64,000 nt of DNA from Methylobacter tundripaludum SV96 (lineage in GTDB: Bacteria; Pseudomonadota; Gammaproteobacteria; Methylococcales; Methylomonadaceae), in contig NZ_JH109152.1 in NCBI RefSeq assembly GCF_000190755.2, positions 1,958,485 to 2,022,484 on the forward strand. The letters run 5' to 3'. The translations under genes and the position numbers were made by a program. This document shows, piece after piece, positions 1 through 64,000 of this stretch; the first letter of the stretch is position 1, and each line of letters opens with the position of its first letter. The notes below the pieces were generated by a model, which worked only from the letters and a program-made list of their open reading frames with translations, was not told the origin of the DNA and made no database searches.

Positions 1-395
<395 letters not shown>

Positions 396-551
396 ATATC
401 ATTTTGCCACTCAATAAGATGAGTAGCCAATCTTGGCTCGACTACAGAATTAAACGTATAAATTACTTTTTACGTGTAGTTCTTGTGTCGACTATTTATT
501 ACAAGCATAAATCGTTCATCACAAGCACCCACACAAATTATTTTGATCAGG

Positions 552-564
552 TTTTTAAAGAGCG
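552..564 (-). promoter_or_regulatory. rRNA leader boxA antitermination element
   Basis: On the minus strand the leader reads CGCTCTTTAAAAA, close to the bacterial rrn boxA (TGCTCTTTAACA). It lies between promoter P2 and the 16S 5' end, about 160 nt upstream of the gene, where NusB/NusE-dependent antitermination sites normally sit. Confidence 0.7.
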
Positions 565-592
565 TGGAGTTAAACCCCGGTTGAGCTGGACA

Positions 593-620
593 ATTATACA
601 GATCCAATTCAGTTTGTCAA
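593..620 (-). promoter_or_regulatory. rRNA promoter P2 (sigma-70)
   Basis: Minus strand: perfect -35 TTGACA at 615-620 and perfect -10 TATAAT at 593-598, separated by 16 bp. An A-rich stretch directly upstream of the -35 resembles an UP element. The expected start is near 586, giving a leader of roughly 190 nt before 16S. Confidence 0.88.
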
Positions 621-688
621 CACCCTGTTAACTTTATTTTTCATTCCGAACCACCGAAGCCATTTACCGAACCCCGATGAAGCCGACC

Positions 689-716
689 ATTATAACCTAC
701 TCAGTCCGCTTGTCAA
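689..716 (-). promoter_or_regulatory. rRNA promoter P1 (sigma-70)
   Basis: Minus strand: perfect -35 TTGACA at 711-716, 16 bp spacer, perfect -10 TATAAT at 689-694. This is the same architecture as P2, located 96 bp further upstream. An AT-rich segment (near 725-738) lies upstream of the -35. Together these two form the tandem P1-P2 arrangement usual for rrn operons. The stretch from 717 to the end of hldD at 835 holds no gene I can support and no clear T-tract terminator. Confidence 0.88.
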
Positions 717-834
717 CATCCTTGCCAACTTTATTTCTTGTTGCTGTCTCTGCCAAGGCGCCTGCCCTGAAAGAACTGCGCATTCTACAGCCTTTTCAGC
801 CTGCGTCAAGAAGTTATTTTCTTATAAACGCTCT

Positions 835-1779
835 TTATGCATTCAACCAATCCAAATATCTTGCGACGCCTTGCTTAACGGTCAAAAAGTCCTTCGTGTA
901 CCCAGCCTCTCTTAGCCCGGAAATATCCGCTTGGGTATAGCTCTGATACGCGCCCTTTAAATGCTCGGGAAACGGGATATACTCAATCTCCCCTTCTTTA
1001 TGCCAATCAGTCACTGCCTGAGCGACCACATTAAACGTTTCCGCTCGCCCCGTTCCTACGTTATAAATACCGCGTTGCTCCGGATGATCCAAAAACCACA
1101 AATTTACATCCACAACATCATCAACATGAACAAAGTCCCGCTTTTGTTCGCCATTAGCCATGCCATCGCAACCCTCAAACAACTTTGCTCTTTTTTGCTC
1201 AATAACCTGCCGATTAAAATGAAATGCAGTGCTACTCATAGAGCCTTTATGCTGCTCTCTTGGTCCGTAAACATTAAAATAGCGAAAACCGACAATCGGA
1301 CTTTTTGTTTTAGTTAATAAGGGACGGACATATTGATCGAATTGAAATTTTGAATAGGCGTACATATTGATAGGATGCTCGCAGCTACGATCAACCCGAA
1401 ATCCATGCTCGCCAGTCCCATAAACCGAAGCGGAAGATGCGTACATAAATGCGACGTTCTTTGCGATGCACCAATGCAATAAACGCTTGGAATAATCATA
1501 ATTATTCATCATCACATACTTTCCATCCCACTCCGTCGTCGCAGAACAGGCCCCCTGATGAAAAACCGCCCGTACCCCATCAAAAAAATGAGCCACGCCA
1601 ATTTTCTCGATAAACTCCTCCTTGTCCATGTAATCGGCGACATCAAGATCGGCTATATTGTGCATTTTTCGCCCATTAACCAAATGATCAACCAGCAATA
1701 TATTTCGCTCGCCTCGCTGGTTTAATGCTCGAATAAGATTACTTCCAATAAAACCAGCCCCACCCGTAACAACAATCAT
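835..1779 (-). CDS. hldD: ADP-L-glycero-D-manno-heptose 6-epimerase HldD
   Basis: Interconverts ADP-D-glycero- and ADP-L-glycero-beta-D-manno-heptose, the last step in making the activated heptose for LPS inner core. At 314 residues it has the length usual for HldD. It opens with the Rossmann NAD(P) motif GGAGFIGSN (residues 6-14), carries the SASVYG segment and the YxxxK catalytic pair (YAYSK), and keeps the EQHKGSMSS region typical of the family. It overlaps hldE by 4 nt, so the two are translationally coupled at the end of a minus-strand core-LPS operon. The rRNA promoters begin about 120 bp downstream. Confidence 0.97.
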   Translation of the reverse strand: MIVVTGGAGFIGSNLIRALNQRGERNILLVDHLVNGRKMHNIADLDVADYMDKEEFIEKIGVAHFFDGVRAVFHQGACSATTEWDGKYVMMNNYDYSKRLLHWCIAKNVAFMYASSASVYGTGEHGFRVDRSCEHPINMYAYSKFQFDQYVRPLLTKTKSPIVGFRYFNVYGPREQHKGSMSSTAFHFNRQVIEQKRAKLFEGCDGMANGEQKRDFVHVDDVVDVNLWFLDHPEQRGIYNVGTGRAETFNVVAQAVTDWHKEGEIEYIPFPEHLKGAYQSYTQADISGLREAGYTKDFLTVKQGVARYLDWLNA

Positions 1780-3203
1780 TCCAGTCCCCTCGCTTTTTTA
1801 ATCATCGCAGTTGTAGATTGCCCGTCAACAAATTGCAAAATCTTTACTTCTCCACCCGCCCGAATAACGCAATCGCCACCGGCGACTTGCTCCGAGCTGT
1901 AATCGCCACCCTTGACGATGACGTCCGGCAACAGCCGGCAATACAATCTTTCAGGCGTTTCCTCTTCGAATGAAACCACCCAGTCCACGCAGGCTAACGC
2001 CGCCAGAACCGTCATCCGTTCCTGCAAGCCGTTAATAGGCCGGGACTCGCCCTTGAGCTGCCTGACCGACGCATCGGAATTTACCGCCACTACCAAGCGT
2101 TCGCCCAGTGCCTTGGCCTGCTGCAAATAAGTCACATGCCCGGCGTGCAATAAATCGAAGCACCCGTTGGTCATGATGATCCGTTCATCATGGGCTTTAG
2201 CGCCGACCATTATCCGCGCCAGTTCGTCTTCCGAAACGATACCGTATTGGGAATCCCGGTCGCCGTGCATGGCCCGTGTCAACTCCTGCATCGACACTGT
2301 CGATGTACCCAGTTTTCCGACCACTATACCGCCCGCCAGGTTGGCCAGATACATCGCGTCATACAACGCCATATCCAGCGCCACAGCCAACGCCATCACC
2401 GCAATAACCGTATCTCCGGCACCGGTAACATCAAAAACATCCTTGGCCTGAGCCGGCAATGAATGCACTTGGGCATCCTGTATCAACGTCATACCCGCCT
2501 CGCCGCGAGTCAGCAAAAGCGTCGGGATTTGATACTGTTTTAACAGCGCTCGCCCTTTTTCAATTAAATCATCTTCGTTTCCAGCAACGCCGACCACCGT
2601 CTGCAATTCAGACAGGTTTGGCGTTATCAGGTCTGCATGCGCATAACACTGATAATCCGCACCTTTCGGATCCACCAAAACCTTAATACCGGCTTGCTTG
2701 GCTTCAATAATATATGTTGAAACATCCGCCAAGGTTCCTTTGCCGTAATCCGAGAAAACAACCGTGTTATTTTCAGGCAAATGCTTAACCAGCCGCGACA
2801 ACAAGGCATCCGAATCAAACTTAAGGGACGTCTCTTCAAAATCAATACGGATGAGCTGCTGATGTTGCGCCATAACCCGCAACTTGCAGATGCTGCGAAT
2901 TTCCTGCTCGACCACAAAATCGCAGACCACGCCTTCCGCTTCCAGCAGCCGCCTTAGTGCATCGCCCTCGGCATCATCACCGACAACGGCCAGCAGAGTC
3001 ACCTTGCCGCCTAATTTGGCAATATTGAGCGCGACATTGCCCGCGCCACCGACGCGATCTTCAATAGTTTTAACCCTGACCACCGGCACCGGCGCTTCCG
3101 GCGAAATGCGCGCGGCCTGCCCGGACCAGTATCGATCCAGCATCACATCGCCAATGACTATGATCCGAGCTTGCCCAAACTCAGGTGCAGCTGCCAACAT
3201 CAA
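1776..3203 (-). CDS. hldE: Bifunctional heptose-7-phosphate kinase / heptose-1-phosphate adenylyltransferase HldE
   Basis: Performs two steps of ADP-heptose synthesis: phosphorylation of D-glycero-beta-D-manno-heptose 7-phosphate, and adenylation of the 1-phosphate. At 475 residues it matches the fused E. coli-type enzyme. The N-terminal half is a PfkB/ribokinase-fold kinase with the C-terminal signature DVTGAGDT near residues 260-267. The C-terminal part from about 340 is a nucleotidyltransferase domain with TNGCFDLLHAGHVTYL, containing the HxGH motif. It overlaps hldD by 4 nt at its end and gmhA by 4 nt at its start, so gmhA-hldE-hldD form a coupled pathway block. Confidence 0.97.
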   Translation of the reverse strand: MMLAAAPEFGQARIIVIGDVMLDRYWSGQAARISPEAPVPVVRVKTIEDRVGGAGNVALNIAKLGGKVTLLAVVGDDAEGDALRRLLEAEGVVCDFVVEQEIRSICKLRVMAQHQQLIRIDFEETSLKFDSDALLSRLVKHLPENNTVVFSDYGKGTLADVSTYIIEAKQAGIKVLVDPKGADYQCYAHADLITPNLSELQTVVGVAGNEDDLIEKGRALLKQYQIPTLLLTRGEAGMTLIQDAQVHSLPAQAKDVFDVTGAGDTVIAVMALAVALDMALYDAMYLANLAGGIVVGKLGTSTVSMQELTRAMHGDRDSQYGIVSEDELARIMVGAKAHDERIIMTNGCFDLLHAGHVTYLQQAKALGERLVVAVNSDASVRQLKGESRPINGLQERMTVLAALACVDWVVSFEEETPERLYCRLLPDVIVKGGDYSSEQVAGGDCVIRAGGEVKILQFVDGQSTTAMIKKARGLE

Positions 3204-3757
3204 TAAGCCCCCTCAATCGCGCCACACCACCAGTGGCCTATCAATATATGCGCCTCCTGAATTCTTGCAGTCACATCCGAGGGAACGATCACCGAATGCG
3301 TAACCTGCCTGCTCAACTCGCCGCCTTCACACCCGGTTAACCCGATAACAGCCATACCTTTCAACCTTGCAGCGTCCACCGCGTTTAATATATTTTTGCT
3401 GGTTCCTGATGTGGAAATAGCAATCAGGCAATCTTTTTCATTGGCAATGGCTTCAATCTGCCTGGAATAGACCGTATCGAATCCTATATCATTGCTGTGC
3501 GCCGTTAAAATCGAGCTGTCTGTGGTCAACGCAATGGCAGCCAGAGCCTTCCGGTTTTTTTCATATCTGACCACCAACTCCGCAGCGATATGCTGACAAT
3601 CGGCCGCACTGCCGCCATTGCCGCACAACAATATTTTCCCGCCCTGCCTTAATGTTTCAATCAGCAACGCTCCGGCCGCCTCAATAGCCCCGGAACAATC
3701 AGCCAAGCGCTCCATCATGGCCTTATGCTCTTCAAGCTCGGAAATAAATGTCTTCAA
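3200..3757 (-). CDS. gmhA: Phosphoheptose isomerase GmhA
   Basis: Converts sedoheptulose 7-phosphate to D-glycero-D-manno-heptose 7-phosphate, the first committed step of ADP-heptose synthesis. At 185 residues it is a single SIS-domain protein of normal GmhA length. It shows the GNGGSAADCQHIAAEL segment near residues 47-62 (including candidate zinc ligands His and Glu), the ISTSGTSKN phosphosugar loop, and the C-terminal EAHILIGHWWC helix. Stop and start overlap with hldE. Only 11 nt separate it from msbA upstream, which supports one transcript. Confidence 0.96.
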   Translation of the reverse strand: MKTFISELEEHKAMMERLADCSGAIEAAGALLIETLRQGGKILLCGNGGSAADCQHIAAELVVRYEKNRKALAAIALTTDSSILTAHSNDIGFDTVYSRQIEAIANEKDCLIAISTSGTSKNILNAVDAARLKGMAVIGLTGCEGGELSRQVTHSVIVPSDVTARIQEAHILIGHWWCGAIEGAY

Positions 3758-3768
3758 AATAATGCCCC

Positions 3769-5562
3769 CTAGGCAATGTCTGAATGTAATGCTTCAGTAG
3801 CGGCGATCGGTTGATCGCCCTTGCGATGTTCCTTAAATTGCATGGAATGCAAACGCGCATAGGCTCCATTTTTTGCAATCAGCTCCTGATGAGAGCCTCT
3901 TTCCACGATGCGCCCGTGATCCATAACCAAAATTATATCTGCATTTTCAATGGTCGACAGTCGATGGGCAATAACCAGCGTCGTCCTATTGCTCATGACT
4001 TTTTGCAGCGCCGCCTGTATAAACCGCTCCGATTCGGTATCGAGCGCCGATGTTGCCTCATCCAGTATCAATATGGGGGCGTCTTTCAGCAATGCCCTGG
4101 CCAACGCTAACCTTTGCCGTTGTCCGCCGGATAGTTTGACGCCATTCTCGCCTATTTCCGTATCCAGCCCCTGTTCATACTTGGCGATAAATTCCATCGC
4201 ATAAGCGTCGGTTGCAGCCTGAGTTATTTCGCTTCGGGTTGCGGTCGCAAGCGACCCGTAGGCGATATTGTTGGCTATCGTGTCATTGAATAAAGTGACT
4301 TGCTGGTTGACCAGCGCCAACTGTTTCCTCAAATTTGCCAACTCATACGTATTAATTTCCACACCGTCCAGCAATATCTCGCCGGTATCATGCGGATAAA
4401 AACGCGAAACCAAATTGGCGAGCGTACTTTTACCGCCGCCGGAAGCCCCTACCAGCGCAATGGTCTGTCCCGGCTCGGCCTTAAAATTGATGTCGATCAG
4501 CGCAGGCTCATTTGCGCCCGCATATTGAAAGGTCAAATTTTTGAATTCTAGGGCGCCTTTGCATCTTTCGGCTTGATACGTGCCCTCATCCAACTCTCCC
4601 GGCTCATCCAGAATTTCGAATAACGATTCGGCCGCCGCGATGCCTTTTTGAATATCGCCATTTGCATCACTCAACTGCCTGATAGGCCTCGGCAATAAAA
4701 ATGCCGCCGTCAGGTAGCCGACAAACTCGCCGACACTGGCTTGCTTCATGAAAAACAAAGCCATATACATCAGAAATGACAATGCGATGGCGATAATAAA
4801 CTGCATGATCGGATTGTGTATCGCCATCGTCGTTGACAGCTTTAGCGATTGCCTCCGGTTGTATAGACTGCTTTCCAGAAAGCGCCGACGCTCGTATTCT
4901 TCGCCGCCGTAACTGCGCACTACCCGGTGTCCGCCCACCAATTCCGACGTGATATGCGTCATGTCGCCAATCGATTCTTGTATTTTTTTACTGATTCCAC
5001 GGAGACGCTTACTCACATAGCTCACCAGCACCACAATAATCGGCGCTATAGCGATAAAAACCAGCGACAACATCCAGTTTGAATAAAACAAATAGATTAA
5101 CAAGCCTATCGCAGTAAAGCCTTCGCGTACAAAGGTACGCACTGCGTCCGTGGTGGCCTGGGTAACCTGCCCGACATTATTGGTTATCCTTGAAATCATG
5201 TATCCGCTGTTATTCGCGTCAAAGTAGGCTGTCGGCAGTCGCGTATACTGATTAAAAATTTCACAGCGCAAGGCATGTACGACATTGGTGGATACTTTAG
5301 CCAGAAAATAGTTGCCCAAATATGCGCCAATCCCATGCACTACAATTAAACCGCTAAACAATAACGGCAAATAATACATTCCCTCCCGGCTCTCGGTTTG
5401 CAAGGTATCGATGATATGCTTGATCAATGCCGCAAATAAGGTCTGGGTGCCTGAATACATCAGGAAGCCAACAATACTGATTGCAAAAAGACCACGATGC
5501 GGCTTTACATAGGTCAATAGCCGCTTATATATTTGAGTGCTTGCTTTGGATGCTTTGTTCAT
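3769..5562 (-). CDS. msbA: Lipid A/LPS core flippase MsbA (ABC transporter)
   Basis: Inner-membrane ABC half-transporter that flips lipid A-core to the periplasmic leaflet. At 597 residues it has an N-terminal six-helix type I ABC exporter domain (about 25-310) followed by one nucleotide-binding domain. Visible ATPase motifs are Walker A GASGGGKST (about 372-380), signature LSGGQRQRLALARAL (about 477), Walker B ILILDEATSALD (about 500) and the H-loop IAHRLST. It sits between LPS glycosyltransferases and the heptose genes, which favours MsbA over a drug exporter of the same fold. Confidence 0.93.
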   Translation of the reverse strand: MNKASKASTQIYKRLLTYVKPHRGLFAISIVGFLMYSGTQTLFAALIKHIIDTLQTESREGMYYLPLLFSGLIVVHGIGAYLGNYFLAKVSTNVVHALRCEIFNQYTRLPTAYFDANNSGYMISRITNNVGQVTQATTDAVRTFVREGFTAIGLLIYLFYSNWMLSLVFIAIAPIIVVLVSYVSKRLRGISKKIQESIGDMTHITSELVGGHRVVRSYGGEEYERRRFLESSLYNRRQSLKLSTTMAIHNPIMQFIIAIALSFLMYMALFFMKQASVGEFVGYLTAAFLLPRPIRQLSDANGDIQKGIAAAESLFEILDEPGELDEGTYQAERCKGALEFKNLTFQYAGANEPALIDINFKAEPGQTIALVGASGGGKSTLANLVSRFYPHDTGEILLDGVEINTYELANLRKQLALVNQQVTLFNDTIANNIAYGSLATATRSEITQAATDAYAMEFIAKYEQGLDTEIGENGVKLSGGQRQRLALARALLKDAPILILDEATSALDTESERFIQAALQKVMSNRTTLVIAHRLSTIENADIILVMDHGRIVERGSHQELIAKNGAYARLHSMQFKEHRKGDQPIAATEALHSDIA

Positions 5563-5591
5563 ATTTTTGAAAATTTCATTAACAGGTAAAG

Positions 5592-6440
5592 CTATTTAAT
5601 CTTGCGCTGAGTCGAGGAGCTACTCAAAAGATACTGGGAGACGCCTTTTGTTGCGACAATAAAATCCCACTGCTTCAGGCGGTCCAACAATCGTTGGTAA
5701 TTAAGGTCTTGTTTGCTTTTGTCATTATGAGGGTGCCATAAATGCAGCACAGGCACCGCAAATCGCCCTTCCTTGCGTTTAATGCCGGCGTGTATCAAGC
5801 GAATAACCAGGTCGGAATCCTCAAAACCCCAGCCTTCAAAAAGCTCATCAAAACCATTAGTCCGTATAAAGTCGCTTTTCCAGAGCGCCAAATTGCAGGT
5901 CATGGCTTTTTGCCACTTATCAGGTTGCGATTTTCTTAAAAACCCTAAGGGCAGCCGAATAAAGGCGGAAATCCGGTTGATCTTTTTTTGTAGCCAAAGG
6001 GAAATAAAATGACTCAGCGGTTTTTGGTGCAATGGAATATGTTTTTCAATAACTTCCTGAGTAAACGACTCGCTTAGCAGCACCCTGTTTCCCGGCACAA
6101 AATACCCGGACTCCGCCAACTGCCGGTGCCGTGCGATAAAATCAGGCCCAAGAATGCAGTCGCCATCGATAAACAGCAAATATTCACCCTGACTGCTCGC
6201 AACCGCCTTATTCCTGATGGTTCCCGCCCTGAATCCGTGATCATCATGATGCACATATTGAATGGGCACCGGGCTTTTAGCGCTATAGGCTTGGGCCTGC
6301 GCCTGATTGACCGGTGTGGAGCCATCATCAGCGATGATAATTTCAAACGCCGGATCGCGCTGGGCAAACAAGCTGTCCAGACAGAGTTCTAATGCGGCCG
6401 GCCAGTTATAGGTGGTTACGATAACAGAGATTAAATTCAT
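5592..6440 (-). CDS. GT2 family glycosyltransferase, LPS core
   Basis: A 282-residue GT-A glycosyltransferase with the family 2 opening ISVIVTTYNWP, the DDGS motif near residue 39 and the DGDC metal-binding motif near 93. The GWGFEDSDLVIRL block near 203 matches the C-terminal galactosyltransferase-type module (Glyco_transf_7C) seen in many O-antigen and core enzymes. No signal peptide or membrane segment is visible, so it should be cytoplasmic. It starts 3 nt after the stop of the next GT2 gene and lies directly before msbA. The sugar transferred cannot be told from sequence. Confidence 0.9.
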   Translation of the reverse strand: MNLISVIVTTYNWPAALELCLDSLFAQRDPAFEIIIADDGSTPVNQAQAQAYSAKSPVPIQYVHHDDHGFRAGTIRNKAVASSQGEYLLFIDGDCILGPDFIARHRQLAESGYFVPGNRVLLSESFTQEVIEKHIPLHQKPLSHFISLWLQKKINRISAFIRLPLGFLRKSQPDKWQKAMTCNLALWKSDFIRTNGFDELFEGWGFEDSDLVIRLIHAGIKRKEGRFAVPVLHLWHPHNDKSKQDLNYQRLLDRLKQWDFIVATKGVSQYLLSSSSTQRKIK

Positions 6441-6442
6441 TG

Positions 6443-7189
6443 TTAACGGGACTGCCGGTTTTGCAATTCCAGCAGTTTAAGATACTTATAATAAGCGCCT
6501 TCCGCATTGGAAATCGACAGCATCAGCCCTTCCCGCCCGTCCAGAATAGCGGCTTTAAGCCAATAGGTGCGAATGAATGTCCAAAACGCTTTTAAGATGG
6601 CCTTGCTCAAAGATGAGCGAACGCCCCGTTGATAAAGCAACTCAGCACCCAAGGTCGAATAGCAATTCACTTTATGCAAAACCTCATCCAGGTTTATAAA
6701 AGCATCATGCAGCAACGGAGTGGTTAACTGCCCGATTTGCCCCTGAACAATAATACGCTCATGAACGACTGAATCAGTAAACTGACCGCAATCACGACGA
6801 AACAGCCTAAGCACATGATCCGGCCACCAGCCGCCATGGCGCATTTGCCTGCCGCAATAGCTGGAAAGACGCGGAATCTCATAGCCGTTATAGCCTTCCT
6901 GCCGGAGCGCTGTTTCGATTTCCGACCTTAATTCCGGCGTTACAACTTCGTCGGCATCTACCGATAAAATCCAGTCGCCGCTGGCTTTATCGACAGCGCG
7001 TTGTTTCTGAATACCGAAGCCGGGCCAGTCTGTTTGGTAAACATTATCGGTGTATCGACGACAGATCGCGACCGTATCATCCTCGCTACCTGAATCCAGA
7101 ACGACAATCTCGTCGGCCCATGAAATTGACTCCAGACAACGAGCGATATGCCCGGCTTCGTTTTTTGTAATGATGACTACACTAAGCAT
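6443..7189 (-). CDS. GT2 family glycosyltransferase of the WaaE/KdtX type
   Basis: A 248-residue GT-A enzyme resembling LPS core beta-1,4-glucosyltransferases (WaaE/KdtX). It begins LSVVIITKNEAGHIARCLESI, has the VLDSGSEDDT donor-binding segment and the SVDADEVVTPEL metal site near residues 90-100. The MRHGGWWPDHVLRLFRR segment is typical of this subfamily. WaaE enzymes add a sugar to the first core heptose, which would fit a cluster dedicated to heptose-containing core. Cytoplasmic, minus-strand operon member. Exact acceptor is inferred. Confidence 0.88.
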   Translation of the reverse strand: MLSVVIITKNEAGHIARCLESISWADEIVVLDSGSEDDTVAICRRYTDNVYQTDWPGFGIQKQRAVDKASGDWILSVDADEVVTPELRSEIETALRQEGYNGYEIPRLSSYCGRQMRHGGWWPDHVLRLFRRDCGQFTDSVVHERIIVQGQIGQLTTPLLHDAFINLDEVLHKVNCYSTLGAELLYQRGVRSSLSKAILKAFWTFIRTYWLKAAILDGREGLMLSISNAEGAYYKYLKLLELQNRQSR

Positions 7190-7214
7190 GGCGTATCGAT
7201 AGAAGAATAAATTG

Positions 7215-7940
7215 TTAGCGCCATAATTGATAAATGTGTTTTCGCTTAAGCTTTTCCCAATTGAACAACAGGCGCTGCAACCAGACAGGCGGGGCTTTTT
7301 CGACAGCGCTCATAAACAAGCCGGCCTTACTGCCTTGCTCCACCACGGGTTCTTCGAGCCACAGCATGCTGATTCCCAGTTCCCGATCGATTTTTTCAAA
7401 CTGATTGTCTATCGGCAATGAAACCTTGTTGCGGCTAATCCAGTCCAGCCGTTTTTGTGCCGTGTTGCAATCAATAATATAGGAATCGGTAAATCGACCG
7501 CGAGAACCCAGGTACAAATGCTGACCGGGTTTTCTAAGGCTTTTCGGCGTATAAAAGTTGCCGCCGCAACCAATAAAAATGACTTTCGGCCCGTCAAAGC
7601 GAGGGCTTTCTTCCAGCGCATAATGCAGGCCTTCGTTAAACCTTGGGGAAAAAATGGCATCATCTTCCAGAACCAATGCCTGTTGCTGTTTGTTTGCAAC
7701 AATGCTTTCCAGGGTCATGATGTGTTTTAGAGCGCATGACATTTGGTTGGGCGACAAGTTGTCGCCAATAAAATACTTATTAATAATCTCGGCTGTCAGC
7801 TCATCGGCGTCGCCGTCAAGAACAAACTCGGCCGTCATATCTTTCCTTAAAAGCTGCGCCTCCATAAACGCGCGACGCTCATGGAATGCTTTTACGTTTA
7901 TTACGTAAAGACCATCCAGTTGTTTTGTTGCTAAATGCAT
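7215..7940 (-). CDS. GT25 family glycosyltransferase, LPS
   Basis: A 241-residue member of glycosyltransferase family 25, the group containing Haemophilus/Neisseria LOS galactosyltransferases (LgtB, Lex2B). It opens with LYVINVKAFHERRAFMEAQL, has the cysteine-containing MSCALKHIMTLE helix near 82-93, and the acidic ALVLEDDAIFSPRF motif near 105-118 that binds the metal-nucleotide sugar. The initiator overlaps no neighbour. A gap of about 115 bp without a gene separates it from the GT9 gene upstream, so it may have its own promoter or share the long transcript. Confidence 0.88.
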   Translation of the reverse strand: MHLATKQLDGLYVINVKAFHERRAFMEAQLLRKDMTAEFVLDGDADELTAEIINKYFIGDNLSPNQMSCALKHIMTLESIVANKQQQALVLEDDAIFSPRFNEGLHYALEESPRFDGPKVIFIGCGGNFYTPKSLRKPGQHLYLGSRGRFTDSYIIDCNTAQKRLDWISRNKVSLPIDNQFEKIDRELGISMLWLEEPVVEQGSKAGLFMSAVEKAPPVWLQRLLFNWEKLKRKHIYQLWR

Positions 7941-8057
7941 TCCGACTGTTACCTTGAAAAACTTGGGGGGCTATATCGGGAAACTTTACCAAAAACCGCA
8001 AGTAAAGCGAAATCAATTACGGACAAATCACCATTTATCGTTATTCAATCGACAGGA

Positions 8058-9161
8058 TTACTCTTTTCCAAGCGCCCGCCGAATAGCGTCTTTGACCCGT
8101 TCAGGGCTAAGCGTATCAAGACACAGGCTTCGGCTTTGCCGATGTTTATCACAGCCTTCCAAATGACAGGGGACGCAGTCCCCTTTACCTTGAATCAAGC
8201 TGATATTGTTAAGCTGCAGGCTGCCTGTTTTATGAAAAGGATTTATGTTTTGGTTATACCCGGCAGGCCAAGGCGCCCACTTTACCGGATTGGTCGGCCC
8301 ATAAAGCGCAATCACCGGAATTCCTGTTGCAACCGCCAAGTGAGTGATACCGGTATCCGGGCCGATATATAGTTTTGCCTGGGCAATAATAGTTGCCAAC
8401 TGAGCCAACGAAACCTGGCCCGCCAGATTGATCGTATCATCGGGAAGTTGACGTTGGATATTGGCGACATAATCAACTTCCTCTCGGGCCGGTCCTCCCG
8501 AAAGAACCAGTCTTAATCCCAGTTTTTTAAGATAAAGGCCAATCTCTATCCAGCCTTCTACAGTCCATTGCTTGTATGTCCACTGTGGATGCGGGTGCAA
8601 AACGGCATAACCGGCATTATCAGCTAAAAAAGGAAATTGCCGCACCAACTGGCTGGCATCATTGATTTGCGGAGGAACCAGTGAAAAACACTTCGGAACA
8701 TTGATCAACTCCAGCAACTTCAAGTGTTGCAGAACCGTATGCGTATTGTCGTCGTCAAATTCTGTCCAGCGTTGAACAAAAAAACGCTTCCACCAGCCCG
8801 TGGTGTTTTTCGGCGGCACAACGGCAACCCGTAATGGTGCTGCAAGTAATGTATATAAAAAAGGGCGGTCCCCGGCCTGCGTCGCAATGGCAAGATCATA
8901 CCGCCTGAACAACTGCCGTAATAACTGCCAATAATCATGGAGCTTAGGGCGGTTAGGCGTAGTAATGATATGACTTATATCAGGATTGCCTTCGAGCATG
9001 GAGGCGGTATTGCGAAACACCAAGACATCAAGCTGAGCATCTGGATAAGCCTGCCGCAACGAATGCAATAAGGGTGTTGTCAGCAGCACATCGCCTAGGT
9101 ACCGCATTGCGATTACCAGGATTTTTGTTGGCTTTGGCTGTAAAGAGGGGTAGCTTTTCAT
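8058..9161 (-). CDS. GT9 family heptosyltransferase, WaaQ/HepIII-like
   Basis: A 367-residue GT-B enzyme of glycosyltransferase family 9, which transfers heptose from ADP-heptose to the core. Features include the N-terminal KILVIAMRYLGDVLLTTPLL, LHPHPQWTYKQW near residue 190, and the C-terminal donor site YIGPDTGITHLAVATGIPVIALYGPTNPVKW. The MRYLGDVLL variant and overall pattern resemble putative heptosyltransferase III (WaaQ) more than WaaC or WaaF, both of which occur elsewhere in the window (56.8-58.8 kb). First gene of the minus-strand core cluster. Confidence 0.88.
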   Translation of the reverse strand: MKSYPSLQPKPTKILVIAMRYLGDVLLTTPLLHSLRQAYPDAQLDVLVFRNTASMLEGNPDISHIITTPNRPKLHDYWQLLRQLFRRYDLAIATQAGDRPFLYTLLAAPLRVAVVPPKNTTGWWKRFFVQRWTEFDDDNTHTVLQHLKLLELINVPKCFSLVPPQINDASQLVRQFPFLADNAGYAVLHPHPQWTYKQWTVEGWIEIGLYLKKLGLRLVLSGGPAREEVDYVANIQRQLPDDTINLAGQVSLAQLATIIAQAKLYIGPDTGITHLAVATGIPVIALYGPTNPVKWAPWPAGYNQNINPFHKTGSLQLNNISLIQGKGDCVPCHLEGCDKHRQSRSLCLDTLSPERVKDAIRRALGKE

Positions 9162-9266
9162 TGATTGAATTATGTTCCGGCGATTACTAGCAGATCATTG
9201 AAGTTAACGCGACTCAATGAGCTGCTTGCAATAAAATCAACGCCAAAATAATAATCTAAAACATCC

Positions 9267-9692
9267 TTACACTTCTGCGCCGTTTAACCAAAGGTCATGC
9301 TTATTGCACATACTCAATGCGTAAATCGGTCCACTGTAGTCATGCAGTGTAAAGGTTGATATTGCTGCCGTGTCCTTAGTAGGATTAAAAAGGTATTCAT
9401 CTATAAACTTATAGTTTTGATCCAGCAAAACATGTTTAACAATATAGTGCTCGTAACCTTTCATTTCATGCGCTGTTACGATTTTTACAGCGACATTTCC
9501 TCCCGTTTTTTCTATTTCAATGTTGGGCAAGTGCGTTGCAACCTTATCGCTCCAGCGACCGGGCGCCTCTTTTGTATAATAGATGTTTCCTGTAGCTGCC
9601 TGTTTGCCGCTGTCAGCCAGCGCAATTGTTGGCACGATTATACCGGCGCTCACACCCGCTACACTTAATCTAATAAAATCACGACGTTCCAT
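9267..9692 (-). CDS. Tat-exported superoxide reductase-like (desulfoferrodoxin iron-site) protein
   Basis: A 141-residue protein read from the ATG at 9692, preceded by GAGTGAG; a GTG at 9701 is an alternative. The N-terminus MERRDFIRLSVAG followed by a hydrophobic stretch is a twin-arginine signal. The mature part matches the neelaredoxin/desulfoferrodoxin iron centre, with all five expected ligands: His54 (THLP), His75 (AHEM), His82 (EHY), Cys129 and His132 (CNKH). The His75-His82 spacing is 7 rather than the usual 6. Such centres reduce superoxide to peroxide. Export with folded metal fits the Tat route. The physiological electron donor is unknown. Confidence 0.82.
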   Translation of the reverse strand: MERRDFIRLSVAGVSAGIIVPTIALADSGKQAATGNIYYTKEAPGRWSDKVATHLPNIEIEKTGGNVAVKIVTAHEMKGYEHYIVKHVLLDQNYKFIDEYLFNPTKDTAAISTFTLHDYSGPIYALSMCNKHDLWLNGAEV

Positions 9693-9790
9693 AACACTCA
9701 CTCTTTTTTGATTACTGATTATCCCTGTTTATCACAGAGGGGTTTTACTTATACTAGCAAATCCGATCGACGCGATTTCATCTAAGCACC

Positions 9791-10576
9791 TTATTCATTC
9801 TCCGCACCTTGATATGCATTTTTCCGCAATTTGCCGGATTTTATCCAGTCGCGAGCATTCTTCGCGCTTCTTAATACCGGCGCGGCCCCGCCCATGGCTA
9901 CCGCATCGACCAGACAATACCAGGCAGCAACTCCGCTAGGAGGATTCCCCTGAGGCAGGCTCAGAACCGGATCGATTGCCGCCCATTTCCAGGTCTCGAC
10001 GGCAGTGCCAATTAACTCCAGCCATGTGGTAATAAAAAAGGCCGCCAGATAAACCATTGGCGAGCGACCTTTAAAAAGATAACCCAGAAAAACACAAAAC
10101 AGTAATGCGCCTACTGAATCGCCCCGTTCGGCATAACCGCTGATACCCCAAATTGACCATGCGCCGCACACCAATACCACCGAAGTAGCGATTTCTCTGG
10201 CATAACGCTGGAATAATCCGGAACGCCCCAGCGCGACAGCGGTTAAATAAACCATGCCGTGGCCGGGCGGCACATAAGCGGGCACATTCTCAAACCGATA
10301 CGTGTATCCGCCCATAAAAGGCGACGCAAAATGCTCGCCGATAGTGGCAAAAATGACAGCGATGGCAACCTGCACTCTGATTTCCCTATTTTCACCGAGC
10401 AACAAACCGATCACAAACACCCAGGCGCAAACGCCGAGGGCATTTTGCTTTTCCAAACTCGCATTCGCGTCGCTCACTAAGCAGACCGCCACGCAAAAAA
10501 AAGTAAACGCCGCTATAAAATAGTCCCGTTTTCTATGGGCGTAAGCGACGTTAACTGGTGGAAAATGACGTAACAC
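9791..10576 (-). CDS. Unrecognised polytopic membrane protein
   Basis: A 261-residue protein with about seven hydrophobic segments spread from residue 20 to 215 and a basic C-terminal tail rich in Lys/Arg. The best-conserved-looking stretches are GEHFASPFMGGYTYRFENVP and VPPGHGMVYLTA near the middle, and an ETWKW segment further on. I recognise no enzyme family. The His/Glu residues at membrane interfaces could be functional but nothing shows it. It lies 98 bp after the superoxide reductase-like gene on the same strand. Confidence 0.75.
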   Translation of the reverse strand: MLRHFPPVNVAYAHRKRDYFIAAFTFFCVAVCLVSDANASLEKQNALGVCAWVFVIGLLLGENREIRVQVAIAVIFATIGEHFASPFMGGYTYRFENVPAYVPPGHGMVYLTAVALGRSGLFQRYAREIATSVVLVCGAWSIWGISGYAERGDSVGALLFCVFLGYLFKGRSPMVYLAAFFITTWLELIGTAVETWKWAAIDPVLSLPQGNPPSGVAAWYCLVDAVAMGGAAPVLRSAKNARDWIKSGKLRKNAYQGAENE

Positions 10577-10655
10577 AACGACCTCTTTTGAATTTTATTT
10601 TTTAACGCTACCAGTGCTCAGGCCTGTAGGGACAACCGGTCGGATCGATCCAACA

Positions 10656-11081
10656 CTAGCCAAACATCCAGGCTATCACCGCATATCGACCCAACTTACC
10701 CAGCAATATGATTAAACAAGCCTGGAAGAATGGCAGTTTTAGCCATCCGCCCGCAAAACACAAGGCATCCCCAACCACCGGCAACCAGGTAAAAAACAGC
10801 GTCCAGATACCTTTTTTTCTAACGACATCCAACGCTTTCTGTTTTTTTTCCGATAAAAGCGTGGCAACCGGGAATTTTTTAGCCGCCAGCACACCCAAGC
10901 CCCATGTGGTCATGGCACCCAGCGTGTTGCCTATTGTTGCAACGATGACTAAAAGCCCAACCTGATAATGTCCTGCCGCTACCATATAAGCCAAAACGGC
11001 TTCCGAGCCCCCTGGCGCTATCGTTGACGATATAAATGCGCTGAGGAACAGCCCGCCTATTTCAAACCCTATGTCTTGCAC
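10656..11081 (-). CDS. YqaA-type DedA/SNARE-associated membrane protein
   Basis: A 141-residue integral membrane protein resembling the small YqaA branch of the DedA/VTT superfamily. The SSTIAPGGSEAVLAYMVAAG segment and the GNTLGAMTTWGLG motif near residues 51-63 are characteristic. The sequence WLPVVGDALCFAGGWL follows near 100. DedA-family proteins act in lipid scrambling and membrane homeostasis, but the YqaA branch has no firm function. The stop is about 80 bp before the start of the next minus gene, and the copper-gene terminator lies just upstream. Confidence 0.85.
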   Translation of the reverse strand: MQDIGFEIGGLFLSAFISSTIAPGGSEAVLAYMVAAGHYQVGLLVIVATIGNTLGAMTTWGLGVLAAKKFPVATLLSEKKQKALDVVRKKGIWTLFFTWLPVVGDALCFAGGWLKLPFFQACLIILLGKLGRYAVIAWMFG

Positions 11082-11092
11082 TTTTTTCTCTC

Positions 11093-11131
11093 AAAAAAAA
11101 TCCCTGCACTCAAAAAAGCGCAGGGATTTTT
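11093..11131 (-). terminator. Intrinsic terminator after the cupredoxin gene
   Basis: An inverted repeat with stem AAAATCCCTGC pairing with GCAGGGATTTT around a short loop, flanked by A-runs on one side and T-runs on the other, so it can work in both directions. It lies 14 nt past the stop of the cupredoxin gene on the minus strand and separates the copper-protein unit from the YqaA gene. Confidence 0.85.
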
Positions 11132-11144
11132 ATGTTGCCTGGAC

Positions 11145-12044
11145 TCATCTGCCAGGCAATATCTTGTTTTTATTGGAAATAACCAGCTTCACCAAACGGG
11201 ACAACAGCTTTACAACCAACTCAATACCCGCTCTCACCCAATCAAAAATAGTGGCGATCGCCTCTGATACACTCATACCTTTAAATTTTTTCGCCAAAAA
11301 TGGCGCAAACAGCAAGCCGATCACCAGACCGATCACAGTAACACCTGAAATAACGGAATCTTCTTTTGGCGGCTGTATTACCGGCGCAGGCTTATTGGCG
11401 ACAACAGTCGGTGCGGCTTCAGCTGCGGCTGAAACGTCGGCCATCACTGTCGACAGGCTTCCCTTGTAATCATCGGCTATCACATAAGCCGTCACTCCTG
11501 GAATACTGGGCAGATCGCCATCGCCTTTACCGACTTTCAACTGGGCTTTCATACCTTTTTCCATATGCTGGGCGATGTCGCAATGCACCAGATAGGTTTT
11601 ATCGCCGGGAGGCAGGATCAATGTTCCGGAGATTTTTGCAGGCCCTGATATTTCCAAATGGAACATACCTTTGGGGTATAAATACTTGGGCAAGCCGTGC
11701 ATCATCCATTGATGACGGACATTATCATCATTGATGAAATGAACGGTCAGCTTGGTGCATGGCTTAAAATTAAATTCCTGAGTATCGAATGCAAACATTC
11801 TGCCGGGAAATTTCTCGGCATATTTATGACCGGCATGCACAGTAATTTCCTTGGTCTCAGCGATACTGTCGCAGCCACCCGGTAATGTACTGGAATTTTG
11901 ACCCATGACCATACCGCCGGCCATGTCCATTAAATGGCCATCACCGTGATCCATGAGCATACCATCATGATCTTCATACTCCACTGCCGATACCGGCGCA
12001 GAAAAAAGAAAAATCAGTACCCCAGCCGATAATAACTTCACCAT
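11145..12044 (-). CDS. Membrane-anchored periplasmic cupredoxin with Met/His-rich N-terminus
   Basis: A 299-residue secreted copper protein. Residues 1-20 form a signal peptide. Residues 25-49 are a Met/His/Asp-rich stretch (HDGMLMDHGDGHLMDMAGG) suited to weak copper binding. Residues about 65-172 are a cupredoxin domain with a full type 1 copper set: His111, Cys155, His160 and Met165 (Cys-x4-His-x4-Met). An Ala/Pro-rich linker follows, then a hydrophobic anchor near 218-238 and an amphipathic basic tail. The gene downstream-to-upstream order pairs it with the 12180-12770 protein. Its likely role is electron transfer or copper handling in the periplasm. The redox partner is unknown. Confidence 0.83.
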   Translation of the reverse strand: MVKLLSAGVLIFLFSAPVSAVEYEDHDGMLMDHGDGHLMDMAGGMVMGQNSSTLPGGCDSIAETKEITVHAGHKYAEKFPGRMFAFDTQEFNFKPCTKLTVHFINDDNVRHQWMMHGLPKYLYPKGMFHLEISGPAKISGTLILPPGDKTYLVHCDIAQHMEKGMKAQLKVGKGDGDLPSIPGVTAYVIADDYKGSLSTVMADVSAAAEAAPTVVANKPAPVIQPPKEDSVISGVTVIGLVIGLLFAPFLAKKFKGMSVSEAIATIFDWVRAGIELVVKLLSRLVKLVISNKNKILPGR

Positions 12045-12114
12045 TATTCATTACCTCTATTATTCAATAAAATCAAAGCTTCCGCTCCTCCATCTTACCC
12101 ACATCCCTGTAGGC

Positions 12115-12166
12115 GATGCCATTGCCCTGTTGCGGTGAACGCTACCCGTAACGGCGCAATGGCATC
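12115..12166. repeat. Long intergenic hairpin between the two copper-protein genes
   Basis: Perfect 11-bp arms, GATGCCATTGC at 12115-12125 and GCAATGGCATC at 12156-12166, with a partly complementary inner segment (TGTTGCGG against CCGTAACGG). There is no T-tract on either side, so it looks like a transcript-stabilising hairpin or a REP-type element rather than a terminator. Confidence 0.65.
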
Positions 12167-12179
12167 AACAACTGTCTGC

Positions 12180-12770
12180 TTAGCTTTTAAGCTTCGCTAT
12201 CGCTTCATCTACCTTGCTTTTGAAACCGGCGTGTGACAGATAAAGTACATATAGACCGGCCAATGCGAAAAATGCATACAGGAGTAGATTGTTTTTGCTC
12301 ACTGCTTTACCACCGCCTGCACTAAAACCCATGTGCGCATCTAATCTATTACCCGCATCAGGAACCAGAGTAATATGAATCAGGTATTTGCCTGGCTCAG
12401 GCACACCATTTGGCAGTTTTAATTCAACAGTGCCTTTTTTATGTTTTGCCGCTGGCAAGAAGAATACGCGAGTACCTTCTGGCTCTTTTGTCACCTCAAA
12501 CTCAACCGCCATATCCCTGTATTTCATATCTTGATAGTCGAATACAAGTAAAGTCATTTCATTAGCGCGAGGAAGATTGGCGCAAAAATCTTCTGCGGGA
12601 AATGCGTTAGGTTGATAAGCGGTATAATGCAGCCAATGAGTAGGCTCCAATTCAAATTTACATTGGTCAGTATCGGTGCCTGCGGCTCCGCCGTGCGCCC
12701 ATAACGATGCAGAAAATAACAATCCCAGAAGTACCAGGAAACCCTTTCTTAAAATGTGTGTACTGTTCAT
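12180..12770 (-). CDS. Periplasmic, C-terminally anchored protein with an N-terminal His after signal cleavage (candidate copper protein)
   Basis: The start is placed at the ATG at 12770 because GGAAGG precedes it by a few bases and the signal peptide begins there; a longer frame reaches 12851. The 196-residue product has a signal peptide ending SLWA, so cleavage would expose His as the mature first residue (HGGAAGTDTDQC). An HWLHYTAYQP segment follows, then a paired Cys (EDFCANLP), a beta-rich body and a DAHMGF segment. A single transmembrane helix near 165-185 (LLLYAFFALAGLYVLYL) and a basic tail complete it. I recognise no named family. The arrangement recalls histidine-brace copper proteins and the cupredoxin gene follows it, so copper binding is an inference. 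Confidence 0.72.
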   Translation of the reverse strand: MNSTHILRKGFLVLLGLLFSASLWAHGGAAGTDTDQCKFELEPTHWLHYTAYQPNAFPAEDFCANLPRANEMTLLVFDYQDMKYRDMAVEFEVTKEPEGTRVFFLPAAKHKKGTVELKLPNGVPEPGKYLIHITLVPDAGNRLDAHMGFSAGGGKAVSKNNLLLYAFFALAGLYVLYLSHAGFKSKVDEAIAKLKS

Positions 12771-13041
12771 AATGCCTTCCAGTTTTGATAAAATTATTAT
12801 TATGAGAAAGATGTAAATGCTATCAATTTTAAACCTATCGAAAATAAGCATCTTCTGCTGTATTTTTGAGCAATAGCAGCGGTTAACTCTAGCACATCGA
12901 TTTGGTCAAATAAAGGAATTGATGGAAGAGCAACCCGCAAGCGCCAGTATATAAGCAAAAGATAATGCACCGCTATACTATTGCTATCCTTCCCTGCTTT
13001 TCGTAGACTTAAGTTAACTTTATTCAAACGGAGCTTTACGC

Positions 13042-14679
13042 ATGTCATCTTTGACCACTTCTACAGCCTGGACAGCTTTAATAACACATCACAACGAAAC
13101 CAAAAACATCCTCCTACGCGACAGCTTTAACGCTGACAATACCCGCCATGCCAAGTTCTCCCTCCATTTCAACGACATTTTATTTGATTACTCCAAAAAC
13201 AGAATAACCGATCAAACCCTGCCTTTACTGATTGATCTTGCTAAACATGCCGGGCTGGACGCAAAAATCAAAGCCATGTTTTCCGGGGCGGAAATAAATA
13301 AGACCGAACACAGATCCGTCCTGCATACCGCCTTACGCAACAGAAGCAATCAACCTGTTTATGTCGACGGGCAGGATGTGATGCCGCAAATCAACAGCGT
13401 TCTTGCCAAAATGCGAACTTTCAGCACCCGCGTGCGCTCAGGCGAATGGCGCGGCTATACCGGCAAGGCAATTACCGACATCGTTAACATCGGCATAGGC
13501 GGTTCCGATTTAGGACCGAAAATGGTTTCTACGGCGCTTACGCCCTATGCTTCAGAAACATTAAAAGTTCACTTTGTTTCCAATATCGACCAGGCCGATC
13601 TTGTTGAGACCCTCAAGCACTTATCTCCTGAAACGACACTCTTTCTTATTGCGTCTAAAACATTTACCACGCAAGAAACCATGACCAATGCAAAATCGGC
13701 AAGAAGCTGGTTCCTTGACAGCGCGCAAGATCAACAGGCCATTGCCAAGCATTTTGTCGCCATTTCTACAAGCACCCGGAATGTTGCCGAATTCGGTATA
13801 GATACCAATAATATGTTCGAGTTCAGGCATTGGGTCGGCGGACGTTATTCGCTGTGGTCGGCCATAGGGCTGTCTATCGCTTTATATGTCGGCATGGATA
13901 ACTTCGAGGAGCTTTTACAAGGCGCTTATGAAGTCGACGAGCATTTTCGCGCCACGCCTTTTGAAAAAAATATCCCGGTCATCATGGGCTTGCTCGGCAT
14001 TTGGTATAACAACTTTTATAACGCCGAATCCCACGCCCTGTTGCCTTACGACCAGTCCATGCTTTATTTCGCCGATTATTTTCAGCAAGGCGACATGGAA
14101 AGCAATGGTAAAAGCATAGATCTTAATGGTGATAAAGTAGATTACAGCACCGGCCAGATTATCTGGGGACAACCCGGCACCAATGGCCAACATGCTTTTT
14201 TCCAGCTGATCCATCAGGGTACCAAACTCATACCCTGCGACTTTCTGGCCGCCGCAAACAGTCACTACAAGCTGCCCGAGCATCATGATATTTTGATTTC
14301 AAACTTTCTCGCCCAACCGGAAGCCTTGATGAAAGGCAAAACAGCCGAAGAAGTTAAACAGGAATTATCAGCCGAAGATCAGGCCGACGCCGTATTGGTC
14401 GCCTCCAAAATATTTGACGGCAATAAACCGTCCAATTCGTTTTTATTCAGCAAACTGACACCCAAAACCTTAGGCTCGCTGATTGCATTTTATGAACATA
14501 AAATTTATGTTCAGGGCGTCATCTGGAATATCAACTCATTTGACCAGATGGGCGTGGAATTAGGAAAAACCTTAGCCAAAATCATCCTGCCGGAACTTCA
14601 AAATGACAAGATCATCGACAGCCACGATAGCTCAACCAATGCATTGATTAATGCCTACAAACAATCACGACTGCCGTAA
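13042..14679 (+). CDS. pgi: Glucose-6-phosphate isomerase
   Basis: Interconverts glucose 6-phosphate and fructose 6-phosphate. At 545 residues it has the full length of proteobacterial PGI. The two SIS-fold signatures are visible: [12 protein letters not shown] near residues 152-163 and the C-terminal [19 protein letters not shown] near 493-512. The catalytic Glu region appears as [23 protein letters not shown] sequence lies upstream of the ATG. In a ribulose-monophosphate-cycle methanotroph this enzyme would link formaldehyde assimilation to glycogen and Entner-Doudoroff routes; that is context-based inference. Confidence 0.97.
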
Positions 14680-14685
14680 ACAGCG

Positions 14686-14720
14686 GAAGTGTCGCAATCG
14701 GTATGGAATCGATGCGACCG
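14686..14720. repeat. Dispersed palindromic repeat, family B copy 1 (at mltF start)
   Basis: A 35-nt element whose halves GTCGCAATCG and CGATGCGAC nearly pair. It matches the recC-internal copy at 32619-32653 at 33 of 35 positions by eye. It begins 7 nt after the pgi stop and supplies the mltF start codon and first six codons. Confidence 0.85.
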
Positions 14721-16166
14721 GCAACCTTGATTCGACTGCCCAGACTGATTATCGGCGTTATTTTTGCAGCCACGCTGACGACTTGCGATAACGGATTCCT
14801 GTCGCGCAACAAACTGGAACAAATCAAGCGGACAGGAGTCTTACACGTATTAACCCGAAACGATCCCACAACCTATTATGAAAGCCCGGAAGGCTACACC
14901 GGCCTTGAGTATGACCTGGTTGTGCTGTTCGCCGACCAGTTAGGCGTTAAAGTAAAATTCGAAACACCCAATACCTTTGATGATATTTTAAACCGCATCA
15001 CCAAAGGCAAGGCCGACATCGCAGCCGCAGGCCTGACCGTCACCGAGCGGCGTAACAAAAAAATGCGCTTTGCTCCCGCCTACCATGAAATAACCGAACA
15101 GCTCATTTACCGGTCGGGCACTCGCCGCCCCAATAATATCAGCAGCCTGACCCACGGCATTATCGAAGTTGCCAAAAGCACCAGCCACATCGACAGCCTG
15201 ATCTATCTACAGAGGGATACGCCTGACCTGGCCTGGAATGTTAACGATGAGCTGGATACCGATGGCTTGCTGTACCTGGTTAACGAAGGACTTATCGATT
15301 ACACCGTAGCCGACTCGAACCAGACCGTTTTAATCCGCCGCTTTTACCCCAAACTTAACATTGCGTTCGACATTTCCGAACCCCGTCAACTGGCTTGGGC
15401 GTTAAGCCCATCGGACGACAACAGCTTATACGATGAAGTGACGCGTTTTTTCGAGCGTATAAAAAAGGACAAGACGCTCGACCAGCTCCTTGAAAAACAT
15501 TACGGACATACCAGCAGCTTGAGCTATATCGGCAACTGTAAATTTCGCCAGCAACAAAAAAGCAGGCTCCCGCTGTATCAAAAATATTTTAATTCGGCGG
15601 CAGCGCAATACAACATAGACTGGCGCTTATTGGCCGCAATCGGCTATCAGGAATCCCGCTGGCTGGATAAAGCCGTTTCCCCGACCGGCGTCGAAGGCAT
15701 TATGATGTTAACCAATGACACGGCCGCTGGACTCGGCATCAAAAATCGCACCGATCCGGCGCAAAGCATCGCCGGCGGCGCCCGCTATTTTCAGCAAAGA
15801 ATCCAAACTATCTCCGAACAAATTCCGGAACCGGATCGCACCTGGTTTGCCTTAGCCTCATACAATGTCGGGCTGGGCCATCTTGAAGACGCCAGAGCAT
15901 TGACAACAAAGCAAGGCGGCAACCCCGATAAATGGATGGATGTCAAACAGCGACTGCCCTTGCTGACTCAGGAAAAATGGCACCAACAGACCAAGCACGG
16001 CTACGCCCGAGGCCAGGAACCGGTTGAATTTGTGGAAAATATCCGCAGTTATTACGACTTACTGGTCTGGCTAACCGAAGAAAACCAAATCAAGAAAAAT
16101 GCCATGGAAGTCGATAGCGAAGATCCTGAGCATGAAGCGGTCACTATTGATCCGGCGGCGCTTTAA
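14703..16166 (+). CDS. mltF: Membrane-bound lytic murein transglycosylase F
   Basis: Cleaves peptidoglycan glycan strands to 1,6-anhydromuropeptides. The 487 residues comprise an N-terminal export signal, an SBP_bac_3 (amino-acid-binding-like) regulatory domain from about 40 to 270, and a C-terminal SLT domain with the catalytic Glu in IGYQESRWLDKAVSPTGVEG (about 315-335) and the ASYNVGLGH motif. That order is diagnostic for MltF. The start codon is odd: both in-frame ATGs (14703 and 14712) lie inside a dispersed 35-nt repeat at 14686-14720, so the first codons are repeat-derived. tadA and guaA follow convergently, a neighbourhood also seen in Pseudomonas. Confidence 0.94.
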   Translation: MESMRPATLIRLPRLIIGVIFAATLTTCDNGFLSRNKLEQIKRTGVLHVLTRNDPTTYYESPEGYTGLEYDLVVLFADQLGVKVKFETPNTFDDILNRITKGKADIAAAGLTVTERRNKKMRFAPAYHEITEQLIYRSGTRRPNNISSLTHGIIEVAKSTSHIDSLIYLQRDTPDLAWNVNDELDTDGLLYLVNEGLIDYTVADSNQTVLIRRFYPKLNIAFDISEPRQLAWALSPSDDNSLYDEVTRFFERIKKDKTLDQLLEKHYGHTSSLSYIGNCKFRQQQKSRLPLYQKYFNSAAAQYNIDWRLLAAIGYQESRWLDKAVSPTGVEGIMMLTNDTAAGLGIKNRTDPAQSIAGGARYFQQRIQTISEQIPEPDRTWFALASYNVGLGHLEDARALTTKQGGNPDKWMDVKQRLPLLTQEKWHQQTKHGYARGQEPVEFVENIRSYYDLLVWLTEENQIKKNAMEVDSEDPEHEAVTIDPAAL

Positions 16167-16179
16167 AAGCCTTTTATTC

Positions 16180-16641
16180 CTACCGCCTGGCTTTAAAAAA
16201 ATCCCTCAGCATTTCCGAGCATTCCGTTTCCAGCACGCCGCCATCCCAACTGATCCGGTGATTTAAAAAAGGCGCATCGGTCAGGCTTAGTGCATTGCAC
16301 ACCGCGCCTCGTTTGGGATCGTACGCGCCGAACACCAGCCGCTTGATCCGTGCATGACTCATTGCCCCTATGCACATCACGCAAGGCTCCAACGTCACGT
16401 ACAAGGTCGCATCATTCAAACGATAATTTTGAACGTGAACTCCGGCGCCTCGCATTGCCACCACTTCGGCGTGGGCGGTCGGATCATGGCTGGTTATCGG
16501 AATATTCCAGCCTTCTGCGATACATCGATTGTCCCTGACTACGATAGCGCCGACCGGGACCTCACCCTGTTGCTCGGCCCGTTGCGCCAGCCTGATGGCA
16601 TGACGCATCCATGCTTCATCCGTGGTCTGGTTTATTCCCAT
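16180..16641 (-). CDS. tadA: tRNA-specific adenosine deaminase
   Basis: Deaminates A34 to inosine in the anticodon wobble position of tRNA-Arg(ACG). The 153 residues carry the zinc deaminase motifs [11 protein letters not shown] (His-Ala-Glu, near residue 57) and [14 protein letters not shown] (PCxxC, near 87). The [11 protein letters not shown] segment separates TadA from cytosine deaminases. The first 10 nt overlap the end of guaA, so the pair is likely co-transcribed. It converges on mltF with a 13-bp gap. Confidence 0.96.
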
Positions 16642-18218
16642 TCAATCGTTGCGGGAGGCTTGCCGCTGATGTCGTAAGCGACACGGGAAATGCCGGGGAC
16701 TTCATTGATAATGCGCCGGGAAATCAAATCCAGAAACTCATACGGCAAATGCGCCCAGCGAGCGGTCATAAAATCGATGGTTTCGACGGCGCGGATGGCG
16801 ATCACATAATCGTAACGCCGACCGTCGCCCATCACGCCGACCGACTTGACCGGCAGAAATACCGCAAACGCCTGACTGACCTTGTCATACAGATCATGGC
16901 GATACAGCTCTTCGATAAAAATGGCATCGGCCTGGCGCAATAAATCGGCAAATTCCTTTTTCACTTCGCCTAAAATTCTGACGCCCAAACCGGGACCGGG
17001 AAACGGATGGCGATAAACCATATCCGCAGGCAAACCCAGCTCTACGCCCAGCTTCCTGACTTCGTCCTTGAACAGTTCGCGCAACGGCTCAACCAGTTTT
17101 AACAGCATATTTTCCGGCAAACCGCCGACATTGTGATGCGACTTGATCAAATGCGCTTTGCCGCTTTTGGAACCGGCCGACTCGATCACATCGGGATAAA
17201 TCGTGCCTTGCGCCAGCCATTTTGCATCGGCTATTTTCGCGGCTTCCTCGTCAAAAATATCAATAAACAGGCTGCCGATGATTTTGCGTTTTTGTTCCGG
17301 GTCGGTGATGCCGCTCAAGGCGTCCAGATAGCGCTGCTCGGCGTCCACCCGGATAACCTTGACGCCCATGTGCTCGGCAAAAGTCGCCATCACTTGATCG
17401 CCTTCGTGCAGACGCAGCAAGCCGGTATCGACAAAAACGCAGGTCAACTGGTCCTCAATGGCCTTGTGCAGCAGCGCGGCAACAACCGACGAATCAACGC
17501 CGCCGGACAAGCCCAAAACCACATGATCGGTGCCGACCGTTTTCCTAACGACTTCGATGCTGTCTTCGATAATATTGCTGGATGTCCACAACGCTTCGCA
17601 GCCGCAAATCTCCAACACAAACCGCGACAATATCCGTCCGCCTTGTTTGGTGTGGGTGACTTCGGGATGAAACTGCAAGCCGTAAAAGCCCTTGTCTTCA
17701 TTAGCGATACCGGCAATCGGCGCACCGTCCGAGCTGGCAATCAGACTAAAACCGCTCGGCAAATCAACCACGCGATCGCCGTGGCTCATCCAGACGTCCA
17801 GCAGGCCATAGCCTTCGGACGACAAATGATCCTCAATGCCGGTCAGCAATTTCGAATGGCCGCGCGCCCTGATTTGCGCATAGCCGAACTCCCGATGATC
17901 GGAACTTTCGACCTTGCCGCCCAATTGCTCGGCCATGGTTTGCAAACCATAGCAGATGCCCAGTACCGGAACGCCCAACTCGAAAACGATTTGCGGCGCT
18001 CTGGGCGTATCGCCGCTGGTTACCGTGTCAGGGCCGCCGGATAAAATAATGCCGTTGGGTGCGAATTTTTTGACTTGTTCAGCGTCGCATTCGCAGGAAT
18101 AAATTTCGCAATAGACGCCGATTTCACGAATACGACGCGCGATCAGTTGAGTGTATTGCGAGCCGAAATCCAGAATCAGGATTTTGTGGGTATGGATGTT
18201 TGGGGATTGTTGTTTCAC
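16632..18218 (-). CDS. guaA: GMP synthase (glutamine-hydrolysing)
   Basis: Converts XMP to GMP using glutamine and ATP. The 528 residues contain an N-terminal class I amidotransferase with the nucleophile Cys in [17 protein letters not shown] (about 89) and the His-Glu pair in [10 protein letters not shown]. The ATP-pyrophosphatase domain has the PP-loop [15 protein letters not shown] near 238. The C-terminal dimerisation domain ends KPPATIEWE, as usual. The partner guaB lies upstream on the same strand, separated by a 122-bp repeat. Confidence 0.98.
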
Positions 18219-18238
18219 GATAGAACTCTTTTAGATCA

Positions 18239-18340
18239 GGCGAAAGGTTAAGGGCGAAGGGCAAAGGACGAAAGGCGAAAAAACCGAGCTTCAAAATTAG
18301 GTCAACCTTTAGCCCTTCGCCTTTCGTCTTTCGCCTAAAC
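18239..18340. repeat. Purine-rich inverted repeat, family A copy 1 (guaB-guaA spacer)
   Basis: The spacer consists almost entirely of two inverted arms built from GGCGAAAGG / GGGCGAAGGGC units (18239-18280) and their complement (18298-18337). The same units recur in the leader-peptide codons of gspG, gspH and gspJ. The element sits inside the guaB-guaA transcription unit and may form a large RNA hairpin. Confidence 0.8.
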
Positions 18341-19939
<1,599 letters not shown>

Positions 19940-20126
19940 CTAGCGTTTAGGTTTATTAGCCACGGCCGTTGTGAGTAAACACCCTCGTGGCTTTATAGGC
20001 AGCTATCTGAATTTATTTTAGGCCGCACTAAAATTTAAAAATCACTCAAGTATGCCCTCCATTGATTCAATCAATGCGCTTAAGCCTGCTTTAATCGTCA
20101 ATCTATATAAATAATTAAGGACATCA

Positions 20127-20264
20127 ATGAGCCTGCAAAATTTTTATTGTCGTTATGAGCGAAAACCGGTTTTTAGCCCCGCACCAAGACAGCCCAACTT
20201 AAAAGCAGAAATTTTAATCCCAAGAAAATCGCTTGGAATTAAAAACTACCTGAGACTTTGTTAA
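20127..20264 (+). CDS. Possible 45-residue small protein
   Basis: An ATG with a well-placed AAGGA seven bases upstream opens 45 codons, beginning MSLQNFYCRYERKP and ending NYLRLC. The product is basic (many Lys/Arg), with no membrane segment or recognisable motif. An AT-rich stretch with TATAAA lies about 20 bp upstream. It could equally be a chance frame or a leader peptide ahead of the secretion operon starting at 20384. Only the ribosome-binding site supports it. Confidence 0.3.
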   Translation: MSLQNFYCRYERKPVFSPAPRQPNLKAEILIPRKSLGIKNYLRLC

Positions 20265-20383
20265 TATAAAGCATTAAGCTAAATCGCAGGTTCATTCGAT
20301 AGGTGATAGCACTTATTGATTGAACAAGTCGAACACTCTAACCTACTGACACTAACTACAATACCAACCGGTCTTTTTGGATA

Positions 20384-22066
20384 ATGGCATATGAATCGTT
20401 GTTAACCGTTTTGCAGCATAGACAGAAGCTTTCTGCCGCAGAATTAAAAAAAGTCGAGCGCGTACAGAAGACATCTGTATCGGAAAGTGTGCCGCAGTTG
20501 CTGGTCAAACTGGGGCTGTGTTCGGAGCTTGATGTAGCCGACGCTTTTGTTGAATCGGGCCGCTTTGAAAAGGTTACACCGGATCACTATCCGCTGGAAA
20601 TGCAGCTGCCGGAAACCGTACCGTTACGGTTTTTAAAAAACTACCATGTCATCGGCTTGACTCACAATGACGACATCACCGTTGCACTGATGGACCCCGA
20701 AGACCGCTTTGTCATTGACGCGTTAAAGCTGGCGACCGGAAAAAACATCATCGCCAAAGTCGGCCTGCTTTCGGAAATCGATGCGGCGCTGGAAGTGCAG
20801 TATGGCGAAGGCCGCTCGCAAATGGATAAACTCGTTGACGATCTGGCCGTCGATGATCTGGGCGAGGAAGATCTGGAGCATTTAAAAGACTTGGCCAGTG
20901 AAGCGCCGGTGATCAAAATGGTCAATTTGATCATGCAGCGGGCGATTGAAAGCAGGGCCTCGGATATTCACATCGAGCCCTTTGAGCAATCGCTAAAAGT
21001 CAGGCTGCGTGTCGATGGCGTGTTAAAGGAAATAGACGCGCCTTCGGTCAAATCCACCGCAGCGGTGATTTCGCGGGTCAAGATCATGGCCAAGCTGAAC
21101 ATCGCCGAGCGCCGTCTGCCGCAGGATGGCCGCATCAAAGTGCAAATGCTGGGCAAGGAACTGGATTTACGGGTTTCGACCATACCGACGATGTACGGCG
21201 AAAGCGTGGTGATCCGCTTGCTGGACAAGGAAACTACGGTACTGGATTTTGCCGCACTGGGCTTTTCCGGCAAACATTTGCAGCAGTTTATCGAGGTACT
21301 GTCCCAACCGCACGGGATTATCCTGATTACCGGCCCTACCGGTAGCGGAAAATCCACCACGATGTATGCCGCGTTAAAACAACTCAACACTTCCGAGCGA
21401 AAAATCATCACCGTTGAAGATCCGGTCGAATACCAGATGGACGGGGTCAATCAGATTCAGGCAAAACCGCAAATAGGCCTAACCTTTGCGTCGGCGCTGC
21501 GTTCTATCGTGCGGCAAGATCCCGACGTAATCATGATCGGCGAGATGCGCGATCTGGAAACCGCAAGAATCGCCGTGCAATCGGCGCTGACCGGGCATTT
21601 GGTATTATCGACGCTGCATACTAACGATGCGGCCGGCGGTGTAACCCGCTTGCTGGATATGGGCCTGGAAGAATACCTGCTCACCTCCACCGTTAACGGC
21701 ATATTGGCGCAACGCCTGGTAAGAAAACTGTGTCCTGCGTGCAAGCAACGCTATACGCCATCCCAAGACATTATCGACGGCATGAGATTAAGGCGGTTTA
21801 CGCCAGAAGGCGATATTGTTTTATACAAACCTGTAGGTTGCCCGTCATGCGGGGGTTTAGGTTACCGCGGGCGGCTGGCGATTATCGAGTTTCTGCAAAT
21901 GACCGATCCGCTCCGCAAATTGATTATGGCGCATGAAGAAGCCGGAGCCATTCAAAGACTCGCCATTGAGGAAGGCATGACAACGATGTACGAAAACGGC
22001 TTGGTCAAAGCCCTGCAAGGCATTACCACGCTGGAAGAAGTGCTACGGGTCACGTCGGAAACCTAA
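20384..22066 (+). CDS. gspE: Type II secretion ATPase GspE
   Basis: Cytoplasmic hexameric ATPase that drives pseudopilus assembly. The 560 residues comprise an N-terminal T2SSE_N domain (about 1-150), then the RecA-like core with Walker A GPTGSGKSTT (about 320), Asp box ITVEDPVEYQMDG, Walker B-containing DPDVIMIGEMRD, and the His box LVLSTLHTNDAAGG. A tetracysteine zinc module (CPACKQRY then CPSCGGLGYRG) lies near 455-495, the hallmark of GspE/PilB-type ATPases. First gene of the gspEFGHIJKLM-C/N-D operon. Confidence 0.96.
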   Translation: MAYESLLTVLQHRQKLSAAELKKVERVQKTSVSESVPQLLVKLGLCSELDVADAFVESGRFEKVTPDHYPLEMQLPETVPLRFLKNYHVIGLTHNDDITVALMDPEDRFVIDALKLATGKNIIAKVGLLSEIDAALEVQYGEGRSQMDKLVDDLAVDDLGEEDLEHLKDLASEAPVIKMVNLIMQRAIESRASDIHIEPFEQSLKVRLRVDGVLKEIDAPSVKSTAAVISRVKIMAKLNIAERRLPQDGRIKVQMLGKELDLRVSTIPTMYGESVVIRLLDKETTVLDFAALGFSGKHLQQFIEVLSQPHGIILITGPTGSGKSTTMYAALKQLNTSERKIITVEDPVEYQMDGVNQIQAKPQIGLTFASALRSIVRQDPDVIMIGEMRDLETARIAVQSALTGHLVLSTLHTNDAAGGVTRLLDMGLEEYLLTSTVNGILAQRLVRKLCPACKQRYTPSQDIIDGMRLRRFTPEGDIVLYKPVGCPSCGGLGYRGRLAIIEFLQMTDPLRKLIMAHEEAGAIQRLAIEEGMTTMYENGLVKALQGITTLEEVLRVTSET

Positions 22067-22087
22067 TGCTATTAGGATATGCCGACT

Positions 22088-22364
22088 TTAATAGAACACA
22101 GATGACGGGGGTGGTTACGCTGGTTCCCAAGCTCCAGCTTGGGAACCCAGTTGACGAAGCTCCAGCTTCGCGAGACGGAAAGCTGGAGCTTCCCGCACCG
22201 AATTCCCAAGCTGGAGCTTGGGAACTAGCAAAAACGGAGCAAAGATTTAGCTTTATCAGCGACAATCCGTCAAATCCGCGTCATCCGTGTTCTCGGCAAC
22301 CGCTCCTGCGTTGCTCTACCTCCTGCATCCCTGCAGTCGTATTCTTTTGCTGCTGAGTAGTCGT
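22088..22364. repeat. Composite nested repeat between gspE and gspF (families G, H and F)
   Basis: The outer frame is a family G element: left end TAATAGAACACAGATGACG at 22089-22107, right arm ATCCGCGTCATCCGTGTT ending near 22291, and terminal TTGCTGCTGAGTAGT to about 22362. Inside are three units of the GCTCCAGCTTGGGAAC palindrome (family H, 22122-22225). A family F element (CTCGGCAACCGCTCC to GCAGTCGT, 22292-22340) splits the right end. The same F element interrupts an unrelated palindrome at 58880-58978. The composite fills the only long spacer within the gsp operon. Confidence 0.8.
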
Positions 22365-23579
22365 ATGTTATTTGCCTATAAAGCGGTTAACAGTCTGGGC
22401 GAAACCGAAGAGGGCGTCAGGGATGCGGTTGATGAACAGCAGTTGATTGCAACGTTACAGACGGAAGGCTACATTCCTATTCGCGTAGTCCCGGCCGGCG
22501 CCAAATCGTTTCTGGGTTTAAGGCTGGGCATCAAGCAGACCAAATTATCGCAAAAGGACATCGCCCTGTTCACCGGCGAATTGGCAACCTTGCTGGAATC
22601 CGGTTTGCCTTTGGATAAATCCTTGCTGGTATTGATCGACTTGACTGAAGACAACGAGCGGGTGACCAAGTTGATCGGCAGGGTTCTGGAGAAAGTAAAA
22701 GGCGGCGCAACCTTGGCCGATGCGCTGGAAAAACAGTCCGGCATTTTCAGCAAGTTTTACCTGAACATGATACGCGCCGGTGAGGCGGGCGGCAGTCTGG
22801 GCGAAGTACTGGGGCGCTTGTCCGAGTATCTGGAGCGCTCCCGTGAATTGAAAGAGACGGTCAGTACGGCATTGATCTACCCGGCCATTTTGTTGATCAT
22901 GTCGCTGGCCTCGCTGTTTGTGATGCTGACTTTTGTAGTGCCGCAGTTTTCCGAGATGTTTGAAAGCGCAGGCAAGGCACTGCCGGTATCGACCCAGATC
23001 GTGGTGGGCTTGGCCGAATGGCTGCAAAGCTATTGGTGGATGCTGGTTTTAGGTGTGATATTAATCACCGGCTATATGAACCTTCAGATGGCCGATCCGG
23101 TAAAAAAGAAGATTTGGGACGGGCGTTTTTTGAAGCTGCCGCTGGCGGGGACGATTATCCTGAACAAGGAAACCGCCAACATCAGCCGCACGCTGGGCAC
23201 TTTACTGGGTAATGGCGTTTCGATACTGGCGGCTCTGGTTATCGTTCGCGAAACGGTAGACAACCTGGTTTTGGCGGCGGCCATTCAGGACACCGAAGAG
23301 CAGTTGAAACAGGGTAGAAATATGTCGGATGCCTTATTGGAGAAAGGCATATTCCCAAAGATGGCCATGCAAATGATAAAAATGGGCGAAGAGACCGGAC
23401 GTCTCGAAGAAATGCTGCTGCGGGTGGCGACGATTTACGATAAACAGCTTAGAGTGGCAATACAGCGTATGCTGGCATTGCTGGAACCGGCGTTGATAAT
23501 TTCACTGGGATTGATGATTGCAGGCATCATCGTATCGATTCTGCTGGCTATCCTGAGTGTTAATGATTTGGCTTTTTAA
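22365..23579 (+). CDS. gspF: Type II secretion inner-membrane platform protein GspF
   Basis: Polytopic platform protein that couples the GspE motor to pseudopilin assembly. The frame is open from 22287, but those codons lie in the nested repeat. Family alignment begins at MLFAYKAVNSLGETEEG, so ATG 22365 is chosen, giving 404 residues. It has two T2SSF domains (about 70-190 and 270-395), each with the four-helix cytoplasmic fold. Hydrophobic segments are near 168-190, 220-240 and 370-400. GELATLLESGLPLDKSL and NMIRAGEAGGSLGEVL are signature stretches. Confidence 0.95.
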   Translation: MLFAYKAVNSLGETEEGVRDAVDEQQLIATLQTEGYIPIRVVPAGAKSFLGLRLGIKQTKLSQKDIALFTGELATLLESGLPLDKSLLVLIDLTEDNERVTKLIGRVLEKVKGGATLADALEKQSGIFSKFYLNMIRAGEAGGSLGEVLGRLSEYLERSRELKETVSTALIYPAILLIMSLASLFVMLTFVVPQFSEMFESAGKALPVSTQIVVGLAEWLQSYWWMLVLGVILITGYMNLQMADPVKKKIWDGRFLKLPLAGTIILNKETANISRTLGTLLGNGVSILAALVIVRETVDNLVLAAAIQDTEEQLKQGRNMSDALLEKGIFPKMAMQMIKMGEETGRLEEMLLRVATIYDKQLRVAIQRMLALLEPALIISLGLMIAGIIVSILLAILSVNDLAF

Positions 23580-23591
23580 GAGGAAAACATT

Positions 23592-24065
23592 ATGAAAAAA
23601 ATATTAAGGCACGAGGCGAAAAAGGCAGGCTCTTTGCGCCTTTCGCCTTTAGCCCTTCGCCACCGCGGTTTTACCCTGCTTGAATTATTGGTGGTGCTGG
23701 GCATTATTGCGATGCTGGCCGGGATAGTCGGGCCGCAGGTTATGAAGCACATGGGCGAATCCAAAACCAAAGCGGCCAAGGTGCAGATTGAAGATCTGGC
23801 GGCCGCCCTGGATATGTACAAACTGGATCTAGGCAACTATCCGAGTTCCGAGCAAGGCTTGAAGGCCCTCATTGAATCGCCCGACAGCGCCAAACGCTGG
23901 AATGGCCCTTATTTGCGCAAAGCCAAGATGCCGTTGGATCCATGGCAGCAGGAATATCATTATGTCGCTCCCGGCGAGCACGGGAAATTTGATTTGTTCA
24001 CCTACGGGGCAGATGGCAAGGAAGGCGGCGAAGGCGAAGATCAGGATATTGTTAGTTGGGAATAA
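23592..24065 (+). CDS. gspG: Major pseudopilin GspG with a repeat-extended leader
   Basis: Main subunit of the T2SS pseudopilus. ATG 23592 follows an excellent AAGAGGAAA. The prepilin peptidase site is G26|FTLLELLVVLG with Glu5 of the mature protein at residue 31. The calcium-site and C-terminal features of GspG (LDLGNYPSSEQGLKAL, GPYLRK, DPWQQEYHY) are all present. The leader is 26 residues, much longer than the usual 6-10. Residues 7-25 are encoded by a family A repeat (23608-23661). The leader is cleaved, so the mature protein is unaffected. Confidence 0.96.
   Translation: MKKILRHEAKKAGSLRLSPLALRHRGFTLLELLVVLGIIAMLAGIVGPQVMKHMGESKTKAAKVQIEDLAAALDMYKLDLGNYPSSEQGLKALIESPDSAKRWNGPYLRKAKMPLDPWQQEYHYVAPGEHGKFDLFTYGADGKEGGEGEDQDIVSWE
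23608..23661. repeat. Family A repeat copy 2, inside the gspG leader codons
   Basis: AGGCGAAAAAGGC at the left and GCGCCTTTCGCCTTTAGCCC to the right are inverted units of the family A element seen in the guaB-guaA spacer (its right arm contains CCTTTAGCCCTTCGCCTTTC). The insertion keeps frame and ends immediately before the Arg-Gly|Phe cleavage site. Confidence 0.82.
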
Positions 24066-24580
24066 TTTTTGAGGCGCAAGGCAAAAGGCGCAAGGCGAAA
24101 GGCGGAAGATGTCTCGTTCCTGCGCGCTACGTGGGAGGCAAGCCGCAGCGCGGCTTTACCTTGCTGGAGTTGACCGTAGTGCTTTTTGTCGTTGTTTTGG
24201 GTTTTTCCGTGATCGGTCTTAACCTGTCATCAGGGAGTGACACAACAGAAATCAAGGCGGCGGCACGAGATATGGTATCGGCGCTGCGTTATGCCAGAGG
24301 CCAGGCTTTAATGACGCATCAAGAAACCACGGTTGCCCTTGATCTTGGTAACAACAGTTACAGGGTCAGCGGTCGGGACAAGCTTTATCAAATACCCAAG
24401 GGTATTGATGTCACCGTGGTGACTGCGCAAACCGAATTAACCGGGGAAGGCACGGCGAACATCCGTTTTTTTGCCGATGGTTCCTCTACCGGAGGAAGAA
24501 TCACGCTGGAGCGGGGACAGACATCGTGGAAAATCGATATAAATTGGTTAACCGGCCAAATTGAGCTTGAAAATGAATAG
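24056..24580 (+). CDS. gspH: Minor pseudopilin GspH with a repeat-extended leader
   Basis: Pseudopilus tip-complex subunit. The cleavage site is RG|FTLLELTVVLF. The most upstream start is a TTG at 24056, with AGGA ten bases before it, overlapping the gspG stop; this gives 174 residues and a 33-residue leader. A GTG at 24131 would leave a conventional 8-residue leader but lacks a ribosome-binding site. Residues 6-18 are encoded by family A repeat copy 3. The body has the GspH/FimT beta fold (YRVSGRDKLYQIPKGIDV, FFADGSSTGGRI). Start uncertain, identity clear. Confidence 0.88.
   Translation: MGIIFEAQGKRRKAKGGRCLVPARYVGGKPQRGFTLLELTVVLFVVVLGFSVIGLNLSSGSDTTEIKAAARDMVSALRYARGQALMTHQETTVALDLGNNSYRVSGRDKLYQIPKGIDVTVVTAQTELTGEGTANIRFFADGSSTGGRITLERGQTSWKIDINWLTGQIELENE
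24070..24109. repeat. Family A repeat copy 3, inside the gspH leader codons
   Basis: A run of GGCGCAAGGCAAAAGGCGCA and AGGCGAAAGGCGG units in one orientation, starting 5 nt after the gspG stop. It is related to the guaB-guaA spacer element and to the copies in gspG and gspJ. Confidence 0.75.
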
Positions 24581-24974
24581 ACAATGCGGCTTTTCTTTAC
24601 TGGAAATCCTGATTGCGTTTTCAATCCTGGCGCTTTCCTTGGGGATTTTGCTGAAGATATTTTCTGCCGGTGTTAATACCGCAGGCGTTGCCGAGGAATA
24701 TACCGCAGCCGTCCAAATTGCTGAATCGCTAATGGCCCAAACAGGCATTGAAGCGCCCTTAAAGCCAAGCGAAGCGACCGGGCTGGAAAATGAAAAATAC
24801 CATTGGCGGGTGTCCGTCAGCCCGTTCCAGTTCACTGCTGAAAATTTAGACGTCACGGCTATAACGGCAGTGCTTTTTAAGATTAAGGTTGTCGTAAGCT
24901 GGGGGGAGGATGCCCGTGCCGCCGGTAGACAGGTTGAGTTAACAACATTGAAACTGGTGAATAAGGTGTTATGA
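24573..24974 (+). CDS. gspI: Minor pseudopilin GspI
   Basis: Initiates the pseudopilus tip complex with GspH, GspJ and GspK. ATG 24573 is chosen over the upstream TTG 24561 because it leaves the standard short leader MNRQCG|FSLLEILIAFS with Glu5. The 133-residue product has the T2SSI domain (EYTAAVQIAESLMAQTG and the YHWRVSV strand). It overlaps the gspH stop by 8 nt and the gspJ start by 4 nt. Unlike its neighbours it carries no repeat in the leader. Confidence 0.93.
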   Translation: MNRQCGFSLLEILIAFSILALSLGILLKIFSAGVNTAGVAEEYTAAVQIAESLMAQTGIEAPLKPSEATGLENEKYHWRVSVSPFQFTAENLDVTAITAVLFKIKVVVSWGEDARAAGRQVELTTLKLVNKVL

Positions 24975-25747
24975 ACGGTACAAGCAAGGCGAAGGGCGAA
25001 GGGCGAAGGGCGAAGCGCCATTCTTCCAGCGCCGCGGCGGGCTTTACGCTAATTGAGGTTCTGATAGCAATGACACTATTAAGCATTATGGTGGTGCTCT
25101 TGTTCAGCAGCTTGAGAATTTGCGCCCAAAGCTGGGAACAGGGAGAAAACAAAATAGCCGAAGTCAATGAGGTCGCCGTAGTCTATAACTTTTTTCAGCG
25201 GCATTTATCCTCAGCCCTCCCTGTATGGAATGATTTTTCCGCCGGGGATGGCGAGTCTGCCGCAAGCCGGGCGGAATCGGGCACCGCGACGGAAAACCAG
25301 AATAAAACATTTTCTTTTCAAGGCAAAAAAAAGTCCTTGCAGTTTGTCTCGGTTTTTCCTGCAAGTGTCGGTAGAGCGGGTATGCAGCTGTTTTCGATAC
25401 AGCCGCAGCAAGAAGATAAAGAACAGGTCATCAAGGTTTCCCTAACACCGTTTTTTCCGGTAACCGAAGGTGAAGAGTGGCACCGGGAAGAGGAGGTCTT
25501 GTTAAGGCATGTCAGCGATTTTACGCTGGCTTATTTTGGCGCTGATGATGAGGGCAAAAGCAGCTGGCAGGATGAATGGCTGGAAAAAGGCGTTCACCCC
25601 CGATTGGTCAAAATCAGCATCAACACGACAAATGGCGTTTTTTGGCCGGAAATGATTATAGCGCTTAACGTTACAGGCGAAACCGGCAGCACAGCGCTTG
25701 AAGGCAACCCGACAAATGTTGCCGCACCGGCGGAGGCCCCCAATTGA
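24971..25747 (+). CDS. gspJ: Minor pseudopilin GspJ with a repeat-extended leader
   Basis: Tip-complex pseudopilin. ATG 24971 overlaps the gspI stop. The leader is 24 residues, ending AAAG|FTLIEVLIAM. Residues 6-16 (KAKGEGRRAKR) are encoded by a family A repeat. The body is 258 residues in total and has the GspJ features WEQGENKIAEV, a long beta-rich central part and LLRHVSDFTLAYF. The segment around 90-105 (GDGESAASRAESGTATENQ) is low-complexity and may be a further tolerated insertion. Confidence 0.92.
   Translation: MNGTSKAKGEGRRAKRHSSSAAAGFTLIEVLIAMTLLSIMVVLLFSSLRICAQSWEQGENKIAEVNEVAVVYNFFQRHLSSALPVWNDFSAGDGESAASRAESGTATENQNKTFSFQGKKKSLQFVSVFPASVGRAGMQLFSIQPQQEDKEQVIKVSLTPFFPVTEGEEWHREEEVLLRHVSDFTLAYFGADDEGKSSWQDEWLEKGVHPRLVKISINTTNGVFWPEMIIALNVTGETGSTALEGNPTNVAAPAEAPN
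24985..25019. repeat. Family A repeat copy 4, inside the gspJ leader codons
   Basis: Tandem GGGCGAA units (AAGGCGAAGGGCGAAGGGCG then AAGGGCGAAGCGCC), the same unit as in the guaB-guaA spacer. The seven-base periodicity means all frames are open and basic residues are produced, so it can be accommodated in a positively charged leader. Confidence 0.8.
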
Positions 25748-26754
25748 TCCGGTCTGATGGTTTCGCCCTGGTTCTGGTTTTGTGGGTGTTGAGCCTGCTG
25801 ACCATTATGGCCGGTAGTTTTGCGCTGAGTATGCGGCGGGAAGCGGGCATCGTAACCGGCAGCAGTAATAATGCCCAGGCCGCGGCTATCGCGGAATCTG
25901 GGCTTGCCGTTGCAGAACTGATGCTAATGCATCCCGACCCGCTACAACGCTGGCATACCGATGGCAGCATTTACCAACTGGATTACGCGGATTCGAAGGT
26001 CAGAGTTCGGCTACTCTCTGAAGCAGGCAAGGTGGATTTAAACAGCGCGGACCAGACGCTGTTACAAGGGCTCATGGTTCACGCGCCAGTTGATGAGCAG
26101 TTGCAAACCCGGTTGGTCAATGCGATTCTCGATTGGCGTGATGCGGATGACCTGATGCATATAGAGGGCGCGGAGAAAGAAGAATATAAAGACGCAGGAT
26201 TAAACTACGGGCCTCGCAACAAGCCGTTCCAGTCTATTGAGGAATTACAGCTGGTATTGGGTATGAATGATCCCGTCTTCAAGTGGCTTGAAAACCGGGT
26301 CACAGTCTATTCGGGACAACCGCAGGTCGATTTGACCCAGGCATCCCAAGAAGTTTTGCAGGTACTGCCGGGAATGGATCCCGAATTGATAAACGAATAT
26401 ATCGCAGCAAGGCGGGAAAGTGCTATAAACGGCCTACCGGCGCCGACAGTTCCGGTAGTAGGTTCTAATAGGGTATCCGGACAAACGGGTGAGAATGCGC
26501 CTGCAATAGCTGTCGCTGCCGGTAATGGCGCGGCGCAACAAGGCGTGATGGCGGTTATTGCCGAAGCGCTGTTGGATGATGGCACAACGGCCGTCATCAA
26601 TACGGTGATAAAAAAATCGGATAGTCCTCCGGGGGCGTCGCCGTTTCAGGTTCTGAAATGGCAGCGTAACGCCGCCGTCGATGGTTCCTTATTTACAGAT
26701 GAAACAGATGAGTTACTTGTGAGACAGTATGCCGAACCTGAATTCAACCATTGA
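25744..26754 (+). CDS. gspK: Minor pseudopilin GspK
   Basis: Caps the pseudopilus tip. Translation starts at a TTG at 25744 whose last bases overlap the gspJ TGA. The leader is MIRSDG|FALVLVLWVLS; position 5 is hydrophobic rather than Glu, as is usual for GspK. The 336 residues include the paired helix-hairpin-helix-like alpha domain (KVDLNSADQTLLQGL and VDLTQASQEVLQVLPG) that marks the family. A Gly/Ala/Val-rich stretch near 240-260 looks like a linker. It overlaps gspL by 26 nt. Confidence 0.93.
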   Translation: MIRSDGFALVLVLWVLSLLTIMAGSFALSMRREAGIVTGSSNNAQAAAIAESGLAVAELMLMHPDPLQRWHTDGSIYQLDYADSKVRVRLLSEAGKVDLNSADQTLLQGLMVHAPVDEQLQTRLVNAILDWRDADDLMHIEGAEKEEYKDAGLNYGPRNKPFQSIEELQLVLGMNDPVFKWLENRVTVYSGQPQVDLTQASQEVLQVLPGMDPELINEYIAARRESAINGLPAPTVPVVGSNRVSGQTGENAPAIAVAAGNGAAQQGVMAVIAEALLDDGTTAVINTVIKKSDSPPGASPFQVLKWQRNAAVDGSLFTDETDELLVRQYAEPEFNH

Positions 26755-27901
26755 TCTGGACGTTAAAAAGTTCTTCCGCTGGTGGCTGCGCGAACTTGAC
26801 TTTCTGGTGCCTGAAAAGATCAGACAGTTGGTTAATGAAAAACGGGGCTTCATCATCGTTCGTCCCGAAGGCAATCAATTAGCGCTGACCTACAGACTTA
26901 ATGAGCAAGCCGAGCCTTTGGCAATACTGGAGCGCAACGCTTCGGGCATAGCGCAATATAAAGCCTTGCGAGCCAACGATGAACGGCTGGCTAAAGCGAA
27001 TTTAATCCTTCGGCTAACAGCGCAAGAGGCCATTCAAAAAGAACTCGCCTTGCCGGTTGCCGTCAAAGAAAACCTGTCCCAAGTTGTCGCCTATGAACTT
27101 GACCGCTATACGCCGTTTAAGGCGGAACAGGTTTATTTTGCGGTTAAGCCGCTGGAAGGCGAGCATGAACCCGGACAAATCAGGGTCATGCTGGTATTAA
27201 CGCCCAAGGAAACGCTTGATGCGCTGTATGAAGACATCAAGGCCATGGACATGTCGCCGCTGTTCGTCGATTACGAGGCGACGCCGAATGATCTTGAGCA
27301 ACGTTATGACGGCTACAATTTATTGCCGGAGAGCCTAAGGGACAAAACCGCAAATACACCGCGACTGATTTACACGGCACTGATTGCGGCGATCTTTTTA
27401 TTGTTGGGCGCGGTGCTGGCGCTGCCGGTCTTGTTTGAATATCAAACGGTCAATGCCTTGCAGGAAAAAATCGATGCCATAGAAAAGGATGCCAAGGAAG
27501 TTAAGGCCCTGCAGCTGGAGATCGATGCGATGATAGACGAAACACGGCTATTGATAGCGGAGAAAAATGCGGCTCCACCGGTCATTGAGATGTTGAATAC
27601 CTTAAGTGCGCTAATCAAAGATAATACCTGGTTGTCCTACATACAGTACTCGGACGGGCATCTGCAAATACAGGGCGAGTCGCCCGCCGCTTCGGCATTG
27701 ATCGGCGTTTTGGAAGACTCCGAATTGTTTGCCAACGCCCGGTTTGTCTCGCCGGTCACCCAGGATAAAGCCAGCGGGCAGGAGCGCTTCCAGGTTACCG
27801 TTGACGTTACCCCGGCGGTTGCGGCTCCCCCCGCCCAATCGAACGCCGCACCGGCTGCTTTGGCATACACACCGTCCTTGGCTATCGGGAGACGCAAGTG
27901 A
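26729..27901 (+). CDS. gspL: GspL-type inner-membrane assembly protein (PilM/PilN-like fusion)
   Basis: A 390-residue bitopic protein. A short actin-like cytoplasmic part (about 40-190; LSQVVAYELDRYTPFKAEQVYFAV is the PilM/GspL signature) is followed by a transmembrane helix near 215-235. A coiled-coil and ferredoxin-like periplasmic domain of PilN type then runs to about 360. GspL recruits GspE and pairs with GspM. The last residues (AYTPSLAIGRRK) are encoded by a partial family D repeat whose other copies lie inside glnE. Stop overlaps the gspM start. Confidence 0.9.
   Translation: MPNLNSTIDLDVKKFFRWWLRELDFLVPEKIRQLVNEKRGFIIVRPEGNQLALTYRLNEQAEPLAILERNASGIAQYKALRANDERLAKANLILRLTAQEAIQKELALPVAVKENLSQVVAYELDRYTPFKAEQVYFAVKPLEGEHEPGQIRVMLVLTPKETLDALYEDIKAMDMSPLFVDYEATPNDLEQRYDGYNLLPESLRDKTANTPRLIYTALIAAIFLLLGAVLALPVLFEYQTVNALQEKIDAIEKDAKEVKALQLEIDAMIDETRLLIAEKNAAPPVIEMLNTLSALIKDNTWLSYIQYSDGHLQIQGESPAASALIGVLEDSELFANARFVSPVTQDKASGQERFQVTVDVTPAVAAPPAQSNAAPAALAYTPSLAIGRRK
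27861..27885. repeat. Partial family D repeat at the gspL 3' end
   Basis: GGCATACACACCGTCC followed by TTGGCTAT nearly matches the two family D copies in glnE (60987-61036 and 62794-62841), but lacks their GCC-CGGGA-GGC hairpin. It encodes the C-terminal tail of GspL in frame. Confidence 0.65.
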
Positions 27902-28485
27902 TCGACATCGGAAGTAAGCAAATGCAGCGATGGTTGGCCGTCGCCCTATTGGTTGCGGCAATACTGCTTGTCAGTCTGGCCGTTATAGTGCCGCTGGCTA
28001 ACAAAGGATTGGAACTGCTCGACGCCAAAAATAATCTTGTTTTCAGGATACAGCAATATGAGCGGATTCTGGCAAGAAAAGACGCTGTCATTGCCAGCAT
28101 GATCGCCATAAAAGAACAGTATCAAAATCGTGGCCTTTTGAACCGGCAGAGTACCGGCGCTTTAGCGTCCGCCGAGGTTCAGGAGTTCATTAAAAAAGTA
28201 ATTACGGAGGCAGGCGGGCAATTGAGCAGCACTCAGGCGCTCCCCCTTAGCACCAAAAATGAATTTAGCCGGATAACCGTCAGCGTAAGGATGACGGGTA
28301 ATAGCGAAGTGTTACGGGCGGTGCTGTACAAGCTGGAAACATCGACTCCGCTGCTTATTATCAATCAGATAGAGATCAGGCCGATGCGCGGCGTAAGAAG
28401 CAGGACAACGCGCCAGATCGAACCGAGTAACGAATTAAATATTAATTTTCAGGCGGTCAGCTTTATGAGGAGGCTGCCGGAATGA
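27898..28485 (+). CDS. gspM: GspM-type inner-membrane protein
   Basis: A 195-residue bitopic protein starting at GTG 27898, which overlaps the gspL TGA. One transmembrane helix is near residues 12-34 (VALLVAAILLVSLAVIVPLA). It is followed by a coiled coil and a small alpha/beta periplasmic domain of the T2SSM_b type (VQEFIKKVITEAGGQL, LRAVLYKLETSTPLLIINQIEIRP). It partners GspL in the platform. The next start overlaps its stop by 4 nt. Confidence 0.85.
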   Translation: MIDIGSKQMQRWLAVALLVAAILLVSLAVIVPLANKGLELLDAKNNLVFRIQQYERILARKDAVIASMIAIKEQYQNRGLLNRQSTGALASAEVQEFIKKVITEAGGQLSSTQALPLSTKNEFSRITVSVRMTGNSEVLRAVLYKLETSTPLLIINQIEIRPMRGVRSRTTRQIEPSNELNINFQAVSFMRRLPE

Positions 28486-29135
28486 ATAATAAACTCATGA
28501 AATTGCTGGTATCCGCCTGCATTAGCCTGTGCTTGATTATTACCGGAGAGTGGCTGTATGCAAGCTATATGCGACACCGTTTGCTGACGTCGCTTACCTC
28601 GGAAAAACCGCAAGACTATAAAACGGATGAGTTGCCCGAAATAGAATTGACCAAACAGCCGGAAGAAAGTTACGTTGACCTGGTTGCCAGGCCGTTATTT
28701 ATTAAAGACAGAAGGCCGGTAGCTGAGCCGAATCAGGAGACAGCGCAAAGCGCCGCCTCTAAATCCGAGAGCTTTGATTGGCAACTGAACGGAATTTACA
28801 GCACAAAAAAAACCGTCTCGGCCTTATTCGGTCGGCCTAAATCAAAGCTTGTCAAAGATCACACTCGAAAAATAACCGTCGGCGACGATATTGACGGCTG
28901 GAAATTGACTGAAATAAAAAATGACCGGGTCGTGCTTAAACAAGGTAGTACCGAGAAGGAACTACTGCTTCGAAAGCCGAAATTAAAAGCATTACCGCAG
29001 GGGGAAAACAGTCCAACGCCGAGTACACCGGCGCCCGCGCCTGCTACTGCTCCTGCACCAGCGCCTGTTCCAGCAGCTATTCCAGAACCTGCAACAGATA
29101 ATACTGAAGATACACCGGAGGGAAACCCACAATGA
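28482..29135 (+). CDS. GspC/GspN-like T2SS linker protein without a PDZ domain
   Basis: A 217-residue protein with an N-terminal transmembrane helix (about 7-27) and a homology-region-like beta domain at about 95-165 (FDWQLNGIYSTKKTVSALFG, ITVGDDIDGWKLTEI, VVLKQG). A Pro/Ala-rich tail of repeating APAP units runs to the end. The beta domain resembles the HR domain by which GspC contacts secretin N-domains. The PDZ or coiled-coil end of classical GspC is absent. It lies just upstream of gspD, where GspC function is expected. Naming as GspC or GspN is uncertain. Confidence 0.78.
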   Translation: MNNKLMKLLVSACISLCLIITGEWLYASYMRHRLLTSLTSEKPQDYKTDELPEIELTKQPEESYVDLVARPLFIKDRRPVAEPNQETAQSAASKSESFDWQLNGIYSTKKTVSALFGRPKSKLVKDHTRKITVGDDIDGWKLTEIKNDRVVLKQGSTEKELLLRKPKLKALPQGENSPTPSTPAPAPATAPAPAPVPAAIPEPATDNTEDTPEGNPQ

Positions 29136-31270
29136 TTAATATCAAAAAAGTAACAACAACGTCTTGTTTGGTGGTCTTGGGTTTAACGCTGTCAAGTTGT
29201 GAATCGCTCGGGCCTCAGCCTATGGCAAAACTGCCGTTGACGCCGGTGAGAAAAGAGCAAACCGATGTGTCTATTGAACAACTGAAAAACAAAGCGCCCG
29301 CTACTGCGGTAACGCGGGAAAAGCCTGAGTTGTTTCCCGGTACCAACCGGTTTATACCGGGAGCCGCAACGCAGCATAGAACACCCCAAAGCCGCGGCGA
29401 GGGTGCATACAGTCTCAATTTTGATGAAGCCGATTTGGGTGAAGTGGCCAAAGTTATCTTAAGCGACATCCTTGGACAAAACTACGTACTCAGTCCCAAG
29501 GTGGCCGGCAAGGTCACCCTGCAAACGACCGATCCCTTAAGTAAAGAGGAGCTGATTCCCACCCTTGAAATGCTGCTGCGCATGAACAATGCCGTCCTGG
29601 TTAAGGATGCCAGCATTTACCACATCGAACCGGCCAGCGAAGCCCTGTACAGCTCCAGTTTTGCAGCGCCCAATACTGGCGGAAGGTCCGGCTTTCAAGT
29701 CAGGGTTATTCCGGTTAGAAATGTCGCCGTGCAAGATATTGTCGATGTGATCAAACCACTGGTGCAGGAAAAGACCATTCTCAATGTCGATAGTACGCGC
29801 AATATCCTGATCGCATCCGGCACCCCTAATGAACTGGGACGGGTAATGGACATGGTCAGCGTTTTTGATGTCGATGTGTTGAAAGGACAATCTTTTGGCC
29901 TGTTTCCATTAGCCCATGTTGAGCCGGAAACTATTATTAAAGAACTGGAGGAGATTTTTCGTAAAGAGGGCAAGGAAGGAGAGAGTAACTTTTTTCGTTT
30001 TATTCCGGTTGAAAGATTGAATGCCGTGATGGCGATTACGCATCAGGCCGGCTATTTAAAGGATATTGAAAACTGGATATTTCGCCTGGATCGGGCAAAT
30101 ACTGCATCCGGCGGCGGAGTGAATGTTTATAGGGTTCAAAATGTCGATGCTGAAGAACTGGCAGCAACGTTGAATGAGATTTTTACCGGTGCTGCCAAGA
30201 AAGAAAAATCCGCCAAAGTTGCACCTGGAGAAAAGGCGGCTGAATTAACCAATAAAGCGCCTGAAAAACAAAACGTTCCAAAAACATCCACGCCAACCGG
30301 AGAGGCGGAGGTTGCCAATGTGGGCGAGGTAAGAATTATTTCGGACGTGGCCAATAATTCGGTCATTGTTGTCGCCACGCCGCAGGAGTACGAAGTTATT
30401 CTCCCTGTTATCAAGCAGCTGGACTTATTGCCGTTACAGGTGTTGATTGATGCGACTATAGTTTCCGTGAAATTGACAGACTCATTAAAGTACGGAATAC
30501 AATGGTTTTTAGATCATGGCGGCAGTAGCATCAGTAGCGGCAATGGCGCGGCTACACTAGGCAGTATAGCCACGGCAAGTGCTGCGGCTTTTACATCAGG
30601 CGGATTGACCGCAATTTATAACTCCGGCATAGTTAATGCCTTGTTAAGCGCCCAGGCTAATAAAGGCAATGTCAACATTATTTCATCACCCTCTTTAATG
30701 GTGCTGAATAATCAAGAAGCTAAAATCAACGTCGGCGATCAGGTGCCGATACAAACAGGCACGTTAGGAAGCGTCGTCGGTAGTGGTGGCACCACAGGAG
30801 CGACCACCGCTATACAGAGTTCAATACAATACAAGGATACCGGCGTTACCCTGGAGGTTACTCCCAGGGTCAATGCAAACGGCATGGTTATTATGGACAT
30901 AAAGCAAACTGTTAGCTCTGCTGTCAAAACGGAGACAGGGGTTAATACTTCACCCACCATCCAGAAAAAAGAGATTGAGAGTTCTGTCGCTGTACAGGAT
31001 AGTGAAACTATCGTGTTAGGCGGTTTGATTGACAATAACAATAGTAATGCAATTGGAGGAATTCCTTGGCTAAATGAGCTGCCATGGATAGGGCCATTAT
31101 TCGGCAATACGGACAGAGAAAATATCAAAAATGAACTCGTTGTTCTGATTACACCGCGCGTAGTAAAAAGCAAGCAGGATTCCAGGCTGATTTCTGACGA
31201 ATTCAAGCGCAAATTAACCGGAATTTATGAGTATAAAGCCGCTGCTCCAGGAAGTCCGGCAGTAGAATAG
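29132..31270 (+). CDS. gspD: Type II secretion secretin GspD (lipoprotein form)
   Basis: Outer-membrane channel of the T2SS. The 712 residues begin with a lipoprotein-type signal (LVVLGLTLSSC), unlike the usual GspD signal peptide. An N0 domain follows at about 90-160 (YSLNFDEADLGEVAKVILSD), then N1-N3 domains with the characteristic VIPVRNVAVQDIVDVIKPLV and NNSVIVVATPQEYEVI. The secretin core ends with VPIQTG...VTLEVTPRVN...IVLGGLIDNN...LVVLITPRVV. A Lys/Ala-rich linker interrupts N2-N3 near 355-395. Last gene of the operon; lipidation could make it self-piloting. Confidence 0.95.
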   Translation: MINIKKVTTTSCLVVLGLTLSSCESLGPQPMAKLPLTPVRKEQTDVSIEQLKNKAPATAVTREKPELFPGTNRFIPGAATQHRTPQSRGEGAYSLNFDEADLGEVAKVILSDILGQNYVLSPKVAGKVTLQTTDPLSKEELIPTLEMLLRMNNAVLVKDASIYHIEPASEALYSSSFAAPNTGGRSGFQVRVIPVRNVAVQDIVDVIKPLVQEKTILNVDSTRNILIASGTPNELGRVMDMVSVFDVDVLKGQSFGLFPLAHVEPETIIKELEEIFRKEGKEGESNFFRFIPVERLNAVMAITHQAGYLKDIENWIFRLDRANTASGGGVNVYRVQNVDAEELAATLNEIFTGAAKKEKSAKVAPGEKAAELTNKAPEKQNVPKTSTPTGEAEVANVGEVRIISDVANNSVIVVATPQEYEVILPVIKQLDLLPLQVLIDATIVSVKLTDSLKYGIQWFLDHGGSSISSGNGAATLGSIATASAAAFTSGGLTAIYNSGIVNALLSAQANKGNVNIISSPSLMVLNNQEAKINVGDQVPIQTGTLGSVVGSGGTTGATTAIQSSIQYKDTGVTLEVTPRVNANGMVIMDIKQTVSSAVKTETGVNTSPTIQKKEIESSVAVQDSETIVLGGLIDNNNSNAIGGIPWLNELPWIGPLFGNTDRENIKNELVVLITPRVVKSKQDSRLISDEFKRKLTGIYEYKAAAPGSPAVE

Positions 31271-31353
31271 CCGATGAGAAAAACTTTGTGGTAAATGGCG
31301 TTATGCAGGGGTGCAAGCCGGGTGCAGTGCGCCCCGGCCGGCTGCCAACTATT

Positions 31354-32007
31354 TTAAAGCGTAGTTACTTCATTACCCTTGCCGATTAACACGACATCCG
31401 CAGGGCGCATCGCAAAAATGCCGACGGTGACTACGCCGGTAATATTGTTGATGATTTGTTCCAGTTTGATCGGCTCGATAATATCCAGGTTATGCACATC
31501 GAGAATCACATTGTGGTTATCGGTAATAAAGTTTTCCCGCCATACCGGCTGACCGCCTAATTTAACAAGCTCTCGGGCAACATAACTTCTGGCCATCGGA
31601 ACGACTTCAACCGGCAAAGGGAATTTGCCCAGCACATCGACGCATTTGGTCTCGTCGGCAATACAGACGAATTTTTTGCTGGCTGCGGCGATAATCTTTT
31701 CGCGAGTCAACGCGCCGCCGCCGCCTTTGACCAGCTGTTTATGGGGATTGACTTCGTCTGCTCCGTCCACATAAACGTCCAGCGTACCCACCGCATTCAA
31801 ATCAAGCACCGGGATGCCGATTTTCTTTAAGCGTTCGGTACTTGCAATCGAGCTGGAAACAGCGCCCTCAATATCCGCCCTGAAATCGACCAAATAATCA
31901 ATAAAGTGATTAACGGTAGAACCTGTACCTACGCCGATAATGGCAACATCTTTAATATAGTGTAAAGCGGCTTGAGCCACTTTTTGCTTTAGTTCATCTT
32001 GAGTCAT
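31354..32007 (-). CDS. rpiA: Ribose-5-phosphate isomerase A
   Basis: Interconverts ribose 5-phosphate and ribulose 5-phosphate. At 217 residues it has normal RpiA length. Visible motifs are [14 protein letters not shown] (substrate phosphate loop), [19 protein letters not shown] with catalytic Asp residues, and [12 protein letters not shown] with the catalytic Glu. It converges on gspD. In a ribulose-monophosphate-cycle organism it would also feed formaldehyde fixation, which is inference. Confidence 0.97.
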
Positions 32008-32112
32008 AAGGTTATCCTGATTTTAGTTATAGGTATGTAAAGGGTGTGTGATAATACAGCAGATAGAGTTGTCCGGAAAAGTTTTGTTCTCTCGGGCAGA
32101 AAGACATCCGCT

Positions 32113-32166
32113 GTAGCGCGTGCCATGCGCACCGTGGGAGCTAAGGTGCGCACAGCGCACCCTACG
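32113..32166. repeat. Intergenic palindromic repeat, family K copy 1
   Basis: Two inverted pieces, GCGCGTGCCATGCGCACC and GGTGCGCACAGCGCACCCTA, lie between divergent rpiA and recC. The CGTAGGGTG end is shared with 36765-36845. Confidence 0.6.
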
Positions 32167-32252
32167 TTTACAGGATAAACTTATCTCGATCGCTATACAA
32201 AGATTACCCCGCTGATTTTTAAAAAATGCCGCTACGATAAATTAAAGCCCTC

Positions 32253-35200
32253 ATGTTCATCCTGCACAGCTCCAATAAAACCGAAAACCTGGTCTTTCAC
32301 CTGACCGCCGTCATTGAGAACTCGGCGCTGGCATCGCCTTTTGCCAAGGAAGTCTTCTTGATTCAAAGCCAGGGCATGGAACGGTGGTTATCGCAGCAGT
32401 TAGCCAGTCAATTTAAAGTCTGGGGGAATTACGAGTTTTTATTTCCCGGCAAGTTTTTCAGCTCTCTGGCGCAGAACATCGACAGCCGCTTAAGCGATGC
32501 GGCTTTCGAGCGTAATTTAATGCTCTGGCGGATTGAAGCGTTGCTGCGTCGACTGCCAGGGATGACGGCCGAGACTGCTCCCGGCAGTCCTCGGCATTTC
32601 CTCCCTCCCTGGAGGTCAGAAGTGTCGCAATCGGTAGGGAACCGATGCGACCGATTGGACGGCGAGGTGTTTTTGCCGTTAACGCAATACCTGTCCGGCG
32701 AAAATGTCGCCTTAAAACGCTACCAGCTGGCCCAGCAGCTGGCGCAGATTTTCGACCAATACCAGATGATGCGGCCGGATATGCTGGCGGCCTGGCAAAA
32801 GGGCCAATTGCTGCATCAAACGGCAACCGAACGCTGGCAACAAGCAGTGTGGCTGCAAATAACCGAGCAGACCGGCAACAAGCACCGGGGCTCGTTATGG
32901 CTGGATGTAATCGCCAAGTTGAATGCCGCAGAAGAAGGCGCGTTTAGCGCGCAATTGCCGGAGCGGATTTCGGTGTTCGGACTTAATACCATGCCGCCGT
33001 TATTTTTAAGTTATTTGGAAGGCCTGTCCAAACATTGCCAACTGCATCTTTATTTACTCAATCCGGCACAGGATTTTTGGGCCGATCTGGCCAGCAAACG
33101 GCAGAGAGCGAACGACGAAAATTTTACCGGCCATCCCTTGTTATCGACATTAGGCCAACAGGGGCGCGAGTTTCAGGAGATGTTGCTGGAGCAGGCGCAA
33201 TTCGATTTGGAACCGGAAAGCTTTGAGCTGAGCGAGGCGCAAAATAATCTGCAACGGCTGCAAAACGGTATTTTAAATAATAGCCTGGATGAACAGCCGC
33301 TTCAAAAAGACGACTCGATCAGCATTCATGCCTGCCACTCCCGAATGCGCGAGGTGGAAGTGTTAAAAAACCAGCTGCTGCAAGGACTGGAAAACGACCC
33401 GACGCTGGAGCTGCGCGACATTGTGGTGATGGCGCCTGATATTCAGGTGTACGAGCCGTTTATTTCCGCCGTGTTCGACGACATCCAACATGCCATCGCC
33501 GACCGCAGCTTGCGCCTGAGCAACAACGCGCTGGACGCCTTCATCCGCTTTTTGGACTTAAGCCAAAGCCGTTTCGGCTGGCAGACAGTGCTGGATTTAC
33601 TGGAGCAGCCGGTGGTGTATCCGGGTTTCGGCTTGTCCGAGGTCGACCTGGAGCTGATCAATCACTGGGTTCAGGATACCCATGTGCGCTGGGGCAAGTC
33701 GGCGCAACACAAGCAAGAACTCGGCCTCCCCGAACTGAGCGAAAACACCTGGCAGGCGACGCTGGACCGGTTGCTGATGGGCTATGCGGTAGGCAGCGAT
33801 CAGGATTTTGTTGCCGACGTATTGCCTTATCGGGATATTGAAGGCTCCTCGGCGCTGGCCTTGGGCGGCTTGTGCGATTTTATGCAGCTGTTGTTTAAAG
33901 CCGGCAAGGAACTCAAACAGGCGAAACCGCTAAAAAACTGGAGCACACAGCTTTATTATTACGCCGACCAGTTATTGGCGGCTGCGGAACCGGTCGAACG
34001 CCAGCAGCTTAACGAACTGCTGGCGGAATTATCCGCCGAGCTGGCCGCCGTGCACAATGACGATGTCGAGCTGCAAGTGATTATCAGCTGGCTGGAAGGC
34101 ATGGTCGCCGAGCGCAAATCATCCAACGGTTTTTTGCGCGGCCAGCTGACCTTTTGTTCGATGCTGCCGATGCGGTCTATTCCGTTCAAAGTGATTGCGC
34201 TGTTGGGCATGAATGACGGCGAGTTCCCCAAAATCGACCGTAACCCGACCTTTGACTTGCTGGCCCAACACTTTCGCAAAGGCGACCGCTCGCGCCGCAG
34301 CGATGACCGCTATCAGTTCCTGGAAATCCTGTTGTCGGCCAGACAGCAGCTGATTATGACCTACATCGGCCAGTCGATCAGCCACAACGACGCCATTCCG
34401 CCGTCGGTGGTGATCAGCGAATTGCTGGAGGTTTTGCAGCGCGGCGGCGACTTGATTACCCGGCACCCGCTACAGCCATTCAGTCGGCGTTATTTCGACG
34501 GAACTTCGGATGTATTCAGCTTTTCCGAAGCCGATTGCGAAACCGCCAGGGCATTGTCCCGTAGGGGCGACCGGCCGGTCGCCCAAGCTGACTTGTGGTG
34601 GCAAGGCGCCCTCCCCCCAGAAACCGAGGAAACCGAAGTCATCGAGCTAAGCGAATTGTTCAGTTTCTTCCGGCATCCTCAACGTCACTTCATGCAGCGA
34701 CAAATGGATTTACGCTTTAGCGGCATGGAAGCCGATGCCGAAGAGCGTGAGCCGTTTTCTGTCGCCAAGCTGGAGGGTTACGCTATTTATCATGAATGGA
34801 TACACGAGGCGCTAAACGGCAAACCGGTCGCGGTAAAAAAACTGCAGGCCCAAGGTCGGTGGTTGGCGGGAGTGCCGGGAGAGCTGGAGTTCGACCGACA
34901 GCAGCAGGTAATTAATGGCTTTGTCGAACGAATCAAAGCCAAAAACCTGGGCGAGCCGTTGGACGATTTACCGGTAGACATAAGCATCAACGGCTACCGC
35001 TTGGTCGGCAAGCTCGGCAACCTTTATCAACACGGCAGCCTGTTTTATCGCTACGCCGATCTTAAGGGCAAGGATTTTGTCTGTGCGTTGCTGCATCACC
35101 TCATCATTAACGCAGTTCAGCCGCAGTCGTCGTTTTTGCTCAGCACCGATGAGGACTTGGAATTTATGCCCGAACATTGCCAGCCGGAGCAGCTGAGCGC

Positions 35201-35486
35201 ATTGATAGAAATATACCGGCTAGGCCGAAAACAGCCCGATGCGTTTTTTGTCGAACCGGCCATGGCCTACATCAAACAGGCCCACAAGCTGAAAGCCAGC
35301 AGCCGCGCCTCAAAGTCGGCGTTGGATGCCGCAATCGAGCAATTGTCCAGAGCCGTAGAGCAACCCTACGAGCCGGAACTCAGGCGGCTTTACGGCAATG
35401 TGGCGGACTTGGGGCCGGTGCTGGGTGAGTCGTTTGAGTTGCAATGCCAAAGTTTGTTGCAGCCGGTTTGGGATTCAACGCATTAA
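32253..35486 (+). CDS. recC: Exodeoxyribonuclease V gamma subunit RecC
   Basis: Chi-recognition subunit of RecBCD. The 1077 residues start with MFILHSSNKTENLVFHL and contain SQGMERWLSQQLA near 36-48, the helicase-like INVFGLNTMPP-type segment (ISVFGLNTMPPLFL, about 236), KVIALLGMNDGEFPKIDRNPTFDLL near 648 and the C-terminal nuclease-like fold. Two palindromic repeats are read through in frame: one encodes residues 102-134 and one encodes about 770-778. No recB or recD follows; those genes must lie elsewhere if the complex is intact. Confidence 0.94.
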   Translation: MFILHSSNKTENLVFHLTAVIENSALASPFAKEVFLIQSQGMERWLSQQLASQFKVWGNYEFLFPGKFFSSLAQNIDSRLSDAAFERNLMLWRIEALLRRLPGMTAETAPGSPRHFLPPWRSEVSQSVGNRCDRLDGEVFLPLTQYLSGENVALKRYQLAQQLAQIFDQYQMMRPDMLAAWQKGQLLHQTATERWQQAVWLQITEQTGNKHRGSLWLDVIAKLNAAEEGAFSAQLPERISVFGLNTMPPLFLSYLEGLSKHCQLHLYLLNPAQDFWADLASKRQRANDENFTGHPLLSTLGQQGREFQEMLLEQAQFDLEPESFELSEAQNNLQRLQNGILNNSLDEQPLQKDDSISIHACHSRMREVEVLKNQLLQGLENDPTLELRDIVVMAPDIQVYEPFISAVFDDIQHAIADRSLRLSNNALDAFIRFLDLSQSRFGWQTVLDLLEQPVVYPGFGLSEVDLELINHWVQDTHVRWGKSAQHKQELGLPELSENTWQATLDRLLMGYAVGSDQDFVADVLPYRDIEGSSALALGGLCDFMQLLFKAGKELKQAKPLKNWSTQLYYYADQLLAAAEPVERQQLNELLAELSAELAAVHNDDVELQVIISWLEGMVAERKSSNGFLRGQLTFCSMLPMRSIPFKVIALLGMNDGEFPKIDRNPTFDLLAQHFRKGDRSRRSDDRYQFLEILLSARQQLIMTYIGQSISHNDAIPPSVVISELLEVLQRGGDLITRHPLQPFSRRYFDGTSDVFSFSEADCETARALSRRGDRPVAQADLWWQGALPPETEETEVIELSELFSFFRHPQRHFMQRQMDLRFSGMEADAEEREPFSVAKLEGYAIYHEWIHEALNGKPVAVKKLQAQGRWLAGVPGELEFDRQQQVINGFVERIKAKNLGEPLDDLPVDISINGYRLVGKLGNLYQHGSLFYRYADLKGKDFVCALLHHLIINAVQPQSSFLLSTDEDLEFMPEHCQPEQLSALIEIYRLGRKQPDAFFVEPAMAYIKQAHKLKASSRASKSALDAAIEQLSRAVEQPYEPELRRLYGNVADLGPVLGESFELQCQSLLQPVWDSTH
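32556..32653. repeat. Palindromic element inserted in frame in recC (includes family B copy 2)
   Basis: A nested palindrome (CCAGGGA to TCCCTGG outer, GCCGAG-ACTGC to GCAGT-CTCGGC inner, 32556-32612) is followed directly by a 35-nt family B copy (32619-32653). The family B part matches the mltF-start element at 33 of 35 bases. It encodes about 33 residues, rich in Pro, Ser and Arg, at a point between the conserved LMWRIEALLRRLP helix and FLPLTQYL, where RecC homologues as I recall them are shorter. Confidence 0.8.
34561..34584. repeat. Perfect 20-bp palindrome within recC (family C)
   Basis: GTAGG precedes and overlaps the perfect palindrome GGGCGACCGGCCGGTCGCCC (34565-34584). GTAGGGGCGACC elements are widespread REP-like sequences in several phyla. 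Here the element encodes about nine residues (RRGDRPVAQ) in frame within the C-terminal third of recC. Confidence 0.75.
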
Positions 35487-35620
35487 AAACAAATCAGCCT
35501 CAATCCCGCCGCCCATCAACTTTTTAAGCGCGGAAGCTGGGTTGTTTTTGTTTGTATGCCATATTCTGTTGTTTTATACTCGACCCAAGCAAAACAATCA
35601 ATTGGATGGAATGATGAGGG

Positions 35621-35666
35621 ATATACGACAAAATAGGTTTTTTATAAGACAATCTATGTCGTATAT
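35621..35666. repeat. 10-bp inverted repeat at the left edge of the cassette-like patch
   Basis: ATATACGACA (35621-35630) and TGTCGTATAT (35657-35666) flank 26 bp of AT-rich DNA. A GTTAGCC heptamer, resembling an attC right end, follows at 35672-35678, four bases before the next start codon. Confidence 0.5.
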
Positions 35667-35681
35667 ATTATGTTAGCCGCC

Positions 35682-36212
35682 ATGAATACGCCACTCTCGC
35701 CGCAAGAACGAATGGATGCCGCGTTTAACAATTACTTCGCGCTGTCAGACATCTTGCAGAAAGACCTATTGGCCTTACTTGATGGTGAATCCGACTCGCA
35801 GCATTGGCGCCGCAACTACATTCGCGTCAGTGCGTCGCTTATTGAAGGCTACGTACATTGTCTTCGCGAAATGTGCGCGGTCAGCTTCGAGTGCATTGCA
35901 CCTGAAATCGGTCAAAAAGAGACGGAAGTCCTCCGTTCAGAGCGTAACTTCGATGCGAACGAGCGCATAAAGCTCACTCTTCGTGTTGCGTACAAACTAT
36001 TTGAGTTGCAGCCCGCGCCAAACTTCGGCGGCTCTGAGTGGCATCGCGCGCAACGCGTTCTTAAAAAGCGCCATCTTCTTATGCACCCAAAGAGTTCCAC
36101 CGACCTTCAGATTTCAGACGATTTATGGGATGAACTGTATGGTGACGTTACTTGGTTAATTGAACAGCTTTTCAACTTCATGTCTGCGCTAGAGAAGAAG
36201 CATGGCTACTAA
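35682..36212 (+). CDS. Unrecognised protein of a gene-cassette-like unit
   Basis: The ATG at 35682 gives 176 residues; the frame is also open from an ATG at 35670, but that one overlaps the presumed cassette boundary. The product is largely helical, with conserved-looking stretches IEGYVHCLREMCAVSFE and RAQRVLKKRHLLMHPKSSTD. It has no signal peptide or membrane segment. Its stop codon falls within the left end of the attC-like site at 36207, exactly as in mobile integron cassettes. I do not recognise the family. Confidence 0.72.
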   Translation: MNTPLSPQERMDAAFNNYFALSDILQKDLLALLDGESDSQHWRRNYIRVSASLIEGYVHCLREMCAVSFECIAPEIGQKETEVLRSERNFDANERIKLTLRVAYKLFELQPAPNFGGSEWHRAQRVLKKRHLLMHPKSSTDLQISDDLWDELYGDVTWLIEQLFNFMSALEKKHGY

Positions 36213-36269
36213 CCCTGCGCTCAAGTGGGACTGCGCAAAAGCACGCCGCTCCTTAGCTCCACGTTAGGC
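36207..36269 (+). other. attC-like integron recombination site
   Basis: A 63-nt imperfect palindrome starting TACTAAC and ending GTTAGGC (36263-36269), the canonical right core GTTRRRY. Left and right halves pair in the attC manner: CTAAC with GTTAG, GCTCAAG with CTTAGC plus an unpaired base, and a GC-rich inner stem around AAAA. It joins the stop of one small gene to the start of another (ATG 36284). No integrase gene is in the window. Confidence 0.75.
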
Positions 36270-36283
36270 AATAATAGAGAAAA

Positions 36284-36742
36284 ATGCGAGTAATCATCGG
36301 TCTTGTTTTCTTCATAGGTTTCCTCGGAGTTTGTAACGCAAAGTGTCTATTCATGCCACTGGTAACCGCCGAAATAGAGTTTGAGCAATGCCAAGGAGTG
36401 AAATTTGATGCTTCAAAATCCAAAATCGATTGGTTTCCTGGAAAACCCGAATACATCCAACAGCAGGGCGAGACAATAGTCGGCACGTTAATTGTCGGTA
36501 AAATTAAGTCCTCTGGCTTTGAACAGAAAAAATCAGGATACAAAACTCCTAGTTCGTGGAGAAAAGGCTCAATAAAGACATTATTTATCGAGCGTGATTC
36601 GCAAGAAATTTGCCCAGAAGTCTTTCCGGGTACTTATAGAGTAAAGCAGTCGGAGAGATGCTGTGATGTATTGCCCTTTAGCGGAGAGTGCTTGGTTCCA
36701 AGCACCATTTCCGTGGTTGAGATAATGAAGTCAACGCGGTAA
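36284..36742 (+). CDS. Secreted cysteine-containing protein of unknown function (second cassette gene)
   Basis: A 152-residue product with a signal peptide (IIGLVFFIGFLGVCNA, cleavage near residue 20) and a mature chain with several Cys (KCLF, EQCQG, EICPE, ERCCDV, GECLV), suggesting disulfides in the periplasm or outside the cell. It starts 15 nt after the attC-like GTTAGGC, as cassette genes do. No attC-like site follows it; a family K repeat comes instead, so its cassette may be truncated. Family unrecognised. Confidence 0.7.
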   Translation: MRVIIGLVFFIGFLGVCNAKCLFMPLVTAEIEFEQCQGVKFDASKSKIDWFPGKPEYIQQQGETIVGTLIVGKIKSSGFEQKKSGYKTPSSWRKGSIKTLFIERDSQEICPEVFPGTYRVKQSERCCDVLPFSGECLVPSTISVVEIMKSTR

Positions 36743-36764
36743 TGCGTTTCCGGTGCAATAGGGC

Positions 36765-36845
36765 CGTAGGGTGTGGTAAGGAACGAACCGCACCTTTTAC
36801 GTTACTCTCGATTGATGCGGTTCACTGTGTTCACCTTACCCTACG
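36765..36845. repeat. Intergenic palindromic repeat, family K copy 2
   Basis: CGTAGGGTGTGGTAAGGAAC with AACCGCACC on the left, and GCGGTT with GTGTTCACCTTACCCTACG on the right, form two nested inverted arms around a short centre. It separates the second cassette-like gene from the 36900 gene and is related to 32113-32166. Confidence 0.7.
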
Positions 36846-36899
36846 ATTTAAACGACTATCACGACATTTTGCAGCTATTAAACATTTTTAGGAAAACGC

Positions 36900-37403
36900 A
36901 TGGCATTCTGTAATTCGGTAACGGCAAAGATGGTGGACTTCATCCGGGAAGTTGGCATCGAAGTCATTGAAAAACCATTTAGTGAAGAGACATTCATTCC
37001 CGGCATTTATATTGAAAAGGGAAAATTGCTGGTTGACGAAGAGAAATTACTCTACCCCGGCGATTTGCTCCACGAAGCCGGGCATATCGCAATGGTTCCA
37101 AGTCACCTGAGACATTATGCTACCGGTAATGTCGGAAAGATCGATGAAATCGGCAATTCCTACGAAGTCGAAGCGATTGCCTGGTCTTGGGCCGCCGTTG
37201 TTGCTCTTGGAATCGATCATGAAATACTCTTCCACAATAACGGCTATAAAGGAGCATCTCAATCGTTGCTGTTCAATTTTCGGGTGGGTGTCTATATTGG
37301 TTTCAAAGGCATTGAAGATGCCGATATGGCTTATACCAACAATAAGGCCGCGGAATTAGGCATCGAGCCTTTTCCCATCATGCAAAAATGGCTTCGCGAT
37401 TGA
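36900..37403 (+). CDS. Putative HEAGH metalloprotease-like protein
   Basis: A 167-residue cytoplasmic protein, preceded by AGGA nine bases upstream. The segment DLLHEAGHIAMVP near residues 56-68 is an HExxH zinc motif variant (HEAGH), and an EVEAIAWSW helix with acidic residues near 95 could supply the third ligand, as in IrrE/ImmA-like and related small metalloproteases. No DNA-binding domain is visible. It lies next to the cassette-like patch and may belong to the same accessory island. Enzymatic role inferred from the motif only. Confidence 0.7.
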   Translation: MAFCNSVTAKMVDFIREVGIEVIEKPFSEETFIPGIYIEKGKLLVDEEKLLYPGDLLHEAGHIAMVPSHLRHYATGNVGKIDEIGNSYEVEAIAWSWAAVVALGIDHEILFHNNGYKGASQSLLFNFRVGVYIGFKGIEDADMAYTNNKAAELGIEPFPIMQKWLRD

Positions 37404-37464
37404 TTACACACACCGCACATCAAAATTCGGTTTTCTATATTTCTTTCCCAGCTCTCTCAGCCAT

Positions 37465-37518
37465 GTAGGCCGGAAACGCCACCTCGCGCTACGCTTGAGT
37501 GGTCTTATTCCGGCCTAT
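37465..37518. repeat. Dispersed repeat, family I copy 1
   Basis: GTAGGCCGGAAACGCCACCT to AGTGGTCTTATTCCGGCCTA, a hairpin whose ends pair (TAGGCCGGAA with TTCCGGCCTA). It sits between the convergent 36900 gene and the RcnB-like gene and is shared with 55846, 56604 and 63855. Confidence 0.75.
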
Positions 37519-37616
37519 GAAGTTAACCAACGGGCAAACCGTTTCGGGTATCAAGATTTCCAGTGCAGTAGGACTTCGAAAAGGGCGCAATGCCCCTCCT
37601 TTAAATACGACGATTT

Positions 37617-38135
37617 TTAATTCCCGCTCAAACCCAAAATAGCATCCACAACCAACCCCGTCCCTATCGCGATTAACAGTATATCGGAATCCACGCGCGC
37701 GTAACGGTAGCCGGGCTGTGGCGGCCCCAGCTGCATGACGATCGCCGGCGGCAAATCGTAGTAAATCACGTTACGCGGCAGCGGATAACCTATCTGCCAC
37801 TTTTTTGCCTGTCCGGGCGGAACACAACCGTTATGCTTTTTGGCGAGGCCCGGCGGACAATGGCCGGTGCGAAACTGTTCGGCATAGTAATCATTGATGA
37901 CGACTCGATGCCGGTCGTCGAAATAACGCTGCCCTCTAAAGTCGTGCTCGTCTCTTTGATGAAACGACCGATCATCGCGATCCCTGTCATGGCTTTGCTT
38001 GTCCCGCCGCTCATGTTTTTCGGCTTTATCGTGACCGCCCCATGAAGGCTTGTCGGCGAGCGCCGGGCCGGTCGCCAGCATTCCGGCGATGACAAGGGGT
38101 AGGATGTGACTTGTTTTCAAGGTTAATTGCTGCAT
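37617..38135 (-). CDS. RcnB/CigR-family periplasmic protein
   Basis: The ATG at 38135 gives 172 residues; a GTG at 38147 is possible. A signal peptide ends near ALADK. The mature protein has a His/Arg/Asp-rich charged region (HDKAEKHERRDKQSHDRDRD) and the CPPGLAKKHNGCVPPGQAKKW motif that marks the RcnB family. A C-terminal hydrophobic stretch with DSDILLIAIGTGLVVDAI follows. RcnB in E. coli helps nickel/cobalt homeostasis; CigR modulates virulence. Metal handling here is only suggested by family and the His-rich region. Confidence 0.85.
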   Translation of the reverse strand: MQQLTLKTSHILPLVIAGMLATGPALADKPSWGGHDKAEKHERRDKQSHDRDRDDRSFHQRDEHDFRGQRYFDDRHRVVINDYYAEQFRTGHCPPGLAKKHNGCVPPGQAKKWQIGYPLPRNVIYYDLPPAIVMQLGPPQPGYRYARVDSDILLIAIGTGLVVDAILGLSGN

Positions 38136-38396
38136 GATTTTATCCACATAAGAAAGTTAATATCTGCTCACTGCCTTGTTTGCGCGCAATGCGATAACGA
38201 ATTTTGAAGTTTGCTTAGGACGCAATACTACTGGCGATAATGCCGTCATTCAATAGGTAAAGACCCTGACAAAATACGACGAACTGCCCGGGAAGCTATA
38301 TCTTATGCTTTAGCCCTGTCATCCATTCCTGTTGAGCATGCCTTTTATGCCCAACCTTGTGCGCGCAATACACACCAATTGGCATAGCCACAAACC

Positions 38397-39023
38397 TTAT
38401 GCCGAAGCGTCAGACTTCGTCTGTTCCGGTTTTTTATAATTATCCACAAAGGCTTGTAGACCTTTTTGCACTAAGTCGTAAGTAGCGTCAATATTGTTGG
38501 CGATATTGCCTTCCTTTAATACGTTAAGACCCTCCAAAATATCCCGAGCATCTTTAAAACCTTTATCGATTCCGCCGCTAATCACCTTTGTGAATGAGCT
38601 TAGGGCGTCTTCGGTGCTTAAGTCCGGATGGCTAGCCTGATACTTATCAAAAAAAGCCGTACTCATTTGTACAATCCGATCAGCAGTGGCTTGCGGCGAT
38701 ACATCGAGACCGTCTTCATAGGCATGTTGAATGGCGTTGGGGCCAAGTTGCCCCTCTAACGCCTTGTTAACGCCTTCAATCGCAGTCTTAAATAATAAGA
38801 CCATCGGTTGGTTGCCGGCGCTCAGGCTCACATCCATAGAGGCTTGTAAAATGCTTTGGTTTAATTGTTTTTTGGTCGTGACCGCCGCCGAGTCCTGCAC
38901 ATCGTCGGCTTTTTTTGTGTGCGCCTGTTCCGATACGTGGATATCGGACGGTACGCCGGCCTGTTTGGTCGTTTTAGCGGCATTGACCGTGTAGCTTGAC
39001 GGTTGTTCTGATTTAATTTCCAT
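38397..39023 (-). CDS. DUF5610 domain protein
   Basis: The start at ATG 39023 is chosen because GAGGGG lies seven bases upstream; the frame extends to 39041. The 208-residue product has a disordered Thr/Lys-rich N-terminus (to about 65). A helical domain resembling DUF5610 follows (LFKTAIEGVNKALEGQLGPNAIQHAYEDGLDVSPQATADRIV split across residues 80-125, then FFDKYQASHP). No signal peptide or membrane segment. The function of the domain is unknown. The 402 bp between it and the SulP terminator hold no gene I can support. Confidence 0.75.
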   Translation of the reverse strand: MEIKSEQPSSYTVNAAKTTKQAGVPSDIHVSEQAHTKKADDVQDSAAVTTKKQLNQSILQASMDVSLSAGNQPMVLLFKTAIEGVNKALEGQLGPNAIQHAYEDGLDVSPQATADRIVQMSTAFFDKYQASHPDLSTEDALSSFTKVISGGIDKGFKDARDILEGLNVLKEGNIANNIDATYDLVQKGLQAFVDNYKKPEQTKSDASA

Positions 39024-39374
39024 CGACATTCCCCTCATCAAAGTGAGTGCTAACGTTACAAGTATTCAGTTTCTTTTGTCAGAAGAAAATAAACATTTAC
39101 ACTGTAATTATCGGCCACTAACACACAAACTGAATGTCTTTTTTCAGGATAAATTAACCGGGTCATACGGCACCGCTAAAGCCTCATGTTTTTTTATCTT
39201 TTCCTTGCCGCATAAATCAGTCATGTCGCCATCCTGCGCCTAGCCGAAAATCCTCGACTGTTTCCAGAGTGTCATGCTCGATAAACTTGGCTTTGCTGAC
39301 AAAGGACAGGGATCCTCATACACAAAATGGCTGAACAATCGGCAGATGCGCAACTTGTTTGTGGTCAATATCCC

Positions 39375-39411
39375 AAAAAGAATACCGGCCTGATAGTCAC
39401 AGGCCGGTATT
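39375..39411 (-). terminator. Intrinsic terminator after the SulP-USP gene
   Basis: Perfect 12-bp arms AATACCGGCCTG (39381-39392) and CAGGCCGGTATT (39400-39411). On the minus strand they are followed by CTTTTT, fourteen bases past the SulP stop. Confidence 0.88.
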
Positions 39412-39425
39412 TGCTGAAGGAAGAT

Positions 39426-41741
39426 TTAGCTGGTTTTAGGTTCGGAATGTTCCCAGAACCGGTTGGCGATTAAAGTATCAAACAGGCCCAGTTTATCGCC
39501 GAAATGTTTAATGGCAACAATTGGAATCGGCGAATCCGCCATCAGTTCCGAGGTTACACTGCCGAGCAGAATAGTCACCGCGTTGCTGTGACCGCGGGTA
39601 CTCATTACGATCAGATCGGCTTCAAGTTCCTTGGCTCTGCGCAAAATCGCCTTGGCTGGGATGCTGCTCTCGACAAAATCAGGTTTGATGGTTATGCCGT
39701 GCGTATCGATATTGGACAAGAACTCCTCAAAGGCATGCACCTCATGCCATTTGATCTCGCTAATATGCTCCTCGTAGCGTACCGTCGAATCGTCGAAATA
39801 GACATGTACCGCCGTTATCTCGCTCAAGCCGTGCAGTTTCGCCAGCGCAGTCGCCTGCGATAAACTGTCTGCCGAAGGCTGGGAAAAATCGATGGGAACC
39901 ATAATCCGCTTGATGTCGCGGGCGGTGTCCTCAGGTACCATCCAGACCGAGGCGTTGGTGACCATCGCTAAGCGGCGGCCCAACGAGCGTTGCCCTGTGC
40001 GGCTTTTACGATGACCCAGCAGAATCAGGTCTGAGTTGGAGGTAACCGTATATTCAATCAGCTTGTCGAGACGCGATGCACCGCTCATGACGTGAGCGCT
40101 TAATGTCACCTCTTCTATAGCAGCCGCATCGAAATATTTTTCGACTTCATCGTAAATGCGCTGTTTGATGGACTCTTCCTGTTTTGGCCGCATCGGTTGC
40201 TTTTGCGGCGGAATCACATGCACGAAACGGAATTCCTTGGCAATGTCCCGCGCTGCAAGCGTGGAGGCATAATGCAGTAACTCAGCATCTTCATCGGTCA
40301 TCGACAAGGGAACGGTAACGCAATTAAATTGTCCGGGCGAAGCCATGATTTTTTGCGCTTCGCCAGTAATTTCCACGAGATGTTCTTCGCGCTTAACCGG
40401 TTTATCCAGAAATTTAAACAGCACGGCATAAAGAATCAACGCGGAAAGAACGCCGGTCAGAAAGTCGGTCATGGGCACCATAATCGCGGTATAAAGCATC
40501 AAGCTTGCATGAAATTTATTGTGTTTCAAGACTTCTTTGATTTCAGCCGGTTTAAACATATTGCTCGCCACCCACAGTAAAATGCCGCCGATACAGGCCA
40601 TCGGGACAAGTTCCAGATAGCTGGCTATATAATAAGCCAAAGCCAGTTTGAGGATCGCCTTGAAATAACCCGCCAGCGGAGTGACGGCTCCGGCCTTGAT
40701 ACTGGTTGCAGTCCGGGCCAGAGCGCCGGTGCAGGGAAAGCCGTTGACCAGCGGTACAATAATTTGCACCAAGCCCTGGCCCCAAAATTCCTTGTCGGGA
40801 TTGAACGGGGTTTTACGGTTATCGGCAAGACGGTCGGCCATCGACGAACAAAGCAGGCTCTCGACCCCGGAAACGAAGACGATGGCTAAGGCGAAATAGA
40901 TAATATCGATGATAACGCCCGAAGTCATGCCCGGCAGAACAGGCGGCGTAAAGACGAAAAAATGGTTAGGGATTGAGCCGTAAATATCGCCGACGACGAT
41001 AATCCCCTTATCGCCCAATAATGTTGCCGCCACCACCGTCGATGTTGCGATAGCGATCAGCGGAGCCGGAATAAATACCGAAACGCGCAACAGATACTTG
41101 GTCAAGACAAAGGTGCCCAAGCCTATCAGTACCGACCAGCCGTTTATTTTGTCCAGATTAGAGAAGGCGAGCGTAATATTATGCAAAATACCGCCTTTTA
41201 TGTCCTCATCCTGGCCCAGTAAGTCCTTGAAGTTTTCCAAGCCCAGAATATCCTCGACATTGGTCAGCGCGATAACGGCCGCAATGCCGACGGTAAAACC
41301 GACGACGATCGAATTCGGCACCAGTTTGGCGTATTTGCCGAGGCCGAATACGCCCATCAGCATTAATATCACACCGGCTATGATCGACACCAACACCAGA
41401 AACCCATGGGCTTCCGGAAAGGTGCCGCCGCCTGCTTCGCCGTACTTGGCCATTAGCCCGGCAATTAACGGAATAAAGGCTGCGGTAGGGCCGTAAACCT
41501 GATATTTGGAGCCGCCCCAGGTTCGGCCTACCGCACAGGCCAAAGCACCGGCAATAATGCCTTGCTCAGGACGAAGCCCCATCGCCATTGAAAAACCCAT
41601 GGCCATCGGAATTGCGGTCAGCGCTACGATCAATCCGGCGCTAAAGTCCCGATAGGTCGTCTGTATCCAGGTTTCGCGGGTTAAATCCTCCCAGCGACTG
41701 TCAAACAAGGTGTTGAAAAGCTTTAATCGTTGCAAAATCAT
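39426..41741 (-). CDS. SulP anion transporter fused to two universal-stress-protein domains
   Basis: A 771-residue fusion. Residues about 25-430 are a SulP permease with the family signature region (FSAGLIVALTAIPMAMGFSMAMGL) and roughly 12 hydrophobic segments. The usual C-terminal STAS domain is missing. Instead two USP modules follow: about 460-600 (LILLGHRKSRTGQRSLG) and 610-760 (IMVPIDFSQPSADSL, LIVMSTRGHSNAVTILLGSVTSEL), the second with the G-2x-G-9x-G(S/T)-type nucleotide loop. Neighbouring beta-carbonic anhydrase suggests bicarbonate as substrate rather than sulfate. That is inference from context. Confidence 0.9.
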   Translation of the reverse strand: MILQRLKLFNTLFDSRWEDLTRETWIQTTYRDFSAGLIVALTAIPMAMGFSMAMGLRPEQGIIAGALACAVGRTWGGSKYQVYGPTAAFIPLIAGLMAKYGEAGGGTFPEAHGFLVLVSIIAGVILMLMGVFGLGKYAKLVPNSIVVGFTVGIAAVIALTNVEDILGLENFKDLLGQDEDIKGGILHNITLAFSNLDKINGWSVLIGLGTFVLTKYLLRVSVFIPAPLIAIATSTVVAATLLGDKGIIVVGDIYGSIPNHFFVFTPPVLPGMTSGVIIDIIYFALAIVFVSGVESLLCSSMADRLADNRKTPFNPDKEFWGQGLVQIIVPLVNGFPCTGALARTATSIKAGAVTPLAGYFKAILKLALAYYIASYLELVPMACIGGILLWVASNMFKPAEIKEVLKHNKFHASLMLYTAIMVPMTDFLTGVLSALILYAVLFKFLDKPVKREEHLVEITGEAQKIMASPGQFNCVTVPLSMTDEDAELLHYASTLAARDIAKEFRFVHVIPPQKQPMRPKQEESIKQRIYDEVEKYFDAAAIEEVTLSAHVMSGASRLDKLIEYTVTSNSDLILLGHRKSRTGQRSLGRRLAMVTNASVWMVPEDTARDIKRIMVPIDFSQPSADSLSQATALAKLHGLSEITAVHVYFDDSTVRYEEHISEIKWHEVHAFEEFLSNIDTHGITIKPDFVESSIPAKAILRRAKELEADLIVMSTRGHSNAVTILLGSVTSELMADSPIPIVAIKHFGDKLGLFDTLIANRFWEHSEPKTS

Positions 41742-41838
41742 GGGTGATTTCCTCGTGAATGGGGTGTGCTGTTTTTTAGGTGCATGCTTTATTTATAGCC
41801 TGATGTATCTTTCAGTTGTAGATTTAATGGCTGTAACA

Positions 41839-42480
41839 TCAGCCAACAATCAAAGTGTCGTCATAAAAACGGACTTCGCCGCTGGCAATATCATGATTGC
41901 CGCCGATAATCTCAATCGCGCGGCTTAGAATCATTTCTTTTAAAATGGGACTGCGCTCGATAATGGCATGCACTGTTTTTTTTACATTAATCGCGGCTAC
42001 TTTTTCGACAAATTCCTCGTTGTCGGAATCGCGGTTTTTGGTCACGGATTTTTCAGCGTAGACAGCGGGTAGTATTTTGCTTAACAGCGCAGTCAGATTG
42101 CCCATTTCCAGGTGATCGCAAGCGCCTTTTATCGCTCCGCATTTGCTGTGCCCCAAAACCACGATTATCTTAGCCCCTAATATTTTGCAGCTGAATTCCA
42201 TGCTGCCTAAAATATCTTCATTGATGACATTTCCGGCAATGCGTACGCTCAGCACGTCGCCCAAGCCCTGATCGAAAATCAACTCGACCGATGTGCGGGA
42301 ATCTATGCAGCTTAAAATAACCGCAAACGGGTGTTGGCCGTCGGAGGTTTCATTCGCCTGTTGCAACAGGTTGCGGTTTACTTTAAGGTTGTTTACAAAG
42401 CGCTTATTGCCTTCTTTTAATAAGTCCAAGGCCATAGCCGGAGTAATGGCGGCTTGTAATTCTTTAGTTAACGTTTTCAT
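41839..42480 (-). CDS. Beta-class carbonic anhydrase
   Basis: Interconverts CO2 and bicarbonate. The 213 residues show the complete zinc set Cys58, His111, Cys114 and the catalytic dyad Asp60-Arg62 (SCIDSRTS, LGHSKCGAIKGA). The C-terminal GEVRFYDDTLIVG resembles Can-type enzymes. It starts divergently from the response regulator (90-bp gap) and is followed by the SulP-USP gene after about 100 bp on the same strand. The pair likely forms a bicarbonate supply unit. Confidence 0.95.
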   Translation of the reverse strand: MKTLTKELQAAITPAMALDLLKEGNKRFVNNLKVNRNLLQQANETSDGQHPFAVILSCIDSRTSVELIFDQGLGDVLSVRIAGNVINEDILGSMEFSCKILGAKIIVVLGHSKCGAIKGACDHLEMGNLTALLSKILPAVYAEKSVTKNRDSDNEEFVEKVAAINVKKTVHAIIERSPILKEMILSRAIEIIGGNHDIASGEVRFYDDTLIVG

Positions 42481-42570
42481 TTTTTCGGATTTTGTATATC
42501 ACTGTGTAGATTGGTAACGCTTATCCTAGCCCCTTAACCTTTCAACAACCTTTCGCAACACCATGAGTGC

Positions 42571-43245
42571 ATGAACATTTTATTGATAGAAGACGACGCC
42601 GTTCTGGCTGACGGCTTGACGCACACCTTGAGCGGCAGCGGTTATTCGGTGACTTCCGCCACGACCGGCGGTTATGCGGATCAGCTGCTTCAGGCGCAAG
42701 GCTTCGATTTGATCGTGCTGGATTTGGGGCTGCCGGATATGGACGGGCTGGAACTGCTGCGCAAACTGCGCAGCAGGAAAATTCCGTTGCCGATTTTGAT
42801 TTTGACGGCGCGCGACGGCGTCAACGACAGGATCAACGGCATTGAACAGGGCGCTGACGACTATATGACCAAACCCTTTGAGCTCCGGGAATTGGAAGCC
42901 AGGGTTCACGCGCTGATTCGGCGTTGTTACGGGGGCTTTAGCAACGATATTGTGATCGGCCGTTTGGCACTGGACACCCATAACCATCAGGTTTTGGTCG
43001 ACGGCCAGACGATCAACCTGTCGGCGCGGGAATACGGCGTACTGGAAATCCTGCTGATTCAGGCCGGAAAAGTCGTCAGTAAAGACCGCATAGCGCAACG
43101 TCTGGCCGTGGATGGCGACGCGCTGACCGATAATGCTGTTGAAATCTACGTACATCGCTTGCGCAAACGCATCGAACCTTATGGCGCGGTGATCAGGACG
43201 GTGCGCGGACTCGGTTATTTGCTGGAGAGGTCGGATGATGAATAA
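42571..43245 (+). CDS. OmpR-family response regulator (QseB/TctD-like)
   Basis: A 224-residue regulator. The receiver domain (1-115) has the acidic pocket EDD at 7-9, phosphoacceptor Asp51 (VLDLGLPDMDG) and the conserved Thr/Lys switch residues (LTAR, TKPF). The winged-helix DNA-binding domain (about 125-220) contains LSAREYGVLEILL and VEIYVHRLRKRI, ending VRGLGYLL. It overlaps the sensor kinase by 11 nt. Divergent orientation to the carbonic anhydrase makes that gene a candidate target. Confidence 0.93.
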   Translation: MNILLIEDDAVLADGLTHTLSGSGYSVTSATTGGYADQLLQAQGFDLIVLDLGLPDMDGLELLRKLRSRKIPLPILILTARDGVNDRINGIEQGADDYMTKPFELRELEARVHALIRRCYGGFSNDIVIGRLALDTHNHQVLVDGQTINLSAREYGVLEILLIQAGKVVSKDRIAQRLAVDGDALTDNAVEIYVHRLRKRIEPYGAVIRTVRGLGYLLERSDDE

Positions 43246-44611
43246 ACAGCGCAGTCTCAAAACCGAGATTCTTTTACGCTTGGCCGTTCCGTTGATTTTT
43301 TTTATCAGCGTCGAGTCGGTGCTGTCTTATTTTGTCACCTTGCACCATGTCGACGTGGCTTACGACCGCTGGCTGCTCGATTCCGCTCGGTCGCTAACCC
43401 AGGAAATCAAGGTGCGCGACGGCAAAGTGATCGTCGAATTGCCTCCGGCCGCACTTGAGATTTTTAAATGGGATGAATCGGACAAAACCTATTTTAAAAT
43501 CATCTCGGAAGAACAAGGCATGCTGGCGGGCGACAAATTCGTACCCGAGCCGTTTGATGTGGAAACCGATTGGACGCGGCCTGTTTATTTTGACGACGAA
43601 ATGTATGGCGAACCGGTCAGGGTGGTGTCTATGTTGATTACGCCTGAGCATAGCTCGGAAAAGGTATTCGTCCACGTTGCCGAGACCTTGAATAAACGGC
43701 GCAACATGATGATGGATATTTTGTTGGCCGACCTGGTGCCGCAGATGGTGCTGGTTTTGTTGGCCGGCATTTATCTGGTCGTTGGCGTAAAACGCGGCTT
43801 GCGGCCCTTGCACACTTTAGCCAATGAAATCGCCCAGCGCTCGTCGCGTGATTTGCGGCCCATTCCAGAACAGCATGTTTTTTTGGAAGTGCGGACGCTG
43901 ACCGATACCATTAATGATTTATTGGAACGCTTGGGCTTAGCTATCGCCACCCAGCAACGTTTTATTGCCAATGCCGCGCACCAATTGCGCACCCCGCTGG
44001 CGGGCCTGAAACTGCAAGTCGAACGTGCCCAGCGCGAACAGGACTTGTCGGCAATGAAGCCTGCGCTGATACAGATCCAAGGCAGCGCCGACCGGATGTC
44101 GCATCTGACCACGCAATTATTGATATTAGCCCGGTCGGAACCCATTGATGGCGATTATGAATTGCGGCCGGTCGATTTATGCAAACTGGCAAAAGAAACC
44201 TGCATGGACTGGGTGCCTAAAGCGTTGCAGCGGCATATGGAGCTTAGTTTTGAAGGCTCTAAGCGGGCATTGTATGTGCGCGGCGATGAAGTTCTGCTGC
44301 GGGAATTGCTGGCTAACTTGTTGGATAACGCCATTTGTTACGGTCATGACCAGGGCAATATAATAGTTAAAGTCCAATCTTACCCATCGCCCTGCCTGAT
44401 CGTCGAAGATGATGGACCCGGTATACCTGAGGTTGAAATGGGCAAAGTTTTCGAACGATTTTATCGCATCCCCGGAAGCCCCGGCGACGGTTGCGGATTG
44501 GGACTGGCAATCGTCAAGGAAATTGCCGATTTGCATAAGGCGCGGCTTGAGTTACACCGCCTTAGTGCGGTAGGCGGCACTCAAATCGAGCTGTTTTTTA
44601 AGGAACCGTGA
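43235..44611 (+). CDS. Sensor histidine kinase with 2CSK_N domain (TctE/QseC-like)
   Basis: A 458-residue inner-membrane kinase. The first helix is near 15-36, the periplasmic 2CSK_N sensor domain near 37-160, the second helix near 165-185. A HAMP-like linker follows, then the H-box NAAHQLRTPLAGLKL with phosphorylated His249. N-box LLANLLDNAICYG, G1 DDGPGIP and G2 GCGLGLAIVKEIA complete a normal ATPase domain. TctE relatives sense carboxylates and QseC relatives other signals, so the ligand is unknown. Confidence 0.93.
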   Translation: MMNKQRSLKTEILLRLAVPLIFFISVESVLSYFVTLHHVDVAYDRWLLDSARSLTQEIKVRDGKVIVELPPAALEIFKWDESDKTYFKIISEEQGMLAGDKFVPEPFDVETDWTRPVYFDDEMYGEPVRVVSMLITPEHSSEKVFVHVAETLNKRRNMMMDILLADLVPQMVLVLLAGIYLVVGVKRGLRPLHTLANEIAQRSSRDLRPIPEQHVFLEVRTLTDTINDLLERLGLAIATQQRFIANAAHQLRTPLAGLKLQVERAQREQDLSAMKPALIQIQGSADRMSHLTTQLLILARSEPIDGDYELRPVDLCKLAKETCMDWVPKALQRHMELSFEGSKRALYVRGDEVLLRELLANLLDNAICYGHDQGNIIVKVQSYPSPCLIVEDDGPGIPEVEMGKVFERFYRIPGSPGDGCGLGLAIVKEIADLHKARLELHRLSAVGGTQIELFFKEP

Positions 44612-44676
44612 AAATAAACCCGTTGACTGTTGCGGACCGAATTGAGTTTATTCTTCAGATAGTTTGGACCCCAGTG

Positions 44677-44784
44677 CCGGACGGGGCATGTTGCCCCGTT
44701 CGGAATGTTTTGAGTTGATGGAGTATAGCCACTTAGCTCAGCGACCCGCAAAACGTTAGGGACGGGGTTACAAACCCTCGTCCC
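44677..44784. repeat. Two intergenic palindromes downstream of the sensor kinase
   Basis: CCGGACGGGGCA pairs with TGCCCCGTTCGG at 44677-44703. A second hairpin, GGGACGGGG with CCTCGTCCC, lies at 44759-44784. Neither has a strong T-tract. They fill the convergent gap between the kinase gene and mazF. Confidence 0.65.
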
Positions 44785-44805
44785 GCTTGAGTTTAGAGGC
44801 TTGAA

Positions 44806-45138
44806 TTACATTAACGCCGATAGCTTCGCCAACACCTCAGATAGAACCTCGTCGGAAACCGAAGAAATTTTCTCTGCACGCCTCGCTGTCCAATCGAGAT
44901 TGCGCACTTGATCAGCCAGAATCACACCGTTTACGTGGCCATTGGGTAGCGCCACCTCGAATGGATATCCTTTCGTCTGGCTAGTGATAGGGCAAATTAG
45001 AGCCAAACTTGTCTTTGCGTTGTAGGCCTTTGGCGATAGTACCAACGCTGGTCGACGACCGGCCTGTTCGTGCCCAGCCTGTGGATCAAAGGTGAGCCAC
45101 ACGATGTCACCGCGCTCTGGAGCGTATTTTGTCGCCAT
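44806..45138 (-). CDS. mazF: MazF/PemK-family endoribonuclease toxin
   Basis: Sequence-specific mRNA interferase. The ATG at 45138 overlaps the antitoxin stop (TGATG), giving 110 residues; the open frame extends 12 codons further upstream. Family motifs are RGDIVWLTFDPQAGHEQAGRRPALVLSP (start of the SH3-like barrel, split here over residues 9-36), LICPITSQTKGYPFEVAL and VILADQVRNLDW. Encoded second in a two-gene toxin-antitoxin operon. Target sequence cannot be predicted. Confidence 0.92.
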   Translation of the reverse strand: MATKYAPERGDIVWLTFDPQAGHEQAGRRPALVLSPKAYNAKTSLALICPITSQTKGYPFEVALPNGHVNGVILADQVRNLDWTARRAEKISSVSDEVLSEVLAKLSALM

Positions 45139-45389
45139 CAGGCAGCAACCTCCCGACCGACTGCCTCGCCCCAATCTATTGATTCGTGCAAATTATCAGG
45201 GGTAATGCCCTCCAAAAGATCAGATAATTTGTACTCGCGATTCAAGCTTGGCTCTATAACAAGCCGGTCGCCTTCTGTTTTGAGGTCTACCGGTGACCCC
45301 ACGCTAAGATTTAACTGTGCGAGCATCGTTGCCGGTAAACGCACCACCGCGCTATTGCCCCACTTCTTGATTTGAGTTTGCATCGCCAT
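45138..45389 (-). CDS. mazE: MazE-family antitoxin
   Basis: An 83-residue (81 if the second ATG at 45383 is used) AbrB/SpoVT-fold antitoxin. The N-terminal QIKKWGNSAVVRLPATMLAQ is the swapped-hairpin DNA-binding motif, and the acidic C-terminal tail (YKLSDLLEGITPDNLHESIDW) should wrap and neutralise MazF. The pair normally autorepresses its promoter upstream of 45389. Confidence 0.92.
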   Translation of the reverse strand: MAMQTQIKKWGNSAVVRLPATMLAQLNLSVGSPVDLKTEGDRLVIEPSLNREYKLSDLLEGITPDNLHESIDWGEAVGREVAA

Positions 45390-45414
45390 TCTCTCGAAGA
45401 ATATTTAAAGTAGC

Positions 45415-45511
45415 TTCATTGTAGCGACTCCTCAGTATGGTAGCAACTTTGTAGCCACATAAACCAGCTTTTAAAGGGTTATTTAACGCATAGCGTGCAA
45501 GTGACAGTATG
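45415..45511 (-). pseudogene. Possible relic of a REP-associated (RAYT/IS200-type) transposase
   Basis: On the minus strand a short stretch reads LARYALNNPLKAGLCGYKVA then RSRY. It resembles the RYI..NPVRAGLV....Y/W...SRY segment of Y1-type RAYT transposases. No catalytic HUH motif or tyrosine region is present, so only a fragment remains if this is real. It lies between mazE and the porin promoter. Rest of the 45390-45741 gap holds AT-rich DNA and the Pho boxes. Confidence 0.4.
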
Positions 45512-45649
45512 ATTAACGCCGAACCTATAGCGTTTTTTGTTGCTAAAAAGACAATCGGTAACATGTTGGTTTTTATTAGAAATGGCAACAAGCCCGGCCA
45601 ACAAATTTATTTTTTTGCAAACTTACAACTTATTTGCCGATTTGTTGCC

Positions 45650-45705
45650 CTGTCATCAAACTGTAATAAAACCGTCATTAAGCTGTCATTTAATTTCCAT
45701 ATTCT
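45650..45705 (+). promoter_or_regulatory. Two tandem Pho boxes (four 11-bp-phased half-sites) and -10
   Basis: Four copies of a CTGTCAT-like heptamer at exact 11-bp steps: CTGTCAT (45650), CTGTAAT (45661), CCGTCAT (45672), CTGTCAT (45683), each followed by an AT-rich 4-mer. This is the PhoB operator layout. A -10-like TATTCT lies at 45700-45705, right spacing for PhoB replacing -35 contacts. The porin ATG is 37 bp further on. Confidence 0.85.
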
Positions 45706-45741
45706 TGCTCAAACTTTTTTGATAACAACCAAGAGCAAAAT

Positions 45742-47334
45742 ATGAAAATATCTAAACTTACATTGGCAATCGCTACCGTTTTAGGTGCAGGCGCAACATC
45801 CGGCGCTTTTGCCATGGATCTTTATGTTGATACCAAAACCAAACAGATTTATGCAGAACCCGGTCGTGGCCGGGAACTTATGGGGTCTTTCGAAAAAGTT
45901 CAGAGCGCTACTGCCAAACCAGCGGTTAAAGCAGAAGACCAGGCAGAAATTAAAGCGATTCGTGAAGATTTGGCTTTAAAAGACAATGCTATTAAAGCGC
46001 TGGAAGAACATGCAAAAGAAGAAACAGCTCCTGGAAAAGCTCATGTTAAACTCGACGACGGTATCCATTTTGCGACCAACGACGGCAATTTCACCGCCGG
46101 TATTAACGGTCGTTTGCAAGTGGATTCTCAGACCAATGTGACCGACCGTGTCGCCACTGCTACCGGACCTAATCCGAATAACCAATTGGCTGATGGCATG
46201 TCGATTCGTCGTGCCCGTCTGGGGGTTGAAGGTACATTCTTTAAAAGTAGTTTTTACAAATTTGAGTACGATTTCACTCGCGGTAACGGCACGACAGGCG
46301 CCGGGGTTACCGATGCTTTCATTGGTTATAATTTTTCCAAACCGTTTTCAATTAAATTCGGTGCTTTCAAAGAGCCGTTCAGCTTAGAAGAAGCCACCAG
46401 CAACCGCTATATCACATTCATCCAACGTAACCAAGCCGTCGACACTTTCGTCGACGACCTGAATACTTACAAAATGGGTATCGGCGCTAACTATGCGACC
46501 GATCGCTGGCAGGTGGCTACATCGTTACAAACAGAACCTGTTGGCGCAAACGGCGCCAGCAACAGCGCGACCGGCACTAACGGAAACGCTAACCGTAACG
46601 GCAGCAGTGGCGATACTAACTGGGAAGTTAACGCTCGAGTGACCGGCATGCCGTGGATGGAAAGCAAAACCAAGTTCCTGCATGTAGGTACATCGGGGTC
46701 GTATATCAATGTTAATAACAATTATTTGGCTGACGGTAGTGCGTTACGTAGCGGTGGTATTTCGTACGCCCACGGCCTCAATAATAACGTAGACCGTACC
46801 AATATAGTAAATACGGGGAATCTGACTTCAGGCAACAGCCGTACAGGGAACCAGGCAAATCATCTGACCCGTTTTGGCGCAGAATCTGCTCTGGTCTATG
46901 GGCCGTTTTCAGCACAAGGCGAATATATCGCGACGAATGTTACCGGCAGAGGCTATGACAATGAAACTCTGGATGGTTACTACGGCTATGTAACCTATTT
47001 CTTAACTGGCGAGTCGCGTAATTATAAATCCAAGACCGGTGCCTGGGATCGCTTAAAACCCAATCGTAATTTTGATATGAAAGGCGGCTGGGGTGCATGG
47101 GAGCTTGCAGCGGGTTACGATGCGCTCGATTTGAATACTCTTAACATAAAAGGCGGAAGAACATCAACTGCGAAGTTTGGCGTCAACTGGTATCCTAATT
47201 CGCATGTGCGTGTAATGGCTAACTGGGTTCATGCGCTGGATATTAATACCGGAGCAGTTGCCAATACGACTAGTCGTGCATTTAACAATGCCGATTTGGA
47301 CGCGATTGAAACACGCGTTCAGCTTGACTGGTAA
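45742..47334 (+). CDS. Phosphate-selective porin of the OprP/OprO family
   Basis: Outer-membrane channel for phosphate or polyphosphate. The 530 residues start with a signal peptide ending SGAFA. A short coiled-coil-like segment (about 60-95; EDQAEIKAIREDLALKDNAI) follows, then the OprO/P barrel from about 105 (VKLDDGIHFATNDGNFTAGINGRLQVD, RRARLGVEGTFFKSSFYKFEYDF, FSIKFGAFKEPFSLEE). It ends in an aromatic residue (VQLDW), as outer-membrane proteins do. The four Pho half-sites upstream support a role in phosphate starvation. Confidence 0.93.
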   Translation: MKISKLTLAIATVLGAGATSGAFAMDLYVDTKTKQIYAEPGRGRELMGSFEKVQSATAKPAVKAEDQAEIKAIREDLALKDNAIKALEEHAKEETAPGKAHVKLDDGIHFATNDGNFTAGINGRLQVDSQTNVTDRVATATGPNPNNQLADGMSIRRARLGVEGTFFKSSFYKFEYDFTRGNGTTGAGVTDAFIGYNFSKPFSIKFGAFKEPFSLEEATSNRYITFIQRNQAVDTFVDDLNTYKMGIGANYATDRWQVATSLQTEPVGANGASNSATGTNGNANRNGSSGDTNWEVNARVTGMPWMESKTKFLHVGTSGSYINVNNNYLADGSALRSGGISYAHGLNNNVDRTNIVNTGNLTSGNSRTGNQANHLTRFGAESALVYGPFSAQGEYIATNVTGRGYDNETLDGYYGYVTYFLTGESRNYKSKTGAWDRLKPNRNFDMKGGWGAWELAAGYDALDLNTLNIKGGRTSTAKFGVNWYPNSHVRVMANWVHALDINTGAVANTTSRAFNNADLDAIETRVQLDW

Positions 47335-47413
47335 AGATGGGTTAAGACTCGTTAGATTGGTGCTTACTCTTAAGGCAGTTTAACGAAATTGACTCTGGCG
47401 AAAGCCAATACAC

Positions 47414-47446
47414 AGCCGCACTGAATCTTCAGTGCGGCTTTTTTTA
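47414..47446 (+). terminator. Intrinsic terminator after the phosphate porin
   Basis: Perfect 12-bp stem AGCCGCACTGAA / TTCAGTGCGGCT with a 2-nt loop, followed by a run of T, about 80 bp past the porin stop. Confidence 0.92.
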
Positions 47447-47491
47447 TGGTCGCCAATCCTATAAATCACCTGCCTTAACTGGCCAATATTC

Positions 47492-47809
47492 TCAATCATG
47501 CCCCATTATTTTTAATTGGGTACGCAGGTTTTCAAGCTCCTCCATCAAATCCAGCGCCAGCGCGATACCGGCCAGATTGACGCCCAGATCATGCTGCAAC
47601 CTTAGCGCGGAGCGTACCCGCACCAGACATGTTCCTGAAAAACGCCACAAATGTATATCGTCTCCTTCCGGTTCGATAATGCTTTCTTCAACCAGACTGA
47701 TAACCCAGTCAGCATGAACGCCGCAAGCATGGCACAGTTGCTCCAGAGTCAGACTGTCATCTTCAATGACCGTTCCGGTATGCACTGGCAATAAATCATG
47801 TGAATTCAT
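47492..47809 (-). CDS. cbpM: Chaperone modulator CbpM
   Basis: A 105-residue MerR-helix protein that binds the J-domain of CbpA and inhibits it. It has the LEQLCHACGVHADWVISLVEESIIEP segment typical of CbpM and a C-terminal helical part RVRSALRLQHDLGVNLAGIALALDLMEELENL. Its start overlaps the cbpA stop by 4 nt, so the two are translated together. Confidence 0.9.
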   Translation of the reverse strand: MNSHDLLPVHTGTVIEDDSLTLEQLCHACGVHADWVISLVEESIIEPEGDDIHLWRFSGTCLVRVRSALRLQHDLGVNLAGIALALDLMEELENLRTQLKIMGHD

Positions 47810-48762
47810 AGGCTTTTTACCCCCAAAGATAAGCGCGGGTTAAAATCAAGTTCTTGCTGCATTTTTTGGTAGACCGCTTTGGCGCGCTCGGTGTTTGCAG
47901 GCGGCAGTGCGATTTGCAGTACGACGAAAAAATCGCCCTGCGTTTTGGCTGGAAGCCCTCGGCCTTTTAAACGCAGCTTGCTGCCTTGCCGGGAATTGGG
48001 CGGTATTTTCAGGTCAACGCTTCCTTCCGGCGTAGGCACTTTTATTTTAGCGCCTAATGCCGCCTCCCAAGGCGTAACGGGCAGCTCCAGGTAGATGTCG
48101 GTTTCGGAAACCCGATACAGCGGGTGGCTGTTAAAGGCTATTTCAAGCAGCAGGTCGCCGGCTTTGCCGCCGCCTGAGCCGGGGTCGCCCTGCCCTGCCA
48201 GCCGGATATGTTGTCCGGGTTTAATGCCTTTGGGAATTTTGATGTTCAGGCTTCGGTGTTTAACCTTTACATAACCTTGCACATCCATTTCCGGCGTGCT
48301 CAGGGAAATATTGCGCGTCGAGCCGTGGATACTGTCTTCCAGGTCGATATAAATTTTTGCATGGCTGTCCTGTCCCCGCACATGAAAGCCGTGCGGCCCA
48401 CGGTCAGTAGGACGAGATCCGGCGCGTCCGAACAATTGTTCAAAAAAATCACTAAAGGCGCCGGCGTCGCCACCGGTAAAACCGCCACCTTTGAACTCGA
48501 AGCCTTCATCCCAGTTTGGCGGCGGCCTGAAATCCTCACCGGCTTTCCACTTGGTACCCAATTTATCGTAAGCGGCTCTTTTTTCAGGGTCCTGGAGTAC
48601 TTCGTAAGCTTCGCCCAGTTCCTTGAATTTTGCCTCGGCATCCTTTTCCTTGCTGACATCGGGATGGTATTTACGCGCCAGTTTACGATAGGCGCGCTTG
48701 ACTTCGTCCTGAGTGGAGTTTCTGGATAGCCCCATTATCTTGTAGTAATCTTTATACTGCAT
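47806..48762 (-). CDS. cbpA: Curved DNA-binding DnaJ-like co-chaperone CbpA
   Basis: A 318-residue DnaJ homologue. J-domain at 1-70 with the essential HPD (ARKYHPDVSKEKDAE), a Gly/Phe-rich linker to about 125 (GFEFKGGGFTGGDAG), no zinc-finger module, and two beta-sandwich substrate domains (VKHRSLNIKIPKGIKPGQHIRLAGQGDPG, LRLKGRGLPAKTQGDFFV). This layout separates CbpA from DnaJ proper. Stimulates DnaK and binds curved DNA in E. coli. Confidence 0.94.
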   Translation of the reverse strand: MQYKDYYKIMGLSRNSTQDEVKRAYRKLARKYHPDVSKEKDAEAKFKELGEAYEVLQDPEKRAAYDKLGTKWKAGEDFRPPPNWDEGFEFKGGGFTGGDAGAFSDFFEQLFGRAGSRPTDRGPHGFHVRGQDSHAKIYIDLEDSIHGSTRNISLSTPEMDVQGYVKVKHRSLNIKIPKGIKPGQHIRLAGQGDPGSGGGKAGDLLLEIAFNSHPLYRVSETDIYLELPVTPWEAALGAKIKVPTPEGSVDLKIPPNSRQGSKLRLKGRGLPAKTQGDFFVVLQIALPPANTERAKAVYQKMQQELDFNPRLSLGVKSL

Positions 48763-49155
48763 GCTGTGCCCGTCCGATTACAATTGAGAACCTGAAAAAT
48801 TCAGGTAGATTTGGTATTTCCATGCCAGCATAAATCAGTTAATGGTGAGCTTCAAGCATTCAGCCAAGGCGACAAGCTTGTCAGGCCGGCCGCCAATCAT
48901 TCAAGCTTAAAAAACCTCAAACCATTTCGGCTTGAAAAAAATAATATAGAGTAAAAAGAACTCCGATATGGGGACAAACGCGAAAATATAATGAACAACC
49001 AGAATGGCTAAACATAGCAGCAGGCGCTTTACAAACAGAGTAAAAGTGATCATTGGCATCTTATTCACCTATTGGGTTGCCTTTAGGGTATGCCTACCAC
49101 TCAGGTTGTTCTATTTTTACAAAATCCGGATTAATGGCGTAATGGGAGCCTGGAA
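48763..49155. other. Intergenic region without a supported gene
   Basis: Between cbpA and hsp20. It contains a CCCCATAT on the minus strand near 48968-48975 that resembles a sigma-32 -10, but no convincing CTTGAA at the right distance. No repeat, RNA gene or plausible reading frame with a ribosome-binding site stands out. Confidence 0.5.
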
Positions 49156-49593
49156 TTATTCCTCCGACATGACATTGATGCGTTTTGGTTTAATGGCTTC
49201 CCGTTTGGGAATGATGATTTCCAGTACGCCGAGTTTGCATTTTGCATTGATGGCATCGCCATCGGCAGAATCGGGCAGGCTGAATCGACGATAAAAAGAA
49301 CCGGAGGTTCTTTCGACCCGTTTATAGCCTTCTTTTTCAGTTTTGGATTCGGTTTCTTTTTCGCCTTTTACCGTCAACACGCCTGCTTCCATGCTGACTT
49401 CGATGTTTTCCGGTTTAACACCTGGAATATCGGCAAGGATAACGAATTTATCGACTTCTTCTTTTATATCGACCGCAGGAGCCCATTCTGCGGTTGCAAT
49501 CGAACCTTCACCCGCTTTTTCATCCCGCGAAAGCGTCAGTTCTCTTTGTAATTGGTTCAGTAATCCCCACGGTTCATAACGTACGATAGCCAT
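49156..49593 (-). CDS. Hsp20/alpha-crystallin small heat-shock protein
   Basis: A 145-residue ATP-independent holdase. The alpha-crystallin domain runs from about 45 to 135 (WAPAVDIKEEVDKFVILADIPGV, ITVSMEAGVLTVKGEKETE-like strand, RVERTSGSFYRRFSLPD, AKCKLGVLEIIIPK). The short N-terminal arm (MAIVRYEPWGLLNQLQREL) and C-terminal IKPKRINV tail with an IxV-type anchor are present. AGGAG precedes the ATG, and a sigma-32-type promoter lies about 75 bp upstream. Confidence 0.94.
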   Translation of the reverse strand: MAIVRYEPWGLLNQLQRELTLSRDEKAGEGSIATAEWAPAVDIKEEVDKFVILADIPGVKPENIEVSMEAGVLTVKGEKETESKTEKEGYKRVERTSGSFYRRFSLPDSADGDAINAKCKLGVLEIIIPKREAIKPKRINVMSEE

Positions 49594-49664
49594 TTCTTGT
49601 CTCCTAAAGATTAATGTCTTAATTCAATAACAAACTTGAAAACGATTACTTGTCTTCATTAAAT

Positions 49665-49692
49665 ATGTGGGGGCAGCGGTTTTTTTGTCAAG
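49665..49692 (-). promoter_or_regulatory. Sigma-32-type heat-shock promoter of hsp20
   Basis: Minus strand: CTTGACA (-35, 49686-49692) and CCCCACAT (-10, 49665-49672) separated by 13 bp, close to the RpoH consensus CTTGAA and CCCCATNT at 13-15 bp. TTGACA also allows sigma-70 recognition of the -35. Confidence 0.75.
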
Positions 49693-49726
49693 TCGCTTAA
49701 TGTAATTGGGCGTTAGATTTTTAATG

Positions 49727-50332
49727 TTACTCTTTTGAATCGGTTAAGCGACTTGCCCGGTACGCACGCAGCAGCGCGATAAACGCCAGGAAATCGTATA
49801 AGCCGTGAATAACAATCGGAAGTAGTAAATTCCTGTCACCGCCATAATCCATAGATAAACCCAAATAAATCCCTACTAAAGCCGCCAGCACCGCATAAAG
49901 CGGCGTCACGGCATGAGCCAGGCCGAAAATAATATTGCTGCCGACCAAGCCTGCGGTCAAACCCCAGGAAGACTCCATCCAGGGCTGGATAACACCGCGA
50001 AACAACAGCTCTTCCGATAGCCCGGCAATTGACGCCAGTATCAATAAATCAGTCCAGTGGTAACGATGCAAATTGGAGCCCAAGGTCTCAAACAGCATGT
50101 TTTTAATCTTTATTAATGACTCTGTCTGCATTTGCTCCAGGGTCAGGAACAGTAAAAATAAAGGTATTGTCCCTATCACGCCGTAAGCGATGGCCGACTC
50201 TGAAAAATACAGGTCAGCGAAAGGATTGATGTCCGCGATCCAACCTAAAAAAACCGCGACCAAAATCAGGGCCGCTTCAAAAGCACAAGCCTTTTTAAAA
50301 AAACCATCGTGGTTGGTAGGATGTTTATCCAT
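49727..50332 (-). CDS. CPBP-family intramembrane metalloprotease
   Basis: A 201-residue polytopic protein with about six hydrophobic helices. The CAAX-protease/bacteriocin-processing (CPBP) motifs are complete: EELLFRGV (EExxxR) near residue 105, FGLAHA (FxxxH) near 138 and HGLYD near 180. These residues form the catalytic/metal site in Rce1-like enzymes. Substrate unknown. It lies about 130 bp downstream of the hsp20 start region on the same strand. Confidence 0.9.
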   Translation of the reverse strand: MDKHPTNHDGFFKKACAFEAALILVAVFLGWIADINPFADLYFSESAIAYGVIGTIPLFLLFLTLEQMQTESLIKIKNMLFETLGSNLHRYHWTDLLILASIAGLSEELLFRGVIQPWMESSWGLTAGLVGSNIIFGLAHAVTPLYAVLAALVGIYLGLSMDYGGDRNLLLPIVIHGLYDFLAFIALLRAYRASRLTDSKE

Positions 50333-50418
50333 TTCTATTAACTGAGCAGCAAGAAAAGGTCATTCTAATCAAAAATGGTTAAAATGGTGGTTTTTGATTC
50401 ATTATTGCGACTAACACT

Positions 50419-50676
50419 ATGCTGTGTTTTATTTATAAAAGCTTGAAAAAAGAACATCTTTATTTGTATGTTGATAAAAAAGACGATTTTTCGAGGGTAC
50501 CGGAAGCGCTTTTCAGCAGCTTTGGCAAAATGGAATTTGTGATGGATTTGGAGCTGACGCCGGAACGTAAACTGGCCAAGGAAGAAGCCGGAAAAGTGAT
50601 TGATAGCCTGAAGGCGAAAGGCTTTTTTGTGCAGCTACCGCCGATCAATCTGCCTGCGCCGGTAACAATTCAGTAA
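50419..50676 (+). CDS. YcgL domain protein
   Basis: An 85-residue cytoplasmic protein with the YcgL fold signature: CFIYKSLKKEHLYLYVDKKDDFSRVPEAL at the N-terminus (split over residues 3-31) and MDLELTPERKLAKEE further on. The family is confined to gammaproteobacteria and its function is unsettled. It converges on dcd, with a long palindrome in the gap. Confidence 0.9.
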   Translation: MLCFIYKSLKKEHLYLYVDKKDDFSRVPEALFSSFGKMEFVMDLELTPERKLAKEEAGKVIDSLKAKGFFVQLPPINLPAPVTIQ

Positions 50677-50694
50677 TTTTGATAAAAGCATAAA

Positions 50695-50763
50695 ACCACG
50701 AAGGCACGAAGAGCACGGAGAAAAGCTGAGGCAAAAACTTCGTGCTCTTCGTGCCTTCGTGGT
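50695..50763. repeat. Perfect 23-bp inverted repeat, family E copy 1
   Basis: Left arm begins ACCACGAAGGCACGAAGAG (50695-50717) and is an exact complement of the right arm ending CTTCGTGCCTTCGTGGT (50741-50763), around a 23-nt loop. It lies between convergent ycgL and dcd, where it could end both transcripts. A second, interrupted copy is at 58839-58992. Confidence 0.92.
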
Positions 50764-50775
50764 GAATCAATCTAT

Positions 50776-51342
50776 TTACGCTTTCGGCAAGGTAACGCCG
50801 GTTTGTCCCTGATACTTGCCGCCCCGGTCTTTGTAAGAGGTTTCACAAATTTCGTCGCCGCCGAAAAACAGCATTTGCGCCACGCCTTCATTGGCATAGA
50901 TTTTTGCGGGCAGCGTGGTGGTATTGGAAAACTCCAGCGTCACATGGCCTTCCCATTCGGGTTCCAGCGGGGTGACATTAACGATAATGCCGCATCTGGC
51001 ATAGGTAGATTTTCCAAGGCAAATCGTCAATACATCGCGGGGAATGCGGAAGTATTCAACCGTTCTGGCCAAGGCGAATGAGTTCGGCGGGATAATGCAG
51101 ACATCGGACTTAACGTCGACAAAGCTGTTTGAATCAAAGTCTTTGGGATCGACGATCGCGGAATTGATATTGGTGAAAATCTTGAATTCGTCCGAACACC
51201 GGACATCGTAGCCGTAACTGGATGTGCCGTAGGAAATGACCCGGCCGCGTTCCGAATCCCTGACTTGGCCGCTTTCAAACGGTTCGATCATGCCCTGTTG
51301 TTCCGCCATGCGACGTATCCACTTGTCCGACTTAATGCTCAT
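50776..51342 (-). CDS. dcd: dCTP deaminase
   Basis: Deaminates dCTP to dUTP for thymidylate synthesis. At 188 residues it has the usual gammaproteobacterial length and start ([23 protein letters not shown], read in two parts). The trimer active-site segments are [53 protein letters not shown] with the catalytic Glu, and GVAQMLFF. Gene order dcd-apbC-metG-rnfB is shared with Pseudomonas. Confidence 0.96.
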
Positions 51343-51395
51343 GGAGTATTACTACCTGATTGATTTAAAAAGGCGGATTTTAACATAGAACGTAA

Positions 51396-51528
51396 TTACT
51401 CAGCAGTTAGAAAAATAGAACGCAGATGACGCTGATAATTATGATATGTAAGATTTTTATTGAATTATCCGTGTTCATCATATTCATCCGCGTCATCTGC
51501 GTTCCATTGTATTCGATGGCTAAGTAGG
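51396..51528. repeat. Family G element copy 1 (MITE-like, terminal inverted repeats)
   Basis: Left end TACTCAGCAG then AATAGAACGCAGATGACGCT; right end CGCGTCATCTGCGTTCCATT then GGCTAAGTAG. The ends pair over about 30 bp with minor mismatches, and the centre is AT-rich. Copies are at 59969-60161 and, split by other repeats, at 22088-22364. It fills the gap between apbC and dcd. Confidence 0.85.
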
Positions 51529-51548
51529 TTTTTACGGAACCGATACAA

Positions 51549-52646
51549 TCAGGTATTCTGCACGACGATCTTGGGAAACTTCGTGGTGAAATCCTTAGCC
51601 TTCAACGCCAGTCTGGCCGCTGTTTTACGTGCAATCTGCCTGTAAATTTGCGCAGGCCGCCCGTCCGGGTCGGCAACCACGGTCGGCCTGCCGGAATCGG
51701 CAAATTGCCGGATATTAATGTCCAAAGGCAAGGAACCGAGAAACTCGATTCGGTTACGCTCGGCCATCGCAAGCCCGCCGCCTTCACCGAATATGGCTTC
51801 TTCATGGCCGCAGTTGCTGCAAATATGCATGCTCATGTTTTCAACCAGACCCAATACCGGCACGTTGACTTTCTCGAACATGCCCAAGCCGCGCTGGGCA
51901 TCAATCAGGGCAATATCCTGCGGCGTGGTGACGATAATCGCGCCACTGACCGGAATCTGCTGCGACAAGGTTAGCTGAATATCGCCGGTGCCGGGCGGCA
52001 AATCGATAACCAGGTAATCCAGGTTGTCCCAGTTGGTGTCTTTGAGCAGTTGCTGCAAGGCCGTGGTAACCATCGGGCCGCGCCAGATCATGGCTTGATC
52101 GGCCTCAACCAGATAGCCGATAGAAATCGTCTGCACGCCGTAAGCGATCTTGGGCATCATGGTTTTTTGGTCTTTGCTTTCAGGAAGGCCCGAAAGTCCC
52201 AGCATCATCGGGATACTGGGTCCGTAAATGTCCGCATCCAGAATGCCGACATTAGCGCCTTCTGCGGCCAGCGCCAGTGCCAGGTTGACCGCCGTCGTCG
52301 ACTTACCGACGCCGCCTTTGCCGGAGGCCACGGCGATAATGTTTTTGACGTTGGGCAGCGGCTTTAATGCCTGTTGTACGGCATGGGAAAGAATTTTTAC
52401 GCTGACTTCAACGCTGACATCGCCGATGCCTGCCAATGTTTTCAGATGCTCTTCAACTGCGGCTTTGAGTTCGGCGATATAGCTTTTGGCGGGATAGCCC
52501 AACTCCAGTTTAACGCTGACGTTGTTACCATCGATAACGATGGCTTTGACCGATTTTGCCGAAACCAGATCGGTTCCATTGTTGGGGTCGATGAATGTTT
52601 GCAGAAGATCTTCTACATCAGCCTTTTCGATGCTTGCCATGTCCAT
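51549..52646 (-). CDS. apbC: Iron-sulfur cluster carrier ATPase ApbC/Mrp
   Basis: Carries and delivers Fe-S clusters. The 365 residues include an N-terminal MIP18/DUF59-like domain (about 5-80) and a ParA/MinD-type P-loop domain with deviant Walker A GKGGVGKSTTAVNLA (about 110-124), DADIYGPSIPMMLG, and the cluster-binding CxxC in HICSNCGHEEAIFGEGG near 275. A second ATG at 52640 has better spacing to GGAG and may be the real start. Lies divergently from metG. Confidence 0.95.
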   Translation of the reverse strand: MDMASIEKADVEDLLQTFIDPNNGTDLVSAKSVKAIVIDGNNVSVKLELGYPAKSYIAELKAAVEEHLKTLAGIGDVSVEVSVKILSHAVQQALKPLPNVKNIIAVASGKGGVGKSTTAVNLALALAAEGANVGILDADIYGPSIPMMLGLSGLPESKDQKTMMPKIAYGVQTISIGYLVEADQAMIWRGPMVTTALQQLLKDTNWDNLDYLVIDLPPGTGDIQLTLSQQIPVSGAIIVTTPQDIALIDAQRGLGMFEKVNVPVLGLVENMSMHICSNCGHEEAIFGEGGGLAMAERNRIEFLGSLPLDINIRQFADSGRPTVVADPDGRPAQIYRQIARKTAARLALKAKDFTTKFPKIVVQNT

Positions 52647-52829
52647 GCTCCATAGGTGTCAATAAAATGCGCCTGATCAATAACCAAGCATTTAGCTCAA
52701 GATACAAAACATTTTACCGACTCCCCCGTTATATTGCACTTTTTAGATGCCCGATAATCGCAGCTTGCGTTTATTTTATGCCATAATAACCAGCTAATTT
52801 TGCCTTCGAATTGCTTGAGCTTTTACACT

Positions 52830-54848
52830 ATGTCAGATAGAAAAATCCTCGTCACCAGCGCACTGCCTTACGCCAACGGCCCCATTCATCTCGGTCACCT
52901 GGTTGAATACATTCAAACCGACATTTGGGTGCGTTTCCAGAAACAACGCGGCAACCTCTGCTATTACGTTTGCGCGGACGACACCCACGGCACGCCGATC
53001 ATGCTCAGGGCGGATCGCGAAGGCATTACCCCGGAACAACTGATCGCCCAGGTCGGCAAAGAGCATCTGGCCGACTTTACCGAGTTCAGCGTGGCGTTCG
53101 ATAATTACCACAGCACCCATTCCGAAGAAAATAAGGCCTTGTCATCGCTGGTTTACGAGCGTTTACGCGATGCCGGACATATCAGCTCGCGCACCATTAC
53201 CCAGGCTTTTGATCCGGTTAAGAACATGTTTTTGTCCGACCGCTTTATCAAAGGCGAATGCCCCAAATGCGGCGCGGCCGATCAATACGGCGACGGCTGC
53301 GAAGTCTGCGGTACAACCTATGCGCCGACCGAGCTGAAAAACGCGGTTTCGGCAATTTCAGGCGCAAAGCCCGTCGATAAAGATTCCGTGCATTATTTTT
53401 TCGACCTGGCCAACTTTAGCGACATGTTGCGCGAGTGGACCCATGCCGGTCACTTGCAGCCCGAAGTCAGCAACAAATTGGCCGAATGGCTGGATGGCGG
53501 TTTGCAGCAATGGGACATAAGCCGCGACGCGCCCTATTTCGGCTTTGAAATCCCCGATGCGCCGGGCAAATATTTTTATGTGTGGCTGGATGCGCCGATC
53601 GGCTACATGGCCAGCTTTAAAAACCTGTGCGATAAGCAGGGACTGGACTTCAATGAATTCTGGTCCAAAAACAGCGATGCCGAGCTGTATCATTTCATCG
53701 GCAAAGACATCATTTATTTCCATGCCTTATTCTGGCCTGCGATGTTGAGCGGCGCGCATTTCAGGACGCCCAGTGCGATTTTCGCGCACGGTTTTTTAAC
53801 CGTGAACGGCGAAAAAATGTCCAAATCGCGCGGCACCTTTATCAAAGCCAGAACCTACCTGGACCACCTGAATCCTGAATACCTGCGTTATTATTTTGCC
53901 GCCAAGCTCAGCGCCGGGGTCGACGATCTGGACTTGAATTTCGACGATTTCAGCCAACGGGTTAATTCCGACCTGGTCGGCAAAGTAGTCAATATTGCCA
54001 GCCGTTGCAGCGGTTTTATCGCCAAACGCTTTGATAACAGGTTGTCGGAACAATGTTCGGAACAAGCCCTGTTCCATGAATTCGTTACCGCCAACACGCA
54101 AATTGCCGAACTTTACGAGGCCCGCGAATTCGGCAAAGCCATGCGCGAAATCATGGCGCTGGCCGATAAAGCCAATCAGTATATCGACGAGAAAAAACCG
54201 TGGCTGATCGCCAAGGAAGAAGGCAAGGACCAAGAACTGCACGAAGTCTGCACCATGGGACTCAACCTGTTCCGGCTGCTGGCCGTTTACTTGAAACCGG
54301 TTATTCCTGTGTTGGCAGGTAATGCGGAAAGCTTTTTAAATATCGAAGCGCAAGCCTGGCCGGTTGATGCCAAACCTTTGTTAAATCACGCGATCAACGA
54401 ATTCAAACCGCTGATGACGCGGGTTGAAGCCGATAAAATCGCGGCGATTATCGAAGCGTCCAAAGAAAACCTGGAAAAAACCGCCGAGCCTGTGAAAGCT
54501 AAAAAATTCGAACCGATAGCCGACACCATTGAGTTTGACGATTTCGCCAAACTCGATTTGCGTATCGCCAGAATCATCAAGGCCGATCACGTCGAAGGCG
54601 CGGACAAGTTGCTGCAGTTGACCGTGGATATCGGCGATGAAACCCGCAACATCTTTGCCGGGATTAAATCCGCCTATAGCCCGGAAGATCTGGAAGGAAA
54701 GCTGACCCTGGTCATCGCCAATCTTGCGCCGAGGAAAATGCGTTTCGGCCTATCCGAAGGCATGGTGCTGGCGGCAGGTCCCGGTGGCAAGGATATTTGG
54801 GTTTTGAGTCCCGATGAAGGTGCCGAGCCGGGGATGCGGGTTAAGTAA
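52830..54848 (+). CDS. metG: Methionyl-tRNA synthetase
   Basis: Charges tRNA-Met. The frame is open from a TTG at 52800, but the family start [17 protein letters not shown] places the ATG at 52830, giving 672 residues. Class I motifs are HIGH-type HLGH near residue 22 and KMSKS near 332. A zinc knuckle with [18 protein letters not shown] lies near 145. The C-terminal EMAP/Trbp111 tRNA-binding domain occupies about 565-672 ([20 protein letters not shown]). All parts are intact. Confidence 0.97.
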
Positions 54849-55210
54849 CTTCGTTATCGTTACCACGCTCCGGCCTGGGAACTATTAACATAAGAATCTT
54901 CGAAGCACGTCATCGCGGCAGGGATTCACGTCAGGCTTTCCCTGCCTGACGCCCTTCGGGTTAATGCAAATCTGTTCCAGACAGATTTGTGCCGGGATCC
55001 AGACGCCATGGATGGCAATGCTCAGGGATCGATAATCATTTTTTTAGTCGTATGAAACCTTTTTTGTATATTCTTCACATCCCTGTGCTCTCGGCAATTG
55101 CCCCATATATTGCTCTCGATCGCTGTTCCAGACGCGATTCTAGCTCCCCTATCCTTGCGGTCGTACTTCCGGCAATCCCTGCCGGAATGACCGCTATAGG
55201 GCTTGTGTAG
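54849..55210. repeat. Intergenic region built of degenerate repeat pieces
   Basis: No supported gene in these 362 bp between metG and rnfB. It contains CACGCTCCGGCCTGGGAAC (near 54868; shared in part with 63818), short inverted pieces such as CAGGGATTCACGTCAGGC facing CCTGCCTGACGCC, and CTCGGCAATTGC followed by ATTGCTCTC near 55091-55117. The last is a diverged family F start. An inverted CTTCCGGCAATCCCTGCCGG lies near 55166. The last 200 bp form an open frame without a ribosome-binding site, which I treat as chance. Confidence 0.55.
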
Positions 55211-55789
55211 ATGCCTATGTTCGAAAATCCTACTTTGATCGACCGAATCAATGCATTACTGCCGCAGACCCAATGCGGACAATGCAGCTTTCAAGGCTGC
55301 CGCCCCTACGCCGAGGCCATCGCCTCGGGCGTAGCGGACATCAACCAGTGCCCGCCAGGCGGTGACGAGGGCATACGGGACCTGGCCGATTTATTAGGCG
55401 TCTCTCCCAAGCCGCTGAATACCGAATTCGGTCTGCACAAGCCCCCAAGCGTCGCGTTTATTATCGAGGAAGACTGCATCGGTTGCGTTAAATGTATCGC
55501 CGATTGTCCTGTCGATGCGATAGTGGGCGCGGCAAAATTGATGCACACGGTTATAGCCTCGGAATGTACCGGTTGCGAATTGTGTATAGCGCCTTGTCCG
55601 GTCGATTGCATCATCATGCAAGCCGCGCCGCCAAACAATGCCGAAAAAACTCGGGCGCAAAAATCCGCCCAGGCAAAACGGCGCTACGATGCGCGCTGTT
55701 CGCGCAAGGAACAAGAAGAAGCTGAAAAAGCGGAGCGTGTGAAAAAGAAGAAACAGGCATTTCTGAAGATGCAAGCGGCTAAAAAATAG
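55211..55789 (+). CDS. Soluble RnfB-like polyferredoxin
   Basis: A 192-residue iron-sulfur protein homologous to RnfB/RsxB but lacking the N-terminal membrane anchor. The Fe-S domain has CGQCSFQGC...C near residues 22-50, followed by two classic 4Fe-4S motifs, [12 protein letters not shown] (about 95) and [12 protein letters not shown] (about 125). A Lys/Glu-rich basic tail replaces further domains. No rnfACDGE genes adjoin it; the position next to metG is conserved in Pseudomonas-like genomes. It may donate electrons to a cytoplasmic partner. Confidence 0.9.
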
Positions 55790-55845
55790 GATAGCGGTCG
55801 GGTTGGGGGGGTACAATCCCGTCCCCCAACCCCGATCAAAATGGC

Positions 55846-55998
55846 GTAGACCGGAATAAGACCATCCAAGCGCGTAGCGCGAGGTGGCGTTGCCTACATG
55901 GATGTAGGTAAGGAGCGGAAGCTTTTCCGGCGAATCTGGGGTGTTTGCCGGAAACGCTAGTTCTCTCTGTCGCTCGAACCAGCTTATTTCGACCTACA
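55846..55998. repeat. Dispersed repeat, family I copy 2 (BIME-like pair)
   Basis: GTAGACCGGAATAAGACC then AAGCGCGTAGCGCGAGGTGG form one unit; the other ends GAACCAGCTTATTTCGACCTA. Two diverged units in opposite orientation are joined by about 60 bp. A GGTTGGGGG / CCCCCAACC hairpin lies just before it (55800-55832) after the rnfB stop. The remaining DNA to 56264 is AT-rich with no gene and should hold the promoter of the 56265 gene. Confidence 0.72.
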
Positions 55999-56264
55999 GT
56001 ACTAAGAAATAGGATGACGTAGGGTCACCCCACAAACAATCCGCCTTGCAACGTTACCCACGTAATCGAGAAGAACCAATAGATTCACCAGAATGATAAT
56101 TTTGGTCGTTGAGTTCCGCCCATTTGCAGCAGTCCACCGTTATTTAATTTGACGTTTTTCTAAGATTAAGTATTTCAACGAATGGTATAAATTATCTTTT
56201 CCTATATTCTGGTTTTGTTTATACCAATTCAGGTTATAAATATAGCTAACGTGAGGTAATTATT

Positions 56265-56543
56265 ATGTCAAATTATTTAATAGCACTTATTTTATCTGTT
56301 TTTTTAGCTTCAGCCGGTGGCGTTGCTTACTTTGTTAAACACCCTGATCAACGCCCCCCAATAGAAGCTTTTATTAACAACAATATCCCTGCCACTAACA
56401 CAGGAGGAGACCATAATATAATAGGTCATGGTGGTGTAGCACAAGCTCCAGAAATTAATGCATCATCAGGAACTAATGCAATTGCCATATTAATTGGCAG
56501 TTTATTGATAGCTAGTGAAAAATATCGAGCTAAACGCTCTTAA
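56265..56543 (+). CDS. Small two-helix membrane or exported protein, unrecognised
   Basis: A 92-residue product preceded by GTGAGGT at a good distance. Residues 4-24 are hydrophobic (a signal-anchor or signal peptide). The middle is Asn/Gly/Pro-rich (NNNIPATNTGGDHNIIGHGG). A second hydrophobic segment (AIAILIGSLLIA) is followed by a basic tail EKYRAKRS. The tail layout recalls C-terminal sorting signals but no PEP or similar motif is present. The gene is AT-rich compared with its neighbours, as is its upstream region. Confidence 0.6.
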   Translation: MSNYLIALILSVFLASAGGVAYFVKHPDQRPPIEAFINNNIPATNTGGDHNIIGHGGVAQAPEINASSGTNAIAILIGSLLIASEKYRAKRS

Positions 56544-56603
56544 AATTTATTATAGCGATCGAGTTAAATCGCCCCGGCAAAGCCGTAGACTTATTGTTAG
56601 TGG

Positions 56604-56656
56604 TGTAGACCAGAATAAGACCTCGCAAGCGTAGCTCAAGGTCTTATTTCCGGCGA
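56604..56656. repeat. Dispersed repeat, family I copy 3
   Basis: GTAGACCAGAATAAGACCTC followed by AAGCGTAGC and AGGTCTTATTTCCGGCGAAT; the arms AATAAGACCT and AGGTCTTATT pair exactly. It lies between the 92-residue gene and waaC. Confidence 0.7.
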
Positions 56657-56781
56657 ATCCACTATTGATACGGTCGACGGCCTGTCGGTATTTAGGAGGC
56701 ATTCAGCTCAATCGAAGTACCCCAATACTTTAAGTTTGGGTTCATTATAGAAACTGCAAAGCATTAGATCTAACCACGTTT

Positions 56782-57786
56782 TCATAACGACAATAAAAAC
56801 TTCGCCTGCTTGATAATCTCCTGCTCATCAATATCCTTAATCGAATAATCCCGCTTGTCGAGTTTATACGGATTAACGATGGATGCGGACTTAACCGCTT
56901 TGTTGATGTCGGTCTGGTAAACCCGGCTGACCGGCGTCGGGCCGAAAATGGTGATTGATGGCCTGTTTAATCCCCAAGCCATGTGGGTCGGCCCGGTATC
57001 GTTGCCGATCAGTAAATCGGCCTTGGCAATCAATGCCTTCAGGCTGTTCAAATCCAGCTTGGGCATGACTTTAATCAGGTCGGATTGCATCGCCATCCAT
57101 TCCGCGCTGGCTTTTTCCTGCTCGCTACCCCAGATGACCAGGCAGTTTTGCTGCAACGCCTCTGCTATTTTTACAAACTTGGCGGCCGGATAGTTGCGGC
57201 TGTCCCAGGTTGAACCGATCACCAGCACAATATTGATCCGGTCTTTTAACAGGTAGTCATAAATTTGCGGGTCTTCGTTGTTAAAAAACAAAAACGGCTT
57301 TTTGTTGAGGATTTGCTCGGTGCTGATGTCGATGCCTAAGGGACTGGACAGTATCAAGGCATTTCTGTCGATGGTGTTGACATCATAAGCACAGGCGACT
57401 TTGATGTCATAAAACCATGACGCGGCTTTTTCTCGGATTGAATCGGCATCGAATCCGGCGATGCGCTTTCCTATAATCTTGGCGGTGGCGGCCGACTTGA
57501 TCAGCCCTTGGGCGTCGATAACCAGGTCATAATTGTTACTTGCATAGCCGCGAATTTTCTTGAGCTGCGCAAAAATCCCGGCCTTGTTGGTTTTTAAGGC
57601 TTTCAGGTTAACCGTCAGAATATTATCGATGTCGGGATTGTTTTTTAAAACCTCGGCAAAGCGCTCCTCAACTATCCAGTCGATCTGAATTTCCGGGGAG
57701 TGGGAGTCCGCCTTGATGAACTGTAACGCCACCATCGCATGGACAATGTCTCCCAGCGCCGAGAGCTTTACGATGGCGACCTTCAC
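56782..57786 (-). CDS. waaC: LPS heptosyltransferase I
   Basis: Adds the first L-glycero-D-manno-heptose to Kdo of lipid A. The 334-residue GT9 protein starts MKVAIVKLSALGDIVHAMVAL, the WaaC-specific opening, and has the donor-site segment LLIGNDTGPTHMAWGLNRPSITIFGPTP near 255-282. Its start overlaps waaF by 4 nt. Heptose donors come from the gmhA-hldE-hldD products at the left of the window. Confidence 0.94.
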   Translation of the reverse strand: MKVAIVKLSALGDIVHAMVALQFIKADSHSPEIQIDWIVEERFAEVLKNNPDIDNILTVNLKALKTNKAGIFAQLKKIRGYASNNYDLVIDAQGLIKSAATAKIIGKRIAGFDADSIREKAASWFYDIKVACAYDVNTIDRNALILSSPLGIDISTEQILNKKPFLFFNNEDPQIYDYLLKDRINIVLVIGSTWDSRNYPAAKFVKIAEALQQNCLVIWGSEQEKASAEWMAMQSDLIKVMPKLDLNSLKALIAKADLLIGNDTGPTHMAWGLNRPSITIFGPTPVSRVYQTDINKAVKSASIVNPYKLDKRDYSIKDIDEQEIIKQAKFLLSL

Positions 57787-58811
57787 TTAGGCCCTGATTG
57801 GGTAAGCGTTATATATTCAAGCACCCGATCCGGCGTAATGCCGGTCAGGCAATGGGTATGGCCTAGCGGACAGTCGCGCTTAAAGCAGGGCGCGCAATCG
57901 AGATTCAACGAGATAACCTGGGCCTTGTCGTTCAACGGCGGGGTAAAGCCCGGATCCGATGAGCCGTAAATGGCGATGATTTTTTTGTCCAACGCAGCTG
58001 CGACATGCATCAAGCCGGAATCATTGCTCACCACAGTATTGGCCAGCGACATTAAATCAACCGCTTCGGCCACGGATGTCCTGCCGGTAAAGTCGGTACA
58101 GAAGCCGGAAGCTTCCCGGTTGATTTGTTCTGCGACGGCTTTATCCTTATCGGAGCCGAACAGCCAAACCTGCCAGCCTTGGTCGATTTTATGCCGGGCG
58201 ACTTCGGAGTAATACTCGGTCGGCCAGCGCTTTGCCGGACCGTATTCGGCGCCGGGGCATAAGGCCAGGATTTTTGCTGATGGTGTTAGCCTGAACTTAT
58301 CGATAACCGCCTGTTGCCGGTCTTTGCTGATCGTTATCGCAGGCTGCGGACATACCGGCGGCATAGGCGCATCGGCTGGCAAACCCAGAGCGACAAAGCG
58401 CTGCACGGTCATGGTCAGCAGGTTTTTATCCAATTTTCTGGCATCGTTAAGCAGCCCCCAACGGCATTCACCGATGTAACCGGTACGGATGGGAATATTG
58501 GCGAAAAACGGGGGGATTGCGGATTTCCAGGAATTCGGCAACAGGATGGCCTGATCGTAGCCTTCCGAACGCAGGCTCAAGCCCAGTTTGATGCGCTCCA
58601 TCAAGCCGAACTTGCCGCGCGGCAATGGCATGGCGATGGCTTTGCTCACTTCGGGCATTCTTTCCAGCAGGGATAATGTCCATGACGGAGCCAGCACGTC
58701 AATCCGGCAGTCCGGGTGGGTGTTTTTCAGGGCGATAAACAGGCTTTGCGCCATCACCATATCGCCGACCCAGGAGGGGCCGACGACTAGAATCTTGTGA
58801 TATTTTTTCAA
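57783..58811 (-). CDS. waaF: LPS heptosyltransferase II
   Basis: Adds the second heptose to the inner core. The 342 residues begin KILVVGPSWVGDMVMAQSLF, the WaaF signature, with CPGAEYGPAKRWPTEYY near 183 and VSNDSGLMHVAAALDKKIIAIYGSSDP near 255. A CAPCFKRDCPLGHTHCL cysteine segment near 310 is typical. Follows ilvE on the minus strand, as in Pseudomonas. Confidence 0.95.
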   Translation of the reverse strand: MKKYHKILVVGPSWVGDMVMAQSLFIALKNTHPDCRIDVLAPSWTLSLLERMPEVSKAIAMPLPRGKFGLMERIKLGLSLRSEGYDQAILLPNSWKSAIPPFFANIPIRTGYIGECRWGLLNDARKLDKNLLTMTVQRFVALGLPADAPMPPVCPQPAITISKDRQQAVIDKFRLTPSAKILALCPGAEYGPAKRWPTEYYSEVARHKIDQGWQVWLFGSDKDKAVAEQINREASGFCTDFTGRTSVAEAVDLMSLANTVVSNDSGLMHVAAALDKKIIAIYGSSDPGFTPPLNDKAQVISLNLDCAPCFKRDCPLGHTHCLTGITPDRVLEYITLTQSGPK

Positions 58812-58838
58812 GACCTTAAATGACTATATATTTTATAA

Positions 58839-58992
58839 ACCACGAAGATCACGAAGAAAGAAACATAAAACTTCGTGATCTCGGCAATTGCTCCTGCATT
58901 GCTCTACCTCCTGCATAACCCACAAGGATGTGGGAAATGCAGATTTTGCATGGAGCAAAAATCTGTCCATGCAGTCGTTCGTGTCTTCGTGG
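58839..58992. repeat. Family E palindrome interrupted by a family F element
   Basis: Left arm ACCACGAAGATCACGAAG (58839-58856) should pair with an arm seen only in two pieces: CTTCGTGAT (58871-58879) and TGTCTTCGTGGT (to 58992). Between them is a roughly 98-bp family F element (CTCGGCAATTGCTCCTGCAT to CATGCAGTCG) with its own internal hairpins. The same F sequence splits a family G element at 22292-22340. Confidence 0.8.
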
Positions 58993-59013
58993 TTAAATTT
59001 TTTAATCCAATTA

Positions 59014-59940
59014 TTAGGCGACGTAAGTCAACCAATCGGCATGATCGTCTCTACGTCCATGCACATAGTCGAAATACAGCGACTGCAATTTCTCGGTGAC
59101 CGGCCCGCGGCTGCCGGAACCGATTGTGCGATTATCCAGTTCCCTGATTGGTGTCACTTCAGCCGCAGAGCCGGTAAAGAACGCTTCATCGGCCACGTAA
59201 ATTTCGTCACGGGTGATGCGTTTTTCAATGACTTCATAACCCTGCTCTCTGGCAACGGTCATGACCGTATCGCGGGTAATGCCTTCCAATGCGGAAGTGG
59301 TTTCAGGCGTGTAAATTTTGCCGTTACGCACGATAAACAGGTTTTCGGCGCTGCCTTCCGCCGCAAAGCCTTCATGATCCAGCATCAACGCTTCATCGTA
59401 GCCATTGGCGCGCGCTTCTTGTAACGCCAAAATGGAATTGATGTAATTGCCGTTCGCTTTGGCTTTGCACATGGTGCTGTTGTGATGGTTACGGGTATAA
59501 GACGAGGTACGGATACGGATGCCCTGCTCTATGCTTTCCGCGCCCAGATACGCGCCCCACGACCATGCGGCAACCATGACATGCACTTTCAGGTTGTCGG
59601 CTCTCAAGCCCATGCCTTCTGAACCTAAAAAGCACATGCTGCGGATATAGGCGCTGTCCAAATTGTTCTTGGCAACCGCATCGCGCTGAACTTGATTCAG
59701 CTCGTCTTTGCCATACGGCATTTTCATATTCATGATATGCGCGGAACGGAACAGCCGGTCGGTATGATCCTGCATCTTGAAAATCGCCGTGCCTTTTTCC
59801 GCATGATAAGCTCTTATGCCTTCAAACACGCCCAATCCGTAGTGCAAGGTATGCGTCAACACATGGACTTTAGCTTCGCGCCACTCAACCCATTGTCCGT
59901 CCAGCCAAATAACGCCGTCTCTATCGTCCATTGTCATCAT
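59014..59940 (-). CDS. ilvE: Branched-chain amino acid aminotransferase
   Basis: PLP enzyme for the last step of Val, Leu and Ile synthesis. At 308 residues it has normal class IV length. VFEGIRAYHAEKGTAIF, the catalytic Lys region STMCKAKANGNYINSILAL near 155-175, EALMLDHEGFAAEGSAENLFIV and TGSAAEVTPI are all present. GGAG lies just upstream of two consecutive ATGs. Gene order glnE-ilvE-waaF-waaC is shared with Pseudomonas. Confidence 0.96.
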   Translation of the reverse strand: MMTMDDRDGVIWLDGQWVEWREAKVHVLTHTLHYGLGVFEGIRAYHAEKGTAIFKMQDHTDRLFRSAHIMNMKMPYGKDELNQVQRDAVAKNNLDSAYIRSMCFLGSEGMGLRADNLKVHVMVAAWSWGAYLGAESIEQGIRIRTSSYTRNHHNSTMCKAKANGNYINSILALQEARANGYDEALMLDHEGFAAEGSAENLFIVRNGKIYTPETTSALEGITRDTVMTVAREQGYEVIEKRITRDEIYVADEAFFTGSAAEVTPIRELDNRTIGSGSRGPVTEKLQSLYFDYVHGRRDDHADWLTYVA

Positions 59941-59968
59941 TTATTCTCCAATATTAAATTTATTTGTT

Positions 59969-60161
59969 ACTACTCAGCAGCCAAAATAGAACGCTGATGA
60001 CGCTGATCATTATGATTAAATAAGATTTTTATTTTTTGCGTTTAAACTTTAGATTTATTACTAAGTCTTAAGACCCAACTCACTTTCAGTAACGTCTAAA
60101 TAGTTATAATTATCCGCGGTAATCATAACTATCAGCGTCATCCGCGTTCCATCTTAATTTG
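59969..60161. repeat. Family G element copy 2
   Basis: Left end ACTACTCAGCAGCCAAAATA then GAACGCTGATGACGCTGATC; right end ATCAGCGTCATCCGCGTTCC. The left arm matches the copy at 51396 closely, while the AT-rich centre is longer and unrelated. It occupies nearly all of the ilvE-glnE gap. Confidence 0.82.
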
Positions 60162-60172
60162 ATGAACTCCCG

Positions 60173-63151
60173 CTACTCCATGTATTCATGCCAAATCCGC
60201 TCGACTTCGGCGCTCATTTCGGCGACCTCGGCCTCATCTATAACAGCCTTATCGCCTTGTAAAACCTGTTTATGCCCGAAATCCCGATAAGTGCAGTAAG
60301 CGGCTTTAAGTGTTTGCTCATCGGCTTTGGACATAAATCCCTGCTGTTGCAGGCCTTCAAGCAGTCTTACATTATCGGTATAAGTCGTCAACGCTACATT
60401 AAGAGCCGCCTGATCCAATACACCAAATTGTACTATAAACTCAATATCAGCAATACCGCCTTTGCTTTGTTTTAGGTCAAACTTGTCCTTATCTTTGGTA
60501 GACAGGGCCTCGCGCATTTTCTCGCGCATCTCGCGGACTTCTTTTTTCAAGCTCTCGGTATCCCTGGGCAGGCTTAGAATCCGGCTGCGTATAGCCTCAT
60601 ACTGCGCTTTCAGTTGCGCATCCCCGGCGATAAACCGGCCCCTGACCAGCGCTTGCAGCTCCCAGGTCCAGGCCTGGTTTTTCAGGTAATCTTCATAGGC
60701 GTTGATATGACTGACCAGTAAGCCGGAATCGCCATTGGGCCGCAAACGCATATCCACTTCGTAGAGTACGCCTGACAACATCTTGGTATCGAGAATATGC
60801 CGGACTTTCAGCCCCAATCGGCCGTAAAACTGGGCGCAGGAAATCGGCTTGCCTCCGTCGGTCATCGCATTGCCGTCCAGGCAATCATACAAAAACACCA
60901 GATCCAGGTCGGAACCGTAACCGAGCTCGATGCCGCCCAATTTGCCGAAACCGATAACCGCAAAGCCTATGGCGGCATTGTCGGTATATCGCCAGGGATG
61001 GTGTGTATGCCGCAAGCCAGTCGGGAACTGGCTCGGCACCGGCGGCAAGCCGTGCTTGTCGGTCAGCATCAGCCACGCACGTTCGACAACATGCCCGACG
61101 ATGCTTTCGGCGATATAGGTCAGGTAATCGCTGACCACCATCAGCGGGATTGCGCCCATAATGTCGGCGGCGGCCACTCTCAGCACATTCAATTGCTTGA
61201 ACTGGCGAAGTACGACCATCAGCTGCTCAAGATCCTGTACCTCAATTTGAGCCAGCAATACCTTAAGCTGTTCGTCAAGATCGGCTTTTTTGAGCGGCTC
61301 GTACAGGGAGCGGGTATCCAGCAGTTCGTCGAACAACACCGGGCATTGCGATAAATAATCGCAAATCCATGGGCTGGCCGATGACAGCTTGATCAATTGC
61401 GACAAGGCTCCGGGGTTTTCAGACAATAACGATAAATACACATTCCGGCCCGCGACCGCCTCAAACAAGCCGAGTATCCGCATCAGGGTTTCATCCGGGT
61501 TATCGACCTGCTGCATGGCCTCTATCAATTGCGGCATTAATCGATCAAGCACGCCAGCGCCTTTGGCCGTCAGCCTTCTGACGGCTATGGAATTTTTAAA
61601 GTCTTTGATCGCGGCGAGTATGCTGCCGGTGTCTTGAATGCCGCATTCTTTTAGATGCCCCATCAACTCCGACTCATCCGCCACGCAAGCCCAAATTATT
61701 CCCGTTCGTGGTGAGCCTGTCGAACCATCCTGTTTCGATAGCGAAAAAACCTGGTCGAATACTTCGTGTACCTGCGCTCTTACCTGATCCAGGTCCTGTT
61801 TAAAGCCTGTCCAGTCGGAATAATCCAGCGAATACGCCAATATTCGCTGCACTGCGGGGTCTGTCGGCAAATCGTGGGTTTGTTGGTCCTGGTATTGCTG
61901 GATATGGTTTTCCACCCGGCGCAGAAAACGGTATGACTGGTTTAGCTGGTCTGCGTCTTTTGGCGCCAGCAACTCCCGCTCGCCCAATAGTTGCAACACA
62001 TCCAGAATGGGGCGGGTTTGCAAGGCTTTGTCGTTGCCGCCGCGTATCAGTTGAAAAGCCTGCCCGATAAACTCGATTTCGCGTATGCCGCCGGGCCCGA
62101 GCTTGATATTTTCCATGCGGTCTTTACGCCGCAATTCCTGGGTGATCTGCGCCTTTAAAGAACGCAATTCCTCAAACGCGCCGTAATCGAGATAACGCCG
62201 GTAGACAAAAGGCCTGAACATAGCCATCAGCTGCGCGCCGGTTTTAAAGTCGCCGGCGACCTGACGCACCTTGATCATCGCATAACGTTCCCATTCCCGA
62301 GCCTGGGTCTGGTAATAGTTTTCCATACCGTCAAAAGTCATGATGATCGGCCCGCTGTCGCCATAAGGCCGTAAGCGTATATCGGTGCGGAATACGAAGC
62401 CGTCTACGGTGATCTCGTCCAGGACTTTCACCAGATTGCGGCACAGCCTGGTGAAAAACTCGCCGTAGGTGGTTTCTTTCCTGTCCTGCAACACGCCGTC
62501 TTCCGCGTAGGCAAAAATCAGGTCGATGTCCGAAGAATAATTCAATTCATAGGCGCCCAACTTGCCCATGCCCAACACCACGATCTGCTGCGCGCTGCCG
62601 TCGGATAATAACGGCGTGCCGCGTAGCTCACAGGCCTCTCGGTAAAGAAAATCCAGCGCGTATTGAATACAGGCATCGGCCAGCCACGATAGATTAGTCA
62701 GCGTTTCGGATAATTCGGCCCATCCGGCCAAATCCCGCCAGGCAATCCTGACCATTTCCCTACGCCGGAAGTCTCGCAGTTTTGTCATTAACCGCGCCTG
62801 CTCCCGGCAGGCTTGCGGCATACACACCGTCCCTGGCGATAACTCGGCTTGCGTCTCAACCGGTTTGCACGCTAATTTTTCGGTATAACTGTTGTCATTA
62901 TAAATAGCCGATAAATCGCCGGAATTGACCAGATCGACCAGCAACTCGGGCTTGCGAATGCAGCTTTCGGCAACAAACAGGCTGGAACACCAGACCTTGA
63001 CGATAGCCTCACTAAACTCCGGCGTTTGCGTGATATTGAGCTTAAGCTCCGTAACCCGTTCATCCCATTTTGTCAGTGAAGCAATTACCGTCGCTCTTAG
63101 CTCATCAGGCAGCGCTGCAAATTCGGGTTCGAGATTTTTAATAAAAGACAT
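60173..63151 (-). CDS. glnE: Bifunctional glutamine synthetase adenylyltransferase/deadenylase
   Basis: Controls glutamine synthetase by adding or removing AMP. The 992 residues exceed the roughly 945 of E. coli. Two nucleotidyltransferase domains are visible, with GMGKLGAYELNYSSDIDLIF near 195-214 and GFGKLGGIELGYGSDLDLVF near 735-755, separated by the helical GlnD-PII-type region. Three dispersed repeats are read in frame: residues about 104-119, 474-484 and 706-722. All fall between, not inside, the conserved motifs. These account for much of the extra length. Confidence 0.95.
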   Translation of the reverse strand: MSFIKNLEPEFAALPDELRATVIASLTKWDERVTELKLNITQTPEFSEAIVKVWCSSLFVAESCIRKPELLVDLVNSGDLSAIYNDNSYTEKLACKPVETQAELSPGTVCMPQACREQARLMTKLRDFRRREMVRIAWRDLAGWAELSETLTNLSWLADACIQYALDFLYREACELRGTPLLSDGSAQQIVVLGMGKLGAYELNYSSDIDLIFAYAEDGVLQDRKETTYGEFFTRLCRNLVKVLDEITVDGFVFRTDIRLRPYGDSGPIIMTFDGMENYYQTQAREWERYAMIKVRQVAGDFKTGAQLMAMFRPFVYRRYLDYGAFEELRSLKAQITQELRRKDRMENIKLGPGGIREIEFIGQAFQLIRGGNDKALQTRPILDVLQLLGERELLAPKDADQLNQSYRFLRRVENHIQQYQDQQTHDLPTDPAVQRILAYSLDYSDWTGFKQDLDQVRAQVHEVFDQVFSLSKQDGSTGSPRTGIIWACVADESELMGHLKECGIQDTGSILAAIKDFKNSIAVRRLTAKGAGVLDRLMPQLIEAMQQVDNPDETLMRILGLFEAVAGRNVYLSLLSENPGALSQLIKLSSASPWICDYLSQCPVLFDELLDTRSLYEPLKKADLDEQLKVLLAQIEVQDLEQLMVVLRQFKQLNVLRVAAADIMGAIPLMVVSDYLTYIAESIVGHVVERAWLMLTDKHGLPPVPSQFPTGLRHTHHPWRYTDNAAIGFAVIGFGKLGGIELGYGSDLDLVFLYDCLDGNAMTDGGKPISCAQFYGRLGLKVRHILDTKMLSGVLYEVDMRLRPNGDSGLLVSHINAYEDYLKNQAWTWELQALVRGRFIAGDAQLKAQYEAIRSRILSLPRDTESLKKEVREMREKMREALSTKDKDKFDLKQSKGGIADIEFIVQFGVLDQAALNVALTTYTDNVRLLEGLQQQGFMSKADEQTLKAAYCTYRDFGHKQVLQGDKAVIDEAEVAEMSAEVERIWHEYME
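60987..61036. repeat. Family D repeat copy 1, in frame within glnE
   Basis: TATCGCCAGGGATGGTGTGT then ATGCCGCAAGCC on the plus strand, ending in the hairpin GCCAGT-CGGGA-ACTGGC. It matches copy 2 (opposite orientation) with one mismatch over the first 32 bases. The stem differs by compensatory changes. Confidence 0.85.
61701..61730. repeat. Dispersed repeat (family L), in frame within glnE
   Basis: On the coding strand GGATGGTTCGACAGGCTCAC then CACGAACGGG, a sequence I recall as a widespread intergenic repeat in many bacteria. Here it encodes DGSTGSPRTG between helical segments of GlnE. Confidence 0.65.
62794..62841. repeat. Family D repeat copy 2, in frame within glnE
   Basis: Reverse orientation to copy 1. 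On the complementary strand it reads TATCGCCAGGGACGGTGTGT then ATGCCGCAAGCC and the hairpin GCCTGC-CGGGA-GCAGGC. It encodes the SPGTVCMPQACREQAR segment upstream of the conserved LRDFRRREMVRIAWRDL block. Confidence 0.85.
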
Positions 63152-63326
63152 GGGTGAAGGTCACGAATGAAAAGCCCCATGATAACGAAAACAGACGCGC
63201 AACGAGTAGCGCTATTTGTAAACATCTTGATATGAACGACGAAGATGAGTAGAACGAGTCTTAATAAAATGATAAAGTTCGATTAACCTTACTATTAAAT
63301 TCTGAAACTATTGACGATTTAAACTT

Positions 63327-63794
63327 ATGAAAACGCCTACCTTTACCAAGAATTTCTTTTTTGCCGCCCTGACCAGCATGGTTATCGCACTGGCGGTTAC
63401 CGGCTGTTCGGATGATGAACAAAAAACCGCCGCGGCGAAACCGGCAGCCGCCAACGTTGTGCATAATCCATTCGATCACTCCCACGATGGCGAAGTAACC
63501 GATATACAAAAGCACAAGTTTGAGCATGATTTCGCCAGCCAATGCGTAGACAGGGAATTGAAAAACTCGACCAATAAAGAGTTCGATAAAGTGCGCTACG
63601 CCACGCCTTGCATGTGCATAGCCAAATTTTTGATGAAGGATTTGACCGCCGAGGAAGCCGAGAAGTTTATCGGTGAGCATAAAAATGCCCAATCTTTAGT
63701 CATCAAGTATGAAAATGCGGCTTATCATTGCCTGCAACAGAATGCTCATCCTAAAGGTCCGGATTTTTCCAGGGCACCGCAGCAGGCTAACTGA
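63327..63794 (+). CDS. Putative lipoprotein of unknown function
   Basis: A 155-residue product with a signal peptide and lipobox AVTGC (lipidated Cys near residue 27), so it should be anchored to a membrane facing the periplasm. An Ala/Lys-rich linker and a His/Asp-rich segment (NPFDHSHDGEV) follow, then a helical domain with four Cys (QCVDRE, TPCMCIAKF, YHCLQQ) that could form disulfides or bind metal. I recognise no family. It is divergent from glnE with a 175-bp gap. Confidence 0.75.
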   Translation: MKTPTFTKNFFFAALTSMVIALAVTGCSDDEQKTAAAKPAAANVVHNPFDHSHDGEVTDIQKHKFEHDFASQCVDRELKNSTNKEFDKVRYATPCMCIAKFLMKDLTAEEAEKFIGEHKNAQSLVIKYENAAYHCLQQNAHPKGPDFSRAPQQAN

Positions 63795-63854
63795 TTGGCT
63801 TGAGGCATTTTATTGTTCCCACGCTCCGGCGCTCGTCTTTATACACATCTCGAA

Positions 63855-63974
63855 GTAGGCCGGAATAAGCTGGTTCGAGTGACAGCGAGAACTGGCGTTT
63901 CCGGCAACACACCTTCCCAAAAGCCGGAAACGCCATCTCGCGCTACGCGCTTGAATGGCCTTATTCCGGCCTAC
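63855..63974. repeat. Dispersed repeat, family I copy 4 (long palindromic BIME-like pair)
   Basis: Left half GTAGGCCGGAATAAGCTGG with GGCGTTTCCGGC; right half GCCGGAAACGCCATCTCGCG with GGCCTTATTCCGGCCTAC. The halves pair over both outer and inner segments. It lies after the lipoprotein gene and fills most of the right edge of the window. Confidence 0.85.
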
Positions 63975-64000
63975 CCAGATCAACAACCGCAATAACCGTC

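Follow-up and report, generated by a model that had tools for sequence, protein, structure and literature searches.

Dispersed heptamer elements in Methylobacter tundripaludum SV96 and their in-gene copies in pseudopilin leaders and the BamB signal peptide

The enterobacterial small mobile repeat units RU-1/ERIC and RU-2/YPAL have been described as fused in frame with genes (Delihas; PMC2759123, PMC2229807), and the Rickettsia palindromic elements (RPEs) have been reported as inserts in 19 protein reading frames, including that of guanylate kinase (PMC2229807). The dispersed heptamers GGGAATC of Xanthomonas and GGGGAYT of Nostoc have been reported to form G-quadruplexes and to prefer four units (PMC4692102). 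Comparison of the Methylobacter element with these systems revealed that (i) like the RU units, it is an intergenic hairpin-forming repeat of which some copies are translated; RU units measure 103–168 bp, whereas each Methylobacter arm is a heptamer array whose length and type vary, and the recipients are the conserved genes gspG, gspH, gspJ, and bamB, the bamB case being common to all same-genus loci read; (ii) like the RPEs, with which it was compared by description rather than by sequence, it is a palindromic repeat found between conserved protein genes and, in frame, inside them, but the Methylobacter in-gene copies found all lie in cleaved N-termini; (iii) like the Xanthomonas and Nostoc heptamers, its unit has 7 bases, occurs genome-wide, is over-represented in noncoding DNA and varies in unit number, whereas many Methylobacter units contain no more than GG, and inverted pairs are common among the copies; and (iv) it shares with REP/REPIN sequences, which are associated with a RAYT transposase (PMC3116915, PMC2817692), the form of short many-copy intergenic hairpins, but none of the 11 Y1_Tnp loci of the SV96 genome has heptamers within about 1.5 kb, and mobilization by RAYT was rejected on this ground.

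The features that differ from the known systems are thus the heptamer hairpin form, the placement of all in-gene copies in cleaved targeting segments, and a genus-wide case in which the sister genera have ordinary signal peptides. Among the open-access matches listed, we found no account of Methylobacter heptamer repeats or of pseudopilin leaders made of repeat, which does not imply that such an account is absent from print.

The heptamer element in the SV96 genome

The window, that is, the whole stretch of 64,000 nucleotides analyzed here, lies within contig C1 (1958485–2022484) of the 4.85-Mb SV96 genome, and among named relatives, Methylobacter gives the best matches to its GspG. The first-pass annotation of this DNA had taken a fixed word as the repeat. 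This had to be revised: the concatenated 19-base word occurs at 0 places with at most 2 mismatches (its reversed control at 1), and the unit is a heptamer, AARGGCG, arranged in tandem. The array AARGGCGAARGGCG, with at most 2 mismatches, matches the window 16 times, compared with 2.63 ± 1.55 expected, and none of 100 shuffles reaches 16. Fifteen of the 16 matches fall in the guaB-guaA spacer and three pseudopilin leaders (Table 1), which agrees with the earlier proposal that spacer and leaders carry the same repeat. The repeat is also dispersed, as had been proposed: with at most 1 mismatch, AARGGCGAARGGCGAA was found at 61 forward and 89 reverse places of the genome (150 in total), and its reversed control at 0. 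About 100 of the 150 places are listed, and the site list is complete up to C1:2686497 only. Given the 28 sites in this fully listed 2.69 Mb of C1, chance would place three of them within 1.4 kb approximately 0.003 times, a rough figure, since sites cluster elsewhere too.

Table 1. Coordinates of heptamer-bearing features and control leader (window positions unless a contig is given)
Feature	Position	Strand	Description
guaB-guaA spacer	18238..18338	.	Heptamer hairpin: forward array, loop, reverse array; usual intergenic form
gspG leader	23592..23669	+	26 residues, before FTLLE; start position common to relatives
Heptamers within gspG leader	23614..23661	+	Forward units 23614-23629, reverse units 23634-23661
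gspH leader	24056..24154	+	33 residues if TTG 24056 is the start; 8 if GTG 24131
Forward heptamer array, gspG-gspH junction / gspH leader	24073..24107	+	
gspI leader	24573..24590	+	ATG 24573, 6 residues, repeat-free; internal control
gspJ leader	24971..25042	+	24 residues; ATG 24971 overlaps gspI stop (ATGA)
Forward heptamer array inside gspJ leader	24984..25015	+	
BamB signal peptide of heptamer hairpin	G000:C1:2911094-2911204 (L190:2495-2605)		Outside the window

Twenty-six copies, including that of the guaB-guaA spacer, are bipartite, with a forward array, a loop, and then a reverse array, and 15 of 40 clusters have heptamers on a single strand only. The guaB-guaA copy forms a long hairpin (DNA fold z −5.21 compared with shuffles). 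With its hairpins or inverted repeats and its many dispersed copies, the element is MITE-like.

Among the places listed, we examined 44 SV96 clusters of at least 20 bases, 40 in 31 genome stretches and 4 in the window. The usual state is the intergenic hairpin. Recognizable genes hold only 4 of the 44 clusters, namely gspG, gspH (if it starts at the TTG), gspJ, and, outside the window, bamB. The other ORFs that overlap clusters are apparently spurious or begin upstream of a gene's likely start and continue in frame into it; two copies, one before a BluB-like and one before an isochorismatase-like gene, are open in this way. Gene calls around these other copies are based on ORF length, and the genes adjoining copies that we take to be DusB-like and BluB-like carry assumed names, a nitroreductase match alone having been computed. 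Eight 14-base matches, which are too short to separate from chance, were left out of the counts; four of them are inside long ORFs (L167, L174, L175, and L176), and two (L174:2465 and L176:2539) belong to 16-base genome places. A signal-peptide-like query gave 34 matches in SV96, of which the 11 inspected are all intergenic as far as ORFs tell, one being open in frame into the isochorismatase-like gene.

A perfect AAAGGCG array encodes the peptide cycle KGERRKA in every frame, because 7 and 3 are coprime, and an array that is stop-free in one frame is therefore stop-free in the other frames of the same strand. We rejected tuning of the element for signal-peptide coding: of 156 frames, 85 are open in real elements, compared with 101 ± 2.6 in elements whose arms were shuffled so that only the composition of each arm was preserved, and signal-like frames are likewise fewer in the real ones (18 versus 27 ± 3.7). 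Arm-shuffled elements are as hydrophobic as real ones (0.91 versus 0.83) and have less basic forward arms (net charge per residue 0.16 versus 0.40). The comparison shows that the hydrophobic reading is a consequence of base composition; the element was thus not made for coding.

Pseudopilin leaders and the BamB signal peptide

In the gsp operon, GspG, E, D, and M pass the NCBIfam cut-off, and H, I, J, F, and K match related models below it; a C-like match is weak, and GspL is assigned from position only. GspG, H, I, and J combine a pseudopilin family match with an FT/S-LxE cleavage site and a place in the gsp operon, and from this motif we infer that prepilin peptidase cleaves their leaders. 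Re-reading of the starts agrees with the leader lengths given by the first-pass annotation for gspG (26), gspH (up to 33), and gspJ (24). Its claim that all three contain the repeat holds for gspG, whose ATG is preceded by AAGAGGA, and for gspJ, whose array has three GGG tracts; for gspH, it holds only if translation begins at TTG 24056, and a downstream GTG start is possible. The leader of gspI is short and free of the repeat, as had been stated, and the same absence was found in all 71 gspI genes of the loci compared. The idea of a general enrichment in class III leaders failed, since gspG, gspH, and gspJ are the only repeat-bearing genes among 14 N_methyl matches in the SV96 genome, the repeat being absent from gspI and from ten other pilin-type leaders.

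The comparison covered 81 gsp loci, namely that of the window plus 80 from relatives, L081 and L088 being from a single genome. Heptamer-like DNA makes up 8.4% of their leader and junction DNA, 0.74% of the DNA coding for mature parts, and 0.21% elsewhere in the loci. It is borne by 19 of 81 gspG, 32 of 76 gspH, and 17 of 71 gspJ genes. In a second set, the repeat occurs in the gspG leaders of 9 of 11 same-genus loci versus 0 of 19 loci of other genera; G110 has an 11-residue leader without the repeat, and G144 scores none. The gspG leader is mostly 11 residues long in other genera, not 6–10 as had been assumed to be usual, and ranges from 11 to 30 residues in the Methylobacter group. Distant orthologs with the same long leader and unrelated DNA, which would have spoken against the first-pass interpretation, were not what the other genera have: their gspG leaders are mostly short and repeat-free.

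The frame is conserved across heptamer-bearing leaders. All 17 heptamer-bearing gspJ genes are in frame, their start codon (ATG in 16 and GTG in 1) overlapping the stop of gspI, and 41 of 54 heptamer-free ones are open in the overlap frame. gspH is open in frame from the gspG stop in 23 of 32 genes with heptamers versus 11 of 44 without (Fisher p = 6e-5, computed on related sequences, so that the counts are not independent), and 9 of the 32 heptamer-bearing genes depart from the overlap frame. Leader length and sequence thus vary among relatives while the frame and the cleavage site are kept, as expected of the safe harbor for repeats that the leader had been suggested to be. The unit type also varies between species (GGCGAAA, GGTTCAA), and G065 has CGA-type leaders within a TTC-type genome. 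A proposed tracking of each genome's dominant heptamer type by its leaders was not borne out (Spearman 0.18, p = 0.42, n = 22; 22 of 33 rows, those with at least 2 leader units and at least 5 genome places, the SV96 row using longer patterns and all other rows 14-base ones). The simplest reading of the leader types would be old, drifting insertions rather than continuing exchange.

Two other stretches were seen in the operon. The gspE-gspF spacer (window 22066–22356) encodes VPKLQLGNP...NSQAGAWEL, a stretch that also adjoins heptamers at L179 and seems to be a second dispersed repeat. The stretch LVPARYVGG after the gspH heptamers (window 24111–24140) resembles same-junction stretches of relatives (LVPTRCVGM in L071) and is possibly another one.

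A repeat-made signal peptide elsewhere in the genome was overlooked by the first-pass annotation. The heptamer copy at C1:2911120–2911186 lies within the N-terminus of BamB (Pfam PF13360), MSNNPTYMSQAKGERRKTKKPFALCLLPFAFTLLTGC. The hairpin (fold z −5.13 compared with shuffles) reads as a lipoprotein signal peptide that is basic, then hydrophobic, and then followed by a lipobox; by hydropathy and charge, a basic n-region, an h-region, and a lipobox Cys precede mature BamB. The bamB loci read were the 30 best-scoring ones from 119 matching genomes. Among them, the repeat-made signal peptide is present in 8 of 8 same-genus loci versus 0 of 22 loci of other genera, which have an ordinary, heptamer-free signal peptide such as MRLITLLLACLVLTGC. 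The 9 sequences aligned (eight same-genus and one outside) have their start codon at a common position, and the counterpart in another genus, of which one sequence was aligned, is shorter. On the BamB tree, the trait has a single origin, appearing as one change with support of 93/86.

The repeat is degenerate in G042, G065, and G097, where one unit per strand is recognizable. The repeat-made h-regions comprise 17–21 residues with a mean hydropathy of 1.8–2.3, compared with 2.4–2.8 in six ordinary ones, and the net charge of the n-region is 0 to 5, the lowest values being those of G042 (0) and G110 (1). BamB export probably depends on the hydrophobic core given by the reverse arm, because no other long hydrophobic stretch precedes the lipobox. 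The bamB copy looks functional rather than merely tolerated and suggests exaptation of a repeat.

Explanations for the in-gene copies

We consider it probable, from the sequence comparisons above, that these are dispersed heptamer elements, usually intergenic, whose in-gene copies, all of those found being in cleaved N-terminal targeting segments, are tolerated there. Methylobacter genomes would be populated, nearly always between genes, by a family of short elements consisting of a purine-rich heptamer array, a loop, and a pyrimidine-rich reverse array, some copies having a single array. Insertions and expansions at gene junctions would be tolerated because the resulting peptide is removed and has only to be basic, as in a class III leader, or basic and then hydrophobic, as in a Sec lipoprotein signal. 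The in-gene copies found sit in the leaders of gspG, gspJ, and probably gspH and in the signal peptide of the lipoprotein BamB. Translation of the purine-rich forward array gives K, R, E, and G, whereas the pyrimidine-rich reverse array yields F, L, P, S, and A, so that a stop-free hairpin, whichever way round it lies, reads basic and then hydrophobic, the layout of a Sec signal peptide. Much of the hydrophobic core in bamB comes from the reverse arm. A purine/pyrimidine hairpin of this kind can be recruited wherever a peptide is required to have no more than a suitable charge and hydrophobicity. Only tentatively do we extend this to a broader claim, that export signals have repeatedly been built from the palindromic heptamer element, which supplied both the BamB signal peptide of Methylobacter and the T2SS pseudopilin leaders.

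The hairpin form between many genes, together with the two heptamer orientations at the gspG-gspH junction of some relatives (e.g., L062, L065, L068, and L070), would also suit gene-junction RNA elements, REP-like hairpins that tune decay or translation between the major and minor pseudopilin genes and lie in the leaders incidentally. We regard this as improbable, given that the SV96 gspH and gspJ arrays are forward only, that the RNA fold of the gspG leader is weakly better than shuffles (z −1.61, with 11 of 200 shuffles as good), and that heptamer-bearing genes retain the frame more often than heptamer-free ones. Local slippage at short words resembling the heptamer that the leaders already contained, with no relation to the dispersed element, is likewise unlikely to be the source. 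The gspG leaders of L064 and L067/L068 are exactly three heptamers (21 bases) apart, the 11-residue leader of L086 has a degenerate heptamer-like word, and leader type does not follow the type of the genome, all of which are consistent with slippage; but the two orientations within the SV96 gspG leader and several gspH and gspJ leaders are not a slippage product, and bamB holds a whole hairpin.

That longer basic leaders are adaptive, altering signal-recognition-particle targeting or prepilin peptidase processing of the T2SS pseudopilins, is quite unlikely in our judgment. The leaders are indeed basic, long ones are kept by several relatives, and other type 4 pilins with long leaders are known (PMC10191384); against this, gspG leader length and sequence vary within the group, and 11 residues suffice in G110 and L086. 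Phase variation, in which gspG, gspH, or gspJ would be turned off by the frameshift that follows gain or loss of a single 7-base unit, fits a unit length that is not a multiple of three, and an association between phase variation and repeats close to N-termini has been described (PMC4692102, citing Lin and Kussell). It is very unlikely here, where the arrays are short and imperfect and every heptamer-bearing gspJ is in frame.

Under the preferred reading, tolerance in cleaved segments, the bamB case is a placed example of a dispersed repeat that has seemingly come to serve a conserved lipoprotein of outer-membrane assembly as its export signal, with ordinary versions in sister genera, and the cleaved T2SS pseudopilin leaders would be a site where such repeats are tolerated and turn over. 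The origin of signal peptides is thereby made testable by simple swaps.

Heptamers in other genomes

Of 151 genomes of the family, 24 contain AARGGCGAARGGCGAA and 36 contain AAGGTKCAAGGTKCAAGG, the reversed controls being found in 2 and 0 genomes, respectively. The 61 forward places in SV96 are all of the former type, and none of the latter was found in that genome. Of 369 genomes sampled from the class, 7, including SV96, contain the longer version of the first pattern, and 1 contains its reversed control. Dense AAGGGCG arrays were observed in G337 (74 places) and G447 (63 places), which belong to another family of the class; these arrays are apparently independent of Methylobacter.

In G015, whose units are AAGGTTC, none of the 21 clusters sampled outside its gsp and bamB loci lies inside picked ORFs of at least 90 amino acids. 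At L197 (G015:C14:28100–29300), reverse TTC-type heptamers end a few bases before the start codon of a second GspG-like gene, that is, upstream of the start codon and outside the leader.
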